NCBI GenBank assembly: GCA_020848545.1
Contig: JADLHZ010000056.1
Span: 1 to 64,000 of the forward strand
Direction: 5' to 3'
Length of the DNA: 64,000 nucleotides
DNA from: Deltaproteobacteria bacterium
GTDB lineage: Bacteria; Myxococcota; JADLHZ01
Both the position numbers and the translations under genes were made by a program. Under the pieces are notes generated by a model, which was not told the origin of the DNA, made no database searches, and saw only the letters and a program-made list of their open reading frames with translations. This document shows positions 1-64,000 of this stretch, one piece after another (position 1 is the first letter of the stretch; every line of letters starts with the position of its first letter).

Positions 1-118
1 ACGTATCGTGCGTGGCAGCGGAAGAACAACGGCAAGCGCTGATCACGAGGATCAGCTCAACTGCTGATCACGCCCTGGTCCATTCTTGCCGAGCAGAGGT
101 GGACCATTTTTCGCGAGC
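1..118. mobile_element. Possible end of an IS21-family element
   Basis: Two direct repeats, TGGTCCATTCTTGCCGAGC at 76-94 and TGGACCATTTTTCGCGAGC at 100-118, match at 15 of 19 positions and lie 24 bp apart. A second repeat, GCTGATCACG, occurs at 38-47 and 63-72. Closely spaced direct repeats with a TGGACCA core are typical of IS21-family ends. The first 42 bases also read as the tail of an open frame in frame 1 (ending GKR then TGA), which could be the end of a transposase or its helper. The rest of the element would lie outside the window, so the family call is a guess. Confidence 0.3.
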
Positions 119-937
119 GCCGAAGCGAGATTGGCGAGGGCAATCATCGACAAGCTGCGAGTTGAGCGCCACGAGACGAATCTCTGCGCTCAAGTCCTGA
201 CAGAGTTTGGATCGTCCATCTGGATGCAGAACGGCGGACGAATCGTCCTCTCGAGATTCGTCCCCGGCAAAGTCCCAGCGTTCGAGGTGACCAAAGTCGG
301 GGACGGCGTGGCGGTTACAAGCAACGTGGACTTCAAGTCGATCCCCCTTCATGCCGATGGTCGCGGCGCGCTTAGCCCGGCCCACGTCCTATCTGAGCTC
401 GCGAGCTTTGGCCGACTGCTACGCAAGGCTGCCCAACACGACGCCGAACTGTTTGTGGACGAGACGGGCGCGCAATTGCTGAAGGCGCGTGCCGAACACT
501 TGTTCCGTGCCGTCTCGAAATCCAAGACCGACATGGCCGCGTTTGGCGAACATGCTCTCGATGGTGCGACGAATGTGCGCGACGCAATCAATGACGGGCG
601 CTTGAGTTTCTCTTCATTTCTCGACGCACTCGATGGCGCGGCGAAATTCAAGGAATGGCTGAAAGGCCGTCCAGGGGACGCAAAGCTTCTGTCGGAGTTT
701 GTTCAGGAAGTCACGAGGAGCCAGCCTCTCGACAAGCTCGGAAACAAGGGGCTGAAGTTCCTGCTCTTCGGCGGACTGAGCCTCCTCACCGGTGGTCTAC
801 TCTCGCCAGAGGTTGGTGCGGCGGCAGGTCTCGCCTTGGGAGCCGCGGACACCTTCTTTTTTGACAAGCTCATCAACAGGTGGACGCCGGGCGCATTCAT
901 CGAAGATCTGAGGCAAAAAGTCGCGCCGAGAGCGTGA
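86..937 (+). CDS. Hypothetical protein with hydrophobic C-terminal segment
   Basis: I do not recognise this protein of up to 283 residues. The middle is soluble and helix-rich; near residues 225-255 there is a Gly/Leu/Ala-rich hydrophobic hairpin (LLFGGLSLLTGG and following) that could enter a membrane, then an amphipathic tail. The frame is closed upstream by a TGA at 65-67. The only starts near the 5' end are TTG at 86 or 131, or ATG at 224, and the TTG at 86 lies inside the IS21-like repeats. The N terminus may therefore have been cut or replaced by an insertion. It sits in the mobile element, just before a small minus-strand gene. Confidence 0.55.
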   Translation: MPSRGGPFFASAEARLARAIIDKLRVERHETNLCAQVLTEFGSSIWMQNGGRIVLSRFVPGKVPAFEVTKVGDGVAVTSNVDFKSIPLHADGRGALSPAHVLSELASFGRLLRKAAQHDAELFVDETGAQLLKARAEHLFRAVSKSKTDMAAFGEHALDGATNVRDAINDGRLSFSSFLDALDGAAKFKEWLKGRPGDAKLLSEFVQEVTRSQPLDKLGNKGLKFLLFGGLSLLTGGLLSPEVGAAAGLALGAADTFFFDKLINRWTPGAFIEDLRQKVAPRA

Positions 938-947
938 ATTGTTCTCG

Positions 948-1265
948 CTACCGCGAGCGACTTTTCCCATCCGAAAGCGTCGCTTTGTTCAACACCGCAG
1001 ACACGGCCACTTGCAGGTTTGCGGTACCAAACGATGTCTCCGCGAATCGCGTGAGCTCCGCCAGCGCCTCGGGCTTCAGGTCGTCGAGCGTGATGTACCG
1101 GCCGGCGAGGTAGTCGATCATCACCTTGCGGAAGAGACCGCCCGGCGTGGCACCGCGGCGCTCGGTCTCAGCCTCGAACTGTTTGTAGACCTCTTCGTCG
1201 AACATGTACTGGCGGACAAAACGGCTGCTCGTCGTCGGCATCTCGGTGCGCTTGGGGCGCGGCAT
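948..1265 (-). CDS. Small ribbon-helix-helix-like protein
   Basis: A 105-residue protein with a basic N terminus (MPRPKR), then a short strand and two helices (about residues 20-55, including FDEEVYKQFEAETERR and LFRKVMIDYLAG). This layout resembles ribbon-helix-helix DNA-binding proteins used as plasmid or ICE regulators, though I see no diagnostic motif. It is divergent from the ParB-like gene, 119 bp away, so the two may share a control region. It could regulate the element's partition or replication genes. The function is inferred from fold-like pattern and context only. Confidence 0.6.
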   Translation of the reverse strand: MPRPKRTEMPTTSSRFVRQYMFDEEVYKQFEAETERRGATPGGLFRKVMIDYLAGRYITLDDLKPEALAELTRFAETSFGTANLQVAVSAVLNKATLSDGKSRSR

Positions 1266-1384
1266 GGGTGCGACCTCCAGGGGAACGTCTTAGCGCCAGA
1301 TCCGGCCACACTCAATCGTTGTCACACATTATGTTTGACTTCGCATTCTTATTCGACATAGAGCCAGCCCTGGAGGGTCGGACC

Positions 1385-2191
1385 ATGGAGACGACGCAGG
1401 CAGGGAACAAACAAGGCGAGCCATTGCAGGTACCGATTGGGCTCATCGATGCGGACGAGACGAACGTGAGGAGTCGGTTGCAGGGCACCGAGGACCTCGC
1501 CGCGTCGATCCGGGCGCACGGGATCATTCAGCCGCTCGTCGGCACGCGAGACGACGCCGGGCGCATCAAGCTGATCGCCGGGCACAGGCGCCTCGCCGCT
1601 GCGAAGCTGGCAGCGCTCGCAACGGTGCCGGTGATCGTTCGCAGCGTCGAAGCAAGCGTCGCGAAGGAGATACAGCTCGTCGAGAACGTTCAACGCGAAG
1701 ACCTGCCCGCGCTCGACGTGGCCGATGCATTGCGAGCCATGATCGACGGCGGGCAGAATGTCGACAGCGTCGCGACGCGCGTCGGTAAATCGGCAGCGTG
1801 GGTGCGGAGGCACCTCGCGCTCTTGAAGCTCGACGACAAAGTGCTCGCGGCCGTGAAAAAGCACGGGCTTCGCTTCACGCAGGCCGAGCAAGTCGCGAAG
1901 GTGCTGAAGACGGGATCGCTCGAAGCGGCGATCGAGAGCGCCAGGGCGATGGCAAGCGGCCACGTCTCGCGGAGAGCCGTCGAGCGATCGATCGCGGCAA
2001 AGGACGGAGAGCCTGAGCACCGACATACTCTGTCGGCGAGGGGCGCGTCGTATCGCGCGACGCTCACGATCGAATCGACAAACGCACTGGATGACGTGCA
2101 AGGCCGACAGCTGCGGGAGCTGGTCGGCGCGATCGAGCGGATCATGGGGAGGGACGCCGAGCCGTCGCACGCCGGCGTGCATGCGCCATAG
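1385..2191 (+). CDS. ParB/Spo0J-like nuclease-fold DNA-binding protein
   Basis: A 268-residue ParB-family protein. The N-terminal ParB domain (about residues 14-110) has the family's core: a strand with 'DADETNVR', 'ASIRAHGIIQPL', the arginine-rich box 'KLIAGHRRLAAAKLA', and the 'ENVQREDLPALD' segment. A helix-turn-helix follows (about residues 125-150, 'VATRVGKSAAWVRRHLALL'). The GHRR box is the CTP/phosphate-binding motif of the family. The ATG at 1385 is preferred; an ATG at 1331 would add 18 residues of hydrophobic, non-ParB sequence. No ParA is adjacent, so it may act as an element-encoded regulator rather than in classical partition. Confidence 0.85.
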   Translation: METTQAGNKQGEPLQVPIGLIDADETNVRSRLQGTEDLAASIRAHGIIQPLVGTRDDAGRIKLIAGHRRLAAAKLAALATVPVIVRSVEASVAKEIQLVENVQREDLPALDVADALRAMIDGGQNVDSVATRVGKSAAWVRRHLALLKLDDKVLAAVKKHGLRFTQAEQVAKVLKTGSLEAAIESARAMASGHVSRRAVERSIAAKDGEPEHRHTLSARGASYRATLTIESTNALDDVQGRQLRELVGAIERIMGRDAEPSHAGVHAP

Positions 2192-2310
2192 TCGCGCCGA
2201 AGCCGCGCCAGATCTGCGCCAGCGAGAGTGGCGCGAACCTGGCGCGCGAGATCGCGCGCAGCACCTTGCCTGGCCGCAGCAATCTCGCCTGCACGCGGTT
2301 TCGCATGACG

Positions 2311-2354
2311 CTGGTGACCCCTCCCACCCAACGACTGGTGGAAGGGGTCACCAG
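2311..2354. repeat. Strong 44-nt hairpin between ParB-like and Rep-like genes
   Basis: A perfect 12-bp stem (CTGGTGACCCCT pairing with AGGGGTCACCAG) encloses a mismatch and a further 5-bp stem (CCACC with GGTGG) around an 8-nt loop. There is no T-tract on either side, so it is a poor intrinsic terminator. Its position between the ParB-like and replication-relaxation-type genes fits an origin, a ParB-binding site or an attenuator. The base pairing is seen directly; the role is inference. Confidence 0.75.
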
Positions 2355-2437
2355 CTAGCGAAGGGCGGAGGCGAGAGAGCGGTCAGGCAAGGTGCAGGGA
2401 ACAGAGAGAACAAAGGGACTGGAGCCAAGAGGTAAGG

Positions 2438-3679
2438 ATGAAACCAAAGAGGACCAGGGAGTGGAAGGAAGAAGAGAAAGAGGGACAGGACAAGATCGAA
2501 GCGGCGGAACAAGACACGAACGACAAGGGCAACGGCGGCAGCGAGAACAGCGACGTAGACGAGCGCGAACCAAGAACCGAGGGCGAAGAGAACGAAGAGC
2601 AGCAGCGATCGAATCCGAGCAGCAAACGACGAAGCCCAGGCGAGGCGGTGCGGCTGAGTCCGAGAGGCGCGTTCATCCTCTGCGAGCTCTACAAGCTGCG
2701 GCGCATGACGCTGCCGCAGCTCGCACGCCTTTGCGTCCTCAATCCGCTCGGCTACGCACCGATCGACATCGCGCGTCGACTCAAAGCGCTCGGCTATGTG
2801 CGGACGGAAGATCACTTTCGAGATGGCAAGAAGATCGTGCTCAGCCTCACCGAGCCCGGCCGGCGCTTTGCGGCCGATCGCCTCGGCCGCAGCACGCGCA
2901 TGCCGCTTCGCGATGACGCGGGCGGCGAGTTCACGCTGCACACGCTAAAGGGCGTCGATCTCTACCTTCGTCTTGTCTGCCCGGGCGCGAGAGATTGGCT
3001 CGCGGTGCGCAAGGCCGCCGCTCGCTTCGACTGGTACTCGTCGAACGAGGGGATCGACATCGACTGGCGGACCGGTTCACGCAGCACGCTGCAGCTCCGT
3101 CGGCTGATTCCCGACTGGCAGATCGAGACGCACGATCGGCGCATCTTCATCGAGATCGAGCGCTCGACGAAGTCGCTCGCCGCCGTGAAGGCGAAGGTCG
3201 AGCACTACTCGGGGGTGCTCGGGCCATTCGGCTCGCGGAGCTTGCACTTTCAATCGGCCTATTTCGAGAAGTACCGTGACCAGAAGCAGGCGATCGTCGC
3301 GTTCGTCTTCGACACGCCTGAGCGCACGGACAACGTTCAAGCCTTCGTGAAAGAAGCCCTCAAGCGCGAGCGCGTCTTCGTCGATCCTATCATGGGCACC
3401 GAGGAGGACGTCGTGCAGGAGCTGAGTCAGCTCCTCAAGCTCCACTTGCCAATCAATTACGTTCAAGGCCCGCAGGACCGGCTGATGATCGAGATGAGGA
3501 AATACATCGACCACATCAACCAGCACCCGGCGATCCCCGCGCTCGCGTGGCCGCCGAATTGGAGAGAGCTGATGAGCCAGATCTACCCGCGCGTCGAATG
3601 GCGAAAGCTGCGGAGCACTCTCGATGCTCGCGTCGCGAACGCGGTCGCCGCTCCGCAGAATCAAGGAGGGCCGCGATGA
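2438..3679 (+). CDS. Replication-relaxation family protein
   Basis: A 413-residue protein. The first about 65 residues are low-complexity, rich in Lys, Glu and Arg. Residues 70-150 look like a winged helix (FILCELYKLRRMTLPQLARL, RRLKALGYVR). A nuclease-like core follows, with 'LIPDWQIETHDRRIFIEIE', 'RSTKSLAAVKAKVEHYSGVL', close to the pattern of the replication-relaxation family (Pfam Replic_Relax). Members are found next to integrases on actinobacterial and proteobacterial mobile elements. A Shine-Dalgarno-like GAGGTAAGG precedes the ATG. Its stop overlaps the next start (ATGATGA), so it is translationally coupled to the excisionase gene. Its exact biochemical activity is not established. 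Confidence 0.75.
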   Translation: MKPKRTREWKEEEKEGQDKIEAAEQDTNDKGNGGSENSDVDEREPRTEGEENEEQQRSNPSSKRRSPGEAVRLSPRGAFILCELYKLRRMTLPQLARLCVLNPLGYAPIDIARRLKALGYVRTEDHFRDGKKIVLSLTEPGRRFAADRLGRSTRMPLRDDAGGEFTLHTLKGVDLYLRLVCPGARDWLAVRKAAARFDWYSSNEGIDIDWRTGSRSTLQLRRLIPDWQIETHDRRIFIEIERSTKSLAAVKAKVEHYSGVLGPFGSRSLHFQSAYFEKYRDQKQAIVAFVFDTPERTDNVQAFVKEALKRERVFVDPIMGTEEDVVQELSQLLKLHLPINYVQGPQDRLMIEMRKYIDHINQHPAIPALAWPPNWRELMSQIYPRVEWRKLRSTLDARVANAVAAPQNQGGPR

Positions 3680-3903
3680 TGACGAAGACCGATCTCGAAA
3701 CGATGTGGGACGTGAACGACGTGGCGAAGTTCCTGCGCGTCAGTCGCTCTTGGGTCTATCAGCGCGTCGAAGCCGGGCTACTCCCGCACCTACGCGTGGG
3801 CGGCCTGGTGCGCTTCGAGCCCCACACGCTGCGCGAATTCGTGCGGCGCGAGCGGCTGAGTGCATCCTGCGTAGTGAAACGCCTCGCCGAGAACAGGAGC
3901 TAG
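3676..3903 (+). CDS. Excisionase-like MerR-type helix-turn-helix protein
   Basis: A 75-residue protein with the DNA-binding domain found in excisionases: 'MWDVNDVAKFLRVSRSWVYQRV' (helix-turn-helix) followed by a wing 'LLPHLRVGGLVRFEP' and a C-terminal helix 'TLREFVRRE'. It probably binds the attachment site and directs the neighbouring recombinase towards excision, or regulates its expression. The start ATG at 3676 overlaps the upstream stop and has an AAGGAGGG ribosome site at 3663-3670. The recombinase gene starts 2 bp after its stop. Confidence 0.85.
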   Translation: MMTKTDLETMWDVNDVAKFLRVSRSWVYQRVEAGLLPHLRVGGLVRFEPHTLREFVRRERLSASCVVKRLAENRS

Positions 3904-3905
3904 CG

Positions 3906-5273
3906 ATGGCATCGGTCTACTTGAAGAATGGACGCTGGTTTCTGCGCTTCAAAGACGTGCACGGACGTTGGACGGCGAAGACCTGCGCGGCGCGGACGAA
4001 GACCGAAGCAAAGACGCTCGTCGCCGAGATCGAGCGGCAAGTGGAACAGGAGCGCATCGGGCTCAAGAAAGCCGGTGCACAGCTGACTGTGCGCGAGCTG
4101 TTCGTTTGGTGGCTGGAGACGTACCTCGCCGACAGGCCGTCGTTCGACACCGCGACCTCGCGCGTGCGCGTTCACATCTTCACATCGTCGCTCGCGGACA
4201 TGCGCGTCGCCGAGCTGCGGCCGGGGCACATCGAGACATTCTTGCAAGGGAAGACGAAGACGCTTTCGCCGAAGACGATCAATCACCTGCGCTCGTTCCT
4301 GCTCGTCGCGATCAACACGGCGAAGCGCGCCGGCAAGTTCGAGGGCGACAACCCAGTCACCGACGTGAAACCGCGTAAGGTCCCGCGACGGCTGTACGAC
4401 TATTTGAAGGTCGAAGAAGTCCCTCGCGTGCTCGAAGCACTGCACCCGAAGTATCAATCGCTCTTTGCGACCGCGATCTACACAGGCTTGCGCAAGGGGG
4501 AGCTGTTCGGGCTCCGAAAGCAGGACGTCGATCTGCCGCGTCGCTTGCTTTACGTGATGCGCTCGCACGACCGCGACACCACGAAGGGCGGACATGCCGA
4601 CGCGCTGCCGATATCGACCGAGCTGATCCCGTATCTGGAACACGCTTTCGCCGAGTCACCGGGCGAGCTCGTCTTCCCGGGCGAGGACGGGAAGATGCAA
4701 CGCAGGGACGCAAAGCTCGCGGCGATGCTGCGACGTGCGCTCGGTCGCGCAGGGATCGTCACCGGATACGAGCACCGGTGCAGGCGACCGAAGTGCGGAC
4801 ACAAGGAGCTGCACGAGGACCGAAAGCGACGACAGTGCCCGAACGATCACACCGCGCTCTGGCCGAAGGCGCTCGTGCGTAACATTCGTTTTCACGATCT
4901 ACGACACACGACCGCAAGCTTGCTGATGATGGCGGGCGCAAACCCCGCGTCGGTTCAGAAGATCATGCGCCACTCGAGCCCGGTGATCACGACGCAGATT
5001 TACGGGCACCTCGCGCCCGAGTACCTGCAAGCGGAGATCGATCGGTTGAAGCTTCTCCCGGAGAAGAAGCCGCTTGTTACCTATTTGCTACCGGCGCGGA
5101 AAAACGCCGCAGAACCGGCGGAAGACGATTCAGAAACCGAAGCGATGTCGGAGAGTTGTAGTGGCGCGCCCGACCCGATTCGAACAGGTGACCCTCGGGT
5201 TCGAAGCCCGATGCTCTATCCAGCTGAGCTACGGGCGCGCAGGGACAGGACGGAAGAGCGAGGCGGACGCTAG
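3906..5273 (+). CDS. Tyrosine recombinase (integrase) with zinc-ribbon-like insert
   Basis: A 455-residue phage-type integrase. An arm-binding strand region (residues 1-30, MASVYLKNGRWFLRF) is followed by a SAM-like core-binding domain (about 60-155) and the catalytic domain (165-385). Catalytic residues are visible: Arg196 (YTGLR), Lys227, His330-Asp-Leu-Arg333, His356 and Tyr366. Between Arg196 and the HxxR box lies a cysteine-rich insert, Cys292-x4-Cys297 and Cys311-x3-His315, resembling a zinc ribbon. The reading frame continues antisense through the tRNA-Arg gene (residues about 419-445), so the C-terminal tail is supplied by the chromosomal attachment site. The ATG at 3906 follows the excisionase stop directly. 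Confidence 0.93.
   Translation: MASVYLKNGRWFLRFKDVHGRWTAKTCAARTKTEAKTLVAEIERQVEQERIGLKKAGAQLTVRELFVWWLETYLADRPSFDTATSRVRVHIFTSSLADMRVAELRPGHIETFLQGKTKTLSPKTINHLRSFLLVAINTAKRAGKFEGDNPVTDVKPRKVPRRLYDYLKVEEVPRVLEALHPKYQSLFATAIYTGLRKGELFGLRKQDVDLPRRLLYVMRSHDRDTTKGGHADALPISTELIPYLEHAFAESPGELVFPGEDGKMQRRDAKLAAMLRRALGRAGIVTGYEHRCRRPKCGHKELHEDRKRRQCPNDHTALWPKALVRNIRFHDLRHTTASLLMMAGANPASVQKIMRHSSPVITTQIYGHLAPEYLQAEIDRLKLLPEKKPLVTYLLPARKNAAEPAEDDSETEAMSESCSGAPDPIRTGDPRVRSPMLYPAELRARRDRTEERGGR
5162..5238 (-). tRNA. tRNA-Arg (anticodon TCG)
   Basis: On the minus strand a cloverleaf can be drawn: acceptor stem GCGCCCG/CGGGCGC, a D arm with TAGCTCAGCTGGATAGAGC, an anticodon arm TCGGG-CTTCGAA-CCCGA with anticodon TCG, and a T arm around TTCGAAT. 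The discriminator base is G and the CCA end (5164-5162) is encoded. The tRNA reads CGA codons. The gene overlaps the antisense 3' end of the integrase gene and is the likely insertion site of the element to its left. Confidence 0.95.
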
Positions 5274-5295
5274 CGACTTCGTTGCGCGGAGACAA
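5267..5295 (-). promoter_or_regulatory. Possible sigma-70 promoter of tRNA-Arg
   Basis: On the minus strand TTGTCT (5295-5290) and TAGCGT (5272-5267) are separated by 17 bp. This places a start site about 20-25 nt before the mature tRNA 5' end. The match to consensus is moderate; position supports it. Confidence 0.35.
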
Positions 5296-5318
5296 GGTCT
5301 CGTGCTGAAACCACGCGA

Positions 5319-5897
5319 ATGAAGACGGTCGGGCTCGTCGCTGTCTCGCTGCTCGCGTCGCTGCTCGCCGGCAACGCGATCGTGCTGCACTTCGCGCCCG
5401 GCTACCTGAACGACGAGCGTCCGGCGTGGGCCATCGTGCTCGGCGCCGGCGTGCGCTCGGACGGCGTGCCCTACGACGAGACGCGCGAACGCCTCGCAGA
5501 AACGCTGAAGCTATGGAACGACGGCCTCGTTTCGCGCGTGCTCGTGAGCGGGGGCTCTCGACCCGAAGAGATCGACGAGACCGCGGCAATGGCGAACTGG
5601 CTCGTCGCGCACGGCGTCGCAAGAGAAGAGATCGTCGTCGACGCCTCGGCGCCGCGCACGATCGCCAGCTTCGCGCGCGCAGCCGAAGTGCATGCGATCC
5701 GATCCGCCCTCGTCATCACCACTGACTCGCACCTCGCACGCTCACGGTACCTCGCGGCGTGTTTCGGCATCGCCACGATCGGCATCCGGCCGAACGCGCC
5801 GAGCCCCACGCACTCGGTCGCTCGCGAGTGGTTGGCGCGGCCGCTGGCGCTCATCGAAACGATTCCGCGCTTGCCGCGTTGTCTCGGGGGCTCGTGA
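5319..5897 (+). CDS. YdcF/SanA-like (DUF218) membrane-anchored protein
   Basis: A 192-residue protein with an N-terminal signal anchor (residues 3-24, VGLVAVSLLASLLAGNAIVL) and a DUF218 domain. Family hallmarks are 'AIVLGAGVRSDGVP', 'RVLVSGGSRPEEIDETAAMA' and 'ALVITTDSHLARSRYLA'. DUF218 proteins act in the envelope; some influence vancomycin sensitivity or envelope polysaccharide, but the biochemistry is not settled. Its stop overlaps the start of the haemoglobin gene (GTGATG), so the two are probably co-transcribed. Confidence 0.85.
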   Translation: MKTVGLVAVSLLASLLAGNAIVLHFAPGYLNDERPAWAIVLGAGVRSDGVPYDETRERLAETLKLWNDGLVSRVLVSGGSRPEEIDETAAMANWLVAHGVAREEIVVDASAPRTIASFARAAEVHAIRSALVITTDSHLARSRYLAACFGIATIGIRPNAPSPTHSVAREWLARPLALIETIPRLPRCLGGS

Positions 5898-6280
5898 TGC
5901 AGACACCCTTCGAGCAGCTCGGCGGCGAAGAGACGGTGCGGCGGATCGCCGGCGCCTTCTATCGCCTCATGGACGAGACCGAGCCCGAGCTCGCGCGCTT
6001 GCACCGCCTCGACGAGCAAGGCCACGTGCATCCAGAGGCGCGTGAACGCTTCGCGCTCTTCTTCATCGGCTGGCTCGGCGGGCCGCAGACGTACATGGAG
6101 CGTCACGGCCACCCGCGTTTGCGTATGCGTCACGCGAACGTTCCGGTGAGCGAAGCGATGCGCGACGCGTGGCTGCGGGCGATGCAACGCGCTCTCGACG
6201 AAGTCCGTATCACCGGCGACATTCGGCGCTTTCTCGACGAGAAGCTCGCCGACGTGGCGGAGTTCCTGCGCAATGCCTAA
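5897..6280 (+). CDS. Group II truncated haemoglobin
   Basis: A 127-residue globin. The segment 'FALFFIGWLGGPQTYMERHG' and then 'HPRLRMRHANVPVSEAMRDA' matches group II truncated haemoglobins; the RH of 'RMRHA' supplies the proximal haem ligand and the Trp of 'RDAWL' is the conserved G8 Trp. Such proteins bind oxygen or nitric oxide and often protect against nitrosative or oxidative stress. The ATG overlaps the stop of the DUF218 gene. Confidence 0.92.
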   Translation: MQTPFEQLGGEETVRRIAGAFYRLMDETEPELARLHRLDEQGHVHPEARERFALFFIGWLGGPQTYMERHGHPRLRMRHANVPVSEAMRDAWLRAMQRALDEVRITGDIRRFLDEKLADVAEFLRNA

Positions 6281-6325
6281 CGCGCTCCTCCGAGGCCTCG
6301 CCATCGTCGTCGTGCCGGCGTGCTG

Positions 6326-6688
6326 ATGTCCAATGAGCGACGCGTGTTTCTCATCGACGCCGTCGGTGCCCTCGTCAGCGCGGTGATGCTCGGCGTTGCG
6401 CTGCCGCTGATGCAAGAGCGCATCGGACTTCCGAGCTCCGTCTTGCTCGTCCTTGCGGCGATCGCGCTGCTGCTGATGGTCTACTCGTTGGCCCACGCGA
6501 GCGGCGTTCTTCCAGCTCGCCCCGCGCGGCTTAGGGCGCTCATCGCATTCAACATCGCATACGGTGCTCTCACGACCGTGCTGCTCGCGGCGTTCGCGGG
6601 CGAGGTGAAGGCGTTGGGCTTCGTCTACTTCATCGCCGAGCTGTGCGTGCTGTCTGCGGTCGTTTGGATCGAGATCCGCGGGCTCTAG
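6326..6688 (+). CDS. Small four-helix membrane protein
   Basis: A 120-residue protein with four hydrophobic segments (about residues 7-29, 33-52, 65-87 and 90-113) and short charged loops. I recognise no family. The ATG at 6326 is chosen over a GTG six bases upstream. It converges with the YciI-like gene, overlapping it by 4 bp at the stop codons. It lies 45 bp after the haemoglobin gene and could belong to the same transcript. Confidence 0.7.
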   Translation: MSNERRVFLIDAVGALVSAVMLGVALPLMQERIGLPSSVLLVLAAIALLLMVYSLAHASGVLPARPARLRALIAFNIAYGALTTVLLAAFAGEVKALGFVYFIAELCVLSAVVWIEIRGL

Positions 6689-6984
6689 CGCAATAGAGCG
6701 GCGACGCCGTCGACCACGGCCTGCGGCTTCGGAGAGAACTCGGTCACTTCGAAAGTCGCGAGGCCGCGCGAGATGAACGGATCCTCCGTCATGATCGCCT
6801 CGATCTTCGCGCGGGCGTCACCGCAGGCGATGATGATCCCGCCTGTGCGCGGCACCTTGCGCCCCCACGCGATGAACACGCCGGCGCTCTGGTGGCGCTC
6901 GAGGAACGCGACGTGCGGCTTCATCGCGGCGTCGATCTCGGCCACCGGCTTCACGTAAGTCAAAGACACGACGAACCAGCTCAT
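6685..6984 (-). CDS. YciI-like protein
   Basis: A 99-residue protein of the YCII-related ferredoxin-like fold: 'WFVVSLTYVKPVAEIDAAMK', 'HVAFLERHQSAGVFIAWG' and 'IMTEDPFISRGLATFEVTEF'. The conserved His (of 'PHVAFL') and Asp (of 'EDPF') are present. The domain occurs in small enzymes of uncertain substrate, including some with peroxidase-like or dehydrochlorinase-like activity. It is last in a minus-strand run after the DNA-repair-like gene. Confidence 0.88.
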   Translation of the reverse strand: MSWFVVSLTYVKPVAEIDAAMKPHVAFLERHQSAGVFIAWGRKVPRTGGIIIACGDARAKIEAIMTEDPFISRGLATFEVTEFSPKPQAVVDGVAALLR

Positions 6985-6998
6985 GCGCCCGCCCTACG

Positions 6999-7191
6999 TC
7001 AGGACGCGCCGCACAGCAAACGCACGGCGATTGGCTGCGCCTCGCGGTTCGAGTTGATCGCGATCGACCGGCGGATCCGCGGCAGAAACTCGACGTCGCC
7101 GAGCAGCGCCAACCGGCTCGTCCTCGACGAAACCGCCGCGCGCCACGTGCTCTTCGAGGATCCGCCGTGCCTCTGAACGATCGTCGCTCAT
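6999..7191 (-). pseudogene. Small gene, probably frameshifted
   Basis: The start ATG at 7191 overlaps the stop of the AlkD-like gene (ATGA). The first about 26 codons (MSDDRSEARRILEEHVARGG to EDEP) look like a real helix. In this frame the rest becomes Arg-rich (GAARRRRVSAAD) and ends at 6994. Shifting frame near 7110 gives a much more protein-like tail (LALLGDVEFLPRIRRSIAIN to LLCGAS) ending at TGA 6999. The likely product is about 63 residues of unknown function, broken by an indel. A sequencing error or a true mutation cannot be told apart here. Confidence 0.45.
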
Positions 7192-7859
7192 AGCTTCTTC
7201 GCCGCCTCGCGCAGCGTGAGCCCGCTCGGTTGGAATTCTTCGATCCACGCGCGCACGAGCTCCGGCCGCTTCTTGCTCGTCTCGCGCAGCACCCAGCCGA
7301 TCGCTTTCCTAATGAAGAACTCTTTCTCATCGAGCATGCCGGCCGCGTAGCGGCTGAAGCGTGGAAAGTCACCTTCGCCCGCCCGCAGCGGCAGCAACAA
7401 GGTGAGCAACGCCGCGCGCCGCACCCAGAAGTCGTCGTCTTTCGCCCAGCGATCGAGCACGCGGCCAAGCGACGGCTCGCGCACGAACAAGGGTCCCATG
7501 ATGCTCGGCGCCAACACGTCGACGAGCGCCCACGTCTTCGCCTCGCGGATGAAGCGCTCGATCAACACCGCGTCCTTCGCGGACAGCAGCGGCGAGAAGG
7601 CGATCAGCAGCTCGCACGCCGCGAAGCGCAGCTCGTAGACGCCGCGCGACCATAGCCACTCGACGCCCGCGCGCAGCTCCTTCTTCGTCATGTCGCGATG
7701 CGCGCGCACGTACGCTTTGACGATCGTGCGCACGCCCGGCACCGGCACGCCGTAGTGCACGAGCTCGCTCTTCAGGTACGCCTTTTCCTTCTTGGCGCGG
7801 GTCGCGGTGCCTGCGCGCTCGATCGCTGCCGCCAATGGCTTCATGGCGTCGAGTCTCAT
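7188..7859 (-). CDS. AlkD-like DNA alkylation repair protein
   Basis: A 223-residue all-helical protein of the DNA alkylation repair (HEAT-like) family, which contains DNA glycosylases acting on N3- and N7-alkyl purines. Family segments are 'LKSELVHYGVPVPGVRTIVK', 'FAACELLIAF', 'KTWALVDVLAPSIMGPLF' and 'DDFWVRRAALLTLLLPL'. The Trp-x3-Asp pair in 'TWALVD' corresponds to the catalytic-site pair described for AlkD. It starts 29 bp from the FKBP gene end on the same strand and overlaps the small frameshifted gene. Confidence 0.9.
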   Translation of the reverse strand: MRLDAMKPLAAAIERAGTATRAKKEKAYLKSELVHYGVPVPGVRTIVKAYVRAHRDMTKKELRAGVEWLWSRGVYELRFAACELLIAFSPLLSAKDAVLIERFIREAKTWALVDVLAPSIMGPLFVREPSLGRVLDRWAKDDDFWVRRAALLTLLLPLRAGEGDFPRFSRYAAGMLDEKEFFIRKAIGWVLRETSKKRPELVRAWIEEFQPSGLTLREAAKKL

Positions 7860-7888
7860 CCGCCCTTCGTCTTCGTCGACAGCCGCAA

Positions 7889-8215
7889 CTACTCGACGGA
7901 CAAGAGCTCCACCTCGAAGACGAGCGTGGCGTTCGCCGGGATCACCGGCGGAAAGCCGCGCGCGCCGTACGCGAGGTGCGGCGGCAGGGTCAGCTTGCGC
8001 ACTTCGCCGATCTTCATCCCGGCGACGCCTTGGTCCCAGCCTTTGATCACTTCGCCGGCGCCGAGCTCGAAGGTGAAGCCCTCGTTGCGATCGCGCGAGC
8101 TGTCGAACTTCTCGCCGCTGGTCAACGTGCCAACGTAGTGGACGGTCACATTCATGCCCGGCTTCGCTTCGGCGCCGGCGCCAGCCTTGAGGTTTTCGAT
8201 TTGCAAATCAGCCAT
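7889..8215 (-). CDS. FKBP-type peptidyl-prolyl isomerase
   Basis: A 108-residue single-domain FKBP without signal peptide. Family motifs include '[20 protein letters not shown]', '[20 protein letters not shown]' and '[20 protein letters not shown]'. It catalyses cis-trans isomerisation of prolyl bonds, presumably in the cytoplasm. The start ATG at 8215 is divergent from the YbaK-like gene 41 bp away. Confidence 0.95.
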
Positions 8216-8256
8216 GGCGAGTGCTTTACCCGAGCGCAAAGAGAGAACAAGAGCCG

Positions 8257-8733
8257 ATGAGCGATCACCCGATCACCCCCGCGATCCGCGTGCTCCGCGC
8301 AGAGAACGTGGCTTTCACGCCGCACACCTTCGATTACGTCGAGAAAGGCGGCACCGCGCACTCGTCGAAGGAGCTCGGCGTCGACGAGCATGCGATCGTG
8401 AAGACGCTCGTGTTCGAAGACGAGCACAGAGCGCCGATCGTCGTCTTGATGCACGGTGATCGCGAGGTGTCGACGAAGACGCTCGCGCGGATCATCGGCG
8501 TGAAGATGTTGAAGCCGTGCGCGCCGGACGTGGCCGAGCGGCACTCGGGCTACAAGGTCGGCGGCACATCGCCGTTCGGGCTGAAGAGGACGCTGCCGAT
8601 CTACATGCAGCAGACGATCACGACCCTGGAGCGCATGTACATCAACGGCGGCGGCCGCGGCTTTCTCGTGTCGCTGGCGCCGAGCGAAGCCGTGCGGGTG
8701 TTGCAGCCGACGCTCGTCGAGGCCGCACAGTGA
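8257..8733 (+). CDS. YbaK-like Cys-tRNA(Pro) deacylase
   Basis: A 158-residue protein of the YbaK/ProX editing family. It has '[20 protein letters not shown]', the conserved lysine segment '[11 protein letters not shown]', and '[20 protein letters not shown]', a YbaK signature. YbaK hydrolyses Cys-tRNA(Pro) formed by prolyl-tRNA synthetase and so protects translation fidelity. The ATG at 8257 is preferred to an upstream GTG at 8221. Confidence 0.92.
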
Positions 8734-9027
8734 CTATTCGAAGGGGCGCGCGCTCGGGCTGATCAAGATGCCCCCGAAGAGCAAACCGGCGCCGAGTAGC
8801 GGCATGCCGACCGCGAGCGCGCCGGCGCCGAGCAGGCCGAGCGCGATAGTGACGGCGACGCCGGCCGTGCGCGACGAGCTTTGTGCGCGATGGGCAGCGG
8901 AGCGCGCTTCCATCTCGTCGCGCTCCATTTGTCCAGGCGCGCTGCCGGCGGAGAGCTGCGGGAGTTCTTTTCTCGGTGCCGCTTCAGCGGGCGCCTGCGT
9001 GGTGACTTGGCCTGGGTTGACCTTCAT
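8734..9027 (-). CDS. Small membrane protein, hypothetical
   Basis: A 97-residue protein. The first half is hydrophilic (residues 1-52, with QLSAGSAPGQMERDEMEARS). The second half has a transmembrane hairpin (VAVTIALGLLGAGALAVGMP and LLGAGLLFGGILI). No family is recognised. It ends immediately after the stop of the convergent YbaK-like gene. The start ATG at 9027 is the first in frame after the crotonase gene's upstream region. Confidence 0.6.
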   Translation of the reverse strand: MKVNPGQVTTQAPAEAAPRKELPQLSAGSAPGQMERDEMEARSAAHRAQSSSRTAGVAVTIALGLLGAGALAVGMPLLGAGLLFGGILISPSARPFE

Positions 9028-9084
9028 GCCCGAGTTATCGGCGTGAGCGCTTGCGTAGGCGCGCAAAATGACTAGTGGACACCC

Positions 9085-9873
9085 ATGGAACGCGTCGTCA
9101 CCACCGTCGAAAACCACGTCGCGCACGTACGCCTGAACCGCGCCGACAAACGCAACGGCCTGGACTCGCCCATGTTCGAGGCGATCGTCGCCGCGGCGAA
9201 GCAAGTTGGAAACGATCGGAGCGTGCGCGCCGTCGTGCTCTCGGGCGAAGGCAAAGCGTTCTCGGCCGGCCTCGATTGGGGCGCGTTCATGAGCGACGCG
9301 AGCCTCGCTTCGAAGCTCCTCGAGCGTTCGAACGAGAGCCCGGCGAACATCGCGCAGCGCGTGGCGTGGGCGTGGGTCGAGTGTCCGGTGCCGGTGATCG
9401 CCGCGGTGCACGGCGCGGCGTTCGGCGGCGGCCTGCAGATCGCGCTCGGCGCCGACGTCCGCATCGTCGCGCCCGACGCGCAGCTCTGCGTCATGGAGAT
9501 GCGCTACGGGCTCGTGCCGGACATGGGCGCGTCGAAGACCTTGCTCCGCCTCGTGCGACCGGATGTGGCGAAGGAGCTCATGTTCACCGCGCGCACGCTC
9601 AGCGGCGAAGAGGCCGTCGCGCTCGGGCTCGCCACGCGCGTCGCCGCCGATCCCTTGGCCGCCGCAAAGGAGCTCGCCCAAACGATCGCCGCGCAGTCGC
9701 CGCAGGCGGTCCGCGCTGCGAAGAAGCTCGCCGACACCGCCCCGGATCTCGACGTCGCCGAAGCGTTCGCGCTCGAGACGAAGCTGCAGCTCGAGCTCAT
9801 CGGCTCGGCGAACCAGCTGGAAGCCGTGCAAGCAACGATGATGAAGCGCGCGCCGGAGTTCAGCGACGTGTGA
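9085..9873 (+). CDS. Crotonase-family enoyl-CoA hydratase/isomerase
   Basis: A 262-residue crotonase. Oxyanion-hole segments are present ('AFSAGLDWG' and 'HGAAFGGGLQIALGAD'). The usual first catalytic Glu of hydratases (GGGxEL) is Gln here. The second acidic site is kept as 'MEMRYGLVPDMG', with Glu and Asp eight residues apart, as in dienoyl-CoA isomerases. It may therefore be an isomerase rather than a classical hydratase. It acts on acyl-CoA, probably in fatty-acid or aromatic-acid breakdown. It stands alone with no beta-oxidation genes nearby. Confidence 0.9.
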   Translation: MERVVTTVENHVAHVRLNRADKRNGLDSPMFEAIVAAAKQVGNDRSVRAVVLSGEGKAFSAGLDWGAFMSDASLASKLLERSNESPANIAQRVAWAWVECPVPVIAAVHGAAFGGGLQIALGADVRIVAPDAQLCVMEMRYGLVPDMGASKTLLRLVRPDVAKELMFTARTLSGEEAVALGLATRVAADPLAAAKELAQTIAAQSPQAVRAAKKLADTAPDLDVAEAFALETKLQLELIGSANQLEAVQATMMKRAPEFSDV

Positions 9874-10165
9874 ACGCTAGGAGACTGCTTGAGTAAGGCT
9901 CCCGTCGCGGCGCCTCCCACACGGCCGGCGGCTTCGTACATACCTCTTTGACGACGGCGTCCGCCGGCAGCTTGTTCTTCTCGTCGACGACGAACCCGAA
10001 GCGATAGCAGACGCCGGACTTCAACGCGGGAAAGCGCAGCACGTAGGCGATGAGCTCTTCCTTCGGCGGCTTGTGCGTCAATGCCGCGCGCTCCTCCGAC
10101 CCGACCGGGCCGTCGGTTGACAACGGTGCCGTGTGCCACGCATGGCCGCTCGGGTGAAGCTCCAC
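9860..10165 (-). CDS. Doubtful short ORF or gene remnant
   Basis: This frame gives a protein-like sequence (for example ELIAYVLRFPALKSGVCYRF and GFVVDEKNKLPADAVVKEVC) across the 268-bp space between the crotonase and nuclease genes. There is no ATG; GTG at 10165 lies within the nuclease gene and TTG at 10123 is the start just outside it. It overlaps the crotonase stop by 14 bp. It may be a small gene with an odd start or a decayed remnant. No family is recognised. Confidence 0.35.
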   Translation of the reverse strand: MELHPSGHAWHTAPLSTDGPVGSEERAALTHKPPKEELIAYVLRFPALKSGVCYRFGFVVDEKNKLPADAVVKEVCTKPPAVWEAPRREPYSSSLLAFTRR

Positions 10166-10933
10166 ATCGTAGATGGTACCTACGAGCTCTTTCGCGCGCA
10201 CTATTCGAAGCGCCCGGATCAGCCGATGAAGGCGACGCTCGGCATGGTCGACTCCTTGCGCTCGCTCGGGCGCGATGCCGCCGAGGCCGTCACCCACATC
10301 GCCGTCGCGTTCGACAATCCGATCCGCTCGTTTCGCAACGACCTCTTCGCCGGCTACAAGACCGAGGACGGCGTCGATCCCGCGCTGCTCGCGCAGTTCG
10401 ACGCCGCCGAAGAAGCGGTGCGCAAGCTCGGCGTCACCGTGTGGTCGATGAAGGAGTTCGAGGCCGACGACGCGCTCGCCACGGCCGCCGCGCGTTGGGC
10501 TTCGCAAGTGGACCAGGTCCGCATCCTCACGCCGGACAAAGATCTCGGCCAGTGCATCGTCGGCACACGCGTCGTGCAGGTCGATCGCATGCGCAAGAGC
10601 GAGATCGACGAAGACGCGCTCGTCGCTCGGCGTGGTGTGCGTCCGGCGAGCATCCCCGATTGGCTCGCGCTCACCGGCGACGACGCCGACGGCGTGCCGG
10701 GGCTCAAAGGCTTCGGCGAAAAAGGCGCGGCGGCGCTGCTCGCAGAGTTCGGCCACCTGGAGCAAATCCCGAACGATTGGCGCGCGTGGCCGAAGAGCAT
10801 CCGCGGGGCAGAGCGCTTGGCGGCAACGCTGAACGAAGAGCGCGACCTAGCGATGCTCTACCGGGAGCTCACGCGCTTGCGCCGGGACGTACCGCTCGAG
10901 GAGTCGCTCGATGATCTCCGCTGGTCACGGTGA
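10142..10933 (+). CDS. 5'-3' exonuclease (FEN/ExoIX-like)
   Basis: A 263-residue flap-nuclease-fold protein. Metal-binding acids are visible: Asp11 (IVDGT), Asp58 (AFDN), Glu107-x-Asp109-Asp110 (FEADDA), Asp132/Asp134 (TPDKDLGQ) and Asp180/181/183 (TGDDADGVPG). The last leads into the helix-three-turn-helix motif 'GVPGLKGFGEKGAAALL'. It resembles stand-alone bacterial homologues of the Pol I 5' nuclease domain (Xni type) and may process flaps or RNA primers. It converges with the GH5-like gene, overlapping by 9 bp. Confidence 0.9.
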   Translation: MAARVKLHIVDGTYELFRAHYSKRPDQPMKATLGMVDSLRSLGRDAAEAVTHIAVAFDNPIRSFRNDLFAGYKTEDGVDPALLAQFDAAEEAVRKLGVTVWSMKEFEADDALATAAARWASQVDQVRILTPDKDLGQCIVGTRVVQVDRMRKSEIDEDALVARRGVRPASIPDWLALTGDDADGVPGLKGFGEKGAAALLAEFGHLEQIPNDWRAWPKSIRGAERLAATLNEERDLAMLYRELTRLRRDVPLEESLDDLRWSR

Positions 10934-11914
10934 GCGCATCCGGGCCGCGAGCGTGATCAGCGGCTCCTTCTCGACATCGTCGTCCTTCGTGAAGCCACAG
11001 CCGAGCGCCCACGGCATCCACCCAACGGCGCCCGCGGCTTCGGCGGCGTCGACGACAGCCAGCGCGTAGGCGGCATCGTCCGCGAGGAATTCGCCGAGCA
11101 ACACCGGCAACTCCGCCGCCGCGCGGGCCCACTTCCCTGGAAAGGTCCGCGGCGGATCGTAGGGCAAGTACTGGTGCGCCGAGTAAACGAGGTTGCCGCC
11201 GTGCAGGGGATGCGTGCGGTAGTAGTCGAGCGTATGCGCCCAATCCATGCCGCTGACGACGATCACGGTCTCTTGGTCGCGCGTGCGGATCGCGTCGATC
11301 AACGTCTGCATCGCGGCGGCGGTCTCCTTCTCGGGAAAGCCGTGCGCCTCGTTGATGAGGTCGTAGAGGACGTTCGTGCGCTTCGCGAGGCGTGAGACTG
11401 CCTTGTGCCAAAACGCTTCCGTCGTGTTCCCCGCGCCGAAGGTCGGCAGCTCCAAGATGTTCGCGTGATAGGGATCGAGCTTCCGGCCGACCTCCCACTG
11501 CACGTCGAGCACGAGGTACAGGCCGCGCGCGTTGGCGTCGTCGATCAGGCGCTCCACGCGCAGCACGTAGTCGTCGTCGGTGAGGAACCACTCCTGATTC
11601 ACCGGCATCCGCACCACGTTCGCGCCCCAGCGTTCAGCGAGCACGCGAAGGACGTCGCTGCCTTCTTCAGTCAGCTCCCAGTTGGCGCCGTCGCGATCGA
11701 ACTCGAGCGAGCAAACGTTGACGCCGCGCAGGACGACGCGCGCGCCGTCGGGGGCGAGGAGCGCGTTACCGTCTGTGTGCAGGCGCGGCAGCGGTGACGC
11801 GGGCGCCGGCGTCGCAGCGATCGGCGCCGTCCAATCGAGCGTGGCGATGGGATCAGGCGCCACGCGACAATTCAAGAGACCCATGATCAGCGCTCCGGCG
11901 TAGAGTAAACGCAC
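10925..11914 (-). CDS. GH5-like glycoside hydrolase lipoprotein
   Basis: A 329-residue protein. The N terminus is a lipoprotein signal (hydrophobic residues 3-15, then Cys16 in GLLNC). The rest is a glycoside hydrolase family 5 type TIM barrel: 'LRGVNVCSLEFD', 'GANVVRMPVNQEWFL', 'YLVLDVQWEVG', the acid/base Glu189 in 'YDLINEAHG', 'YSAHQYLPYDPP' and the probable nucleophile Glu275 in 'VLLGEFLAD'. It probably cleaves beta-glucan-like or mannan-like chains at the cell surface. The substrate cannot be told from sequence alone. Confidence 0.85.
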   Translation of the reverse strand: MRLLYAGALIMGLLNCRVAPDPIATLDWTAPIAATPAPASPLPRLHTDGNALLAPDGARVVLRGVNVCSLEFDRDGANWELTEEGSDVLRVLAERWGANVVRMPVNQEWFLTDDDYVLRVERLIDDANARGLYLVLDVQWEVGRKLDPYHANILELPTFGAGNTTEAFWHKAVSRLAKRTNVLYDLINEAHGFPEKETAAAMQTLIDAIRTRDQETVIVVSGMDWAHTLDYYRTHPLHGGNLVYSAHQYLPYDPPRTFPGKWARAAAELPVLLGEFLADDAAYALAVVDAAEAAGAVGWMPWALGCGFTKDDDVEKEPLITLAARMRSP

Positions 11915-11929
11915 GCGAGCGATGCCACA

Positions 11930-12163
11930 TCACATGATCCAACGATCGCGCAACGGATCCGGCTCGAGCGCGCGCTTTCGCCGCAGCGGCCGGCGTTTCT
12001 TCCGCCGCTTCGGCGCCCGCACGAGCAGCGCCTTCACCAACGCCACGGGGATAACGAAGCTCTGGTGCTCGCCCCGCACGCCCTGGCCTCCCACGCTCTG
12101 GCCTCCCACGCCCTGTCCGCGCACGCGCACCTGACCGTGTCCATGACCGCGCTGTGTCTGCAT
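11930..12163 (-). CDS. Small basic protein with GQ-rich repeats
   Basis: A 77-residue frame. Residues 5-32 are a Gly/Gln/Val repeat (GHGHGQVRVRGQGVGGQSVG and onward) encoded by the left arm of a 42-bp inverted repeat. The second half looks like a true protein: 'HQSFVIPVALVKALLV' then a very basic stretch 'RAPKRRKKRRPLRRKRALEP'. It may be a small nucleic-acid-binding protein linked to the adjacent four-helix-bundle gene, which is divergent. No family is recognised. The start ATG at 12163 is tentative. Confidence 0.4.
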   Translation of the reverse strand: MQTQRGHGHGQVRVRGQGVGGQSVGGQGVRGEHQSFVIPVALVKALLVRAPKRRKKRRPLRRKRALEPDPLRDRWIM

Positions 12164-12661
12164 GAGTCGGGCCTGGTGTGAAACAGGGGCTTGCGTCGAG
12201 CGTCGATCGTTCGGTTTGGGTTCTCGTTGCAGATGTGGAAGGCGCGGGCGATGGAAACACCTCACCTGCCGCATCACCGTCTCATCGCGTTCTCGGTCGC
12301 GAAGGAACTCTTGCTCGCCGTCGTCGCCGCGAACATCCGTGACGCGGAGTTGAAAGACCAAGCGACTCGCGCCGCGAAGAGCGCCGCGCTCAATTGCGCC
12401 GAAGGTGCCGGACGCTCTTCGCCGAAAGACAAGGCGCGCGCCTTCGCAATTGCGCGGGGTGAAGCTGCAGAGGCTGCTGCCGCGGTTGAAATCGCCGCCG
12501 CGGTAGGCGCCGCAACAGATTCATCAATGCAAGCGGTCAACGCCGTGGCCCATAGGCTGTGCGGCATGCTGACGCGTCTTTGCCGCTGAACGCCCTCAGC
12601 AATTGGCCAGGGTCGGGTTCACGGTCAGGTGCGCGTGCGCGGCCAGGGCGTAGGAGGCCAG
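12098..12661. repeat. 42-bp inverted repeat enclosing the four-helix-bundle gene
   Basis: The arm at 12098-12139 is the reverse complement of the arm at 12620-12661 at 40 of 42 positions. The 480 bp between them hold the four-helix-bundle gene. Each arm is built from degenerate GGCCAGGGCGTGGGAG-like units, and the left side has a 15-bp tandem repeat. The transcript could fold into a long stem with the gene in its loop. Known 23S rRNA intervening sequences have the same layout: complementary ends around a four-helix-bundle gene. There is no rRNA here. Confidence 0.8.
12251..12589 (+). CDS. Four-helix-bundle protein (23S rRNA IVS-protein family)
   Basis: A 112-residue helical protein. Family hallmarks are 'HHRLIAFSVAKELLLAVV', 'DQATRAAKSAALNCAEGAGR' (the conserved Asn-x-x-Glu-Gly turn) and 'ARGEAAEAAAAVEIAA'. 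The family includes proteins encoded in 23S rRNA intervening sequences and the Avd accessory protein of diversity-generating retroelements, which bind nucleic acid. The ATG at 12251 is preferred to an earlier ATG at 12233. It lies inside a 42-bp inverted repeat; no reverse transcriptase or variable repeat is seen. Confidence 0.88.
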   Translation: METPHLPHHRLIAFSVAKELLLAVVAANIRDAELKDQATRAAKSAALNCAEGAGRSSPKDKARAFAIARGEAAEAAAAVEIAAAVGAATDSSMQAVNAVAHRLCGMLTRLCR

Positions 12662-12855
12662 GGCCATGGACCGTGTCAGGGTCAGCAGGTCAGGGCCAGG
12701 CGACGTCAGTCGTTCCTGAACCGACGACGACCTTTTCCAACACCCTGCTAGGGCAGATGTCCCAGATGGCGCGTGAGTCGAGCTGATTGGCGCGCTTGGC
12801 GGAAGCGTGGCCGCAGGGCTGGAAGTGCCCATCGATATGTGACGTGATCCGCGCG
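12662..12855. other. Intergenic region after right repeat arm
   Basis: After the right arm, degenerate repeats of GTCAGGG and GGCCAGGG continue to about 12705. Beyond that I see no gene, terminator or clear promoter before the deformylase gene. Confidence 0.5.
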
Positions 12856-13530
12856 ATGCGGTTCACCCTCGCCTTCTCGCTGCTCCTCTGCGCATCGTGC
12901 GCGGCACCGATGACTCAGAAGATCGTCCTGCCGCCGCCGGGAACGTTGCCGCCGATCGTCCAAGCCGGCCATCCCGTGTTGCGATCGAAGGCCGAAGACG
13001 TACCGAAGGAGAAGATCGCCACGCCGGAGTTTGCGGCGCTGGTGCAGACGATGATCGACACGATGCGCGCGGCGCCGGGCGTGGGCCTCGCAGCGCCGCA
13101 GATCGGCGTGCCGTGGCGCGTGATCGTGCTCGAAGATCGCGAGGAGCTGATCACGAAGCTCTCGGATCTCGAGCAAAAAGAGCGCGAGCGCGTGCCGTTT
13201 GCGCCGCGCGTGTTCGTCAACCCCACGCTCACGCCCATCGGCGAGGAGAAAGCGACGTTCTTCGAGGGATGCCTCAGCGTGGCGGGCTTCGCCGGCCTCG
13301 TCGAGCGCGCCGCCGAGGTGGAAGTGCACGGCCTCGACGAGCACGGCGAGCCGCAGACGTGGCGCGTCCGCGGCTGGCCCGCGCGCATCTTGCAGCACGA
13401 GGTCGATCACCTCGACGGCCGCCTCTACGTCGATCGCATGCGCACGCGCTCGTTCTCGACGCAGGAGCAAGTGAAGCAACGCTTCGCCGGCAAGTCGATC
13501 AGCGCGATCCTGGCCGAATTAGGCTGGTGA
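12856..13530 (+). CDS. def: Peptide deformylase, with signal-like N terminus
   Basis: A 224-residue protein. All three deformylase motifs are intact: 'GVGLAAPQIG' (75-84), 'EGCLSV' with metal ligand Cys139, and 'QHEVDHLDG' with His181, Glu182 and His185. The enzyme removes formyl groups from new proteins. From the ATG at 12856 the first 17 residues (MRFTLAFSLLLCASCAA) look like a signal or weak lipoprotein signal, unexpected for a cytoplasmic enzyme. Starting at ATG 12910 instead would give a normal 206-residue cytoplasmic form. Neither start has a strong ribosome site. Confidence 0.92.
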   Translation: MRFTLAFSLLLCASCAAPMTQKIVLPPPGTLPPIVQAGHPVLRSKAEDVPKEKIATPEFAALVQTMIDTMRAAPGVGLAAPQIGVPWRVIVLEDREELITKLSDLEQKERERVPFAPRVFVNPTLTPIGEEKATFFEGCLSVAGFAGLVERAAEVEVHGLDEHGEPQTWRVRGWPARILQHEVDHLDGRLYVDRMRTRSFSTQEQVKQRFAGKSISAILAELGW

Positions 13531-14320
13531 CCGCGGCGTCCCACGCGTCGCCCATCGTCTCAGCGACGTTCGAGTGGTCGGCGCCGGGCACCAAGATCAG
13601 CTGCTTCGGAAAATTCGCGTTGGCAAAGACACGCTCGCCGAACTCGTGGCGCACGTAGTCGTCGGCGAGGCCGTGCATCACGAGCACCGGCGTATGGACG
13701 AGCGCGATCATGTGCTCGGTGTCCCAGCGCGCATCGGCGATGAAGCCGATCGGAAAGTCGAAGCCCGACGAGTCCGTCTTGAACGCTTCGAGCGACGCGA
13801 TCGGCGACTCCAAGATCAACGCCGCCGGCGGATCATCGATCGCCCGCTGCGTGGCCGTCGCGGTGCCGAACGAGCGGCCGTAGTAGACGATGCGCGCAAC
13901 GGCCCCGGCGCGGGCGCGCAAGTAGTCGACGGACGCCTTCGTGTCCGCTGCGACGCTCGCTTCGGTCGGTCGCATGTCGGTCGAGGTGCCGAAGCCACGG
14001 TAGTTCACCGCGAGCACGTCGACGCCGAGGTTCGCGAGCCGCTTTACCCGCCCGAGCGCGCCGTCCAAGAGCTGACCTTGGCCGTGAAAGTAGATGACGT
14101 AAGTCGACGCCGGCGCCGACGCGCGCACGTAGACCGCCGCGACTTGGCCGTCTTCCACCGGAATGGAGAAGTGCTCGAAGCGATCGGCCGTGATCACTTC
14201 TTTCGGATCGTCGCTGTCGAAGTCGAAATCGTACGCATCGACGGTGCGGCGTGAGTAGACGAAGGAGTCCAAGCGAAAACACGCCGGCAAGATCACGAGC
14301 AAGAGCGCGAGCCGCATCAT
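13499..14320 (-). CDS. Alpha/beta hydrolase lipoprotein
   Basis: A 273-residue protein with a lipoprotein signal (MMRLALLLVILPACF, Cys14) and an alpha/beta hydrolase fold. Visible pieces are the oxyanion segment 'IYFHGQGQ', nucleophile elbow 'YYGRSFGTA' (Gly-x-Ser-x-Gly), acid 'HGLADDYV' and catalytic His in 'PGADHSNVAE'. It resembles serine hydrolases of the BEM46/lysophospholipase type. It converges with the deformylase gene, overlapping 32 bp. Its start overlaps the stop of the upstream lipoprotein gene, so these two are coupled. Confidence 0.88.
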   Translation of the reverse strand: MMRLALLLVILPACFRLDSFVYSRRTVDAYDFDFDSDDPKEVITADRFEHFSIPVEDGQVAAVYVRASAPASTYVIYFHGQGQLLDGALGRVKRLANLGVDVLAVNYRGFGTSTDMRPTEASVAADTKASVDYLRARAGAVARIVYYGRSFGTATATQRAIDDPPAALILESPIASLEAFKTDSSGFDFPIGFIADARWDTEHMIALVHTPVLVMHGLADDYVRHEFGERVFANANFPKQLILVPGADHSNVAETMGDAWDAAVTSLIRPGSR

Positions 14321-14958
14321 CTGCCCTCCCCGAAGCGCACGCGAAAGCCGAGCACGAGGCCGAACGCGCCTTGGCGGCCGATGCCCACCCACTGCACGAT
14401 CGGATAGTAGGTGTCGGCGAAGGGCTGATACCAGCGCCCTTCGAGCTGCATCGCGAAGCGGCCGATGATCAGCTCTTGGCCAACGGCGATGGTGAAGATC
14501 GGCGGCGCCTTGAACTGAAAGAGACCGTCGACCGCCGCGTAGGTGCCGAAGAAGCGTGCGTAACGCCAACTCACGCTCGCTTCGGTCTCCAAGTACGCTG
14601 CGAAGCCGCTGCGAAAGTTGGTGAAGCCGTAGAGCCGGCCGGTCAAGGTGATCGCCGGGCGCGCGCCGTCTTGCGCGAGCGGCATCACGCTCGCGCCGGC
14701 GTCGACGCCGAGCACGCCGAACAACGCGAGCGAGGTCAGGTGCAGGTGCGCCGAGACGTCGAGCATGTCGAGCACGCCGATGCTCACGCCGAGCGCGCTC
14801 AAAGGCACTGGGATCGTCGCGAGGCCCGGGATGTACGCCATCGGCCCGCCGGCGTGCAGCTCGACGTCGACGGCGCCCTTCGGCGTCGGCCGCGTCTTCG
14901 TGACGTGGGCGCACCCGAACAGGATCGCGATGAGCAAGAGCCGAGCGACGACGCGCAC
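14317..14958 (-). CDS. Lipoprotein with barrel-like sequence, hypothetical
   Basis: A 213-residue protein with a lipoprotein signal ending at Cys16 (LLLIAILFGCAH). The body alternates hydrophobic and polar residues with many aromatic and Gly residues (TLTGRLYGFTNFRSGFAAYL, FGLVLGFRVRFGEGR), like an outer-membrane beta barrel. No family is recognised. It overlaps the downstream hydrolase gene by 4 bp and probably forms an operon with it. Confidence 0.7.
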   Translation of the reverse strand: MRVVARLLLIAILFGCAHVTKTRPTPKGAVDVELHAGGPMAYIPGLATIPVPLSALGVSIGVLDMLDVSAHLHLTSLALFGVLGVDAGASVMPLAQDGARPAITLTGRLYGFTNFRSGFAAYLETEASVSWRYARFFGTYAAVDGLFQFKAPPIFTIAVGQELIIGRFAMQLEGRWYQPFADTYYPIVQWVGIGRQGAFGLVLGFRVRFGEGR

Positions 14959-15014
14959 GCCGCGCGCTTAGCACGCGGCATCAGCTGCGCGCGAGACCGT
15001 GCCGCGCCTGAAGT

Positions 15015-16904
15015 CTAGAGAACGAAGGCGAGGCCGACCGTGCCCCATCCCGTCGTGTTGCGACCGGTCGACGGGATCGCGACGCCCGCGTGCAGGACGA
15101 GCTGCAGGAAGTCCGTGAGCGTGACGCTCGCGAGCGGTCGCGGCACGAGGCCGCCGTAGAGCACCGAGCCGATCGAGATCACGTGCTCGATCGGCGCCGC
15201 GATCCGGCCCTCGTCGAAGGGTGTCAGGCTGTAGCCAAGGCCGAGCGAGAGCTCCGCGCGCTTGGCGAGCTGCACCGTCAAACCCGCCGCGGCGCCAAAC
15301 TGCCATGTATCCGTGCCACGCTTGCGCACCGGGGCGAGCGGATCGACCGCGGGCCCGATCTGCCCGAGCGTCGGCGCCGTCGAAGCGCGCAGCGAGAACG
15401 CGATCGCGAGTGGCGAAGCGACCCAGAAGCGGCCGTCGAGACCAGCAGCGAGCACCGCGTAAATCTGCGCGTACCAATCGGAGGGGTGCTTCGACGGCGA
15501 GCCAAAGCCCCAGTGAAGAACGCCGGCCGAAGGCATGATCTCGAAGCGGCCGAGCTCGCCGAAGCGGTAGTCGAACGCCACCGTGCCGATCGCCCAGCGA
15601 AAGCGCTCGGTGATGCGCAAGAGGCTCGCGATGCTGAACGAGAAGCCGTTGACGCCGGTGATCACGTGAATGCCAGGCTGCACCGGCGCGAAGAGCGCCA
15701 GGCCGTCGGCGAGGCCGGTCGCGAGCGTGAGATCGATCCATGGACGACGGGGCTTCAGCGGCTTCGCCGGCTTCTCGGGCGGCGGCGCGCCGACGGTCAC
15801 GAAGGGCTGATTCTGCGGCCGCGGAAACGGGTTGTCCGGCTGCAACGACTTCGCCGCGAGCGCCGCCGAGCCCGCGAGCAGGAGATCGCGCTCGTGCACG
15901 GCGACGACGGTGCCGGCGGTGATCTCGACGGCCCGCGCGCGCGTCCCGAACGGCGTGCGCAGGCGAACGAGGTAGCGGCCCGGAGGCAACGCGGCGCGCA
16001 CCGACCGCGCGCCCTGCGGCAGCTCGAGCACGATGACGCCGCTGCCCAAGTGAATGACCTCGAGCGGCCCGGCGTCTTGCGATACCTCCAGCGAGCTCGG
16101 CGCGCTCTTCAGCTCCGCGATCGTCAGATCGGTCTGACCCTTCAAGTTCATCTCGAAGCTCGGGTGCTGCGGCTGGCTCGCGGCGATCGCGCTGTCGCGC
16201 ACCGTCAACGCCTGCGCGTAGTTGTACGCCTCGCCGAGCGTGATCTCGCCGTCGTTCGACGCGTCGGCCGCGCCGCGCATCGCCGCGACGAAGTGGTGCG
16301 TGAAGAACGATCCCGAGAGCACCTCGGACTCGTGCGCGTCCTCCATGCCCGAGCTCGACGCGATGAACACGCTGCCTTCGTTGTTCAAGCCGAGCGCGCT
16401 CGACAGGTCGAAGGGCGCTTCGTTGACGAGACCTTTGGCGCCGGTCCAAGCGCCACCGCGGCACGCGTCGAGCATGCCGATGCGCACGGTCGCCTTGCTT
16501 TCCTCCAAGCGCTTCTTGATCGCCTCCATCGCGAGGGCGTCGCCGTTTGGATAGATCGCCTGCATGTCGGCGTGGCCGGAGTAATAGAAGAGGAGCAAGC
16601 TCTCGTCGCCGGGGCGGCCTTGTTGCAGTGCGTACGTCGCGGCGTCGAGCGCGCCGAGCACGAACTCCGGCCTGGGATCCGAGAGCACCCTGACGTCGGC
16701 TTCGGCGAAGCGGCCCACGCTGATGAGCGCGTCCTTCATGCGTTCGGCGTCTTTGTGCGCGAAGCGGAGCGGCTGCCGGCCCGGCGGGGCTTTGTTGGCG
16801 CCAACGATGATGGCGAAGCGGCGCAAGCGCGCGGGCTCGGGCGCTGCTCCGTCGGCCGGCGACGCGTGCGCACCGGTGAGCAGCAGCGACAAGAGCAGGA
16901 TCAT
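15015..16904 (-). CDS. Secreted caspase-domain protein with C-terminal beta barrel
   Basis: A 629-residue protein. A signal peptide (residues 1-14, MILLLSLLLTGAHA) is followed by a peptidase C14 caspase domain (about 28-250) with catalytic His111 ('YYSGHAD') and Cys148 ('LDACRGG'). Residues 300-390 form a beta-rich and then Pro-rich linker (GAPPPEKPAKPLKPRRP). Residues about 392-629 look like an outer-membrane beta barrel with alternating residues and a hydrophobic C terminus (GWGTVGLAFVL). The caspase part would face the periplasm. Its ATG overlaps the stop of the anti-sigma gene, so expression is tied to the ECF sigma factor. A second protease/barrel fusion lies at 57058-61683. Confidence 0.88.
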   Translation of the reverse strand: MILLLSLLLTGAHASPADGAAPEPARLRRFAIIVGANKAPPGRQPLRFAHKDAERMKDALISVGRFAEADVRVLSDPRPEFVLGALDAATYALQQGRPGDESLLLFYYSGHADMQAIYPNGDALAMEAIKKRLEESKATVRIGMLDACRGGAWTGAKGLVNEAPFDLSSALGLNNEGSVFIASSSGMEDAHESEVLSGSFFTHHFVAAMRGAADASNDGEITLGEAYNYAQALTVRDSAIAASQPQHPSFEMNLKGQTDLTIAELKSAPSSLEVSQDAGPLEVIHLGSGVIVLELPQGARSVRAALPPGRYLVRLRTPFGTRARAVEITAGTVVAVHERDLLLAGSAALAAKSLQPDNPFPRPQNQPFVTVGAPPPEKPAKPLKPRRPWIDLTLATGLADGLALFAPVQPGIHVITGVNGFSFSIASLLRITERFRWAIGTVAFDYRFGELGRFEIMPSAGVLHWGFGSPSKHPSDWYAQIYAVLAAGLDGRFWVASPLAIAFSLRASTAPTLGQIGPAVDPLAPVRKRGTDTWQFGAAAGLTVQLAKRAELSLGLGYSLTPFDEGRIAAPIEHVISIGSVLYGGLVPRPLASVTLTDFLQLVLHAGVAIPSTGRNTTGWGTVGLAFVL

Positions 16905-17509
16905 GGCGCCTCCTTCGGCAGCACGAGCTCCACGTGCTTCTTCATCTCTGCGCCAGGCGCGCGGCCTAGCCACACCGTCAAATGCTCGGCCTCACCTTGC
17001 TCATCGATGCGCCACGCGACCGGCAGCGTCGTCTCGGGCGGCGTCAGCTCACCTTTGTAGAGCACAGCGCCGCTCGCATCGCGCACCTCGACGAAGCGCA
17101 TCTCCTCCGGCACGATCTTCAAGCGGATCGTGTCGTTCGCCCTGAGCGGTGCGCGTCCGTTCCACAAGAACACAGTGTCGCCGCGTTTGACGTAGACCGC
17201 CACCGAGGGGGCGCCTTTGGCCGTCACCACGTCGCCGCGGTCCGAGAGCACATTCGCGAGGCCGATCCCGATGACTGAGACCACCGCTGCTGCCGCCGCC
17301 GCCATGATCCAGCGCGGCACGAGCGGGCGAGCCGGGGAAGGAGCGCGCTTGATCCGCTGCAGCGCGAGCTCGTTCGCCGGCGCGGCGAGCGCTTGCAAAT
17401 GCGCACGGCAGACGCCGCACGTTTCGAGGTGCTCGGCGATCTGCGCTTTGGCCGCCGCGTCGCCCAGGCCCGCCCGATCGAGCATGAAGAATGACGGATG
17501 CGTGCTCAT
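16901..17509 (-). CDS. Zinc-finger anti-sigma factor, DUF4384-like C terminus
   Basis: A 202-residue membrane protein. The N terminus has a zinc-binding anti-sigma motif, His-x3-Cys-x2-Cys ('AEHLETCGVCRAHL', residues about 27-40). One transmembrane helix follows (about 68-88, IMAAAAAAVVSVIGIGLANV). The periplasmic domain ('YVKRGDTVFLWNGRAPLRAN') resembles DUF4384-type domains that accompany bacterial caspases. It should hold the ECF sigma factor inactive until a periplasmic signal arrives. Its start and stop each overlap the neighbouring genes by 4 bp. Confidence 0.87.
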   Translation of the reverse strand: MSTHPSFFMLDRAGLGDAAAKAQIAEHLETCGVCRAHLQALAAPANELALQRIKRAPSPARPLVPRWIMAAAAAAVVSVIGIGLANVLSDRGDVVTAKGAPSVAVYVKRGDTVFLWNGRAPLRANDTIRLKIVPEEMRFVEVRDASGAVLYKGELTPPETTLPVAWRIDEQGEAEHLTVWLGRAPGAEMKKHVELVLPKEAP

Positions 17510-17991
17510 GGCTCGAGCCGCTCCTTCAGCCGCTGCAGGCGTTCGTCGCAGCGGGTGAGCACCCGCCGCACTTGCCGATCCGAGCAGCCGAGCACGATCC
17601 CAATCTCCTCTTGGTTCATGCGGTCGATGCGATGCAGCATGAGAACTTCGAGCTCTTCGGCCGAGAGCACTTGCGCGATCCGTTCGAGCCACTCGCGCCC
17701 GGCGGCGCCGCCTTCGACGTCGTCTTTGCTCCGCGTCGTCTCGTCCAGCTCAGCGCGCGGCCGGCGCTTCCGTTGCCGCAAACGATCGATCGCGAGGCGG
17801 GTCGAGATGCTGTAGATCCAGCCGACCTGCGTCGCGATGGCGCCGTCCTCGGCGAGCTCGCGCCACAAACGTATGAAGGTCTCTTGCGCCACGTCCTCGG
17901 CCTCCGCGGGGTCGGAGAGCATGCGGGCACACTTCTGCCGGATCACCGGGTAGTAGCGCCGAAAGAGCTCGTCGACCTGTGGCTGCCCCAT
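17506..17991 (-). CDS. ECF-type RNA polymerase sigma factor
   Basis: A 161-residue sigma-70 family protein of ECF type. Region 2 is 'DELFRRYYPVIRQKCARMLS' and 'AEDVAQETFIRLWRELAED', with 'GWIYSISTRLAIDRLRQRKR'. Region 4 is 'LSAEELEVLMLHRIDRMNQE' and 'EIGIVLGCSDRQVRRVLTRC'. The first ATG would be at 18015; the ATG at 17991 gives a normal N terminus. It heads the sigma/anti-sigma/caspase operon and probably transcribes it. The promoter region lies in 17992-18117. Confidence 0.95.
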   Translation of the reverse strand: MGQPQVDELFRRYYPVIRQKCARMLSDPAEAEDVAQETFIRLWRELAEDGAIATQVGWIYSISTRLAIDRLRQRKRRPRAELDETTRSKDDVEGGAAGREWLERIAQVLSAEELEVLMLHRIDRMNQEEIGIVLGCSDRQVRRVLTRCDERLQRLKERLEP

Positions 17992-18117
17992 CGCTGCCAC
18001 CTTAGCCGGTCCCAACGCCCCTGAGCTACTGCGCTACACCCAGGGGCATTGCGACCGCCTATCCACATGACGCCGGGTGGCTGCCAAACCGGACACCTGT
18101 TAGGGGCTGGTGCGTCG

Positions 18118-18948
18118 ATGCTCGTCCTCTGCTTACTCGCCGCTTCGCCGAGCTGGATCGCCGCAGAGGCGCCGCCGCCCGCCGAGATCACCCGCGTCGT
18201 CAGCATCGCGCCGACGGTGAGCGAGATCATCTGCGCGATCGGCGCCTGCGACAAGCTCGTCGGCGTCACGCGCTTCGACGACTACCCTCAGCAGGTGAAG
18301 GGCATCGCCAAGATCGGTGGCTTCGTCGACCCGAGCCTGGAAGCGATCCTCAACCTGCGCCCGCACCTCGTCGTCCTCACGAAGAACGGACCGAACCAGA
18401 GCTTCGTCCGCGCGCTCGATCAGCACAAGCTCCCGTGGATCGCGTTTGCCGACGAACGCCTCGACGACTTCGCGGCGATCGCCGAGAAGCTCGGCGCGCT
18501 GCTCCGCCGTGAGCGCGAAGCCGCCGCGTTGGTCGCTGCCTTCATGGCCGGCCTGCGCACCCTCAACGAGCAGCCGCGGCTCACGAAGAGCGCGCTCGTC
18601 GTCTACGATCATGCGCCATTGATCGTCGCCGGCCCGGACACCTTCGGCGCCGAGATCCTCGGCCGCTGCGGGCTCGTGAACGCGTACACGGGCGGCGTGC
18701 GCTATCCGACGCTCGACTTCGAGACGGTCGTGCGCAGCAAGCCCGATGTGATCATCGACGTGGACATGGACGGCGACGGCAAGTCGAGCCCGGGGTATTG
18801 GAGCCCGGTGCGGCCCGCGTTGAAGTCCGCCTTTGTCTTCGTGCCGGATCCCGGCTTGATGCGCTTGGGGCCGCGGCTGCCTGGCGCCATGCTCGCGCTT
18901 CGCAGACAGATCGACGCCGCGCTCGCGGCGGGGCGGGCTCAGAAGTGA
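18118..18948 (+). CDS. BtuF-like periplasmic substrate-binding protein
   Basis: A 276-residue type III substrate-binding protein. A signal peptide (MLVLCLLAASPSWIAAEA) precedes 'RVVSIAPTVSEIICAIGACD', 'LVGVTRFDDYPQQVKGIAKI' and 'GGFVDPSLEAILNLRPHLVV', typical of BtuF and related cobalamin or haem/siderophore binders. A GTGA overlap couples it to the permease gene. I checked 18016-18117 for a cobalamin riboswitch and saw no convincing one. The ligand is uncertain; cobalamin is the best guess. Confidence 0.9.
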   Translation: MLVLCLLAASPSWIAAEAPPPAEITRVVSIAPTVSEIICAIGACDKLVGVTRFDDYPQQVKGIAKIGGFVDPSLEAILNLRPHLVVLTKNGPNQSFVRALDQHKLPWIAFADERLDDFAAIAEKLGALLRREREAAALVAAFMAGLRTLNEQPRLTKSALVVYDHAPLIVAGPDTFGAEILGRCGLVNAYTGGVRYPTLDFETVVRSKPDVIIDVDMDGDGKSSPGYWSPVRPALKSAFVFVPDPGLMRLGPRLPGAMLALRRQIDAALAAGRAQK

Positions 18949-19883
18949 CGCGTGCGATCGTCACCGTGACCGTGCTCTGCTCCGCGATCGCGTTCGCGGC
19001 GGCGAGCGGCACCGACGGCTTCTCGCTGCCGCCCGACGATCTCTTCTGGTCGCTGCGCGCGCCGCGCCTGATCCTCGGCCTGCTCGTCGGCGTCGCGCTC
19101 GCCAGCGCCGGCGTCGCGAGCCAGGCGTTGCTGCAAAACCCGCTCGCCGATCCTTACGTGCTCGGCGTGAGCGGCGGCGCCGCCTTGGGTGCGGTGATCC
19201 TCGGCGTCCTCGTCAACGACCCGCCGCCGTTCGCGCCGATCGCGGCGGCGATGGTCGGGGCCGCCACGGCAGCAGCGTTGGTGTTCTCGCGGCGCTCGCG
19301 CGCGCAGATCTCGGTGACCTCGCTCTTGTTGACCGGCGTCGTGTTCAACGCCTTCGCCGCCGCCGTCATCACGCTCGTGAAGACCCTGGTGTCGGCGCAG
19401 AAGGCGCAGGAGATCCTGTTCTGGCTGATGGGCCAGCTCACGGTGTACGAATATTCATACATCGGTCTGCTCGCCGCGATCGTGCTCGTCGGCCTCGGCG
19501 CGTTGCTCGCCAGCGCGCGCGGCCTCGACGTGCTCGTGCAAGGCGACGACGTGGCGCAGACGCTCGGCGTCGATCCGGCGCGGGTGCGCACGCGTGTCTA
19601 CGTCGCGCTCTCGCTCGTCGTCGGCGGCGTCGTCGCTGTCACCGGGCTCATCGGCTTCGTCGGGCTCGTCATCCCGCACGTCGTCCGCGCGCGCGCCGGC
19701 TCACGCCACTTGCCGCTCTTCATCTTGGCGTCAGCGTGGGCGGCGGCGCTCGTGCTCGTCGCCGACGCGCTCTGCCGCTTGCTCTTTCAGTCGTTCGCGA
19801 CCGAGCTGCCGGTCGGCGTGCTGACCGCGTTCATCGGCGCGCCGTACTTCATGTGGGCGCTGCGGCGATCGACGATCAGTTAG
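18945..19883 (+). CDS. BtuC/FecCD-type ABC transporter permease
   Basis: A 312-residue membrane protein with about nine hydrophobic segments. FecCD family pieces are 'LRAPRLILGLLVGVALASAG', 'QALLQNPLADPYVLGVSGGA', 'FWLMGQLTVYEYSY' and 'TGLIGFVGLVIPHVVRARAG' (the ATPase-coupling region). It would move cobalamin or a metal complex across the inner membrane with the preceding binding protein. The start is GTG at 18945. No ATPase gene follows: a convergent gene ends inside its 3' end. The energising subunit must lie elsewhere. Confidence 0.92.
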   Translation: MTRAIVTVTVLCSAIAFAAASGTDGFSLPPDDLFWSLRAPRLILGLLVGVALASAGVASQALLQNPLADPYVLGVSGGAALGAVILGVLVNDPPPFAPIAAAMVGAATAAALVFSRRSRAQISVTSLLLTGVVFNAFAAAVITLVKTLVSAQKAQEILFWLMGQLTVYEYSYIGLLAAIVLVGLGALLASARGLDVLVQGDDVAQTLGVDPARVRTRVYVALSLVVGGVVAVTGLIGFVGLVIPHVVRARAGSRHLPLFILASAWAAALVLVADALCRLLFQSFATELPVGVLTAFIGAPYFMWALRRSTIS

Positions 19884-20922
19884 ACGGCGCCTTCTGCGGC
19901 ACCGCCGGCTGCGGCCCGAGCGCTTCTTCGGCGAGGATGATCTCGTGCGGCGTCTGTTGGCGCTCGCCGCTCGTGTCTCCCGGCGTCTCCTCCGCCACCC
20001 GGTCGGCTTGGCGGCGCGCGATCACCGCATAGAGCGCGTCGAGCACCTTCGGATCGAAGTGGCGTCCGCGCAGCTTCTCTAAGACCACCTTCGCCTCGGT
20101 CGGCGTGCGGCCCTTCTGGTACGGCCGATCAGTGACGAGCGCGTCGTAGGTGTCGACGACGGCGATGATGCGCGCGCCGAGCGGAATGTCGTCGCCGGCG
20201 AGCCCGTGCGGGTAGCCTTTGCCGTCCCACCATTCGTGATGGTGGTAGACAATCGGCAAGACTGGCTTCAAGAACGACACCCCGGAGAGGATGCGCCGCC
20301 CGTGCTCGGGGTGCGAGCGCATGATCTCCATTTCTTCGGTCGTGAGCTGCGCCGGCTTCAGCAGAATGTGATCACGGATGCCGATCTTGCCGACGTCGTG
20401 GAGGATACCGCCGTACTCGAGCGCGAGGAGATCGTCCTCGCTGAGACCGAACTCTTTGCCGACGAGCACGCCGAGGCGCGAGACGCGGTTGGCATGGCCA
20501 CGCGTATAGGGATCGCGCGCGTGAATGGCGCTGACCAAGGCGCGCACCGTCTCCAAGCAGCCCTGCTTCATCTGCGCGACGAGCTGCTTCTGGGAGTCGT
20601 CGAACGCCTTCACTTCGAGCGACATATAATTGAGTGCGTGCGCCAGCTCCCCGAGCTCGCTCTTGCCCTCGACCGGAATCTGCGTGCCACGCTCGCCCTG
20701 CGCGATCCGCAGCATGGCCGAGAGCACGCGGCGAATGTGCATCAAGAAATGCCGAGAGGCGAAGAACGCGATGAGCCCGCTCACCCCGGCGCTCGCGACG
20801 AGGCCGAGCGCGAGCTCCAAAGGACCCGGCGAAAGGTTCAGCGCATAGAGGCCGATGAGCAGACCGAGCGGCGGCACCGCAATGGCACTGCACACGAGAA
20901 CGCTCGCGGGCAACAAACGCAT
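19876..20922 (-). CDS. HAMP/HD-GYP domain c-di-GMP phosphodiesterase-like protein
   Basis: A 348-residue protein with two N-terminal transmembrane helices (about 3-28 and 36-56), a HAMP-like segment (about 57-110) and an HD-GYP domain (about 125-315). The signature residues are intact: 'ILHDVGKIGI', 'RSHPEHGRRIL', 'HHHEWWDGKGYPHGLAGDDI' and 'GARIIAVVDTYDAL'. It should hydrolyse cyclic di-GMP and lower its level. The short periplasmic part leaves little room for a sensor. A Pro/Glu-rich tail ends the protein. It overlaps the permease gene by 8 bp. Confidence 0.94.
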   Translation of the reverse strand: MRLLPASVLVCSAIAVPPLGLLIGLYALNLSPGPLELALGLVASAGVSGLIAFFASRHFLMHIRRVLSAMLRIAQGERGTQIPVEGKSELGELAHALNYMSLEVKAFDDSQKQLVAQMKQGCLETVRALVSAIHARDPYTRGHANRVSRLGVLVGKEFGLSEDDLLALEYGGILHDVGKIGIRDHILLKPAQLTTEEMEIMRSHPEHGRRILSGVSFLKPVLPIVYHHHEWWDGKGYPHGLAGDDIPLGARIIAVVDTYDALVTDRPYQKGRTPTEAKVVLEKLRGRHFDPKVLDALYAVIARRQADRVAEETPGDTSGERQQTPHEIILAEEALGPQPAVPQKAPSN

Positions 20923-20946
20923 GGAGATTAAGGTACCAGGCGGCGC

Positions 20947-21288
20947 TTACGGCGTCAGTGCTTTTTCTAATTGCTTGGCCTTCACGGGTTTTTCGAGCAC
21001 GGCGTCGGGCATGGCGTCCTTGAGCGCCGGCAAGGTCTTCGGCGAAATCGCGGAAAGCAGGATGACGCGCGGGCGCTTGGGCCAAGTCTTGAGCTCTTTG
21101 AACACCTCGAGCCCGCTCTTCTTCGGCATCAGAAAGTCGAGGATGGCGGCGTCGAAGGCCTTCGTCTTCAGGACTTCGATCGCTTGCAGCCCGTCCTGGG
21201 CCAGCTCCACCTGATGGCCGAGCTCGCGCAGTTGGTCGCCGAGCACGGCGCGCAACAAGGCGTCATCATCGCAGAGAAGAATGAGCAC
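20947..21288 (-). CDS. Single-domain response regulator (CheY-like)
   Basis: A 113-residue receiver domain without output domain. The acidic pocket ('LLCDDDALLR'), phosphoacceptor Asp51 ('AAILDFLMPKKSG'), Ser of 'VILLSAIS' and Lys in 'LEKPVKAKQ' are all present. The start is GTG at 21288. It follows a 49-residue small gene by 9 bp and precedes the HD-GYP gene by 24 bp on the same strand, so it may relay a signal to cyclic di-GMP turnover. No kinase is adjacent. Confidence 0.92.
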   Translation of the reverse strand: MLILLCDDDALLRAVLGDQLRELGHQVELAQDGLQAIEVLKTKAFDAAILDFLMPKKSGLEVFKELKTWPKRPRVILLSAISPKTLPALKDAMPDAVLEKPVKAKQLEKALTP

Positions 21289-21297
21289 GAAAGGGTC

Positions 21298-21447
21298 TTA
21301 TTTGAAGCGGCAGGCAGAGTCGAGGAAGGTCGTTTGACGGTGCATCAAAGCGTTCTTGATGCAGCGCAAATAGGCGGAAAAACCGAACTCGGCGATGATG
21401 GTTCGCGCGTTGAAAATCAGATGACGCGTGGTGATCAAACCCTTCAT
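21298..21447 (-). CDS. 49-residue small protein upstream of receiver gene
   Basis: An ATG at 21447, preceded by GGAGTAGGAAGC as ribosome site, opens a 49-residue frame ending at TAA 21298. The sequence begins MKGLITTRHLIFNARTIIAE and continues FGFSAYLRCIKNALMHRQTT, so it is compact, amphipathic and basic. The good ribosome site, composition and 9-bp spacing to the receiver gene support a real gene. It resembles short, uncharacterised proteins of the 'ARTI-EFG-YLRC-TTFL' pattern that I recall from myxobacteria. The function is unknown. Confidence 0.55.
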   Translation of the reverse strand: MKGLITTRHLIFNARTIIAEFGFSAYLRCIKNALMHRQTTFLDSACRFK

Positions 21448-21749
21448 AGCGCCTGCTTCCTACTCCACTCGACTCACTAGACTACAGAGCATCGGAGATG
21501 CCAAATTTCCGGCGCGTCCTAACGCGACGTGGCAAAGCTTTGCAAGAGAAAACACCTGAAGTTCTCACAACTCCCCCATGTGGGTAGCGCACTTCTGCCA
21601 CAACGCCAGAGTTTTCCACCCACGAAACTTTGCGTGGTCCCAGGGACCTTTTTCGGCCTCTGTGACCGTCGCCACGCGGAAAAAGGTCCCTGGGACCTTT
21701 TCCTCGCTTCCCTTGCCGCCACCTGACGATTCCACTACACGCCGCGAAA
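21448..21749. other. Repeat-rich intergenic region without gene
   Basis: No convincing gene is seen in these 302 bp. It holds a 12-bp palindrome (GCAAAGCTTTGC, 21532-21543) and a large inverted repeat (21636-21697). It separates a minus-strand operon start from the plus-strand KOW gene, so promoters for both should lie here, but none stands out. Confidence 0.5.
21636..21697. repeat. 19-bp perfect inverted repeat built on GGTCCCAGGGACC
   Basis: The arm GGTCCCAGGGACCTTTTTC (21636-21654) recurs perfectly inverted at 21679-21697, with 24 bp between. Each arm is itself a palindrome (GGTCCC and GGGACC around one base). The structure could fold as one long hairpin or two small ones. The T-runs make it terminator-like, but it precedes rather than follows genes. 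It may be a repeated extragenic palindrome or MITE-like unit. Confidence 0.8.
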
Positions 21750-22685
21750 ATGGCGACCTTTCCAGGCTTCAGCGCGAGCGACTTCGCGGCATACGAAGAG
21801 AAGAAGTGGGGCTCGAACGCCTTCACCCTGGAGCGCATCAAAGTGAAGGAGAAGCTCGCTGGGCTGCAATCGCTGCTCGCGCCGCTGACCACGCCGCACC
21901 AAGAGTCGTTCGCCGCGCATCTGTCCGAAGAGTTCCCGAACATCGTCAACCACAAGCGGGTCGACGCGCAGTGGCTCTACTACACGCGCACGCAGACCCA
22001 CGCCCAAGACCTCGCCAAGTTCCTCGAAAAGACCGAGCTCAAGCCCGATAAGATCTTCAACATCGCGCCACAGGAAAAGCACATCGCGCTCGCCGTCGTG
22101 ATCGATAATGCGGCCGTGCACGTGGGCCTGTTCATCCACCCGGGCGCCTTCGTCGATCGCCGGAACTTCGCGGCGAAGCTCACCCACACTTGGGATCGCG
22201 AGAAGCTGAAGCAGGTCCTCGGCGAGTGCGACGGCCTCCTCACCCTCGGCTTCGATGAGAGCGAGCGCGTGGTCGCCCGCGAGATGGAGCTCGACGCCTT
22301 CGGTTGGCTCGCCGACACCTTGGCTTCAGACGAGCGTCGCTTCAGCGTCGCGCACACCTTCGCCAAGGACGATGCGATCGCGCTCGGCGTTGGGCTCGGC
22401 GACACGGTCGTGCGCCTGGTCTCAGGCCTGGTGCCGCTGTATCAGTTCGTGGCGTGGTCGCGTTCGAACGATCACATCCAGGTCGGCCAGCAGATTCAGA
22501 AAGAAAAGGCCGAGCACAGGAAGAACGCCACCGAGTACAAGAGCGGCGATCGCGTGCGGGTCGCGAGCGGGCTGTTCGCGGGCAAGGTCGGCTCGGTGCA
22601 GTCGATCGATACGAAGGCGCAGGTCAAAGTCGCCGTGGGGAAGATGAGCATCACGGTCGCGGCGAACGATTTGACGCGGGTTTGA
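21750..22685 (+). CDS. Hypothetical protein with C-terminal KOW domain
   Basis: A 311-residue soluble protein. Residues 1-245 form a domain I do not recognise ('TFPGFSASDFAAYEEKKWGS', 'IALAVVIDNAAVHVGLFIHP'). Residues about 264-311 are a KOW-type small barrel ('GDRVRVASGLFAGKVGSVQS', 'VAVGKMSITVAANDL'), as found in NusG and ribosomal proteins, which contacts RNA or proteins. It stands alone, converging with the ABC permease gene. A role in transcription or translation is possible but not shown. Confidence 0.7.
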   Translation: MATFPGFSASDFAAYEEKKWGSNAFTLERIKVKEKLAGLQSLLAPLTTPHQESFAAHLSEEFPNIVNHKRVDAQWLYYTRTQTHAQDLAKFLEKTELKPDKIFNIAPQEKHIALAVVIDNAAVHVGLFIHPGAFVDRRNFAAKLTHTWDREKLKQVLGECDGLLTLGFDESERVVAREMELDAFGWLADTLASDERRFSVAHTFAKDDAIALGVGLGDTVVRLVSGLVPLYQFVAWSRSNDHIQVGQQIQKEKAEHRKNATEYKSGDRVRVASGLFAGKVGSVQSIDTKAQVKVAVGKMSITVAANDLTRV

Positions 22686-22689
22686 TCGC

Positions 22690-25272
22690 TTACTCGTAGC
22701 TCAGCGCCTGCACGACCTTCATCTTGGCCGCGCGATACGCCGGCCACGCCGCCGCCAACGCCGCACACGCGAGCGAGATCGCCGAGAGCATCGCATGATA
22801 CGAATACGGCGGGTGAAAGCCGATCCGCCACCCCGTGCCCTGCACGTTGAGCACCTTCACGAACAACATCCCGAGCGCGCTGCCGCAGACGAACGAGAGC
22901 CCGAGCGCGGCGCAAGCGAGGACAGCGCCTTCGAGGATCAACGCGAGGACGATCTGTCCGGTCGACATGCCGACCGCGCGCAGCACGCCGAGCTCACGCG
23001 TCCGATCGATGACCGCCGCGAAGAGCGTGTTGACGACGCCGAGCAGCGCCACCAAGATCGCGAGGATGCTCATCGCGCTCGTCGCCCGAAACGACTGCTC
23101 GACGACACCGGCGATCTCTTGCTTGAACTCGCCGTTGGTCAGCACGAAGAGGTCGTAGCGCTTGCCAAACTTCTGCGTGATCTGCGCCTTCAAGCGATCG
23201 CGCAAGGCGGCGTCCTTGCCGAGGTAGAGCTCGTAGGTCTCGACCGTCTCATCGAGGAAGTCGCGCGTGAAGTGGCTGCGATCGATCAGGAACACGCCCT
23301 GATCGGAGGTGTAGTCGACGTAGACGCCGCGCACCGCATACGCCTTCATTCCGGTCGGTGTGTTGAGGCGCACGGTGTCGCCGGGGTGCAGGTTCTTCCG
23401 CTGGGACAAGTTCTCGGACACCATGATCGCCTCGTGCTCGACCATGTCTTTCGCTCCGTCGAGCGCGGCGCCTTCGAGCATGATCGGCCGCGCGTTCTTC
23501 AGCCGCAGATCGAAGTCGATCGCGATCAGCGTGACGCGCAGATCCTCGTAGTTCAGCTTGCGAATGTTGACCGCCTCGACGCGGCCGGCCGCGCCGTCGA
23601 GCGCTTCGAGCTCCTCGAGCAATGACGCCGGCAGGCGTGTGCTCTGTTGGCTCGCGAGCGGCGAGCTGCCGGTGATGAAGAGATCGGCCGGCACCGACTG
23701 CTCCAGCCACGTCTTGATCGACTCTTGGAAACCGTTCGCGAAGGTCGACGTGCCGAAGCCGAGCGAGATGCCGACCATCAGCGCAGCGACCGTGATCACC
23801 GCCCGCGACCCTTGGCGGAGAGAGTTGTCCGCGGCCAGCGCGCCCGGCACCGAAAAGAGAAAGAAGAACGGGCGGCGCAGCGCCTTGCTCGCGACGATGA
23901 GCCCGATCTCGGAGATCGCCGCGCACGCAAGCAACGCGCAAAGCATCGCGAGCTGCGCGGTCCACGGAATCGGCCCTTGGACCGGCAGCGCCGCGAAGAC
24001 GTAGCAGAGCGCCGCGAGCACGAGCGCGATGATCGCGCCCTTCTTCCACGCGAACGCCGGCGGCGCCTTCATCGCATTCTTCGCCATCGACAAGGCCGGG
24101 GGCGTGCGCGACGCGTCGCGGGCGGGAAGATACGCCGAGAGCGCCGTCGCCGAGACGCCGGCGATGACCGCGGCGATCGCTGTCTCCGCCCCGACCGTCG
24201 CGCTCTGCACGTTGAGCTGTACGTAGAGCGACGAGATCGTCGTATTGATCGCCTCGAGCACGACCCGCGCGAGCACTTGACCGAGGCCGACGCCGAGCAC
24301 GCTGCCGACCAAGCCGAGCACCATCGCTTCGCCGACGAAGACGAGCTGCACCTCCTTCTCGGTGACGCCGAGCGCGCGCAGCACGCCGATCTCACGCCGC
24401 CGCTGCGCCACGGCGATGCCGATCGTGTTGTAGATCATGAACATGGCGACGAACATCGCCACCCCGCTCGTCAGCTCGAGGGCGGTCTGAAAGCGCGACA
24501 TCATGCGCTCGGTCCGCTCGCCGCGCCGCGCCGGCTCCTCGACGACGATGCCGGGGCCGGCAGCCGCGCGGATCGCCTCGAGCACCTGCTCGCGATTCTT
24601 CGTCTTGTCGAGCGCGACGTCGATGCGATCGTAGCGATCCTCGCGCTCGAAAGCGATCTGCGCGGCGTCCAAGTACATGATGACCAGGTTGCCGCCGAAC
24701 GCGAGCGCCGGACCCTCGTCCTTGAGCAGCGCCTTCACCTTGAAGTCGCGCACGCCGCTCGGTGCCGTCAGCTTCACGGTGCCGCCGGCCTTGATGCCGT
24801 GCGCGCTGGCGAACTGTGTGCTCAGCATGACGCAGTTCGTGCAGTTCAAGAACTCCAGCGGATCGATCTCGCCTTCGGCGCTCGCGTAGGTCCTGAAGTA
24901 GTCGTCGCCGGTGAGATCGACGCCGAGCACCAACATCGGATCGCTGCTCTTGCCGTCGGCTTCGACGAAGCGACTCTTGGCGCTGACCACGGGTGAGACG
25001 TGCGTGATGCCGGAGACGTGCGCCAGCTTGTCGAGCAGCTCGGTCTTCAATGGCGCGTCGCCGTCGCCGACCTCGACGTCGACCTTGCCGCTGATGTGAC
25101 CCATGGTGCCGCGAAACGACTCGAGGACGGCGCGGTTCGCCGACGCGATCGCGGTCAACGCCGAGATGCTGAGCGCGATGCCCGACAAAGTGAGGAAGCT
25201 GCGCAGCGGGCTCAGGCGTAGGTGGCGCAACGCGACGAGTGAGATCAGCGAACGGAGCGCGCCAGTGAACAT
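22690..25272 (-). CDS. Two-module FtsX-type ABC transporter permease
   Basis: An 860-residue protein with an N-terminal transmembrane helix (about 20-45), a periplasmic MacB-like domain, three helices (about 270-390, containing 'QRRREIGVLRALGVTEKEVQ'), then a second similar module ending in 'IDRTRELGVLRAVGMSTGQI' and three helices. Such permeases work with MacB/LolD-type ATPases, using mechanical force across the periplasm to move lipoproteins, peptides or lipids. The ATG at 25272 lies 4 bp after the ATPase stop. It is the last gene of a five-gene operon. Confidence 0.92.
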   Translation of the reverse strand: MFTGALRSLISLVALRHLRLSPLRSFLTLSGIALSISALTAIASANRAVLESFRGTMGHISGKVDVEVGDGDAPLKTELLDKLAHVSGITHVSPVVSAKSRFVEADGKSSDPMLVLGVDLTGDDYFRTYASAEGEIDPLEFLNCTNCVMLSTQFASAHGIKAGGTVKLTAPSGVRDFKVKALLKDEGPALAFGGNLVIMYLDAAQIAFEREDRYDRIDVALDKTKNREQVLEAIRAAAGPGIVVEEPARRGERTERMMSRFQTALELTSGVAMFVAMFMIYNTIGIAVAQRRREIGVLRALGVTEKEVQLVFVGEAMVLGLVGSVLGVGLGQVLARVVLEAINTTISSLYVQLNVQSATVGAETAIAAVIAGVSATALSAYLPARDASRTPPALSMAKNAMKAPPAFAWKKGAIIALVLAALCYVFAALPVQGPIPWTAQLAMLCALLACAAISEIGLIVASKALRRPFFFLFSVPGALAADNSLRQGSRAVITVAALMVGISLGFGTSTFANGFQESIKTWLEQSVPADLFITGSSPLASQQSTRLPASLLEELEALDGAAGRVEAVNIRKLNYEDLRVTLIAIDFDLRLKNARPIMLEGAALDGAKDMVEHEAIMVSENLSQRKNLHPGDTVRLNTPTGMKAYAVRGVYVDYTSDQGVFLIDRSHFTRDFLDETVETYELYLGKDAALRDRLKAQITQKFGKRYDLFVLTNGEFKQEIAGVVEQSFRATSAMSILAILVALLGVVNTLFAAVIDRTRELGVLRAVGMSTGQIVLALILEGAVLACAALGLSFVCGSALGMLFVKVLNVQGTGWRIGFHPPYSYHAMLSAISLACAALAAAWPAYRAAKMKVVQALSYE

Positions 25273-25276
25273 CCCG

Positions 25277-25951
25277 TTACGCGGCATCTGTGACGACACG
25301 CCCATCCTTGAGACGAATGATCCGATCGCCGATCTTCGCCGCGCTCGGATCGTGGGTGACCATGACCAACGTCACCTGCTTCGCTCGCGTCGTCTCATGC
25401 AGCATGCGCAGCACCTCGGCGCCGGTCGTCGAGTCGAGGTTGCCGGTCGGCTCATCGGCGAGCAAGACGACTGGCGTATTGACGAGCGCGCGCGCGATCG
25501 CCACGCGTTGCATCTCGCCGCCCGAGAGCTGCTCCGGGCGATGGTCCAAGCGCTTGCCGAGCCCGACGGTGTCGAGCAGCGTCTTCGCGCGCTCCATCGC
25601 CTGCGCCCGCGGCACGCCGTTCAAGAGCGCCGGCAACGCCGCGTTCTCGAGCGCGCTCATCGTCGGCAGCAGGTTGAAGAACTGAAAGACGAAGCCCAGG
25701 CGCTGGCGGCGAAAGAGGGTGAGCGCATGCTCGCCCATCTTTGCGGTGCTCTCGCCGGCGAGCACCACGTCGCCCGAGGTCGGCGTGTCGAGCGCGCCGA
25801 TCAGGTGCAGCATCGTCGACTTTCCGGAGCCCGACGGCCCCATGATCGACACGAACTCGCCCTTGGCGACCGTCAGCGAGATACCGTCGACCGCGACGGT
25901 CTGCGAGTCGCCGCGTGTATAGACCTTGCGCACATCGACGAGCTCGATCAT
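25277..25951 (-). CDS. MacB/LolD-type ABC transporter ATP-binding protein
   Basis: A 224-residue ATPase. Walker A is 'GPSGSGKST', the signature is 'LSGGEMQRVAIARAL', Walker B is 'VVLLADEPT' and the switch His is in 'VMVTHDPSA'. The family partners with FtsX-like permeases such as the one immediately downstream. The ATG at 25951 overlaps the stop of the ATP-grasp gene (ATGA), tying the transporter to that enzyme. Confidence 0.95.
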   Translation of the reverse strand: MIELVDVRKVYTRGDSQTVAVDGISLTVAKGEFVSIMGPSGSGKSTMLHLIGALDTPTSGDVVLAGESTAKMGEHALTLFRRQRLGFVFQFFNLLPTMSALENAALPALLNGVPRAQAMERAKTLLDTVGLGKRLDHRPEQLSGGEMQRVAIARALVNTPVVLLADEPTGNLDSTTGAEVLRMLHETTRAKQVTLVMVTHDPSAAKIGDRIIRLKDGRVVTDAA

Positions 25952-26961
25952 CGCGCGCGCGTCCTGAGCGAGAGGGTCACGAGCTTCATCACCATGTCCG
26001 CATAGCTCATCCCGGCCTTCTTGCACGAGCGAAAGAACCCGCCGTGCGGTGAGAGGTCGCAGTTCGGGTTGACGTCGATGACGTAAGGCTCGCCGGCTTG
26101 CGAGATGCGCATGTCGACGCGCGCGTAGCCCTTGCACTCGAGCGCCACGAACGCGCCGCGCGCAGTGTCGGCGATCTTCTTCTTGAGCGCCGGCTTCACC
26201 GTCGGGTTGATCCGCGTCGTCGAGCCTCGATACTCATCCGAGCTCGGCTCCCACTTGCCGGCGTAGGTGACGATGCGTGGCAGCGCCTTCGGCATGTGCG
26301 AGAAGTCGATCTCGCTCCACGGCAGCGCCTCGAAGTCACCAACGCCGTCTTCGAGCAGCGGCACGATGATCTCGCGCCCTTCGACGTATTGCTCGCACAG
26401 CACGGGCTGCTTGTACGTGCGGAAGAGCTCCTTCGCCTGGCGCTTGAACTGCGCGAGATCGTGCACCACCGACGTCGAGGAGATGCCGAGCGATCCGTCC
26501 TCGGCGTTCGGCTTCAAGATCGCCGGGAAGCCGAACTCTGGCTTCGCCTTCGGCACGCTCGTGTACGTCTTCGCGCGCGGCGTCGAGATGCCGAGCGACT
26601 CGAGCAAGCGCTTCGTGCGGTCTTTGCGCAGAGCCGTCGACACCGCGAGCACGCCGTTGCCGGTGTAGGGGATGCGCAAGAGGTCGAGCAGCGCGGGGAC
26701 GAACACCTCGTTGCCGGCGCCGGCGTCGAGGGTCTCGCAGAGGTTGAACACCGACGCGGGCTTCAACATCTGAATGCGTTCGATGAAGTCGAGCTGGCGC
26801 CCGGTCGCCGCGACGAGCGCGGAAGAATAGTCGTCCGACGCCGCGATCGCGGCCGCCACGGCGTGTGCTGTTTTCTCCACATCGGCGCGCGCCGCGTAGT
26901 CACCCTGCTCGGGCGTGTAGTCGACATTATAAAGGACGACGATCGTCTTCTTCTTGCTCAC
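25948..26961 (-). CDS. D-Ala-D-Ala-ligase-like ATP-grasp enzyme
   Basis: A 337-residue ATP-grasp protein. The N-terminal domain has 'IVVLYNVDYTPEQGDYAARA' and 'PASVFNLCETLDAGAGNEVF'; the grasp has 'YTGNGVLAVSTALRKDRTKR', 'FPAILKPNAEDGSLGISS' and the metal/ATP loop 'YVIDVNPNCDLSPHGG'. Members join carboxylates to amines, making dipeptides such as D-Ala-D-Ala. The pattern is not a housekeeping Ddl: Ddl active-site loops are altered. It sits between a lipoprotein peptidase and an ABC exporter, suggesting synthesis of a peptide bond in a product that is exported or in the envelope. Confidence 0.88.
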   Translation of the reverse strand: MSKKKTIVVLYNVDYTPEQGDYAARADVEKTAHAVAAAIAASDDYSSALVAATGRQLDFIERIQMLKPASVFNLCETLDAGAGNEVFVPALLDLLRIPYTGNGVLAVSTALRKDRTKRLLESLGISTPRAKTYTSVPKAKPEFGFPAILKPNAEDGSLGISSTSVVHDLAQFKRQAKELFRTYKQPVLCEQYVEGREIIVPLLEDGVGDFEALPWSEIDFSHMPKALPRIVTYAGKWEPSSDEYRGSTTRINPTVKPALKKKIADTARGAFVALECKGYARVDMRISQAGEPYVIDVNPNCDLSPHGGFFRSCKKAGMSYADMVMKLVTLSLRTRAR

Positions 26962-26967
26962 GGCAGA

Positions 26968-28548
26968 TCACAGCCTCGGCTTCAGCACGGCGATCAGCGC
27001 CTTGCCATCAATCTTCTGCACACCGAGATCCCTGGCGAGCTCGTCGACCGAGGGCTCCAGGCCCTTCCTCATGAACGCGGCGATCCAAGCGCCGGCCTCT
27101 TTGCTCTCGAACCAGCGGTCGCCGAAGGTTTGCTGCAGCCGCTGCTCCATGAGCCCGGCGAGCAGCCACGCGCGGAAGAACTGCGCCGACAAGAAGAACG
27201 GCTCGTGATCGACGAGCCAGCGCTGAGCGTCGACTTCGTCCAAGCGAAAGCCGTGCGCGCGCGACATGAGGTTCTGGTAGAGCTTCGCGAGATCCGGCTG
27301 CTGGTTCGAGTGCCACGCGACTTCGAACATCACCTTCGCCGCGTAACGGCGGGCGAGGAAGAGCCGCTTCAACGCGATGTACTTCGAATAGCTCTTCTGC
27401 TCGTCGGCGGTGAGGCGCACGAGCGCGGTCTTCACCCAGTGCGGGTTGCCCAGGATCGACTGCATGAGGAAGCCGTAGGCGTAGACGAGCGTCTGATCGC
27501 CGAGCGCTTGCAGCTCGAAGCTCGGCGCGCGGCTCGTGACGTAGAAGAGCGCGTGCCCGGCCTCGTGATAGAGCGCCTCCCAACCGCGCAGCCCTTCTTG
27601 CGGCAGGTAGCTCATGCGCACGTCGTTCGGCACCGCGACCGGAAAGGTGCGCGGCCGCTTGCGCTTGTTCGCGCGCGCGTCGGCGTCGATCCTGAGGTTC
27701 GGCATGTCGGCGAGCGAGAAGCCGAGCTGGCGCATCGACACCGCGTGCGAGGTCGACAAGATGTCTTGCGGGAACGCCTTGTCGTAGCGCACCGACCACA
27801 GGAGCCGCGGCATGTCGGCGTGGCGCATCTGCTCGAACTCGAACGACAGCTCGGTCATCAACGCCTGCTTCAGCGGCGCCAGAAAGATCGGGTCGGTGTC
27901 GTTCATGAACTGCTCGGCGACGCGCGAGACCTCGGCGAGATCGGTGCCACGCAGCTCGTTCGCGAGCTCCAGGTAGCTGCTGAAGCCTAGCTTCTTCGTG
28001 GCGGCGGCCACAGCGCGATCGAGCTGCAGGTGCGCCTCGGACAGGTTCGCGTAGGTCTGCCCGGCGGCCTGCTGCAGCTCGCGGCGGCGCGCGTAGTCGG
28101 TCTCGCGCGCCATCAAAGTGTTCAAGTGGCTCAACGCGAAGGTTTGATCGCCCACCTTCAATGACTCGGCGTTGCGCACCCGCGCGAGCTCGTCTTGCTG
28201 CGCGCTCGTCTCGTAACCGACGACCTCGAAGAGGATGTGCCGGCGCAGATAGCGGACCGAGCGTTGAAACGCCGGATCGCTGTTCTCGTTCATCGAGCGC
28301 AAGAGCCGCCACGCCGTACGCGAGCTGAACAAGGTCTCGTGGTCGCGGAAGGTCTCGGCCAAGTTCGCGGGTGTGCCCTGCGTCCACTCGTCCCAGAGCA
28401 GGAGTTGCTGTTGCTTCCAGACGCCATAGGCTTCGTCGCGCATGGCGTCGACGTCGCTCTTCTGCGGCGTGGTATCGAGCGCGGCGCCATTGCCGGCGCA
28501 CGCGGCGAGCAGAGCGAGGAATAAGGAGACGACGAGCGAACGCTTCAT
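26968..28548 (-). CDS. M3-like zinc metallopeptidase lipoprotein
   Basis: A 526-residue protein. The signal ends in a lipobox with Cys16 (LFLALLAACAG). The mainly helical body resembles oligoendopeptidase/M3-M2 type metallopeptidases, with zinc motif HExxH in 'LYHEAGHALFYVTSR'. The third zinc ligand cannot be placed with confidence. It would cleave peptides in the periplasm or at the outer membrane. It starts 8 bp after the HD-like gene's stop and ends 6 bp before the ATP-grasp start, so it is part of the five-gene operon. Confidence 0.82.
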   Translation of the reverse strand: MKRSLVVSLFLALLAACAGNGAALDTTPQKSDVDAMRDEAYGVWKQQQLLLWDEWTQGTPANLAETFRDHETLFSSRTAWRLLRSMNENSDPAFQRSVRYLRRHILFEVVGYETSAQQDELARVRNAESLKVGDQTFALSHLNTLMARETDYARRRELQQAAGQTYANLSEAHLQLDRAVAAATKKLGFSSYLELANELRGTDLAEVSRVAEQFMNDTDPIFLAPLKQALMTELSFEFEQMRHADMPRLLWSVRYDKAFPQDILSTSHAVSMRQLGFSLADMPNLRIDADARANKRKRPRTFPVAVPNDVRMSYLPQEGLRGWEALYHEAGHALFYVTSRAPSFELQALGDQTLVYAYGFLMQSILGNPHWVKTALVRLTADEQKSYSKYIALKRLFLARRYAAKVMFEVAWHSNQQPDLAKLYQNLMSRAHGFRLDEVDAQRWLVDHEPFFLSAQFFRAWLLAGLMEQRLQQTFGDRWFESKEAGAWIAAFMRKGLEPSVDELARDLGVQKIDGKALIAVLKPRL

Positions 28549-28556
28549 GAATGTCC

Positions 28557-30173
28557 TCACAGTGAACCGCGGATCTTGCCGCCCGGCCGCTTGCCCTTGA
28601 AGCTGAGCTTTTTCTCCGGGAGGGCGCCGGAAAACAACTTGAGCGCCACCGGCCCTTGCTCGCGGCAACGCACCTCGAGCGTGTTGCCGCTGCGGATCAT
28701 CTCTTCGTCGTTGCCGCGCTTGCGCAGAAAGAACCAGAGCTGGTCCTGACCGCAGTCGAAGACGTGCTGCAACTTCAAACGCTCGGGCGACGGCACGATG
28801 CCGATCTCGAGGATCTTGTCCCTCGGCTCGTAGCGCGCCCCGGAGAAGGTGCCGGCGAGCTTGCCCATCTCGACGACGAAGGCGCCGCGATCGAACGCGC
28901 GCACGCCCGAGAGGAGATCCTCTTTCATGTTCATCGACATGTTCGGCCAACGGTTGACGAGATCCCAGAGCGCCTTCAGCGGCGGGGCCATCTGCTCGCG
29001 ATCACCGGTCTTCACCGCGACGAAGAACGCCTTGGCCGCCTCTTCGCCGCCGGGGATCTCGAGCAGGCGCGGATAGAGCCAGTGCTGCTGGAACGGCATC
29101 AGGTGATCGGCGAGGCGAATCGCGCTGCCGAACCAGTCTTCGACCGGCTCGAAGTCCAAGTGCGCGTGCAAGACCACGCCGTCGCGCACGCGCTGCTGAT
29201 CCTTCGGCGCCATCACCTTGCGATAGCGGTTGAGCTCGTCGTTGAAGATGCGCGCCGAGTAGTGCCGATGCATGCGGCCGGCTTGATAGCTCACTTGCGA
29301 CGCGTGGCAGGTGTAGCCGAGATCGTGGTGCACCTGCGCGATGCGGCCGACGAAGTAGTCGCGCGGGTTGATCTCGACGACGCCGGCGAGCGCCCCGAAG
29401 ATGCGCTCCTGGATGTCGATGCTGCCCATGATGTGGCGGATACCGCGATCGCCCATCCGGCGCAGGCGGCTCTGCATCTCTTGGTAGATCAGCTTGCGCA
29501 CGAGGTCTTGCTGCACCTCGCCGAGATCTTCAGCCGGCGCGCCACGGATGAGATCCATGCGGTAGGCGGCGTCGATGTAGTGGCTCGTCTCCTCGATGAA
29601 GCGCGCGAGCAACGCCGCGGAGTCTTCGGCGAGGAGGTGCTCGTAGCGCGAGAACTCGAGCTTCGCGTTGGTCTTACCGCGCTCGATCAGGCGCGCGTTC
29701 AGCTGCCCTTTGATCACGTGCGCGGGCTGGCGGTTCTTTGCCAGGCGCAGGAGCTTCTGCTCGAGCTCGACGCGAAAGCGCTCGGCGCGGCCGGCGGCGA
29801 CGCGCTGCTTCTCGTCGAGGGAGAACCAGATATCGTCCAGGTGCTGCTCGGCTTCGAGCTTGTCGAGCCCGTCGTCGCCGAGCGCGATGACACCGAGCGC
29901 CTGGGCCTGGCGCGGGTCCATGCCGATCGGCTGGAAGTTCGGCCCGCGGATGCCCTGCTTCTCGAACTTCTTCGGGGCGACGTCGTCGGCGGCCTTTTGC
30001 TTCGCCGCGGGATCGAGCGCGACCTCTTTGACGCCCTCGGCGCCGGCCGCGCCCTCGGGCTTCTGCGCCTTCTCCGCCGACGCGATCTTGTTCATCAGCG
30101 CCGGGCTCGGCGGCGGTGCGGTGCCCGGCGTCTTGATGATCACCTTGGGCGTTTCGGAGCGACGGATCGGCAC
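28557..30173 (-). CDS. Large HD-like protein of unknown function
   Basis: A 538-residue protein I do not recognise. Residues 1-75 are disordered, rich in Ala, Pro and Lys. The core (about 95-400) is helical, with histidine/aspartate clusters 'AQVHHDLGYT', 'GRMHRHYSARIFNDEL' and 'GVVLHAHLDF' spaced like metal ligands of HD-domain phosphohydrolases. The last about 120 residues are beta-rich (KLQHVFDCGQDQLWFFLRKR). It may hydrolyse nucleotides or bind metal, but this rests on motif resemblance. No signal peptide is seen. It is the first gene of the tight operon running to 22690. Confidence 0.65.
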   Translation of the reverse strand: MPIRRSETPKVIIKTPGTAPPPSPALMNKIASAEKAQKPEGAAGAEGVKEVALDPAAKQKAADDVAPKKFEKQGIRGPNFQPIGMDPRQAQALGVIALGDDGLDKLEAEQHLDDIWFSLDEKQRVAAGRAERFRVELEQKLLRLAKNRQPAHVIKGQLNARLIERGKTNAKLEFSRYEHLLAEDSAALLARFIEETSHYIDAAYRMDLIRGAPAEDLGEVQQDLVRKLIYQEMQSRLRRMGDRGIRHIMGSIDIQERIFGALAGVVEINPRDYFVGRIAQVHHDLGYTCHASQVSYQAGRMHRHYSARIFNDELNRYRKVMAPKDQQRVRDGVVLHAHLDFEPVEDWFGSAIRLADHLMPFQQHWLYPRLLEIPGGEEAAKAFFVAVKTGDREQMAPPLKALWDLVNRWPNMSMNMKEDLLSGVRAFDRGAFVVEMGKLAGTFSGARYEPRDKILEIGIVPSPERLKLQHVFDCGQDQLWFFLRKRGNDEEMIRSGNTLEVRCREQGPVALKLFSGALPEKKLSFKGKRPGGKIRGSL

Positions 30174-30230
30174 GCGGGGTTTCTATGCGAAAGCGGAGGC
30201 GCTGTCAGTATCGCGGCCAGTCTCTCACGA

Positions 30231-30674
30231 TCACCGCGACTCGCTCTGTCTTTCGCGCTTCTTCACCTCGGGCGCGACGTCGGTCTCGAAGTCGGCGAAG
30301 CGGTACATGCGCTGGCCGGCGTTGGTGCTCAGGATCTCGCACAGGCCTTTTTGCACGAGCCGATCGAGCGCCGGCTCGACGAGCTCGATGTTGAGCCCGG
30401 TGTCGCTCGCGACGTCGAAGGCGCTGACGCGTCCCCGGCGCCGGCGCGCGCTCTCCAAGATCAACAGGTCGTCGCCCGGCTGCTCGGCCGTGATCGTCCG
30501 CTGGCGGCCGTTCCACATGAGCAGCGCGCCGCCGACGATCATGAGGCCGGAGAAGACGACCCCGACCGCGGCCTTGCTCGGGTTGCCGTAGAGCGCGCCC
30601 ATGCTGGCGAAGGTGCTGCCGCCGAGCAAGGTCAGCAGGCCGACGATGCGCATGAACGACGGCCGCTCTTTCAC
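30231..30674 (-). CDS. Membrane protein with winged-helix-like tail (paralogue B)
   Basis: A 147-residue protein with two transmembrane helices (about 8-28 and 35-55) and a cytoplasmic tail. The tail (about 70-125, 'LILESARRRRGRVSAFDVAS', 'PALDRLVQKGLCEILSTNAG') looks like a winged helix. It shares this layout with the gene just upstream, which it overlaps through a GTGA start. The two may be paralogous membrane-bound regulators that form a pair. No known family is assigned. Confidence 0.7.
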   Translation of the reverse strand: MKERPSFMRIVGLLTLLGGSTFASMGALYGNPSKAAVGVVFSGLMIVGGALLMWNGRQRTITAEQPGDDLLILESARRRRGRVSAFDVASDTGLNIELVEPALDRLVQKGLCEILSTNAGQRMYRFADFETDVAPEVKKRERQSESR

Positions 30675-31222
30675 AAGCGTTCCTTCTGCGCGGAGACGAG
30701 CGCCTTGATCCGCCGTAGCTCCTCGTCCTCGGCGGACGTCTCCGGCGCCGTCGAAGCACTCGCCACCGGCTCCTTCGCCCGCAACGCCGCTTCGCGCACC
30801 ACCGCATCGAACACGAAGAGCGTAGGCTCGTTCGCATCGCGACGACAGTCACCACGCGCGGCCAGCGCTTCGAGCCCGCGCTGCGCATCGTCGATGCTGA
30901 TCGACAACGCGAGCGCGACCGCCGCCGCGCTGAGCTTGCCGTCGTCCTGCGCCGCGAGCGCGCGCACGTGGGCGAGCCCCGCTTCGCTGAGATCCATCGC
31001 GTCGTGCTTCACAGCGCTGGGCTTCGGCTTCGCGAAGAGCATCGTCAGCCCGCCGGTTGCCATGATCGAGGCGAGGATCAGCGGAAACGGCGCCGGTATC
31101 CGCGTCACGTGGCCCGTGATCATGTTGTTGATGCTGATGAACACGCCGGTGATGCCGACGAAGCTCAGCGGCACGCCGATGAGGCGCATCCAGATCGTCG
31201 CGACGTTGGCGGGACCACCCAT
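30671..31222 (-). CDS. Membrane protein with winged-helix-like tail (paralogue A)
   Basis: A 183-residue protein with two transmembrane helices (about 8-35 and 42-65, 'FPLILASIMATGGLTMLFAK') and a tail with a helical winged-helix-like domain (about 80-150, 'HVRALAAQDDGKLSAAAVAL', 'AQRGLEALAARGDCRRDAN'). The end is acidic and Ser/Ala-rich. The ATG at 31222 is preferred to an upstream start at 31240. It is divergent from the giant pseudokinase gene, 80 bp away. Confidence 0.7.
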   Translation of the reverse strand: MGGPANVATIWMRLIGVPLSFVGITGVFISINNMITGHVTRIPAPFPLILASIMATGGLTMLFAKPKPSAVKHDAMDLSEAGLAHVRALAAQDDGKLSAAAVALALSISIDDAQRGLEALAARGDCRRDANEPTLFVFDAVVREAALRAKEPVASASTAPETSAEDEELRRIKALVSAQKERL

Positions 31223-31255
31223 CGTTCTCGAGCTTAGCACCTCGGCGGCAAATCC

Positions 31256-31283
31256 TTGAACCTTCGCGCTCGCCTGTTACAAC
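31256..31283 (+). promoter_or_regulatory. Possible sigma-70 promoter of the pseudokinase gene
   Basis: TTGAAC (31256-31261) and TACAAC (31278-31283) are separated by 16 bp, 20 bp before the TTG start of the large plus-strand gene. The spacing and partial consensus match are suggestive only. Confidence 0.3.
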
Positions 31284-31302
31284 ATGTGCGAAAGGTTTTA
31301 CA

Positions 31303-34300
31303 TTGGCAAGCGAGCTACCGCCCGGGACGCGCATCGAGAAGTTCCGAGTTGTCCGCACCCTCGGCAAAGGGCGCGCCGGCGAGACCTACCTCGCGCTCGA
31401 CACCGAGAAGGGTCGCCACGTCGCGCTGACCTATTACTCGCACGAGCGCTTCGGCAATAAGCAGATCTCGACGCCCTTCCTCGACGCCGTGCGCACGAAG
31501 TCGAGCTTCGAGCACCCGTCGATCGCCGCCGTCGTCGGCACCGGCGAGCACGCCGATCGCCCCTTCGTCGCGTTCGAGTACGTGGAAGGCGAGAGCCTGC
31601 GCGAGCGCATGAAGGCCGGGGGGCTCGTGGCGCTGCGCGAGCTCGTTCGCATCGGCGCCGGCGTCGCCGCCGGTCTCGCCGAGGCGCACAAGAAGAACGC
31701 GTTTCACCATGACCTCCGCCCCGAGAAGATCGCGCTCGGCCGCGACGGCTCGGTGAAGATCCTGGACCTCGGCATCACGCGCCTCGTCCAGCGCGTGCTC
31801 TCGTCGACGCCGACCGGCTCGTCGCTGAGCCAAGTGAGCGACTACCTCGCCCCGGAGCAAGTGCGCGGCGACGCTCCCGCCGGCGCGGCCGACGTCTGGG
31901 CGCTCGGCGTCATGCTCTATGAGCTCGCGACCGGCTTGCCGCCATACTCGTCGCGCGTCGCGCAGACCTTCATCGAGCAGGTCGGTAACCCGGACAAAGT
32001 GCGGCGCATGCCGACGACGCCGCGGGCGACGCCGGCCGAGATCTCGGACGTCATCTACAAGCTGCTCGACAAAGCGGCGGCGCAACGGCCGATCGCGCAA
32101 GAAGCGCACGACCTGTTGAGGCGAATGCTCGCGCTCGCCATCGTGCAAGACGCGCCGCCTTACTCGGGGCTCGCTCCGTACGTCGAAGCGCAGGCCGCGT
32201 ACTTCTGCGGCCGCGACGCTGAGATCGCCGCCTGCGTCGAGCGCCTGCAGCGAACCGCCCTGCTCGTCATCGCCGGCGCGTCGGGCACAGGCAAGACGTC
32301 GTTCGTGCAAGCCGGGCTCTTTACGCGCCTGCGGCCGGAGTACGAGCCGCTCGTCATAGTGCCCGGCAACACGCCGCTCTCCGCCCTGCAAGCGGCGTTT
32401 CCAGACGAAGTGAACTTACCAGAGCGGCTGCGCGCCGATCCGTCAGTGTTCGGCGCGGCCGTTGCCAGGCGCGCGGACAAAGCAGGCAAGCGCCTGGTGC
32501 TCTTCATCGATCGCTGCGAGCAGGTGGCCGGTCACGGTGACGCGAGCGTCTTCCTGCGCGCGGTCGCCGGCGTCGCCCGCGATCGGCAGAGCCCGGTTCG
32601 CGTGATCGTCGCGATGAACGAAGCGTTGCTCGATCGCCTGGCGCCCGAGCTCGACGCGCGGCGCGAGGTGTTCGTGCTGAAGGCACCCGACGCGCAAACG
32701 CTCGCCGAGATCGTGCAGCGACCGATCGCGACGAGCGGCCACAGCTTCGACGATGCCACGCTGCCAGGAACCATCGCGCAGGACGCCGCGACCGTCTCGC
32801 ACCCTTTGCTGCGCGTTTCGTTCTTGATGTCGCAGCTCTGGGCGAAGCGCGATGTGAACCAGAAGGTGCTCCAGCGGGCGGACTACGACGCGCTCGGCGG
32901 CGTGGCCCGCGTGCTCGAGCTCTACGCCGACTGGGCGCTGAGCGGCGCCACGCCGGAGCAACGCCGCATCGTCCACGACATCTGCCTGCGCCTCGTCTCG
33001 CGCGATGAAGTGGCGCAGTCGGTGCCGCGCGAAGCGCTGCTCGTCAACCTCGGCAAAGGCTGCGACGAAGTCCTCGATCGCCTGGTCGGTGTCGGCCTCA
33101 TCCTCAGCACGCAAGCGAGCGCCGACGCGCAGCCCGAGCTCGAGCTGATGCACGACGCGCTGATCGAAGCGTGGCCGCTGCTCCGCCAGTGGCTCGACGA
33201 ACGTGGCGCAGAGATCGGCTTTCTCAACGAGCTCGAGCAGGCGGCCGCGGCGTGGAAGGCGGACGGCGCCAAGACCTCCGCGACCTACAGCGGCGATGCG
33301 CTGCACCTGACTGCCGAGAAGCTGAAGTCGGTCACCTTGCCCGTGAGCAACGAGATCAACGGCTTCGTCGGCGCCGGCTTGAAGCGCGAAGCCAGAGAAC
33401 GCGCGACGCGAAAGACGATCGTCGCCGGCATTTGGATCGCGCTCGGCGTCGTCGCAGCCGGCACCACGGCGTACGGCCTGCGCCAGTACAAGACGGTGCG
33501 CGATCTCGAAGCCGTGCGCGCGCAGACGGCGCACGAACGCGCCGACGCCCAACGCGAAGACGCGCGCTCGGCGTTGACCGCGGCAAGGCTCGGCGGCGGC
33601 GGTGGCCTCGTGCAAGCGCGCGCGCAAACGCGGACCTCGCTCGAGGCCGAGGACAGCACGCTCGGGCGCACGCTCTGGGCCGAGCTCGACAAGTCACCGC
33701 TCGTTTGGCGCAAGAGCGTCGGCAGCGAAGCGAGCACGCCGGCGTTCGACGCCGAAGGCAAGCACGTCCAGTACGCCAAGGGCACCTCGCTCGTGACGCT
33801 CGACGGCACGACCTCCGAGGCGCAAGTGGCACGGCTCGCGCTCGACGCCCGCGTTCGCGCCGTCGCCGTCAGCAGCAAAGGCCTCGTCGCGATCGCCGAT
33901 CAAAAGGGCGCGGTCGCCATGCTGGACGCCGCCGGCAAGACGACGCCGGTCGGCCACGCGCAAGGGGCTGTCACCGCCCTCGCGTTTTCGCCCGAAGGCA
34001 CCACGCTCGTCGCCACAACCAAGAGTGGCGCTCATGTCTTCAGCGTCGGCGCGCCAGGAGAGCCGACGCCGCTGAAGGCGGGATCGCGCGCCGCGGCGTT
34101 TCGACCGAGCGGCGGCGAGCTCGCGCTCATCGGCGGCGACGATAACGTGCTCATCGTCGATGCGAAGTCGTTCGCGGAGCAAGCGAAGCTCGACGTCGAA
34201 GGCGTACGCGCGCTCGCGTACCGGCCGGAGGGCCTGCTCACGGGCGACAGCGACGGCCGCGTCAAGCTGTGGTCGGGCAAAGGCGAAGCGCGCGTGCTCA

Positions 34301-36165
34301 TCGCGTTGCAAAAGGAGATCGTCGGCCTAGCGGCGTCGGCTGACAAGCTCGCCACGCTGACGAGCGACGGCGTGCTCGCGCTGTGGGACGTGCAGAAAGC
34401 GCAGGGCGCAGCCGGCGGCGGCGCGCAGGCGAAGGCGGACCGCGGCGCCATCGCGGCGATCGCCTTCACGAGCAAAGACGGCGGCAAATTCGTCACCATC
34501 GGCGACGACGCCACGGCCGAGCTCTGGGATCTCACCTCCGCGAAGGTCGCGCGCACGCTCAGCGGGCACACGAAGCGCATCCAAGTGCTCGACGTGAGCG
34601 CCGACGGAAGCTTCATCGCTACTGGCGGCGCCGACGGCGCGACGCGCGTGTGGTCGGCGAGCGGCGACGACGTGAAGACGCTCGCCGGCGGAGGGGCCGT
34701 GCGCCGCGTGCGCATCGTCGACAAGAACACCGTCGTCACCGGCCACGCCGACGGCAACATCCGGGTGTGGAACGTGGCGAAGGGCGCTTCGCGCAACGCG
34801 GTCAGAGCCTACGGCGACATCGCGATGACGATCAGCCCCGACGGAAAGAAAGCGCTCACCGCCGGCAACAGCGGCCCGGCGCAAGTCTGGAACGTGAAGA
34901 ACGGCCGCGGCGAACGCACGATCTCGCCGAGCGGCGCGCGCTTCACCAGCGCGACCTACTCGCCGCAGAGCACCGAGATCGCGACGGGCGACAGCAAGGG
35001 CAAGGTGCAGCTCTGGCCGGCGAAGGGGCCAGGCAAAGCGATCGGCGCGCACGAAGGCGCCGTCAATCAGGTGATCTTCGACGCGAGCGGCAAGAAGCTG
35101 ATCTCAGCCGGCGCCGATCGCATGATCATCATTTGGGACATCGCCGGCGGTGACCCGGTGAAGATCGCTGACGTCGGCTTCGAGCCGAAGACCGTCTCGG
35201 TCAGCAAGGACGGGACGAAGCTCGTCGCCGGGGGCGCCGACGGTGCGCTAAAGGCGTTCACGCTGCCGCTCGCCGATCCGTATTGGCGAGCGCCGCTGCT
35301 CTTGAAAAAAGGGCCCGAGGTCGTCACGCACGCCGGCTTCGTGCCGCTGGCGCAAGCCGAGCAGGCGCCTGGTGACAAAGCGTGGCGCAAGTCGGTGTTC
35401 GAGCGCGCGCGCCTCGCTGGTGAATCACGCGACTCGGCGCTCGTGTGCTTCCTGAGCCGCGACAAGCTCGAGCTCTGGGACGCCGCCGGCGACAAGCTCG
35501 TGTCGCAGAACCCGGCGTCAAAGATCGAAGATCTGATCGTGACACCGAAGGGCTGCGTCACGCGCGCGGCCGGCCTCGTCAACTTCTATCCGAGCGAAGG
35601 CGAAGTGCGCACCGTGAGCGCCACCGCCACGGCGATCGGGCTCGACGGCGACGCGTTCGTCGTCGCGGAGCAAGGCTCGGTCACGGCGTTTTCGGCCGAC
35701 GGACAAAAAGGCGCGAGCGTACCGGTGCCGGCCGGCGTCATCGCCGTCGGCAGGAGCGGCGAGATCGTCGTCGTGGGCTTCGACGACGGCGGCCTCGAAG
35801 CGCACGCCGGCACCGCGACGCTCGTCCTCGGCGCCGGGCCGACGGCGCGCATCACGCGGATCATCCCCGGCCCGCCGGGCACGATCGCCGCGTCCGACGC
35901 CGATGGCTTCGTCGGACTATGGGATGCGTCGAGCGGTCGCTTGCTCGATCAGCGCCGGCTCCCCGCACGCCCGACGCAGCTCGTCTTCGCCGGTAGCGGC
36001 ATCTACGCGGCGGACGAGCGCGGCGGCTTTGCCAGCCTCGACCTCTCGATCCTCACACTCGACTACTGCGCGCTGTTGAAGACGGTGTGGAGCGCGGTGC
36101 CGGTCGTCTGGTCGTCCGGTCGCGCGGTGCTGACGCCGCCGCCCACCGATCATCGGTGTAGATAA
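31303..36165 (+). CDS. Pseudokinase - STAND-type NTPase - TM - WD40 protein
   Basis: A 1620-residue protein. Residues 10-285 are a Hanks-type kinase fold, but key residues are lost: the beta-3 Lys is Thr43 (VALTYY), and HRDLKPxN reads 'HHDLRPEK' (Asp137 kept, Lys to Arg, Asn to Lys); DLG replaces DFG at 155-157. It is probably a pseudokinase. An NTPase domain follows, with Walker A 'GASGTGKTS' (325-333), then a transmembrane helix (about 705-725). At least a dozen WD40-like repeats (about 790-1590) would lie outside the inner membrane. The start is TTG with a weak AAAGG site. It overlaps rsmG by 16 bp at the 3' ends. Confidence 0.9.
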   Translation: MASELPPGTRIEKFRVVRTLGKGRAGETYLALDTEKGRHVALTYYSHERFGNKQISTPFLDAVRTKSSFEHPSIAAVVGTGEHADRPFVAFEYVEGESLRERMKAGGLVALRELVRIGAGVAAGLAEAHKKNAFHHDLRPEKIALGRDGSVKILDLGITRLVQRVLSSTPTGSSLSQVSDYLAPEQVRGDAPAGAADVWALGVMLYELATGLPPYSSRVAQTFIEQVGNPDKVRRMPTTPRATPAEISDVIYKLLDKAAAQRPIAQEAHDLLRRMLALAIVQDAPPYSGLAPYVEAQAAYFCGRDAEIAACVERLQRTALLVIAGASGTGKTSFVQAGLFTRLRPEYEPLVIVPGNTPLSALQAAFPDEVNLPERLRADPSVFGAAVARRADKAGKRLVLFIDRCEQVAGHGDASVFLRAVAGVARDRQSPVRVIVAMNEALLDRLAPELDARREVFVLKAPDAQTLAEIVQRPIATSGHSFDDATLPGTIAQDAATVSHPLLRVSFLMSQLWAKRDVNQKVLQRADYDALGGVARVLELYADWALSGATPEQRRIVHDICLRLVSRDEVAQSVPREALLVNLGKGCDEVLDRLVGVGLILSTQASADAQPELELMHDALIEAWPLLRQWLDERGAEIGFLNELEQAAAAWKADGAKTSATYSGDALHLTAEKLKSVTLPVSNEINGFVGAGLKREARERATRKTIVAGIWIALGVVAAGTTAYGLRQYKTVRDLEAVRAQTAHERADAQREDARSALTAARLGGGGGLVQARAQTRTSLEAEDSTLGRTLWAELDKSPLVWRKSVGSEASTPAFDAEGKHVQYAKGTSLVTLDGTTSEAQVARLALDARVRAVAVSSKGLVAIADQKGAVAMLDAAGKTTPVGHAQGAVTALAFSPEGTTLVATTKSGAHVFSVGAPGEPTPLKAGSRAAAFRPSGGELALIGGDDNVLIVDAKSFAEQAKLDVEGVRALAYRPEGLLTGDSDGRVKLWSGKGEARVLIALQKEIVGLAASADKLATLTSDGVLALWDVQKAQGAAGGGAQAKADRGAIAAIAFTSKDGGKFVTIGDDATAELWDLTSAKVARTLSGHTKRIQVLDVSADGSFIATGGADGATRVWSASGDDVKTLAGGGAVRRVRIVDKNTVVTGHADGNIRVWNVAKGASRNAVRAYGDIAMTISPDGKKALTAGNSGPAQVWNVKNGRGERTISPSGARFTSATYSPQSTEIATGDSKGKVQLWPAKGPGKAIGAHEGAVNQVIFDASGKKLISAGADRMIIIWDIAGGDPVKIADVGFEPKTVSVSKDGTKLVAGGADGALKAFTLPLADPYWRAPLLLKKGPEVVTHAGFVPLAQAEQAPGDKAWRKSVFERARLAGESRDSALVCFLSRDKLELWDAAGDKLVSQNPASKIEDLIVTPKGCVTRAAGLVNFYPSEGEVRTVSATATAIGLDGDAFVVAEQGSVTAFSADGQKGASVPVPAGVIAVGRSGEIVVVGFDDGGLEAHAGTATLVLGAGPTARITRIIPGPPGTIAASDADGFVGLWDASSGRLLDQRRLPARPTQLVFAGSGIYAADERGGFASLDLSILTLDYCALLKTVWSAVPVVWSSGRAVLTPPPTDHRCR

Positions 36166-36788
36166 ACGCCTACGCGACGCTTCGCCTGCGAGAACGGTAG
36201 CGCGGCCTCGATCGCGCGATCGCTGCCTTCGGGGAGCGGCTCCTGGCTCGCTTGCACGATGATCGTGTCGCCGGGCTGCGCTTGCCCGCGCGCGATCCCG
36301 AGCCACTCTTGCGGCGCCCAGGTGGCACGCGACACGAAGATGCGGCGGCCGTTCGGCAGCGGCTGCGCCGGAGGAAAGGGCTCGCGCGAGACGGTGGCGT
36401 GCGCGAAGTGCATCGCCGCGGCCGCCGTCGCGAGGAACGATCGCTTCTTCTCCACGTTCTCGAAGAACACCGCCGGGAGCGTTGGCTGCGCGGCGAGAAT
36501 CACGAGACCCGGAAAGCCGCCACCGCTGCCGACGTCGACGAGCGTGGCACCGCCAAAGTCGGCGTACGCGGCGGTGACCAGCCACGAGTCGATGAAGAGC
36601 GCTTCAGCGTAGTCTTTCGCCGACTTCAGCGACGTGAGGTTGTGCGTCGCGTTCCACTTGTAGAGCGTGCGCGCGTGGACGAGCATCCGCGCGATCGCGG
36701 CGTCGTCGGGGACAGCGGCGGGGAGCTTGGCGACGCCATCGCGAAGATGACGCTCGAAGTCGGCGAGGAAGTCAGCGGTGCGGTCCAC
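36150..36788 (-). CDS. rsmG: 16S rRNA (guanine-527-N7)-methyltransferase RsmG
   Basis: A 212-residue SAM-dependent methyltransferase of the GidB/RsmG family. Motifs are 'WNATHNLTSLKSAKDYAEAL', 'FIDSWLV', the SAM loop 'VDVGSGGGFPGLVILA' and 'FVSRATWAPQEWL'. The enzyme methylates G527 of 16S rRNA. It is usually near gidA/parAB, but here it stands alone beside the pseudokinase gene. Its 3' end overlaps that gene by 16 bp. Confidence 0.93.
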   Translation of the reverse strand: MDRTADFLADFERHLRDGVAKLPAAVPDDAAIARMLVHARTLYKWNATHNLTSLKSAKDYAEALFIDSWLVTAAYADFGGATLVDVGSGGGFPGLVILAAQPTLPAVFFENVEKKRSFLATAAAAMHFAHATVSREPFPPAQPLPNGRRIFVSRATWAPQEWLGIARGQAQPGDTIIVQASQEPLPEGSDRAIEAALPFSQAKRRVGVYLHR

Positions 36789-36814
36789 AGCCGGACCCGT
36801 AACAGCGAGTCAGG

Positions 36815-36861
36815 AAAAGTTCGAGGCTGGTCCAGAGTAGGTGGGCCAGCATCGGACTTTT
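36815..36861 (-). terminator. Intrinsic terminator after the 36860 gene
   Basis: A 19-bp imperfect stem (16 of 19 paired; AAAAGTTCGAGGCTGGTCC against GGGCCAGCATCGGACTTTT) has a 9-nt loop. Both strands end in a T-run. It overlaps the stop codon of the minus-strand gene at 36860, so it most likely ends that transcript. Confidence 0.65.
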
Positions 36862-37111
36862 ACTTCGGCACTTTGCGGGCGGTGCCCGGATCCGACGCGG
36901 TCTCGGCCGGCGACACCGGGCAGAGCATCTCGAGCTGCAAGACGACGCCGTGCGAGCTCGACTCGGCGACCGTGACGACGCCCGACGAGGTGCACTGAAC
37001 GTCGGCGTGATCCCACAGGCGCGCGTCGGCCTTCTGCACGTGCTTGAAGCGCTCGTTCGCTTGGGTCACCAACGCTTCACGGTGCTTGTCGAGGCTCTCG
37101 ACGCTCCACAC
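36860..37111 (-). CDS. Small hypothetical protein
   Basis: An 83-residue protein from a GTG start at 37111; the frame is open upstream to 37146 without an ATG. The first 30 residues are a helix ('VESLDKHREALVTQANERFK'), the rest is beta-rich ('VVTVAESSSHGVVLQLEMLC'), ending in 'TASDPGTARKVPK'. No family is recognised. A clear terminator hairpin directly at its stop supports that the region is transcribed on this strand. Confidence 0.5.
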   Translation of the reverse strand: MWSVESLDKHREALVTQANERFKHVQKADARLWDHADVQCTSSGVVTVAESSSHGVVLQLEMLCPVSPAETASDPGTARKVPK

Positions 37112-37211
37112 TTCGAAGGGCGGAAGGATCGAGTAAGGTGAATTTCATGGCGGGAACCAGATAGAGCTTCCGCCGCGACTCAACTCTCAATCAGGAAGCA
37201 GATCGTGTTTT
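37112..37211. other. Intergenic region
   Basis: No gene, hairpin or convincing promoter is seen here. It lies between two minus-strand genes. Confidence 0.5.
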
Positions 37212-39893
37212 TTACGCTGCGGTCGCCGCGCCGCCGCCGCGCTCGTTGAGCAGCGTGCGCGCCACCTCGAGCGCTTTCTTGATCCGCGCTTGGGCGTCCT
37301 TCAGCCGCTTGACCTCGCCGGTCAAGGTGTCGGTGCTCGCCTGCAGCTCCTGCAGCTGGGCGCGATAGCCGTCGATCTCGGCGATGAGCTCCTGCTCGCG
37401 CGCGGTGAAGTCTTGCGCGTACTTTCTGTTCGCTTCGGCGGAGGTGCGGAGGTTCTCGTTGAGCGCCTCGAACTGCGTGTGCTGCTCGTTGAGCTCCTGC
37501 TTCGTCGCTTCGAGCGTCTCGCGCAGCGCGGCGATGGTCGCTTGGTGTTGCTCGCTCTCGGTCGTCGCGTCGGTCACCGACTGGTTGAGCTCCATGATGC
37601 GCTGGTCGCGTTGCGCGAGCTCGTTCTCCTTCTCGGTGTTGGCGTTCGTGAGCTCTTCTTTCGTCTCCTTGAGCTTGGCGATCGCCTTGTCGCGCAGCTC
37701 GATCTGCTTCGCTTGATCGTCGTGCTGGTTGCGCATCTCCTCGATCTGGGCGAGCTGCGTCGCGATCTCCTCGTTCTTCTGGGCGATCTCTTGCTCGCGC
37801 TGCGCCACCGTCTGCTCGAGGCCGCGCACCGAGTCCTCGGTGCCGCCGAGCTGCGTCTTCATCTCTTCGACGGACGTCGCGAGCTCGCCGATGCGCTGGT
37901 CACGCTGCGTCTGCTCTTGCAGCATCTGCTGGATCTCGGCGTCCTTCTGGCTGATCGACTGATCGCGCTCGTTGAGATCGTTCGACAGCTCGGCCACCCG
38001 CGCGGTCAGATCGCTGATCTGCTGATCGCGCTCGGCGAAGCCGGTGTCGCGCTCGCCGGTGAGGGTCGCGAGTTGCTCGTTCGCTTGCGCGAGCTGCCCG
38101 CGCGCTTCGTCCAACTCGCCGTTGAGCTCGGTGATGCGCGTGTCGCGCGCGTTGAGCTCGCCTTGCAGCCGCTGCGCCTCTTGGTCGCGCTCGGCGAAGC
38201 CTTGGTCGCGCTCGCCGGTGACCTGCGCCAGCTTGTCGTTCGACTGCGTGAGCTGCTCGTCGAGCGCCGCCTGCTGCGCGCGAGCCTCGTCGAGCTCGGT
38301 GTTGAGCTCGGTGACGCGTTGATCGCGCGCGTTGAGCTCGCCTTGCAGGCGCTGCGTCTCTTGATCGCGCTCGGCGAAGCCCGTGTCGCGTTCGCTAATG
38401 GCGGTGGCGAGCTCGTTCGTCGTCTGCGAGAGCTTGTCGCTCGTCTCGGTGAGCTGCGCCTTCGTCGAATCGAGCTCGCCGGTGAGCTCGGCGATGCGGG
38501 TGTCGCGCTGCGCGAGCTCCGCCTGCAGCGAATCACGCTCCATGATGGTGCTGTTGAGCTGCTCGTTCGTCTGCGCCAGCTGGCCGCGCGACTCGTCGAG
38601 CTCGGTGTTCAGCTCGGTGATCCGCTGATCGCGATCGGCGATCTCTTGGCCGTGCTTGAGCTCGAGCTCGTCGTGATCGTGCGCGGCCTTCGTCGCCGCG
38701 TCCTGCATGTCGATGCGCAGCTTGGCGATCTCTTCGTGGCGCTCGTGCAGCTCGCCGTCCTTTTGCTGGATCGTTTGGTTGGCGTCGAGGAGCTGGTGCT
38801 CGAGCTCGCCGCGCTGCGTGGTCCACTGCTGCGTGTTGTCGGTGATCTGCTGGCGGAGCTGCGCGCCGTCGTCGGTGAGCTCGCGCACCTGCTTGTCCAT
38901 CTCGGTGCGCAAATCAGCGTTCTCTTGGCGCTGCTTCTCGTAGTTGCCGGTCGCTTCGGTGAGCGCCGTCGAGATCTCCTGATTGTGCTGCTCGAGGGAC
39001 CCAATCTGCTCGCGCAAGCCCTGCTCGAGATCGCGCGCGGTCTGCAGTTGTTCCTGCGATGAGCGATTGACGTCGTCGAGCTCTTGGCTCTTCTTCGCCA
39101 AGTTGTCCTTCGTCGTCGTCAGCTCCTCGCTCGTCTGCTGCAAGCGCGCGCGGAAGTTGTTGTAGATGTCTTCGAGCTCGGTGATCTCTTTCTCGCGCGT
39201 CTGCCACGCTTCGCGAAAGCGCGCGGCGTCGGCCTCCATGCGCTTGACGCGATCGCGAAAGTACTCGATCTTTTCTTCGAGGCCGGCGCCGGCGGACAAC
39301 GACGGACCGCTCTCGCGCGGGGCCGAGAACAAACCTTCGAAGGGCGTGCGTCCACGCCACTCGGCGCCGAGCGGCAGCACCTTGGTCGCGGCAGGCGGCG
39401 GCGGCGCGGCGCGCGGGGCGCCGGGCGGTGACGGTGGTGCACCAGCGGCGCCACCAGGCCGTGCCATCGGCGGCGGCGCCAGCGGGGGCGGGCCTCCGGG
39501 CGCTGCTCCCGCGCCGACGGGCCCCAAGAAGCGGGTCACCTTCTGCATCAAGACGGCCTGCGCGATCGGCTTGGAGACGTAGTCGTCGGCCCGCGTCGGC
39601 GTCGACATGTGCTGCTGAAACGCTTCCTGCGTGGCCTCGGCCGAGACGAGGATCAGCGGGATCTGCGAGAGTCCTGGGAGCTTCTTGATCTTGTTGCACA
39701 GCGAAAAACCGCTGAGGCGCGGCAGCTCGACCTGCAAGAAGATCAGGTTCGGCCGCTCTTTGGCGAGCATGTCCAGGCCTTCATTGCCATTGCCGGTCTT
39801 GAACACGTCGATGTCGTGCGGGCGCAGCGACTGCACCACCAAGTCGGCAAACGCGTCGTCCGAATCGATCACCAATACCTTGCGCTTAGTCAT
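37212..39893 (-). CDS. FrzS/AglZ-like pseudo-receiver with long coiled coil
   Basis: An 893-residue protein. Residues 1-120 are a receiver fold in which the phosphoacceptor Asp is Gln54 ('LIFLQVELPRLSG'); the acidic pair ('VIDSDDAFA') and Lys108 ('YVSKPI') remain, so it probably cannot be phosphorylated. A Pro/Gly/Ala-rich linker follows (about 125-190). Residues about 215-880 are an unbroken coiled coil with near-repeats such as 'AERDQETQRLQGELNARD'. FrzS and AglZ of Myxococcus xanthus have this layout and act in polar localisation and motility. The start ATG at 39893 is divergent from the ThiF-like gene. Confidence 0.85.
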   Translation of the reverse strand: MTKRKVLVIDSDDAFADLVVQSLRPHDIDVFKTGNGNEGLDMLAKERPNLIFLQVELPRLSGFSLCNKIKKLPGLSQIPLILVSAEATQEAFQQHMSTPTRADDYVSKPIAQAVLMQKVTRFLGPVGAGAAPGGPPPLAPPPMARPGGAAGAPPSPPGAPRAAPPPPAATKVLPLGAEWRGRTPFEGLFSAPRESGPSLSAGAGLEEKIEYFRDRVKRMEADAARFREAWQTREKEITELEDIYNNFRARLQQTSEELTTTKDNLAKKSQELDDVNRSSQEQLQTARDLEQGLREQIGSLEQHNQEISTALTEATGNYEKQRQENADLRTEMDKQVRELTDDGAQLRQQITDNTQQWTTQRGELEHQLLDANQTIQQKDGELHERHEEIAKLRIDMQDAATKAAHDHDELELKHGQEIADRDQRITELNTELDESRGQLAQTNEQLNSTIMERDSLQAELAQRDTRIAELTGELDSTKAQLTETSDKLSQTTNELATAISERDTGFAERDQETQRLQGELNARDQRVTELNTELDEARAQQAALDEQLTQSNDKLAQVTGERDQGFAERDQEAQRLQGELNARDTRITELNGELDEARGQLAQANEQLATLTGERDTGFAERDQQISDLTARVAELSNDLNERDQSISQKDAEIQQMLQEQTQRDQRIGELATSVEEMKTQLGGTEDSVRGLEQTVAQREQEIAQKNEEIATQLAQIEEMRNQHDDQAKQIELRDKAIAKLKETKEELTNANTEKENELAQRDQRIMELNQSVTDATTESEQHQATIAALRETLEATKQELNEQHTQFEALNENLRTSAEANRKYAQDFTAREQELIAEIDGYRAQLQELQASTDTLTGEVKRLKDAQARIKKALEVARTLLNERGGGAATAA

Positions 39894-39917
39894 CGTGTGG
39901 AAAAGATAGCACGCAGC

Positions 39918-39929
39918 GGATCGCGATCC
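39918..39929. repeat. 12-bp perfect palindrome GGATCGCGATCC
   Basis: A perfect palindrome lies in the 81-bp divergent space between the FrzS-like gene (starting at 39893) and the ThiF-like gene (starting at 39975). It could be an operator for a dimeric regulator of either gene. A 12-bp palindrome can also arise by chance in GC-rich DNA. Confidence 0.4.
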
Positions 39930-39974
39930 AGTTTCGGACCGCGGCGGTGAAACTCTGGGGATGATGTAGGTCAA

Positions 39975-40661
39975 ATGTCGCCAATCGTCGTCAAGCGGGA
40001 GCTCAGTCGCCGAGCCGAGAAACCCCGCGTCCTCGTCATCGGCGCGGGCGGCCTCGGCTGCCCGATCGTCGAGCTGCTCGCGCGCGTGCACGTCTGCGAG
40101 CTGGTCCTCGCAGACGGCGACGTCGTCGACCGCTCGAACTTGCCGCGGCAGTGGCTCTACGGCGACAAAGACGTCGGCAAAGCGAAGACCGCGGCCGCCG
40201 CCGCGCGCGTACGCGATCTCGCGCCGGGCGCCAAGGTCGAGACGCGCGGAGTGTTTCGCCTGCCGGACCGCCTCGACTTCGCGCTGGTCATCGACGGCAC
40301 CGACGACGTCGACTTCAAGTTCGCGCTCAACGACGCCGCGATCGCCGCGCGCGTTCCGTTGGTCAGCGGCGGGGTCGTCGGGCTCGTCGGGTATGCGCTC
40401 TCGGTGCGTCCAGGTCAGAGCGCATGCCTGCGCTGCGTGTTCGAAGCGCCGACCGACGAGATGAGGAAGACCTGCCGCGACGCTGGCGTGCTCGCGCCGT
40501 TGCCTTCCATCGTCGGCTCAGTGATGGCCGCGATGGCGGCGCGCACCCTCGCCGGCGAAGCGCCGGAAGCGATGTGGTCGATCGATCTCGGTCTGTCCCA
40601 GGCGCGACCGTCCCGCTGGCAAAGGCGTGACGACTGTCCCGCGTGCGGGAGGCCGTCGTGA
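39975..40661 (+). CDS. ThiF/MoeB-family E1-like adenylyltransferase
   Basis: A 228-residue E1-like protein. The nucleotide site is 'VLVIGAGGLGCPIVELLARV', followed by 'LVLADGDVVDRSNLPRQWLY', 'DVGKAKTAAAAARVRDLAPG' and 'LVIDGTDDVDFKFALNDAAI'. Two zinc-binding pairs are present: 'CLRC' and 'CPAC'. The family adenylates the C terminus of ubiquitin-like sulphur carriers (ThiS, MoaD) or peptides. No thi or moa genes are nearby. It overlaps the next gene by GTGA; that gene looks like a degenerate relative. Confidence 0.92.
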   Translation: MSPIVVKRELSRRAEKPRVLVIGAGGLGCPIVELLARVHVCELVLADGDVVDRSNLPRQWLYGDKDVGKAKTAAAAARVRDLAPGAKVETRGVFRLPDRLDFALVIDGTDDVDFKFALNDAAIAARVPLVSGGVVGLVGYALSVRPGQSACLRCVFEAPTDEMRKTCRDAGVLAPLPSIVGSVMAAMAARTLAGEAPEAMWSIDLGLSQARPSRWQRRDDCPACGRPS

Positions 40662-41092
40662 TCTTGGACGACAAGGAGCTCGAGCTCTTCGCGCGACATG
40701 TCTCGCTGAAGGAGATCGGCGCGCCCGGGCAAGCGCGCTTGCTCGACACGCGTGTGTTCGTGGCCGACGACGTGCCTGCGCGCGAAGCGCTCGTCGTCGG
40801 CTTGGCGCGCAGCGGCGTCGAGATCGTGGGCGACGAGGTGACCGCCACGTGGCGCGTCGAAGCGAGCGAGCTCTCGCCGCCCGGCGTCGTCGACTTCGGG
40901 TCTGGCCAAGTCGACGTTGGGCCCTTCGACTTCGCGCTGGCGAACCGGCTCGAAGCGTCCGGCGCCGTCGCGACGAAGGAGCGGTGGCTCGGCGCGCTGC
41001 TCGCCTGCGAGATCGTCCTCGCGATCCTCGGACACCGGCCGCCGACGTTTTCGCTCGTTTGCGACTTTCCGGACTATCGCCGGCAGAGCTGA
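40658..41092 (+). CDS. Degenerate ThiF-like partner protein
   Basis: A 144-residue protein. Its N terminus ('LDDKELELFARHVSLKEIGA', 'PGQARLLDTRVFVADD') matches the usual opening of MoeB/ThiF proteins (RYSRQILLPEIG... RLLxARVLVVG), but the Gly-rich ATP loop is replaced by 'VADDVPAREA' and the catalytic part is missing. The upstream E1-like protein conversely lacks this opening segment. The pair may be a split or heterodimeric E1-like enzyme. GTG at 40658 overlaps the upstream stop. It converges with the YkgJ-like gene. Confidence 0.75.
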   Translation: MILDDKELELFARHVSLKEIGAPGQARLLDTRVFVADDVPAREALVVGLARSGVEIVGDEVTATWRVEASELSPPGVVDFGSGQVDVGPFDFALANRLEASGAVATKERWLGALLACEIVLAILGHRPPTFSLVCDFPDYRRQS

Positions 41093-41685
41093 TCGGCGAG
41101 CGTGCCCAGTGCTAGGTCGAGCGCCGCGAGATCGGCGAGAACGCGCCGACGATCGAAGTCGAACGCTCGCCGTGCGACCTCGCGGTCACCGAGCAACGGC
41201 CGCAGCGTCGCGTGAAACCACTGGGATCGCGCCACGTCTTCCGCGCACGGCAACATCTCGTGCACCGGCCGCGGCGCGCCGCGCTCCATCCCCGGACAAC
41301 CTTCGACCGGCGGCACGAGGTGCAACGATCCGCTGACGGTGCGCGCGATCGGTGAGCTGCGGCACACGAGCGGCTTCGCACCTCTTGCGTGCAGCGCGCA
41401 GCGAAACTGCACGGGCGGCGCGTCGCCGGCGATCACCGGCTGAAGGTGCGGGCACATCGTTGTCTTCTGGTTCAGCCGGCGCATGACCAGCGAGCAAGCG
41501 CCGTCATCGAGGATCGTGATCGCGCCGGCGTCGATGAGCGCGCCCGACGTCGTCCTCGCCGCGCGGCTCAAACGAAAGACGTCCTGCGGCTCGAGCGCCA
41601 CCGTCTGATCGAAGCAGCACTCGCCGCACTCCGTGCACTGAAAACGGACCAGGTCCGCGGGCTGCAGGATGGGAAAGCGCGTCAC
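41074..41685 (-). CDS. YkgJ-family cysteine-cluster protein
   Basis: A 203-residue protein with the Cys cluster of YkgJ proteins: 'FQCTECGECCFDQT', then 'MCPHLQ' and 'CALHARGAKPLVCRSSP'. These cysteines probably bind zinc or an iron-sulphur cluster. The GTG at 41685 gives a start just before the cluster. The function of the family is poorly known. It is divergent from the kinase/TPR gene. Confidence 0.85.
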   Translation of the reverse strand: MTRFPILQPADLVRFQCTECGECCFDQTVALEPQDVFRLSRAARTTSGALIDAGAITILDDGACSLVMRRLNQKTTMCPHLQPVIAGDAPPVQFRCALHARGAKPLVCRSSPIARTVSGSLHLVPPVEGCPGMERGAPRPVHEMLPCAEDVARSQWFHATLRPLLGDREVARRAFDFDRRRVLADLAALDLALGTLADQLCRR

Positions 41686-41750
41686 GGTTCGGTCATAGCA
41701 TCCGAGCACCAAAACGGGACACACCCTCGCCGAACGACTAATGTTACGCC

Positions 41751-44700
41751 GTGCAAGAAGGCGCTGGCGCTCCGACCGCAAACGAACCGCCCACGCTGAT
41801 CGCGTCACGGTACGAGCTGCGACGGCCGCTCGGACGCGGCGGTCAGAGCGACGTCTACTTGGCCTACGATCGCGAAGCGCTGCGCGAGGTGGCGCTGAAG
41901 ATCCTGCGGGTGTCGAGCGAGACGCGGGCGTACTTGTTGAAGCAAGAATTCTCGGCGCTCGCCGGCCTCGATCATCCGAACATCGTCCGCGTCTTCGAAT
42001 ACGGGAGCCTGCAGACGCCGGTCGACGCCGAGGCCGTCACATACTACACGATGCAGCTCGTCTCGGGCGCAGACATCGTCACGGCCTGCGCGGGCAAGGA
42101 CATGGAGGCCGTGGCCGGGCTCGCGGCGCAGGCGCTGTCGGCGCTCGCGCATGTCCACGCGCACGATCTCTTGCACCTCGACATCAAGCCCGAGAACCTG
42201 CTCGTCTCCGGAGAGGGCGACGCCGCCAAGCTCACCCTCGTCGACTTCGGGCTCGCGCGCCGGGTGCGCGAAGCGTCGAGCGGCTACGCCCGCGGAACGA
42301 TGGCCTACATCGCGCCGGAGATGCTCGCCGGACAGAACATCGATCTGCGCGTCGATCTCTACGCGCTCGGCCGCGTGCTCTACGACGCGCTCGCGCCAGG
42401 GGTCGTGCTCGACAACGTGGGCGCCCCACTGCCGTGGCTCGAGACGCTGCGGCCGGACTTGCCGCAGCCGTTCTGCCATTGGATCGATCGCCTCGCCTCC
42501 GCCGACATCGTGCTGCGCTTCGCCCGCGCGCAGGCGGCGCTGCAGGAGCTCTCGACGATCTTGCCCATGCGCGACGTGGCGCCGTTCGCCGCGAACGCTT
42601 CCTTGCTCGTCGCGCCGCTCATCGGCCGCCAGAGCGAGCTCACCCACGCGCGCCGCCTCGTCCGCACCGCGATCGCGAAGAACAAGCTCGCGTGCATCAT
42701 GGTCACCGCCGCAGCGGGGCACGGCAAGTCGCGCTTCCTCTCGACGCTGCAGGGTCTGTGTCAGCGCGATCAGCTGCGCACCGAGCTGAGCGATCGGCGG
42801 ACAGCAGAAGATCGTCTGCGCCCCGAGGGTCATCGCTTGGAAGACATCGAGGAGCGCGCGCGCCAGCTTGCCTCCTCGTTCGAGACGCGGCGAGTGTGGC
42901 TCATCGATGACGCCGACAAGCTGAGCGACGTGGGCGTCGACGTGCTCTCGCGCATCCTGAACCACGCGACGGCGCTCGGTGGCGTGCTGGTCGTATCGGT
43001 GACCACGGCTTCGGCGACCTCGCGCTGGCAGCTCCTCGAGATCGAGAACCAAGCGCGCCTCACCTTCGTCGATCTCGGGCCGCTCTCACGCCGCGATCTG
43101 CAGCTGCTCGCCGACGCGCTGCTCGGCAATCCGCTCCCTGACGGATGGATCTCCGAGCTGCACGCAGCGTCGGCGGGCAACCCGTTGTGGGCGCAAGAGA
43201 TCCTGCGCAGCTGGGTGAGCGAGGGCGCGCTCGCGTTCAAGGACGGCGACTTTCGACCGCAAGGCGAGCAGCCGACGCCGATCGATCGATCGCGCCTCTC
43301 GGGCCTCATGCAGGCGCGCCTCGCCAACATCGACGAGGATCTCTGGCCGCCGATCTTCGCGGCCGCGATCTTGGGCCGCGAGCTCACCCCGGAGCGGATC
43401 ACGCGGCTCTCCGCGCCGTGGATCGCGCGCAACGACAATCCGGCCGAGAAGGTCGTGGCGATGGCGCTGACCGCGATGGTGCAACATCACATCGTCGATC
43501 ACAAGGGCGACGCCTTTCGCTTCGTCCACGATGAGATCATGGGCGCCCTTCGCCAGCTCATCCCCGAGCCGACGCGCCGGCGCTTGCACACGGAAGCGGC
43601 GCAGTTGTTTCGCGCCAAGAAGGACCTGGACACGCGCGACTTTCACTTGGTGCGCGGCGACGATCCGATCATCGCCGCCGACGCCGGTCGCGCCGCCGGT
43701 GATCGCGCGCGCGACGCCTTCGCTCACCGCCGCGCGATGCGCCGCTACCGCCGCGGCTTCAAGCGCATCGAGGCCTTCGACAAGACGCGCGCCGCCGTGC
43801 TCGCGCTGTGCATCGCCGAGTGCGCCACGCAGATCGACGAGCACCAAGACGCGCTGGCGTGGTTCGAGCGCGCGCGCACCCTCGGCGGAGACGAACGTGA
43901 GGTCATCCTGCGCAGCGAGCTCGGCATCGCCGAAGCCCAGCGCAAGCGCTGCGAGTACAAGGAAGCGCTCGACCACGCGACGCGGGCGCTGAAGCTCGTC
44001 CTCGCCGGCACCGTCGAGCAAGCGAACGCGCTGCGCCTCGTCGCCCGCATCGAGCAGCACGCCGGAGCCTTCGATCGAGCGCTCGAGAACTTCGAGCAAG
44101 CGCTGCGCCTCTACGAGACGATCAACGACGGCGAAGGCCACGCGCGCGTGCTCTTGGATCTCGCGAACTTGTTCCGCGAGCGCGGGCGCATCGTCGAGGC
44201 GGAGCACCACGCCGCGCGCGCCGAGGCGGAAGCGACGAAGCTCGGCAACGACGGCCTGCGCGCGCGTGCCTATCAACAGCTCGGACACGTGCTCTGCTTG
44301 AAGGGCGACTCGCTGCTCGCCCTCTCGCACCTGACCGAGTCGCGCCAGCTCGCGCACGTGCTCGGCGATCGCCGGACCGAAGGCGCCGCGCAGCGCGACA
44401 TCGCGACGTTACGCCGGCAGCAAGGCCGCTTCGCCGAGGCCAAGGAGCTGCTCGAACGCGCGTCGCGCCTGTTCTTCTTGACTGGCGCCCGCAATTTGAA
44501 CGCCGACTGTTTGCACCAACTCGGCGCCATCGCCACGCGCATGGGCGACTATCCGAGCGCGATCGAAGCGCTGAACGAAGGGCTGACCATCCGCCGTGAT
44601 CTCAAAGACATCGCGGGTCGCAGCCACGTCCACGTCGCGCTCGCGCGGGTGCACGTGGACGTGGGGCTACACCGTGAAGGCTTGCACTACGGCGAGCTCG

Positions 44701-45269
44701 CGCTGCGTGAGGCGCGCAAGTCCGGCGACGCGCTCCTCGGCATCGTCGCCGAAGAGGCGATCCTCGCCGCCGAGATCGCGTTCGGCACCGGCCGCCCGAA
44801 GGGCCTCGTCGGCTTGGCGCAGCGCGCGCGGGAGCTCGGGATCGCTCGGGTGGAGGTGTCGATCCTGTCGCGGCTGATCGAGACCGAGCCGAGGCACTCG
44901 CACGTCGAACGCCTGCTCGAGCTCGGCACTGCGGCGGACAACCATGAGGCGCGGACGCACGGGGCCTGGGGCGCGGGGCTCCTCCACGCCGCCGCGCAAG
45001 AGGCTGAGCTGGCGACAGCGGACCTCACCTCCGCGTTGACGCTGGCCGAGAACGCCGGGCAAACCGAGCTGGCCGCGCGCATCAAGTCGGATCTCGGCGC
45101 CGTGTTCTTGAAGCTCGGCAAGCGGGCGCAAGCGGCGAGCTTGCTGACACAGGCGATGATGCTCTTGCGCGAGCACTTCGCGGCGCTCGGCCCGAAGCGC
45201 AACACCGGCTACCTGATCGTCGGCTGGCGCAAGCTCGCACGCGATCGTTTTCGACAGGCGACCGAGTGA
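41751..45269 (+). CDS. Ser/Thr kinase - AAA-type ATPase - TPR signalling protein
   Basis: A 1172-residue protein. The kinase domain (about 20-275) is complete: Gly loop 'LGRGGQSDVYLA', Lys50 (VALKIL), 'HLDIKPENLL' with Asp144, Lys146 and Asn149, and 'VDFGLA' with Asp165. An ATPase domain (about 285-600) has a P-loop 'AAAGHGKSRF' and Walker B 'RRVWLIDDADKL'. About twelve TPR-like helical pairs fill the rest (about 640-1150). Similar proteins are common in myxobacteria as large cytoplasmic signal integrators. The start is GTG. A GTGA overlap couples it to the PEGA gene. Confidence 0.93.
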   Translation: MQEGAGAPTANEPPTLIASRYELRRPLGRGGQSDVYLAYDREALREVALKILRVSSETRAYLLKQEFSALAGLDHPNIVRVFEYGSLQTPVDAEAVTYYTMQLVSGADIVTACAGKDMEAVAGLAAQALSALAHVHAHDLLHLDIKPENLLVSGEGDAAKLTLVDFGLARRVREASSGYARGTMAYIAPEMLAGQNIDLRVDLYALGRVLYDALAPGVVLDNVGAPLPWLETLRPDLPQPFCHWIDRLASADIVLRFARAQAALQELSTILPMRDVAPFAANASLLVAPLIGRQSELTHARRLVRTAIAKNKLACIMVTAAAGHGKSRFLSTLQGLCQRDQLRTELSDRRTAEDRLRPEGHRLEDIEERARQLASSFETRRVWLIDDADKLSDVGVDVLSRILNHATALGGVLVVSVTTASATSRWQLLEIENQARLTFVDLGPLSRRDLQLLADALLGNPLPDGWISELHAASAGNPLWAQEILRSWVSEGALAFKDGDFRPQGEQPTPIDRSRLSGLMQARLANIDEDLWPPIFAAAILGRELTPERITRLSAPWIARNDNPAEKVVAMALTAMVQHHIVDHKGDAFRFVHDEIMGALRQLIPEPTRRRLHTEAAQLFRAKKDLDTRDFHLVRGDDPIIAADAGRAAGDRARDAFAHRRAMRRYRRGFKRIEAFDKTRAAVLALCIAECATQIDEHQDALAWFERARTLGGDEREVILRSELGIAEAQRKRCEYKEALDHATRALKLVLAGTVEQANALRLVARIEQHAGAFDRALENFEQALRLYETINDGEGHARVLLDLANLFRERGRIVEAEHHAARAEAEATKLGNDGLRARAYQQLGHVLCLKGDSLLALSHLTESRQLAHVLGDRRTEGAAQRDIATLRRQQGRFAEAKELLERASRLFFLTGARNLNADCLHQLGAIATRMGDYPSAIEALNEGLTIRRDLKDIAGRSHVHVALARVHVDVGLHREGLHYGELALREARKSGDALLGIVAEEAILAAEIAFGTGRPKGLVGLAQRARELGIARVEVSILSRLIETEPRHSHVERLLELGTAADNHEARTHGAWGAGLLHAAAQEAELATADLTSALTLAENAGQTELAARIKSDLGAVFLKLGKRAQAASLLTQAMMLLREHFAALGPKRNTGYLIVGWRKLARDRFRQATE

Positions 45270-46375
45270 GAGCTTTGATCTTCCTCATCGCGTTCTTGCC
45301 GGCGCCGGCGCTGCACGCCATGTCACGCTGCGTGCTGATGTCGCCAATGAAGGTGACGAGCGACTCGCTCGGCTTCGGCAAGAAGTCCGTCTGGCCGGGC
45401 GGAACGACGGTGAGCTTTCGCCCGGGGCGCGGTACGTGGATCGCGGTCGAGAGCACGAAAGGCGCGGGCTACGCCGCCGTCGCCGATCTGAAGCAAGCGT
45501 GCGCGGGCGCGACGAAGTTGATCGCGCAAGCGACGACGCCAGTGCTCGCGCCTGTTCCGGTGGCGAAGAAGACGCCGGCGAGTCAGCCTGCCTCGGCGCC
45601 GGTTCGTACGCCTGCATCGGCGCCGGCGACCGCGCCTGTGCCGACGCTCGACTCCATCCCGAAGCCGGTGCCGATCCCGCTCGTGCCCGTGCCGAAGCCG
45701 GTGCTCAGCGTCGAAGCTTCGTCGGTTCCGGCGACGGCGACGGCGACGGCGACGGCGGCGGCGGCGGCGACCGCAACCGCGACGCCAACGAAGCCGAGTC
45801 TCTTGGGCCTCGTGAAGGTGACGACGAACATCGACGGCGCCACCGTGCGCATCGACGGCGCGATCGCGGGCTACTCACCGCTCGTCCCGTTCCCGGTCGC
45901 CGGCGGCCCGCACACGATCACGCTCGAAAAAGACGGCTTCATCACCGCGTCGCAGCTCATCGAGGTCGCCGAGCGCCAAACGGCCGCGCTGAGCCTGGAT
46001 CTCCTGCCTGCCGCAGGCGTGCGTGCTGCGCGCGCGACGGAGGCCCGCCGCGCGATCGCGTTCGGCGTCCTCGGCGGCGGCATCGCGATGATCGGCGGCG
46101 GCACGGCGCTCGCGATCATCGGCGGGACGATGAGCACGAAGCTGAGGGCGGACGTCGCCGCGTACAACAACAGCGAGGTGCGCACCCAGGGCGAGTTCGA
46201 GCAGCTCTGGCGCAACGCTCAGCAGATCCCGATCGTGCAAGCATTCTCTGTCGTCGGCTTCGGCGTCGGCGCGGCCGCCCTCGCGACCTCGATCGCGCTG
46301 CTCGTCCTCAACCCGACGCGCGACCTGCAAGTGGCGCCGGGACCGGGAACGCTGTCGATCGCCGGGCGATTCTGA
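45266..46375 (+). CDS. Exported PEGA-domain protein
   Basis: A 369-residue protein. A signal peptide (MRALIFLIAFLPAPALHA) is followed by a small domain (about 20-80), a Pro/Ala/Thr linker (about 90-180) and a PEGA domain (about 183-250, 'GLVKVTTNIDGATVRIDGAI', 'FPVAGGPHTITLEKDGF'). Two transmembrane helices follow (about 270-292 and 325-350). The linker has a tandem GCGACG repeat at the DNA level (about 45730-45770), encoding alternating Ala and Thr. PEGA domains are thought to bind surface or envelope components. It is co-expressed with the kinase. Confidence 0.85.
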   Translation: MRALIFLIAFLPAPALHAMSRCVLMSPMKVTSDSLGFGKKSVWPGGTTVSFRPGRGTWIAVESTKGAGYAAVADLKQACAGATKLIAQATTPVLAPVPVAKKTPASQPASAPVRTPASAPATAPVPTLDSIPKPVPIPLVPVPKPVLSVEASSVPATATATATAAAAATATATPTKPSLLGLVKVTTNIDGATVRIDGAIAGYSPLVPFPVAGGPHTITLEKDGFITASQLIEVAERQTAALSLDLLPAAGVRAARATEARRAIAFGVLGGGIAMIGGGTALAIIGGTMSTKLRADVAAYNNSEVRTQGEFEQLWRNAQQIPIVQAFSVVGFGVGAAALATSIALLVLNPTRDLQVAPGPGTLSIAGRF

Positions 46376-46407
46376 GGGCGCGGCGGGCGGCGATCGGAGG
46401 GAACCAT

Positions 46408-46532
46408 CACCACAGGAGAAGGGGAGAACGGGAGGTGATCAAACGCCGTTCACTCAGAATGCTTCAAACAGTTTGAGGGCTTCTGAGAGCACGGTCATGT
46501 TCCGCCTCCCCTGCTCCCCTTCTCCTGTGGTG
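46408..46532. repeat. 125-bp composite hairpin
   Basis: The outer arms, CACCACAGGAGAAGGGGAG (46408-46426) and its exact complement (46514-46532), form a perfect 19-bp stem. Inside lie GGAGG/CCTCC, then CTCAGAA/TTCTGAG, then a TCAAAC-A-GTTTGA hairpin. This nested structure lies between convergent genes. It could be a bidirectional terminator, but its length and layering suggest a structured RNA or mobile repeat. Confidence 0.8.
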
Positions 46533-46564
46533 GTTGGATTTCCCCGATCGCCGATCCTCGTGCA

Positions 46565-47614
46565 CTAGCGCACGACGTAGTGATCCTCGCCTTCCCGCTT
46601 CGCCACCTCGAGCGCGAGGTCGGCTTCGTGCATCACGCCCTTCAGCGCGAGCACCGGCGCCTGTTGGTAGGTCACGGCGCCGACGCGCAGGCTCACCTTC
46701 TGCGGCACGTCGCCGATCTTGAACGCGACGAGCTCGCACTTTTTCCGCCACCGCGCCGCGAGCTCTTTCGGGATCACCCGCTGCGTCTCGCCCTCGTTGA
46801 CGCGCAGCTCCGGGCACAGGACCGCGAGCCGCGCCGGGCCCACGCGCGCGAGCACGTCCGGCTGCCGGCACTCGGCGCGCAGCACCGTGCCGAGCGTGCC
46901 GAGCACGGAGTCGAGCCCCGTGTGACCGTAGCGCGACATGCACGCGTGGGCGTCGAGCATCTCGACGAGCAAGATCGAGAACGGCCGTTGATAGCGCGCG
47001 CTGCGCTTGAGCTCCTCGCCGAGGCGCCGCTCGAAGTAGGCGAGCGTCTGCAGCTCGTTCGTCGGGTCGCGGTTCACCTTTTCGAGCATCTCGGCGTTCT
47101 CGATCACCGCCGCGGCGTGCCGTCCGAGCAAGAGCAGCACCTCGGCGAGCGCCGGCTCCAGCCGCTCGAGGAAGGTCGACTTCGAGTCGACGCAGATCAC
47201 GCCGCGCAGCCCGTTCGCCGTCAGCAACGGCACCGCGATCATGCCGACGTAGGGCCGCGCGCTGGCGACCTCGCGCCACCGCGGCGAGCGCTGCGGCAGA
47301 TAGGCGAACTGCACGCTGCTCTCGCTCATCGCCTGCTCGACGATCTCGCGGCAGAGCTCGAGCGGGGTCACGAGGTCCGTGCCTTCGTGATCGCGCGCCG
47401 CGACGACTTGGCGCTCATGGTCCACCGCCAAGAAGCGCTCGCCGCCGCACATGTGCCGCACCGCCTCGCCGACCGTCAGCAGGGCTTGGCGCGCGTCGAG
47501 CGCCGTCACGAGCTCGCTCGACAGCTTGACGAGCGCCGCCACGCGCTCGCTCGTCGTGCCGAGGCGCAGCGTCTCTACTGCGTCATCGAGGCCGGCGAAG
47601 AAGTCGTCTGACAT
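46565..47614 (-). CDS. GAF protein with degenerate GGDEF domain
   Basis: A 349-residue protein. Residues about 25-170 are a GAF sensor domain ('LLTVGEAVRHMCGGERFLAV', 'YVGMIAVPLLTANGLRGVIC'). Residues about 185-345 follow the GGDEF fold ('RDPTNELQTLAYFERRLGEE', 'RPFSILLVEMLDAHACMSRY'), but the active-site GGDEF motif is replaced by 'RVGPARLAVLCP'. It therefore probably binds or senses rather than makes cyclic di-GMP. The ATG at 47614 is 27 bp from the divergent CAP gene, so promoters overlap. Confidence 0.85.
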   Translation of the reverse strand: MSDDFFAGLDDAVETLRLGTTSERVAALVKLSSELVTALDARQALLTVGEAVRHMCGGERFLAVDHERQVVAARDHEGTDLVTPLELCREIVEQAMSESSVQFAYLPQRSPRWREVASARPYVGMIAVPLLTANGLRGVICVDSKSTFLERLEPALAEVLLLLGRHAAAVIENAEMLEKVNRDPTNELQTLAYFERRLGEELKRSARYQRPFSILLVEMLDAHACMSRYGHTGLDSVLGTLGTVLRAECRQPDVLARVGPARLAVLCPELRVNEGETQRVIPKELAARWRKKCELVAFKIGDVPQKVSLRVGAVTYQQAPVLALKGVMHEADLALEVAKREGEDHYVVR

Positions 47615-47641
47615 GCGGCGGGAGTATACATTGCCTCGCAG

Positions 47642-49117
47642 ATGTTCACGAGCACCTTGCTCATCCTCGCCGCCATGGTGGGCGCCGGGCCGCCATTTCC
47701 CGCAAACGAGGAGCCGAAGAACAGCCTCGAGGTCATCGCGCGCGCGCAGCAGAGCGCGGGCACGAAGCTCGTCTCCGATCCGACGCTCGCGAAGGCCGCG
47801 AGTTGCCTGGCGACGGCCGGCAAGGGTGGCCAACGGCTCGACGCCGCGCTCATCCGACGCTGCACCGAGCTCGCCGAGGTGTATGACAGCGCGCTCGTGC
47901 CCCTGCTCGGCGAAGCGGCGCAGAACACCGACCTCCTCACGTCGCTCGTCCCCTACTTTCGCGACGAGGCGAAGAAGCGCGGGCTCACCCACTACGGCGC
48001 CGCCAGCATCCAAGACGGCCAGCGCCGAATCCTCGCGGTCATCGCCACCTTGCGCCGCGGCACGCTCGACGTGACGGTCGACTGCAAGACGAAGCGCATG
48101 AAGGTCCAGGGCGTGGTCGAGCCGGGCCACAAGAACGTGCGCGCCTTCCTCACCGACACGCGCGGGCTCGTCGGACCGCTCGCGATCGCGCTCGACAGAG
48201 ATGCGTTTAGCGGCGAGGTGCCGGTGCCGGTGCCCGGCCGCTACCAGGTCGAAGTGCTCGGCGATCAAAAGGACGGCCCGCACGTCGTCGCCAACCTGGC
48301 GGTCTTCGCCTGCGCGCCGCGACCGAAGGACAGCGCGCCGGCGCAAACACAGACACATACAGCGCCTGACGATCGCCTGCTCGCGCTGATGAACGACGCG
48401 CGCAGAGCTGCTGATCTTCGGCCGCTCGCGAAAAACGAAAAGGTTGCCGTCGTCGCCGCTGCGCACGCTGAAGACATGAAGAAGCAGAGTTACTTCGCCC
48501 ACAACGACAAAAAGGGTGGCACGCTCGGCGAACGCTTGAAGGCCGCGAACATCGCCTTCAACCGCGCCGCCGAGAACCTGAGCTCGGCGCCGACGGCGGA
48601 CGACGCGCACCAATCGCTCATGACCTCGCCCGGCCATCGCAAGAACATCCTAGACCCCGAGCTCACCGACGCGGGCATCGGCGTGGTGACGAACCCGTTG
48701 GCGAACGGCGAGCCGAACTTGCTCTTCGTCATCGACTTCATCACCCCGCCGAAGTCGACGACCGCCGACGCGTTCGCCGAAGAGCTGCTCACCGTGCTGA
48801 ACCAGCTCCGCGCGCAGCACGACCTCTCGCCGCTCGTCAGCGATCCGCGCTTGAAGCAGCTCGCGATGGAGCACGCCCAAGCGATGGCGGCATCGGAGAC
48901 CCTGGCTTATCAACCGAACTTCCTGGGCGAAACGCGCGGCGCGGCAGGAGCGAAGGACGTCGACACCGATCTCTTCGTGACGAACGACGTCGACGTCGTG
49001 CGAAAATCTGCGAACGCGGAGAAGCCAGCGAAGAAGGTGGCGATCGGCGTCGCGCAGCGGTCGACCAAGCGCTACGGCGAGGGCATGTTCTTCGTCACCG
49101 TGATCTATGTGCGTTGA
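47642..49117 (+). CDS. Exported protein with two CAP/SCP domains
   Basis: A 491-residue protein. An N-terminal signal (MFTSTLLILAAMVGAG) and a unique domain (about 20-235) precede a CAP/YkwD-type domain (about 245-375) with 'LLALMNDARRAADLRPLAKN', 'AAHAEDMKKQSYFAHND', 'AENLSSAP' and 'SPGHRKNILDPELTDAGIGV'. A second, degenerate CAP-like repeat follows ('LLTVLNQLRAQHDLSPLVSD', 'KQLAMEHAQAM'), lacking the His/Glu set. Bacterial CAP proteins are secreted and of unclear activity. It overlaps the START gene by 11 bp. Confidence 0.87.
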   Translation: MFTSTLLILAAMVGAGPPFPANEEPKNSLEVIARAQQSAGTKLVSDPTLAKAASCLATAGKGGQRLDAALIRRCTELAEVYDSALVPLLGEAAQNTDLLTSLVPYFRDEAKKRGLTHYGAASIQDGQRRILAVIATLRRGTLDVTVDCKTKRMKVQGVVEPGHKNVRAFLTDTRGLVGPLAIALDRDAFSGEVPVPVPGRYQVEVLGDQKDGPHVVANLAVFACAPRPKDSAPAQTQTHTAPDDRLLALMNDARRAADLRPLAKNEKVAVVAAAHAEDMKKQSYFAHNDKKGGTLGERLKAANIAFNRAAENLSSAPTADDAHQSLMTSPGHRKNILDPELTDAGIGVVTNPLANGEPNLLFVIDFITPPKSTTADAFAEELLTVLNQLRAQHDLSPLVSDPRLKQLAMEHAQAMAASETLAYQPNFLGETRGAAGAKDVDTDLFVTNDVDVVRKSANAEKPAKKVAIGVAQRSTKRYGEGMFFVTVIYVR

Positions 49118-49703
49118 GCTGCTGCTCCTCGTCGCGCTCGTGCACGGCGACTGGCAACCCGCCGGCACCGAACGAGGCTTCGCGATCGAAAAGCGCCCGG
49201 CCAAAGGCACTTCGCTCTTCGAAGTGCGCGTGAGCGGCCCAGTGGACCTCGCGCCGAAGCAGATCTTCGACGTGCTCTGGGACGTGCGGGCGCAGAAGAC
49301 CTTCGCGCCGCACATCAAGCGCCTCGACGTCGTCAGCGAAGCCAAGGACAGCGTCGTCATCTACGAGCAGGTCGAGGTGCCGGTGGTGCAAGATCGTGAC
49401 TACACCTTACGTCTTCGCCGCTTGACCGACGACAACACGCAACTCTACCAAGTGATCGCCGAGAACGCCGACAGCCTCGGCCCACCGCCGGACAAAGACC
49501 ACGTGCGTATGAAAGTGATTTGGTCCAACTTCACCATCGAGCCTGGCGACAAAGGCAGCGTCGTCACCTACCACAGCTTCGGCGATCCGGCGGGCGACAT
49601 CCCCACGTGGCTGAAGAACGCGGCGGCCACGCGCGCGCCGCTCGACTTCGTCCTCGCCATCGTCAAAGAAGCCAAGCTTCGTCAGAAAAGGAGCGCACCA
49701 TGA
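49107..49703 (+). CDS. Exported START/SRPBCC-domain protein
   Basis: A 198-residue protein with a short signal (MCVELLLLVALVHG) and a START-like lipid-binding fold ('LFEVRVSGPVDLAPKQIFDV', 'APHIKRLDVVSEAKDSVVIY', 'GDIPTWLKNAAATRAP'). START domains carry lipids or other hydrophobic ligands. It overlaps the CAP gene upstream and the DUF1571-like gene downstream (4 bp), so three exported proteins form one operon. Confidence 0.87.
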   Translation: MCVELLLLVALVHGDWQPAGTERGFAIEKRPAKGTSLFEVRVSGPVDLAPKQIFDVLWDVRAQKTFAPHIKRLDVVSEAKDSVVIYEQVEVPVVQDRDYTLRLRRLTDDNTQLYQVIAENADSLGPPPDKDHVRMKVIWSNFTIEPGDKGSVVTYHSFGDPAGDIPTWLKNAAATRAPLDFVLAIVKEAKLRQKRSAP

Positions 49704-50545
49704 TCGCGTCGTTCGTTTGTCTCCTCGCCGTCGCCGCCGCGCCGAGCGTCGACCCAAAGGCCAAAGAGCTGCTCGATCAGCTGCAGAAGAGCTGGAACGA
49801 GACGAAGACCGCCACCTACCGCATGAAGCGCATGGAGCGGATGCGCAACGGCAAAGAGATTCGAGAAGAAGCGGCGATCAAGTTCAGAAAGCCGAACGAG
49901 GTCTATATCGGCTGCATCAACCCTTGCGGCGGCCAGGAGGTCATCTACTCGGAGACGAAGAACCCAAAGCAGCTGCGCGTGCACCCCGGCAAGTTCCCTG
50001 ACGTGACGCTCTGGCTCGACGTGCACGGCGACCTGACGACGAAGAACCAACACCACGTCATCTACCACACGGATCTCGGCTACGCGCTCGGCGTCATCAG
50101 GAAGGCGTGGAAGGCGATGGAGGCCGATCCGCAGGGGGAGAAGGCCGAGTACGGCGGCCCGGTGACACGCCAAGGCCGCCAGGTCGAGCTCGTGCGCCTG
50201 CTCGCGGGCAACCGGCCGCCGACGCGAGTGGAGGCGAAGAAAGGCGAGACCTTCTTGGACATGGGCCGGCGCATCGGCTTCGATCCGTACGTCATCTACT
50301 CGGCAAACCCGGACGTCTCGAGCATCAACAGCCGTTTGAGCGGCGGCCAGACCTACATCGTGCCGGCGTACTACGCTGAGAAGACCGAGCTCTTGATCGA
50401 TCCGAAGACCGGCATGCTCGTCGAAGAGAAGATGTGGAACGGCGACGGCGAGCTCTACGAGCAGATCGAGTTCTTCGACATGGTGCCGAACGCGCCGCTC
50501 ACCGATCTCGACTTCGACGAAAAGAATCCGGCGTATAAATTCTAG
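49700..50545 (+). CDS. Exported DUF1571-like protein with LysM-like insert
   Basis: A 281-residue protein. The signal (MIASFVCLLAVAAAPSV) is followed by a DUF1571-like, lipoprotein-carrier-related fold ('LLDQLQKSWNETKTATYRMK', 'KPNEVYIGCINPCGGQEVIY', 'TLWLDVHGDLTTKNQHHVIY'). Within it, residues about 178-230 look like a LysM ('KGETFLDMGRRIGFDPYVIY', 'ANPDVSSINSRLSGGQTYIV'), which would bind peptidoglycan. The fold then resumes ('LLIDPKTGMLVEEKMWNGDG'). It may carry a lipid or lipoprotein through the cell wall together with the START protein. Confidence 0.8.
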   Translation: MIASFVCLLAVAAAPSVDPKAKELLDQLQKSWNETKTATYRMKRMERMRNGKEIREEAAIKFRKPNEVYIGCINPCGGQEVIYSETKNPKQLRVHPGKFPDVTLWLDVHGDLTTKNQHHVIYHTDLGYALGVIRKAWKAMEADPQGEKAEYGGPVTRQGRQVELVRLLAGNRPPTRVEAKKGETFLDMGRRIGFDPYVIYSANPDVSSINSRLSGGQTYIVPAYYAEKTELLIDPKTGMLVEEKMWNGDGELYEQIEFFDMVPNAPLTDLDFDEKNPAYKF

Positions 50546-51190
50546 CTACCGGTAGCACGCCCACAGGAACGCGCTGAGCACGTTCGAGAGCGCGTGAAAG
50601 ATGATCGCGCCATAGACGCTCCCAGTCCGCGCGCGCAGCCAGCCGAACACGAGGCCCGGGAAGAACGGCCCGAGGCGCATCGGATCATACTCGCCGGCGA
50701 AGTGGCCGAGCGCGAAGATCGCGGACGTCAGCGGAATCTCCCAACCGCAGTCAGCGCCGAGGATGCGCCACCGCCGGGTCAGAAAAGCCGCGCGCATCCG
50801 CGGCTGCACGAAGCCGCGATAGAACACCTCTTCCGGCAGCGCGACGCCGAGAAAGTGCGTGAGGACGAGCGTCAAAGGATCCTTCGGCAGCGCCGGCGAG
50901 AAGCGCATACCCGCGCCCGGCCGCAAGAGCTCGATGCCCTGCGTCCAGAACCAATGATGGCCGAAGATGAACGGCACGAACGCGATCAGCGACAACAGCA
51001 GCGCCAACTTGAGGTCGAACCACGGCCGCGCAGGCCGCAACCCGACCGCCTCTTCCGGATCAGCAACGCCGAGCCTCCCCAAGCGCCAGAGCGGATAATA
51101 GAGCTGCGCGATCGCGGCAAGCGTGTAGAGCCCCGTCGCGACGTAGCCACCGACGCGGGCGATCTCTTTGATGACTTCGAGGAAGAGCAC
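50546..51190 (-). CDS. CPBP-family intramembrane metalloprotease
   Basis: A 214-residue protein with about six hydrophobic segments. The CPBP/Abi motifs are 'VALPEEVFYRGFVQPRM' (EExxxR), 'SAIFALGHFAGEYDP' (FxxxH) and 'AIIFHALSNV' (HxxxN). These proteins are related to the Rce1 prenyl-protease and cleave within membranes. The start is GTG at 51190; the frame is open upstream, so a few more residues are possible. Confidence 0.88.
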   Translation of the reverse strand: MLFLEVIKEIARVGGYVATGLYTLAAIAQLYYPLWRLGRLGVADPEEAVGLRPARPWFDLKLALLLSLIAFVPFIFGHHWFWTQGIELLRPGAGMRFSPALPKDPLTLVLTHFLGVALPEEVFYRGFVQPRMRAAFLTRRWRILGADCGWEIPLTSAIFALGHFAGEYDPMRLGPFFPGLVFGWLRARTGSVYGAIIFHALSNVLSAFLWACYR

Positions 51191-51388
51191 GAGGCCGAGC
51201 GCACTATGGAGCGCTTCTCTTGCTTCTCTGGGCCATTCTTTGAGGATGGTTGGACCTGGGGTCGAAGCGTCGGAGCGAGCAGCAGAGGCGTCGGGCTGGC
51301 GACTACGCCCGCAAAATGGCTGGCGCCATTTTGTGTACGCTGAGCAGCGCAGCGACCAAGCGACAACGCAGTCGGGGTAGTATGGCGC
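51191..51388. other. Intergenic region with rpsI terminator
   Basis: No gene is seen in these 198 bp. The only clear element is the terminator hairpin at 51313-51332. Confidence 0.6.
51313..51332 (-). terminator. Intrinsic terminator of the rplM-rpsI operon
   Basis: AAAATGGC and GCCATTTT pair perfectly over 8 bp with a 4-nt loop and end in a T-run. It lies 56 bp after the rpsI stop on the minus strand. Confidence 0.65.
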
Positions 51389-51787
51389 TTATCGCTTGCC
51401 GTACTGGAAACGCTTGCGCGCGCCGGCGCGACCGTACTTTTTACGCTCGACCTCGCGCGAATCGCGGGTGAGGAAGCCGGCCTTCTTCAACGCGCCACGC
51501 AGCTCGGCGGTCATCGCGCAAAGGGCGCGCGAGATGCCGAGGCGAACGGCGCCGGCTTGGCCAGCGAGGCCACCGCCGCGCACGTTGACGGCGATGTCGA
51601 GCTTGCCGGTTTGCTCGGTCAGCTCGATCGGTTGGTTCATGATCATGCGCAGCGCGGGGCGACCGAAGTAGGCGTCGACCTCACGACCGTTGATCTTGAC
51701 GAGGCCGCTGCCGGGCTTCACCCACACGCGGGCGGTGGCTTGCTTGCGACGACCGGTAGCACTCCAGATTTCAGCTTTCGGAGCCAT
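51389..51787 (-). CDS. rpsI: 30S ribosomal protein S9
   Basis: A 132-residue S9. It has '[20 protein letters not shown]', '[20 protein letters not shown]', '[19 protein letters not shown]' and the basic end '[20 protein letters not shown]', whose tail reaches the ribosomal P site. It lies 10 bp after rplM, the usual pair. Confidence 0.98.
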
Positions 51788-51797
51788 CTTTCAGACC

Positions 51798-52232
51798 TCA
51801 GTTCGGCAGCGCGCGCGGCGCCGGCTTCTGGGCGGCGTGCGGATGCTCCGCCGCTTTGTAGACGAAAAGTTTCGACAGCATTTGCCGGCCGAGCGGGCCC
51901 TTCGGGAGCATGCCCTGCACGGCCTTCTCGATGATCGCGGTCGGGTGCTTCTGGTGGAGCTTCTTGGCCACGAGGCCTTTGATGCCGCCGACGTAACCCG
52001 TGTGGTGGTAGTACACCTTGTCATCCCACTTCTTGCCCGTGAGCTCGAGCTGCTCCGAGTTGACGACGATGACGAAGTCACCGGTGTCGTGGTGGGAATC
52101 GAAGCTCGTATTGTACTTTCCGCGCAGCAAGGCGGCGGCTTCCGAGGCCACCTTGCCGAGCACTTTGCCCTTGGCGTCGATCACGTGCCAGGCGCGCTTG
52201 ATCTTCGTGGGGTTGACGAACTTGGTCTTCAT
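51798..52232 (-). CDS. rplM: 50S ribosomal protein L13
   Basis: A 144-residue L13: 'KRAWHVIDAKGKVLGKVASE', 'DFVIVVNSEQLELTGKKWDD', 'VYYHHTGYVGGIKG' and 'AVQGMLPKGPLGRQMLSKLF'. The ATG at 52232 has an AAAGGAAG ribosome site. It is first in the rplM-rpsI operon. Confidence 0.98.
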   Translation of the reverse strand: MKTKFVNPTKIKRAWHVIDAKGKVLGKVASEAAALLRGKYNTSFDSHHDTGDFVIVVNSEQLELTGKKWDDKVYYHHTGYVGGIKGLVAKKLHQKHPTAIIEKAVQGMLPKGPLGRQMLSKLFVYKAAEHPHAAQKPAPRALPN

Positions 52233-52259
52233 CTTTGTCGCTTCCTTTGGGAGGGGCGG

Positions 52260-52288
52260 CCTTAGCCAATGCCGATGTGCAAAGTCAA
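52260..52288 (-). promoter_or_regulatory. Probable sigma-70 promoter of rplM-rpsI
   Basis: On the minus strand TTGACT (52288-52283) and CTAAGG (52265-52260) are separated by 17 bp, 27 bp before the rplM ATG. The -35 matches well; the -10 is GC-biased, as often in such genomes. Confidence 0.45.
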
Positions 52289-52348
52289 GCCTAGGGCCGT
52301 GCGACAGCCTCCTACTTTGCGCGCGCGGCGCAAAGAGCTGACGAGCGT

Positions 52349-54295
<1,947 letters not shown>

Positions 54296-54343
54296 TTGTG
54301 GCCGTATTGCACAACTCGACGCAGTGAACTACGGCGCGCGAGG

Positions 54344-55114
54344 ATGTGGATCCTAGCGCTGATGTTGATCGCGGCGAAGCCCGGGCCGGTGCCGAAGGAG
54401 CTTCAGCGCCTGAGCGAAGATCTGCAGGCGATCGACTTCAAGGTGACGAAGACCGATCCGAACACCCTGCTCGCGAGCCACTGGATCTCGAACACCAAGC
54501 TGCCGATGCCGGACCGCATCTATCGCGTCGTCCTGAAGCAAGCTGCGACCGAGCTCTTCCTCGAGCACTGGCTCTACGCCGGCCCTGACGCGGCGGCAGC
54601 GGCGAAGGCGAAGATCGACGAGACCGTCTCGTCGGCGACGCTGCAGGACGGCGCCGGCATCGTCGTCGTCTCGGCCGCGGCGGAGTCGCCGGCGGTGAAG
54701 GCGGTGTCCGAGTATTTGAAGTGCACGAAGCGGCCGCCGGCGCCGAGCGTCGCGCCGAAGCTCAAGGACTATCGCATCAAAGAGCGCACGCTCGATCGCA
54801 TCACCGAGATGGCCACGCTCGCGAGCGGTGAGCGCTTCGCCGTGAGCCGCGGCGGCTGCGATCATACTGGCACGAGCTATCGCTTCTTCGTCGAGGTGAA
54901 GAAGCAGGAGGCCGTCCAGAAGGCCCGCGCGCTGCTCACGAAGCTCGCGCCGAGCACGGGCGCGCCGAAGATCGTCGAAGCGCTCGCCGCCGCGCTCGAC
55001 AACGCGCCGCTCGACACCGACGTCAAGCCGAGCCCGAACGCGAGCGTGCGCGTCACCTACGACGATCGCGGCGCCGAACCGACGCTGACGGTCGAGCACT
55101 TCGAGGGCCAGTGA
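54344..55114 (+). CDS. Exported hypothetical protein
   Basis: A 256-residue protein with a short hydrophobic N terminus (MWILALMLIAA), probably a signal. The rest is soluble, with two alpha/beta parts ('KELQRLSEDLQAIDFKVTKT' and 'DYRIKERTLDRITEMATLAS'). No family is recognised. The start ATG at 54344 is preferred over 54284. Its stop overlaps the start of the CobW-like GTPase gene (GTGATG). Confidence 0.7.
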   Translation: MWILALMLIAAKPGPVPKELQRLSEDLQAIDFKVTKTDPNTLLASHWISNTKLPMPDRIYRVVLKQAATELFLEHWLYAGPDAAAAAKAKIDETVSSATLQDGAGIVVVSAAAESPAVKAVSEYLKCTKRPPAPSVAPKLKDYRIKERTLDRITEMATLASGERFAVSRGGCDHTGTSYRFFVEVKKQEAVQKARALLTKLAPSTGAPKIVEALAAALDNAPLDTDVKPSPNASVRVTYDDRGAEPTLTVEHFEGQ

Positions 55115-56010
55115 TGCGCGACGCGTCGCAGCCGCTGCCCGTCACGGTGCTCACCGGCTTCCTCGGCGCCGGGAAGACGACGCTCCTGCGATCGCTGCTC
55201 GCGCACGGCGGCAAGGTCGGCGTGATCATGAACGAGGTCGGCCAAGCCGGCATCGAAGCGCCGACGCCCGGCGACTACATCGAGCTCGCCGGCGGCTGCG
55301 TGTGCTGCATCGTCAACCGCGATCTCGAGACCACGCTGCGCGAGATGCTCGAGCGCTTCGATCTCGATCGCGTCGTGCTCGAGACGACCGGGCTCGCGAA
55401 CCCGAAGACGATCGTGTGGAACCTGCAGCCGCAGGTGTTCGATCACAAGCTGCGCCTGGACGCCGTCGTGTGCGTGGTCGATCCGACCGCGTACGATCGA
55501 TCCGACACCGCGGAGTGGCACGCGCAGGTTCGCGAGGCCGACCTCGTGCTGATGTCGAAGCGCGACGTCGCCACGCGCGAACAGATCGCCGGCGCCGAGG
55601 CGAAGGTGCGGGCGTCGAACCCGCGCGCGCGCGTGCTCGACGCGGCGGGCGACGACGTGATCGACGCGGTGCTCGGCGTGGTCGAGCGGGCGCCGCGGCA
55701 ATGGGCCCTCTTCGCAGAGAAGAAGCCCGAGCACTCGCTGTTCGCGAGCGTCGACTTTTCGAGCGAGCGCCCGTTTCGGCTCGATGCGCTAAGAGCATTG
55801 CTCCACGATCTGCCGCGCGAAGTCTTCCGCGGCAAAGGCTTCGTCGCCGTCGACTCCGGCGTCTGGTGCCGCTTTCACGTCGTCGCCGGGCGCGTGGATC
55901 TTTCGTTCGAGACCGAGGCGCCGTTCGGCAAGCTGTCGAAAGCCGTGTTCTTCGGACCGGCGCTGACGCCCGAGCTCATCAGGCCACGGCTGGTTGGCGC
56001 GCTCGCGTAG
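55111..56010 (+). CDS. CobW/G3E-family GTPase
   Basis: A 299-residue G3E GTPase. Walker A is 'GFLGAGKTTLL', the metal-binding CxCC motif is 'GGCVCC', followed by 'VVLETTGLANP' and 'DLVLMSKRDV' (in place of NKxD). The C-terminal CobW domain is about 205-299. Such proteins deliver zinc, cobalt or other metals, or act as metallochaperones. The G4 motif SKRD is a common G3E variant. The start is GTG 55111 or ATG 55114. Confidence 0.92.
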   Translation: MMRDASQPLPVTVLTGFLGAGKTTLLRSLLAHGGKVGVIMNEVGQAGIEAPTPGDYIELAGGCVCCIVNRDLETTLREMLERFDLDRVVLETTGLANPKTIVWNLQPQVFDHKLRLDAVVCVVDPTAYDRSDTAEWHAQVREADLVLMSKRDVATREQIAGAEAKVRASNPRARVLDAAGDDVIDAVLGVVERAPRQWALFAEKKPEHSLFASVDFSSERPFRLDALRALLHDLPREVFRGKGFVAVDSGVWCRFHVVAGRVDLSFETEAPFGKLSKAVFFGPALTPELIRPRLVGALA

Positions 56011-56064
56011 TCCGCTGGCGTCCTTGCCGTCACCCTCGCGCCGATACCGTGCGCGGAGGATGAC

Positions 56065-56547
56065 ATGGCAAAACCAGTGATCAGCAACGATGTAGGCCAA
56101 CGCAAGGTCGCTCAGGCACTCGAAGTATCCGAGTCGTTCTCGCTCGAGCAGAACGTGAAGATCGCCTATTCGAATCGCGTCCTCACGGGGGAAGAGGCCG
56201 CGCTGCTGAAGAAGCAGGCGAACGAGAAGACGGTGACGCCCGAGGCGATCCGCATCGTCAACGAAGGCAGCCAATTCATCGCTCAGCGCGTGAAGATGCT
56301 CCAGAGCATCACCGGCGCAAAGGCGAACATCCAGCCGGTGCTCAAGCCGTGCCCGGCCGGGATCCGCTGCTTCGCGCCGCCGCCGCCGTCGCTGACGAAG
56401 CAGATGCCTTCGACGTCGACGCTGAAGCCGAAGCTGGAGGGCCAGCTCGCCGAAGCGCGGGAGTCGCTGAAGCTGTCGGACGAGCTGAACACCTTGTTCA
56501 TCGGCTTTTCCCAGGCGACCGAGCACGCCACGCCGACGCACAGGTAG
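56065..56547 (+). CDS. Hypothetical protein with Pro-rich hinge
   Basis: A 160-residue protein. Two helical halves ('VGQRKVAQALEVSESFSLEQ' and 'LKPKLEGQLAEARESLKLSD') flank a Cys/Pro-rich hinge 'PCPAGIRCFAPPPPS'. A good ribosome site (GGAGGA) precedes the ATG. No signal peptide or family is recognised. Confidence 0.65.
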   Translation: MAKPVISNDVGQRKVAQALEVSESFSLEQNVKIAYSNRVLTGEEAALLKKQANEKTVTPEAIRIVNEGSQFIAQRVKMLQSITGAKANIQPVLKPCPAGIRCFAPPPPSLTKQMPSTSTLKPKLEGQLAEARESLKLSDELNTLFIGFSQATEHATPTHR

Positions 56548-56588
56548 CCGCCGCCGAAGGTGCCGGTTCGCCTTCTACCGCGTCAGGA

Positions 56589-57047
56589 TCAGCTTCGACC
56601 CCTTTGACGGATCGCCTCGTAAACGGTGATCGCCACCGACGTCGACAGATTCAACGAGCGCACATGCTCGCTGAACATCGGGATCTTGAAGCAACGATCT
56701 TTGTAGGCCTCACGAACCGCCGGCGGCAGCCCGAGCCGCTCGCGCCCGAACACGAGCACGACGTCCTCCGGAAACGTGCACTCGTACAGAGACCGCGCGC
56801 CGTAGGTTTCCAAAGCGAACGCCGTTCCGAGCGGAGTCGCCGCGTCCATGAACGCTTCGTAGCTGTCGTGGATCACCGGCTTCACGTGCTCCCAGTAATC
56901 GAGCCCCGCGCGCCGCACCGCTTGCTCATTCAGCGAGAAACCGAAGGGCCGCACGAGGTGCAGCTGCGCGCCGGCGGCCAGGCACGTGCGGCCCACGTTG
57001 CCCGTGTTCCATGGGATCTCGGGCTCGATGAGGGCGACGTGAATCAC
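56589..57047 (-). CDS. trmL: tRNA (cytidine/uridine-34-2'-O)-methyltransferase TrmL
   Basis: A 152-residue SPOUT methyltransferase. Motifs are 'EIPWNTGNVGRTCLAAGAQL', 'DVVLVFGRERLGLP' and 'RSLNLSTSVAITVYEAIRQ', which form the trefoil knot and SAM site. It methylates the wobble nucleotide of certain leucine tRNAs. The start is GTG at 57047, 10 bp after the stop of the CHAT gene, so they may share a transcript. Confidence 0.95.
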   Translation of the reverse strand: MIHVALIEPEIPWNTGNVGRTCLAAGAQLHLVRPFGFSLNEQAVRRAGLDYWEHVKPVIHDSYEAFMDAATPLGTAFALETYGARSLYECTFPEDVVLVFGRERLGLPPAVREAYKDRCFKIPMFSEHVRSLNLSTSVAITVYEAIRQRGRS

Positions 57048-57057
57048 CGCGAAAGCC

Positions 57058-60000
57058 TCACTTCTTGAAGCGCAGCGGATAGCCGATCTCGATCGACGCG
57101 GTCGCGTCCCACGTGCCGCGCAAGCGCCCGACTCCGGCCTCGGCGAGATCCCACGTGAACGCGCGCGCGACGCGGCCGTAGAAGGACAGCCACTCGACCG
57201 GCGTCACGCGCAGATACGCCGAGAGCAAGTCGTTCTGAATGAAGCGGAAGAGCTCGCTGTTCTGCCCCTGCGTGAAGTTCCGCTTTTGATAGGTGAAGAA
57301 CAAGGTCATGTACTTCGACACCTGCGACTGCGCGTGCAGCGTCATCGACGACGAGACGCCGTAGCCGCCGCTCTCGAAGGTGACGCCGACGCCGGCGTAG
57401 CTCGCGTAGCCCACGCTGAAGTCGCCCCAGAAGTTGTGCGCGCGGGCGCTGCGCGTGAGCTGGGTGAGGAAGGTGGCCTTCGTGATGTCGCTCGTCGTCG
57501 GATCGCCGGAGAAGAAGTGCAGGCGTTGCACTTCGTAAAAATTGTCGAAGTAGCCCGGCATGTATTGGCTGCCGAGGTTTCGGTACTCCACGCGCGCGCG
57601 GAGCTCGAGGCCGCCGGTCTTCGGAATCACCGATGAGAGATCGAGGCCCGCGCTGACACCGTTTCCGAGCGCGACGATCTGATCGAACTCCAAGTACGTG
57701 CGCGCGCGGAAGAACGAGTACGACACCGGCGTGATCGAAAAGTCGCCGCCCAAGATGTGGATGCCGCGCACGTCGGCCTCGGGATAGAACTGCAGCGAGG
57801 TCTTCACCGTGAAGCCGTCGTCGTTGAGCTTCAACGCGGTCGGCGCCGAGAAGTCGCCGGTCCACAAGACGCCGAGCTGCATCGACTCGAGCTGCGGGAC
57901 GCCGACCCTGGCGAGCGCGAACGGCCGCAGCCCGGCGTAGAGGCCTACCAACGTCGACTGAAAGCCGAAGTCGGTGATGATCGCCTGCATCTCGCCAGCG
58001 CGGCCGCCGTAGGTGACGTTGCCGCCGACGCGCCAGATGTCGGCGAACCAGCCGTTCGAATAGGCGCGCATCGCCCCGCCGCTCGCGAGATCGAAGGCGG
58101 CGATGCGGCCGAGGCGCGCGTCGAGCACGCCGCCGTCGGCGTGGTAATTCAGCTCGAGCGCGTGCGCGATCTTCAAGTAGTCGCGCCACTCGTCCCAGTC
58201 GCGGCGGCGGATGGTGCCGCCGGGCGCACCGCTCTGCGGATCGTTGATCGTGAAGTTGATAGGCGCGCCGAGCGTGAGCTGCAGGTGGCCCTTCTCGTCG
58301 CCGCCCCCGAACGCGATGAACGGCGCTGCGGTGAAGTAATGGCCCTCGGCGACGCCGTGGTAGCCGAACGACGCACCGACCGCGCTCATGCGACCGAAGT
58401 CCCAGGTCTCGCTGCGCAGCGCGACGGGGCCGCCGTAGTCGACAGGTGGCTCCCACTTGATCTTCGGCTTCGGCTCCGGCGGCGGCTCGTATGGCGCGGG
58501 CGGCTCATACGCAGGCGGCGGCGTGTACGGCGGCGGGACATAGACGGGCGGCGGCGGCTTGTTCGCCTCGGCTTCCTTGACGAGATCGCTGAGCACCGTC
58601 GTGATGCTCAACGTCGGCTTCGTCTCCATCGACGCCGGTGCGTTCACGGCCACCGCCATGCGTTGCTGCGGCTGCGCGCCGGCGCCCATCAGCGTGAACG
58701 CCGCCCAGTAGAACGGGTTCTCGTAGCCCTTCGCCCGCACGTCTTTACGCGCGTTCATCAGCGCGAGCTGCGCGTCTTGGCCGTCCTTCATGTACTTGAA
58801 GAACTGGCTCGCGAGCAGCGTCGTCGAGTCCTCGCTCACTTCCCACAGGCTCATCAACACGCGCTTCGCACCGGCGTACTCGAACGCGCGGCCGAGGCCC
58901 ATGACGCCTTCGCCGCTCACGTTTCTGCCGACGCCGGTCTGGCACGCGGTCAGCGCGACGACGTCGGCGTTCAGCTTCAGGGCCATCACTTCGCTCGCGG
59001 TCAAGAAGCCGTCGTCGCCGGCGGGATTGCCAACGAGGCTCAAGACCAACGCCGGCTCGCGCACGTAGGGCAAGGTGTCGTCGAGGATGCCGTGCGTCGC
59101 GAAGGTGAGGAAGCGATAGCCCGAGAGATCTTGCTGCCTCACCGTCGCTTCTTTGGCGTTCTTGCCGACGAGCAGCGTGGCGTCGGCGCCGAAGAAGCTC
59201 TTCAACTTGTCGGCGAGCAGCGACGTCTTGTCCAGGCGAGGGAAGACATCGGGCTCGGCCGCCGCCGCACCCTGCGCCTGTTTTTGCGCCTCCGTCCGCG
59301 CGATCGATCCGGCGACGCCCATCTTCTTCCACTCGTTGGCGGCGAGCGCGGTCTCGGCCGCGACGGCGCCGGTCGCGCGCTTGTCCTTCGCCGAGAACAC
59401 CGGATCGGCGAGCGCCAGGAGCTTCTTGCTGCTCACCGGCGGATCCAGCGCGCGGGCGATCGACAGCGCTGTCGCCGACTGCGCGTAGCCGAGCGGCCGC
59501 TTCTCGCCGAGGTAGGTCACGCCGAGCGGGAACGGGCCGAACTGGTTCTGCCCCATCTGCTCGGTCTTTTGCTCGACCACCAACGCATCGAAGGGCAAGA
59601 CAGCGAGAAACTCGTCCGGCACGATCATCGTGCGCGTCGTCTCTGGGATGCCATCGAAGACGCCGTCGAAGAGCGCCTTGTACAGCGCGAGCGCTTTGTT
59701 CGGGTTGAACTTCGCGAGGTCATCGGCGCGACTCACCGCCGTGAACGCCGCGCGGATGTCGTCGACCTGCGTGCGCAGATCTTCGCGCGTCACGTCCTTG
59801 ACGATCACGCGGCTCTTGCCGTCATGGACGACGAACACGAAGAGCTGCGCCTCGGTCACCTCGAAGGCGACGAGCGCTTCGGTGGTCGCGAGCCAGACCT
59901 CCGGCGGCGTCAGCGGGCTCGGGTAGCGCAGCGACGCGTAGTCCGGAAAGCGCCCGCGCAGCTCGGCGGCGAAGCGCTCGCGATCCGCGCGCAGCACTTC

Positions 60001-61683
60001 GAGCGCGCGCTCTTTCAGGGCGTACTCGCCCGTCGCCTTGCGCTTGAACGCGTCCTCGAGCTCGCGCACGGTGCGCGTGATGTCGATGTTCAGCTTCTCC
60101 TCGCGCGCGCGCAGATCCGGCGGCAACGACAGCGAGAGCGCGCTGCGCCCCGCCGCGATCGCCTCGGCGAGCCGGCGCGCCTTGATGTTCTCGGACGCCT
60201 TGAACGCGTCGTCGATGCGCCCCTGCTTCACGTACACGCGCACGAGCGACTCGTAGGCCTGCGTGCGCGCGAGCCCGACGACCTCGCCGCTGAAGAACGC
60301 CGCGCGATCGCCGGGAGAGAGCGTGTCGCGTTGGTTCTCCATCAGCGCCACGGCCTTGCGCAGTGCTTTGTCCGCGTCGTCGAGCTCGTTCAAGCCTTCG
60401 CAAGCGAGGCCGAGGCCGATGTGGGTACCGACCAGCTTGTCTGCCTCGCGCGAATTCAGCGCCCGCTCGACGCCGAGCTTGAACTGCTCTTTGGCGCCCG
60501 CGAAGTTCTTCTGCTTCAAGTAGACGACGCCGAGCAGGTCGGGCCGGTTGTTGCGCTGGAAGATGTCGATCGCTTTTCTGGTCGACTCCGGCCCGTGCTG
60601 CGGATGCGTGATGTAGCTCAGCAGGAACTCGCCGTAGGTGAGCTCGATGTCCGTCGTCGGAATGTCGTTCTTCTCGGCCAGGTTCTTCACCGAGCCGATG
60701 ATGTCGAACGCCTTCTTCATGTTGCCGAGCTTCTTGTGGACGATGATCAGCTTGCGCGCGATCTCGAAGAGCTCGTCTTTGCGCGTGCCCGAGATCATCA
60801 GCTTCGCTTCGATGTCGACGGCGTCTTGATAGCGCTTCAACGCCGTTTCGTAGTCGCCGGCGAAGTCGTAGTAGCTGGCGAGCGCAGCGAGGATCTCGGC
60901 CTTGTTCGCCTTGTACGAACGATAGGTGTAGCGCTTCCCCGCCTCGGGATCCTGGTCCATCGTCTTGAAGTGCGTGTCGAGGTTCGGCTCGGGCGGCTCC
61001 GGCGTCTCTTTCAGCAGCTGCTCGGCCACCGCCAGCGCGTCCTTCAGCATCGCCAGCGACTTCGGAAAGTCGCCGACGTCTTGCAGGAACTTCGCGAGCG
61101 AGAGCATCACCTGCGGCACGGTCTCTTTGTCGAGCTTGTCCTTCTCCCTCAGGATCGCTTCGCACGTCGTGATGGCGCCCGCGTAGTCGCCGGCGGCTTG
61201 CAGCGCGTAGGCCCGCTGATGCCACGCGCCTAGCTCGCCCTTGCGATCGTTCTTGCTGCGGTACATCGCCTCGAGCTTCGTGAAGTACGGCAGCGCGTCC
61301 TGCGGCCGCTTCACCTTGACGAGCAAGACGCCGACGAACTCGGTGAACGTCGGCTCGAGCTGCGGCTTCAGCGCCGGTTCGCGATCGAGGCGGCGCAGCG
61401 CTTCTTGCGCGTAGCCGAGCGCGGTCGCGTGATCGCCCGTGAGCGACCAGGCGATGACGCCGAGCTGCGCCGCCAACAGCCACAGGTTATTGGCGCGCGC
61501 CTCGTCGGCGTAGCGCATGCCGTCTTTGATGTATTCCTTCGACGCGCGGTAGCGGAAGATCTCCTGCATCTTCAACGCCGATATGATCTTACGCGCGGCC
61601 TCGCCCTCCGCATTTGCACCGGCGGCGGGGTTCGAGGTCAAAAGCGCTGACAATAATATGAGAGCGATGACGCGCGACTTCAT
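57058..61683 (-). CDS. Exported TPR - CHAT protease - beta-barrel fusion protein
   Basis: A 1541-residue protein. A signal peptide (MKSRVIALILLSALLTSNPA) is followed by TPR-type helical repeats (about 40-510), a coiled region, and a CHAT domain (about 590-1005) with the catalytic dyad His864 ('FATHGILDD') and Cys914 ('LTACQTGVG'). A Pro-rich linker (about 1042-1075, 'PPPPVYVPPPYTPPPAYEPP') leads to about 460 residues with beta-barrel features ending in 'IEIGYPLRFKK'. CHAT is a caspase-like clan-CD protease normally cytoplasmic. Here the protease should face the periplasm or surface, anchored by the barrel. The frame stays open to 63084 but that part is antisense to xseA; the ATG at 61683 starts the signal peptide. 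Confidence 0.9.
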   Translation of the reverse strand: MKSRVIALILLSALLTSNPAAGANAEGEAARKIISALKMQEIFRYRASKEYIKDGMRYADEARANNLWLLAAQLGVIAWSLTGDHATALGYAQEALRRLDREPALKPQLEPTFTEFVGVLLVKVKRPQDALPYFTKLEAMYRSKNDRKGELGAWHQRAYALQAAGDYAGAITTCEAILREKDKLDKETVPQVMLSLAKFLQDVGDFPKSLAMLKDALAVAEQLLKETPEPPEPNLDTHFKTMDQDPEAGKRYTYRSYKANKAEILAALASYYDFAGDYETALKRYQDAVDIEAKLMISGTRKDELFEIARKLIIVHKKLGNMKKAFDIIGSVKNLAEKNDIPTTDIELTYGEFLLSYITHPQHGPESTRKAIDIFQRNNRPDLLGVVYLKQKNFAGAKEQFKLGVERALNSREADKLVGTHIGLGLACEGLNELDDADKALRKAVALMENQRDTLSPGDRAAFFSGEVVGLARTQAYESLVRVYVKQGRIDDAFKASENIKARRLAEAIAAGRSALSLSLPPDLRAREEKLNIDITRTVRELEDAFKRKATGEYALKERALEVLRADRERFAAELRGRFPDYASLRYPSPLTPPEVWLATTEALVAFEVTEAQLFVFVVHDGKSRVIVKDVTREDLRTQVDDIRAAFTAVSRADDLAKFNPNKALALYKALFDGVFDGIPETTRTMIVPDEFLAVLPFDALVVEQKTEQMGQNQFGPFPLGVTYLGEKRPLGYAQSATALSIARALDPPVSSKKLLALADPVFSAKDKRATGAVAAETALAANEWKKMGVAGSIARTEAQKQAQGAAAAEPDVFPRLDKTSLLADKLKSFFGADATLLVGKNAKEATVRQQDLSGYRFLTFATHGILDDTLPYVREPALVLSLVGNPAGDDGFLTASEVMALKLNADVVALTACQTGVGRNVSGEGVMGLGRAFEYAGAKRVLMSLWEVSEDSTTLLASQFFKYMKDGQDAQLALMNARKDVRAKGYENPFYWAAFTLMGAGAQPQQRMAVAVNAPASMETKPTLSITTVLSDLVKEAEANKPPPPVYVPPPYTPPPAYEPPAPYEPPPEPKPKIKWEPPVDYGGPVALRSETWDFGRMSAVGASFGYHGVAEGHYFTAAPFIAFGGGDEKGHLQLTLGAPINFTINDPQSGAPGGTIRRRDWDEWRDYLKIAHALELNYHADGGVLDARLGRIAAFDLASGGAMRAYSNGWFADIWRVGGNVTYGGRAGEMQAIITDFGFQSTLVGLYAGLRPFALARVGVPQLESMQLGVLWTGDFSAPTALKLNDDGFTVKTSLQFYPEADVRGIHILGGDFSITPVSYSFFRARTYLEFDQIVALGNGVSAGLDLSSVIPKTGGLELRARVEYRNLGSQYMPGYFDNFYEVQRLHFFSGDPTTSDITKATFLTQLTRSARAHNFWGDFSVGYASYAGVGVTFESGGYGVSSSMTLHAQSQVSKYMTLFFTYQKRNFTQGQNSELFRFIQNDLLSAYLRVTPVEWLSFYGRVARAFTWDLAEAGVGRLRGTWDATASIEIGYPLRFKK

Positions 61684-61755
61684 GAGTGCCCGGAGCGTAC
61701 CTCGTTTACAGGTGGCTTCCAGCGGAGTTAGGGCCCTCTTCAGGAACCAACCCAG

Positions 61756-63129
61756 GTGACGCCGAACCCGAACTTCGATCTCTTCGCGCGGCCGCAGGAA
61801 CCGGAGCGGCCGCTGCACGTGTCCGAGCTGAACGACCGCGCCGCGGCGCTGCTCGAAGGCAAGTTCGCGCGCGTGCTCGTCGAAGGCGAAGTCTCCGGCT
61901 TCCTCGCGCATCGCTCCGGGCATTGGTACTTCACGCTCAAAGACAGCCACGGCCAGGTCTCGTGCTGCTGCTTCAAGAACAGCCAGAAGGGGGCGCAGGC
62001 GCCAAGAGACGGCGACAAGGTCGTCGTGCGCGGCAAGCTGACGATCTACGCGCAGCGCGGAAGCTATCAGCTCGTCGTCGATCAAGTGCGGCCCGCGGGC
62101 GCCGGCGTCCTCCTGCAGAAGCTCGAGGCGCTGAAGCAGAAGCTGGCCGAAGAAGGGCTGCTCGACAGCGAAAGAAAGCGCGAGCTGCCGCGGATCATCC
62201 ACAACGTCGGCATCGTCACGAGCCCGGACGGCGCCGCGGTGAAGGACTTCATCCGCGTCGCCAGGGAGCGCGATCCGACGCTGCGCGTGCTCGTCTTGCC
62301 AACGCCGGTGCAAGGCGCGGGGGCGGCGAACGAGATCGCACGGATGATCCGCTACGCCTCGACGCGCGCTTCCGAGCTGCGCCTCGACGTGCTCGTCATC
62401 GCGCGCGGCGGCGGATCGATCGAGGACCTCTGGGCGTTCAACGAAGAGATCGTCGCGCGCGCGATCGCCGACTGTCGCATCCCGACGGTCAGCGCCATCG
62501 GCCACGAGGTCGACGTGACGATCGCCGATCTCGTCGCCGACGTGCGCGCGCCGACGCCGACGGCCGCCGCCCAGCTGACCGCGGCCGACATGCGCGCGGT
62601 GCGGGCGGCGTTCACCGATCAAGGTCGCCGGCTCGTGCGGCTCATCCGCGGCGACGTGCAGGCCCGGCTCGCCCGGCTGCAACGCGCGCGGCTGACGTTG
62701 CAAGATCCGATGCGGCGCTTGCAGCGCTTGCGGCAGCGGATCGATCTGCTCGCCGAGGATCTCGAGCGATCTTTGCGTGGACGACTCGCGACCGGTGAGC
62801 AGCGGCTGCAACGGGCGCGGGCAATCATCGAAGCGCACCATCCGCAAAAGACGATCGCGTCGAGCGCGCGGCGGCTGGCGACGCTCGAACGGCGGATGCA
62901 GCAAGCGATGGCCTCGCGGCTGCACGATCGCAAAGCGAAGCTCGGGCGGGTGGCCGCGCGGCTCGATGCGCTGTCGCCACTCGGCGTGCTCTCGCGCGGT
63001 TATGCGATCGCCTTGAACGAAGGAATAGCCGTGCGCGCTCCCGGCGACGCGCCGGTGGGGACGAAGCTGCAGATCCGTTTGCACGAAGGTGAGATCGCGG
63101 CGCGCGTGATAGATCAGAAGGAGAAGTGA
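61756..63129 (+). CDS. xseA: Exodeoxyribonuclease VII large subunit
   Basis: A 457-residue XseA. The OB-fold ('HVSELNDRAAALLEGKFARV', 'EVSGFLAHRSGHWYFTLKD') is followed by the catalytic domain ('VGIVTSPDGAAVKDFIRVAR', 'VLVIARGGGSIEDLWAFNEE', 'VSAIGHEVDVTIADLVAD'), a long coiled coil and the 'LGVLSRGYAIAL' segment. With XseB it degrades single-stranded DNA. The start is GTG at 61756. It overlaps xseB by 4 bp. Confidence 0.97.
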   Translation: MTPNPNFDLFARPQEPERPLHVSELNDRAAALLEGKFARVLVEGEVSGFLAHRSGHWYFTLKDSHGQVSCCCFKNSQKGAQAPRDGDKVVVRGKLTIYAQRGSYQLVVDQVRPAGAGVLLQKLEALKQKLAEEGLLDSERKRELPRIIHNVGIVTSPDGAAVKDFIRVARERDPTLRVLVLPTPVQGAGAANEIARMIRYASTRASELRLDVLVIARGGGSIEDLWAFNEEIVARAIADCRIPTVSAIGHEVDVTIADLVADVRAPTPTAAAQLTAADMRAVRAAFTDQGRRLVRLIRGDVQARLARLQRARLTLQDPMRRLQRLRQRIDLLAEDLERSLRGRLATGEQRLQRARAIIEAHHPQKTIASSARRLATLERRMQQAMASRLHDRKAKLGRVAARLDALSPLGVLSRGYAIALNEGIAVRAPGDAPVGTKLQIRLHEGEIAARVIDQKEK

Positions 63130-63371
63130 TCATGGAAGAGACGCAGACACTCGAAGGCATGCTCGACAAGCTCGAGCGCATCGCCGCCTCGCTCGAGGAC
63201 GGGAGCCGCCCGCTCGAAGAGGCGCTGAAGCTCTTCGAAGAAGGGGTCAAGCTCGCGCGCGAGGGCCAAAAGCGCATCGACGACGCCGAGCGGCGCATCG
63301 AGATCTTGCTCGCGGCTGGCACGAACAGAGAGCAAGTCGCGCCCTTCGCTTCCGATGCCGAAGAGCGCTAG
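63126..63371 (+). CDS. xseB: Exodeoxyribonuclease VII small subunit
   Basis: An 81-residue helical protein with the XseB core 'LEGMLDKLERIAASLEDGSR' and 'PLEEALKLFEEGVKLAREGQ'. It binds the XseA coiled coil. The start is GTG at 63126 or ATG at 63132. Its end overlaps the tlyA-like gene by 17 bp. Confidence 0.95.
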   Translation: MIMEETQTLEGMLDKLERIAASLEDGSRPLEEALKLFEEGVKLAREGQKRIDDAERRIEILLAAGTNREQVAPFASDAEER

Positions 63372-64000
63372 CCCGAAGCGCCGGCTCGACGCGTTGCTCG
63401 TCGAACGGGGCCTCGCCAAAGACGTCGCGCATGCCGCCGCGCTGATCCTCGCGGGGCGGATCCTCGTGAACGAGCGCAAGGTCGACAAAGCCGGCACGGC
63501 GGTCACGAGCGACGCGGCGTTGCGCATCCTCGGCGACGCGAAGAAGTACGTGAGCCGCGGCGGCACCAAGCTCGCGCATGGCCTCGACACCTTCGGCCTA
63601 GAGGTCTCCGGCAAGATCGCGCTCGACGTGGGCGCCTCGACTGGCGGCTTCACCGACTGCCTGCTCCAAGCCGGCGCCGCCAAGGTCTACGCGGTCGACG
63701 TGGGCTATGGGCAGCTCGCCGAGAAACTGCGCACCGATCCTCGGGTGGTGAACCTGGAACGTACGAACATCCGCGAGGTGCCGAAGGGCGCGATCCCCGA
63801 GCCTGTGGACCTCGTGGTCATCGACGCCTCGTTCATCTCGTTGCAGCTCGTGTTGCCGCCGGCGCTTTCGTTCTTGCGCCGCGGTGGCGACGTCATCGCG
63901 CTCGTGAAACCGCAGTTCGAAGCCGATCGCGCCGCGGTCGAGCCAGGCGGCGTCGTTCGTGCCGCCGAGACCCATGAGCAGGTCCTCAACGGCATCCGAC
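63355..64000 (+). CDS. tlyA: TlyA-family rRNA 2'-O-methyltransferase/hemolysin-like (partial)
   Basis: At least 215 residues; the gene is cut by the window end. An S4 RNA-binding domain (about 9-70, 'RLDALLVERGLAKDVAHAAA', 'KKYVSRGGTKLAHGLDTFG') precedes a SAM-methyltransferase fold with 'ALDVGASTGGFTDCLLQAGA', 'VYAVDVGYGQLAEKLR' and 'LVVIDASFISLQLVLP'. TlyA proteins methylate 16S/23S rRNA and are also called hemolysin A. It is commonly linked to xseA-xseB. Confidence 0.93.
   Translation, partial: MPKSASPKRRLDALLVERGLAKDVAHAAALILAGRILVNERKVDKAGTAVTSDAALRILGDAKKYVSRGGTKLAHGLDTFGLEVSGKIALDVGASTGGFTDCLLQAGAAKVYAVDVGYGQLAEKLRTDPRVVNLERTNIREVPKGAIPEPVDLVVIDASFISLQLVLPPALSFLRRGGDVIALVKPQFEADRAAVEPGGVVRAAETHEQVLNGIR

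Follow-up and report, generated by a model that had tools for sequence, protein, structure and literature searches.

CHAT proteases are mainly discussed as cytoplasmic defence enzymes, and the TPR-CHAT protein of Craspase, which is bound to Cas7-11/gRAMP and activated by RNA, works in the cytoplasm. In that protein (Csx29), a TPR array is followed by a CHAT domain with a His/Cys dyad, and target binding opens the catalytic pocket and brings the dyad residues H585 and C627 together (PMC9729208). The polysaccharide export systems PgaA and BcsC contain a periplasmic TPR array and an outer-membrane barrel in one chain (PMC9384988, PMC11379886). The NCBIfam family NF047543 (“cytoplasmic membrane protein ImpL63”) takes its name from Leptospira ImpL63, which is reported as an inner-membrane marker and is poorly surface-biotinylated (PMC2698987, PMC2780356). 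The gene analysed here lies in a window of 64,000 nucleotides (the whole stretch of DNA studied; contig JADLHZ010000056.1 of a Myxococcota genome, assembly GCA_020848545.1). Like Csx29, its product has TPRs followed by a CHAT dyad, whereas Csx29 has no barrel. It shares with PgaA and BcsC the combination of a TPR array with a predicted barrel, but those proteins have no CHAT domain and no sequence relation between the barrels was detected. The C-terminal domain is homologous by sequence to the ImpL63/NF047543 proteins, which stand alone elsewhere and are annotated as cytoplasmic-membrane proteins, whereas the family profile reads as a barrel.

Architecture of the fusion gene

The fusion protein was encoded by a single unbroken frame of 1541 codons on the minus strand, from the ATG at 61683 to the stop at 57058, and the signal peptide, TPR array, CHAT domain, proline-rich linker and C-terminal domain described in the first-pass annotation were indeed found in this one chain (Table 1). 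The open frame extends upstream of the ATG (2008-2023 codons), where the extra part overlaps xseA on the plus strand. A longer upstream start is unnecessary: the extension lies over xseA, and the ATG at 61683 already yields a textbook signal peptide. By inspection, the N terminus consisted of MKSRVIALILLSALLTSNPAAGANA followed by EG, a signal peptide with its cleavage site, which agrees with the export proposed earlier. Several TPR models scored above their cut-offs in the Pfam search between residues 150 and 450, and a low-confidence AlphaFold2 model of the array from the single sequence contained regular helix pairs with a pLDDT of about 50-80 over most of its length. The caspase-like CHAT domain, which belongs to the clan CD cysteine proteases, scored 170 bits against PF12770, compared with a cut-off of 24 bits. 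His864 in the motif FATHG and Cys914 in LTACQTG occupied the canonical CHAT positions in the alignment with the relatives, so that the dyad is intact, as had been claimed. No other CHAT protein of the 8.0 Mb genome scored above the cut-off.

The downstream methyltransferase gene is probably cotranscribed with the fusion gene, which does not imply a functional link. Membership in Craspase or type III-E systems was rejected, since a signal peptide is present and the immediate neighbours are xseA and the SpoU-family methyltransferase gene, with no Cas7-11.

Table 1. Positions of the fusion gene, its parts, its neighbours and related barrel genes (window coordinates unless another contig is named)
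Feature	Position	Strand	Remarks
TPR-CHAT-barrel fusion gene	57058..61683	-	1541 aa; stop codon 57058-57060
Sec signal peptide, residues 1-24	61612..61683	-	cleavage about between ANA and EG; judged by inspection
TPR-type helical array, residues ~27-500	60184..61605	-	Pfam TPR matches about 150-450
CHAT protease domain, residues 666-1001	58681..59688	-	PF12770 E=1e-49
Catalytic His864	59092..59094	-	alignment with CHAT relatives
Catalytic Cys914	58942..58944	-	alignment with CHAT relatives
Proline-rich linker, residues ~1042-1082	58438..58560	-	
ImpL63-like domain, predicted beta-barrel, residues ~1085-1541	57061..58431	-	C-terminal end IEIGYPLRFKK
SpoU-family RNA methyltransferase gene	56589..57047	-	10 bp downstream of fusion gene
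Exonuclease VII large subunit gene xseA	61756..63129	+	divergent neighbour, housekeeping; from translated sequence
Stand-alone barrel paralogue, same genome	L036:6631-8430 = G000:C98:92954-94420	+	own Pro-rich N-terminal stretch
NlpC/P60-barrel fusion	L094:1936-4125	+	
NlpC/P60-barrel fusion	L095:931-3126	-	
NlpC/P60-barrel fusion	L097:571-2730	-	
NlpC/P60-barrel fusion	L098:583-2769	-	

Exported TPR-CHAT relatives in the same phylum

The first-pass annotation regarded bacterial CHAT proteases as cytoplasmic, and this did not hold for the relatives of the fusion protein. Within the phylum, the 19 TPR-CHAT proteins most similar to the fusion protein were taken and their N termini read by eye. 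An apparent signal peptide or lipobox was present in 18 of them, and the exception (L051) met the end of its contig. Examples of these N termini are ...CLLFSAC in L049, ...LLFAAC in L062, MRTSILWLVTLLALPAVAEE in L066 and MRLFTGWMLAVFLCCAAESRAS in L053. L049, a predicted lipoprotein, resembled the fusion protein in its signal sequence, TPR array and CHAT dyad, with about 33% identity over residues 490-1002. A protein of 2664 residues (L114:3758-11749, minus strand) was found by Pfam and sequence to contain a lipobox, PD40 propeller repeats (9e-24), TPRs and a C-terminal CHAT domain (1.1e-66). Giant frames of about 2500-3000 aa with a C-terminal CHAT domain also occurred in L112, L113 and L116, with similar frames in several genomes of the phylum. 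The signal sequences of the relatives and these giant lipobox-PD40-TPR-CHAT proteins indicate that export is common among the CHAT proteins of the phylum. Literature searches returned no description of exported TPR-CHAT proteins. Together with its relatives, the fusion protein suggests that one phylum has a large set of envelope CHAT proteases that has hardly been described.

The catalytic Cys was kept in all 19 relatives and the His in 18. In the remaining protein (L060, G011:C154), a Glu was aligned at the His position while the Cys was kept, and its CHAT domain is possibly inactive judging from this substitution. In each of the 19 relatives, the CHAT domain was located at the extreme C terminus, followed by only 1-79 residues, and the proteins were lipid-tethered or free with no barrel. 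The 540 extra residues of the fusion protein are thus an addition to a chain that otherwise ends at CHAT.

The C-terminal domain and its family

The C-terminal domain (457 residues, close to the 460 or so estimated earlier) had no Pfam match, and its profile had no match in the PDB even at E=10. All 22 aligned homologues of the domain matched NF047543 (best 6.5e-60). The fusion protein itself scored 42 bits (4e-11), far below the equivalog cut-off of 1000 bits, and by this comparison its domain is a homologue of ImpL63 and not ImpL63 itself. The family profile matched the window with an E-value of 2.5e-124, a value that includes the contribution of the window sequence to the profile alignment. 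Profile searches found the family in 144 of the 195 same-phylum genomes, usually as a stand-alone protein about 450-750 residues long that has a signal peptide and frequently also a proline- or charge-rich N-terminal stretch; in several of these homologues, the proline-rich segment was similar to the linker of the fusion protein. Outside the phylum, none of 14 well-known control genomes matched NF047543, and neither the viral contigs searched with the barrel alignment nor the plasmids contained a relative, while a single-sequence search of other phyla, which has low sensitivity, found one on a Cloacimonadota contig.

A hydrophobicity alternation of period two together with a C-terminal Phe is the signature of an outer-membrane barrel assembled by BAM. 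The column-averaged hydropathy of the family profile (428 columns) showed an autocorrelation of -0.215 at lag 1 and +0.177 at lag 2, with a null standard deviation of 0.05 and 0 of 2000 shuffles reaching these values; the TPR and CHAT regions lacked this alternation. Phe was the C-terminal residue in 15/22 homologues, and the fusion protein ended with Phe followed by KK. The domain contained 14 amphipathic stretches against 8.8 expected, a number reached by 27 of 1000 shuffles. An AlphaFold model from the single sequence without an alignment had a mean pLDDT of 34, so the reading of the domain as a BAM-assembled barrel, which supports the barrel-like domain of the first-pass annotation, derives from the family statistics and not from a structure model. 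The alternation and the C-terminal Phe of the relatives also make the name of NF047543 questionable, and “cytoplasmic membrane protein” may be misleading for annotation. The behaviour reported for Leptospira ImpL63 in fractionation and surface biotinylation speaks against an outer-membrane location (PMC2698987, PMC2780356); outer-membrane proteins that are insoluble in detergent or bound to peptidoglycan could likewise fractionate as an inner-membrane marker.

The neighbourhoods of 20 stand-alone barrel genes contained no CHAT gene and thus gave no support for a functional link between the two families. The conserved neighbours of the barrel gene were acyl-CoA carboxylase genes, a small protein and a protein of roughly 300 aa, from which no function was evident.

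Origin and placement of the fusion protein

Among the barrel matches listed for the 195 same-phylum genomes, which are related to the source genome no more closely than at the level of the phylum, the CHAT-barrel fusion was found only in this genome. Other phyla were scanned for the fusion by a low-sensitivity single-sequence search. Two other barrel-containing frames among the matches listed were longer than 1000 codons, and both were rejected as a second fusion. The long frame of G019:C23 was due to upstream non-coding read-through, and in G049:C31 masked N upstream of the barrel limits the judgement. The closest barrel to that of the fusion protein was the stand-alone paralogue in the same genome (8e-67), followed by a protein at 1e-25, which indicates that the barrel half belongs to its own lineage and is of native origin. 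The fusion probably arose when a complete exported TPR-CHAT protein gained, at its C terminus, the mature portion of a barrel protein, a paralogue of which is still present in the genome. What is new is the architecture, seen in one genome with a draft assembly; the two halves are exported proteins ordinary for the phylum, only their covalent joining is unusual, and they do not form a new class.

In four genomes, an NlpC/P60 domain was found N-terminal to an ImpL63-like barrel in one chain (E 6e-25 to 1e-28). These proteins resembled the fusion protein in having a signal sequence, an N-terminal cysteine hydrolase, a linker and the same barrel, but in place of a TPR-CHAT module they carry an enzyme from a family of peptidoglycan hydrolases. 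NlpC/P60 enzymes typically cleave peptidoglycan. Since an enzyme of this family occupies the same position, the N-terminal side of the barrel should face the periplasm. The ImpL63-like barrel, which has no Pfam entry, is modular, with different enzymes at its N terminus, and this makes its orientation and role testable. PgaA and BcsC indicate that a TPR array and an outer-membrane barrel in one chain are a workable design.

The fusion suggests that the protease is tethered on the inner side of the outer membrane. We consider it probable that the protein is an outer-membrane-anchored periplasmic TPR-CHAT cysteine protease made from two exported proteins. The whole chain would be exported by Sec, the C-terminal domain would be inserted into the outer membrane by BAM, and the proline-rich linker would serve as a tether from which the TPR-CHAT module reaches into the periplasm beside the membrane. 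By analogy with the TPR-CHAT protein of Craspase, the TPR array may bind to a partner or respond to the partner's state, and thereby free the active site formed by His864 and Cys914. The likeliest control would be a trigger received through the TPR array, either from a partner protein or from the barrel, and the activated CHAT domain is predicted to cut a periplasmic or outer-membrane-associated protein. In a more speculative form, which we regard as doubtful, the chain would be a complete outer-membrane “sense-and-cut” device, in which a ligand or stress sensed by the barrel at the outer membrane makes it switch on the tethered separase-like CHAT domain on the periplasmic side; if true, this would be a caspase-type signalling route at the bacterial envelope.

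The first-pass annotation had left the protease in the periplasm or at the surface, and of these two places the periplasm was favoured by the NlpC/P60 fusions of four genomes and by the mostly passenger-free barrel. Exposure at the surface would require the barrel to act as an autotransporter-type translocator that passes the TPR-CHAT part to the outside. The order of signal peptide, passenger, linker and C-terminal barrel resembles type V secretion, and other exported TPR-CHAT proteins exist. However, the barrel is found mostly without a passenger, the one further enzyme seen as a passenger comes from a family of peptidoglycan hydrolases, which need the periplasm, and no Pfam autotransporter, POTRA or Omp85 domain was found in the fusion protein, which makes this arrangement unlikely. 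It is similarly improbable that the TPR-CHAT part is without catalytic activity and serves as a scaffold or sensor controlling the barrel, such as its gating or assembly, in which case proteolysis would not be its function. PgaA-type proteins do use the TPR array as a periplasmic scaffold (PMC9384988), but the dyad and the surrounding motifs of the fusion protein are intact, although the Glu at the His position of L060 shows that the dyad can be lost.

The occurrence in a single genome, and the proneness of proline-rich repeats to recombination and misassembly, could also point to an accident of assembly or recombination in a draft genome, in which two genes were joined at a proline-rich coding sequence. 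This explanation is very unlikely: the join is in frame within a contig and the 1541 codons contain no stop, the barrel half is nearest to a paralogue of the same genome and hence not foreign contamination, and the NlpC/P60 fusions show that the barrel family accepts N-terminal modules. The simplest reading of the fusion remains a protease that is anchored in the outer membrane and would act in the periplasm.

Other multidomain proteins were observed elsewhere in the window. A single chain at 31303-36165 (plus strand) combined a protein kinase, an nSTAND1 NTPase and a WD40 propeller, and a serine/threonine kinase at 41751-45269 (plus strand) carried a TPR array at its C terminus. The region at 2438-5273 (plus strand) encoded a replication-relaxation-type protein and a phage-type integrase, and the 3' end of the integrase gene overlapped a tRNA-Arg gene on the opposite strand (5162-5238, minus strand); this region may mark the border of an integrative element.
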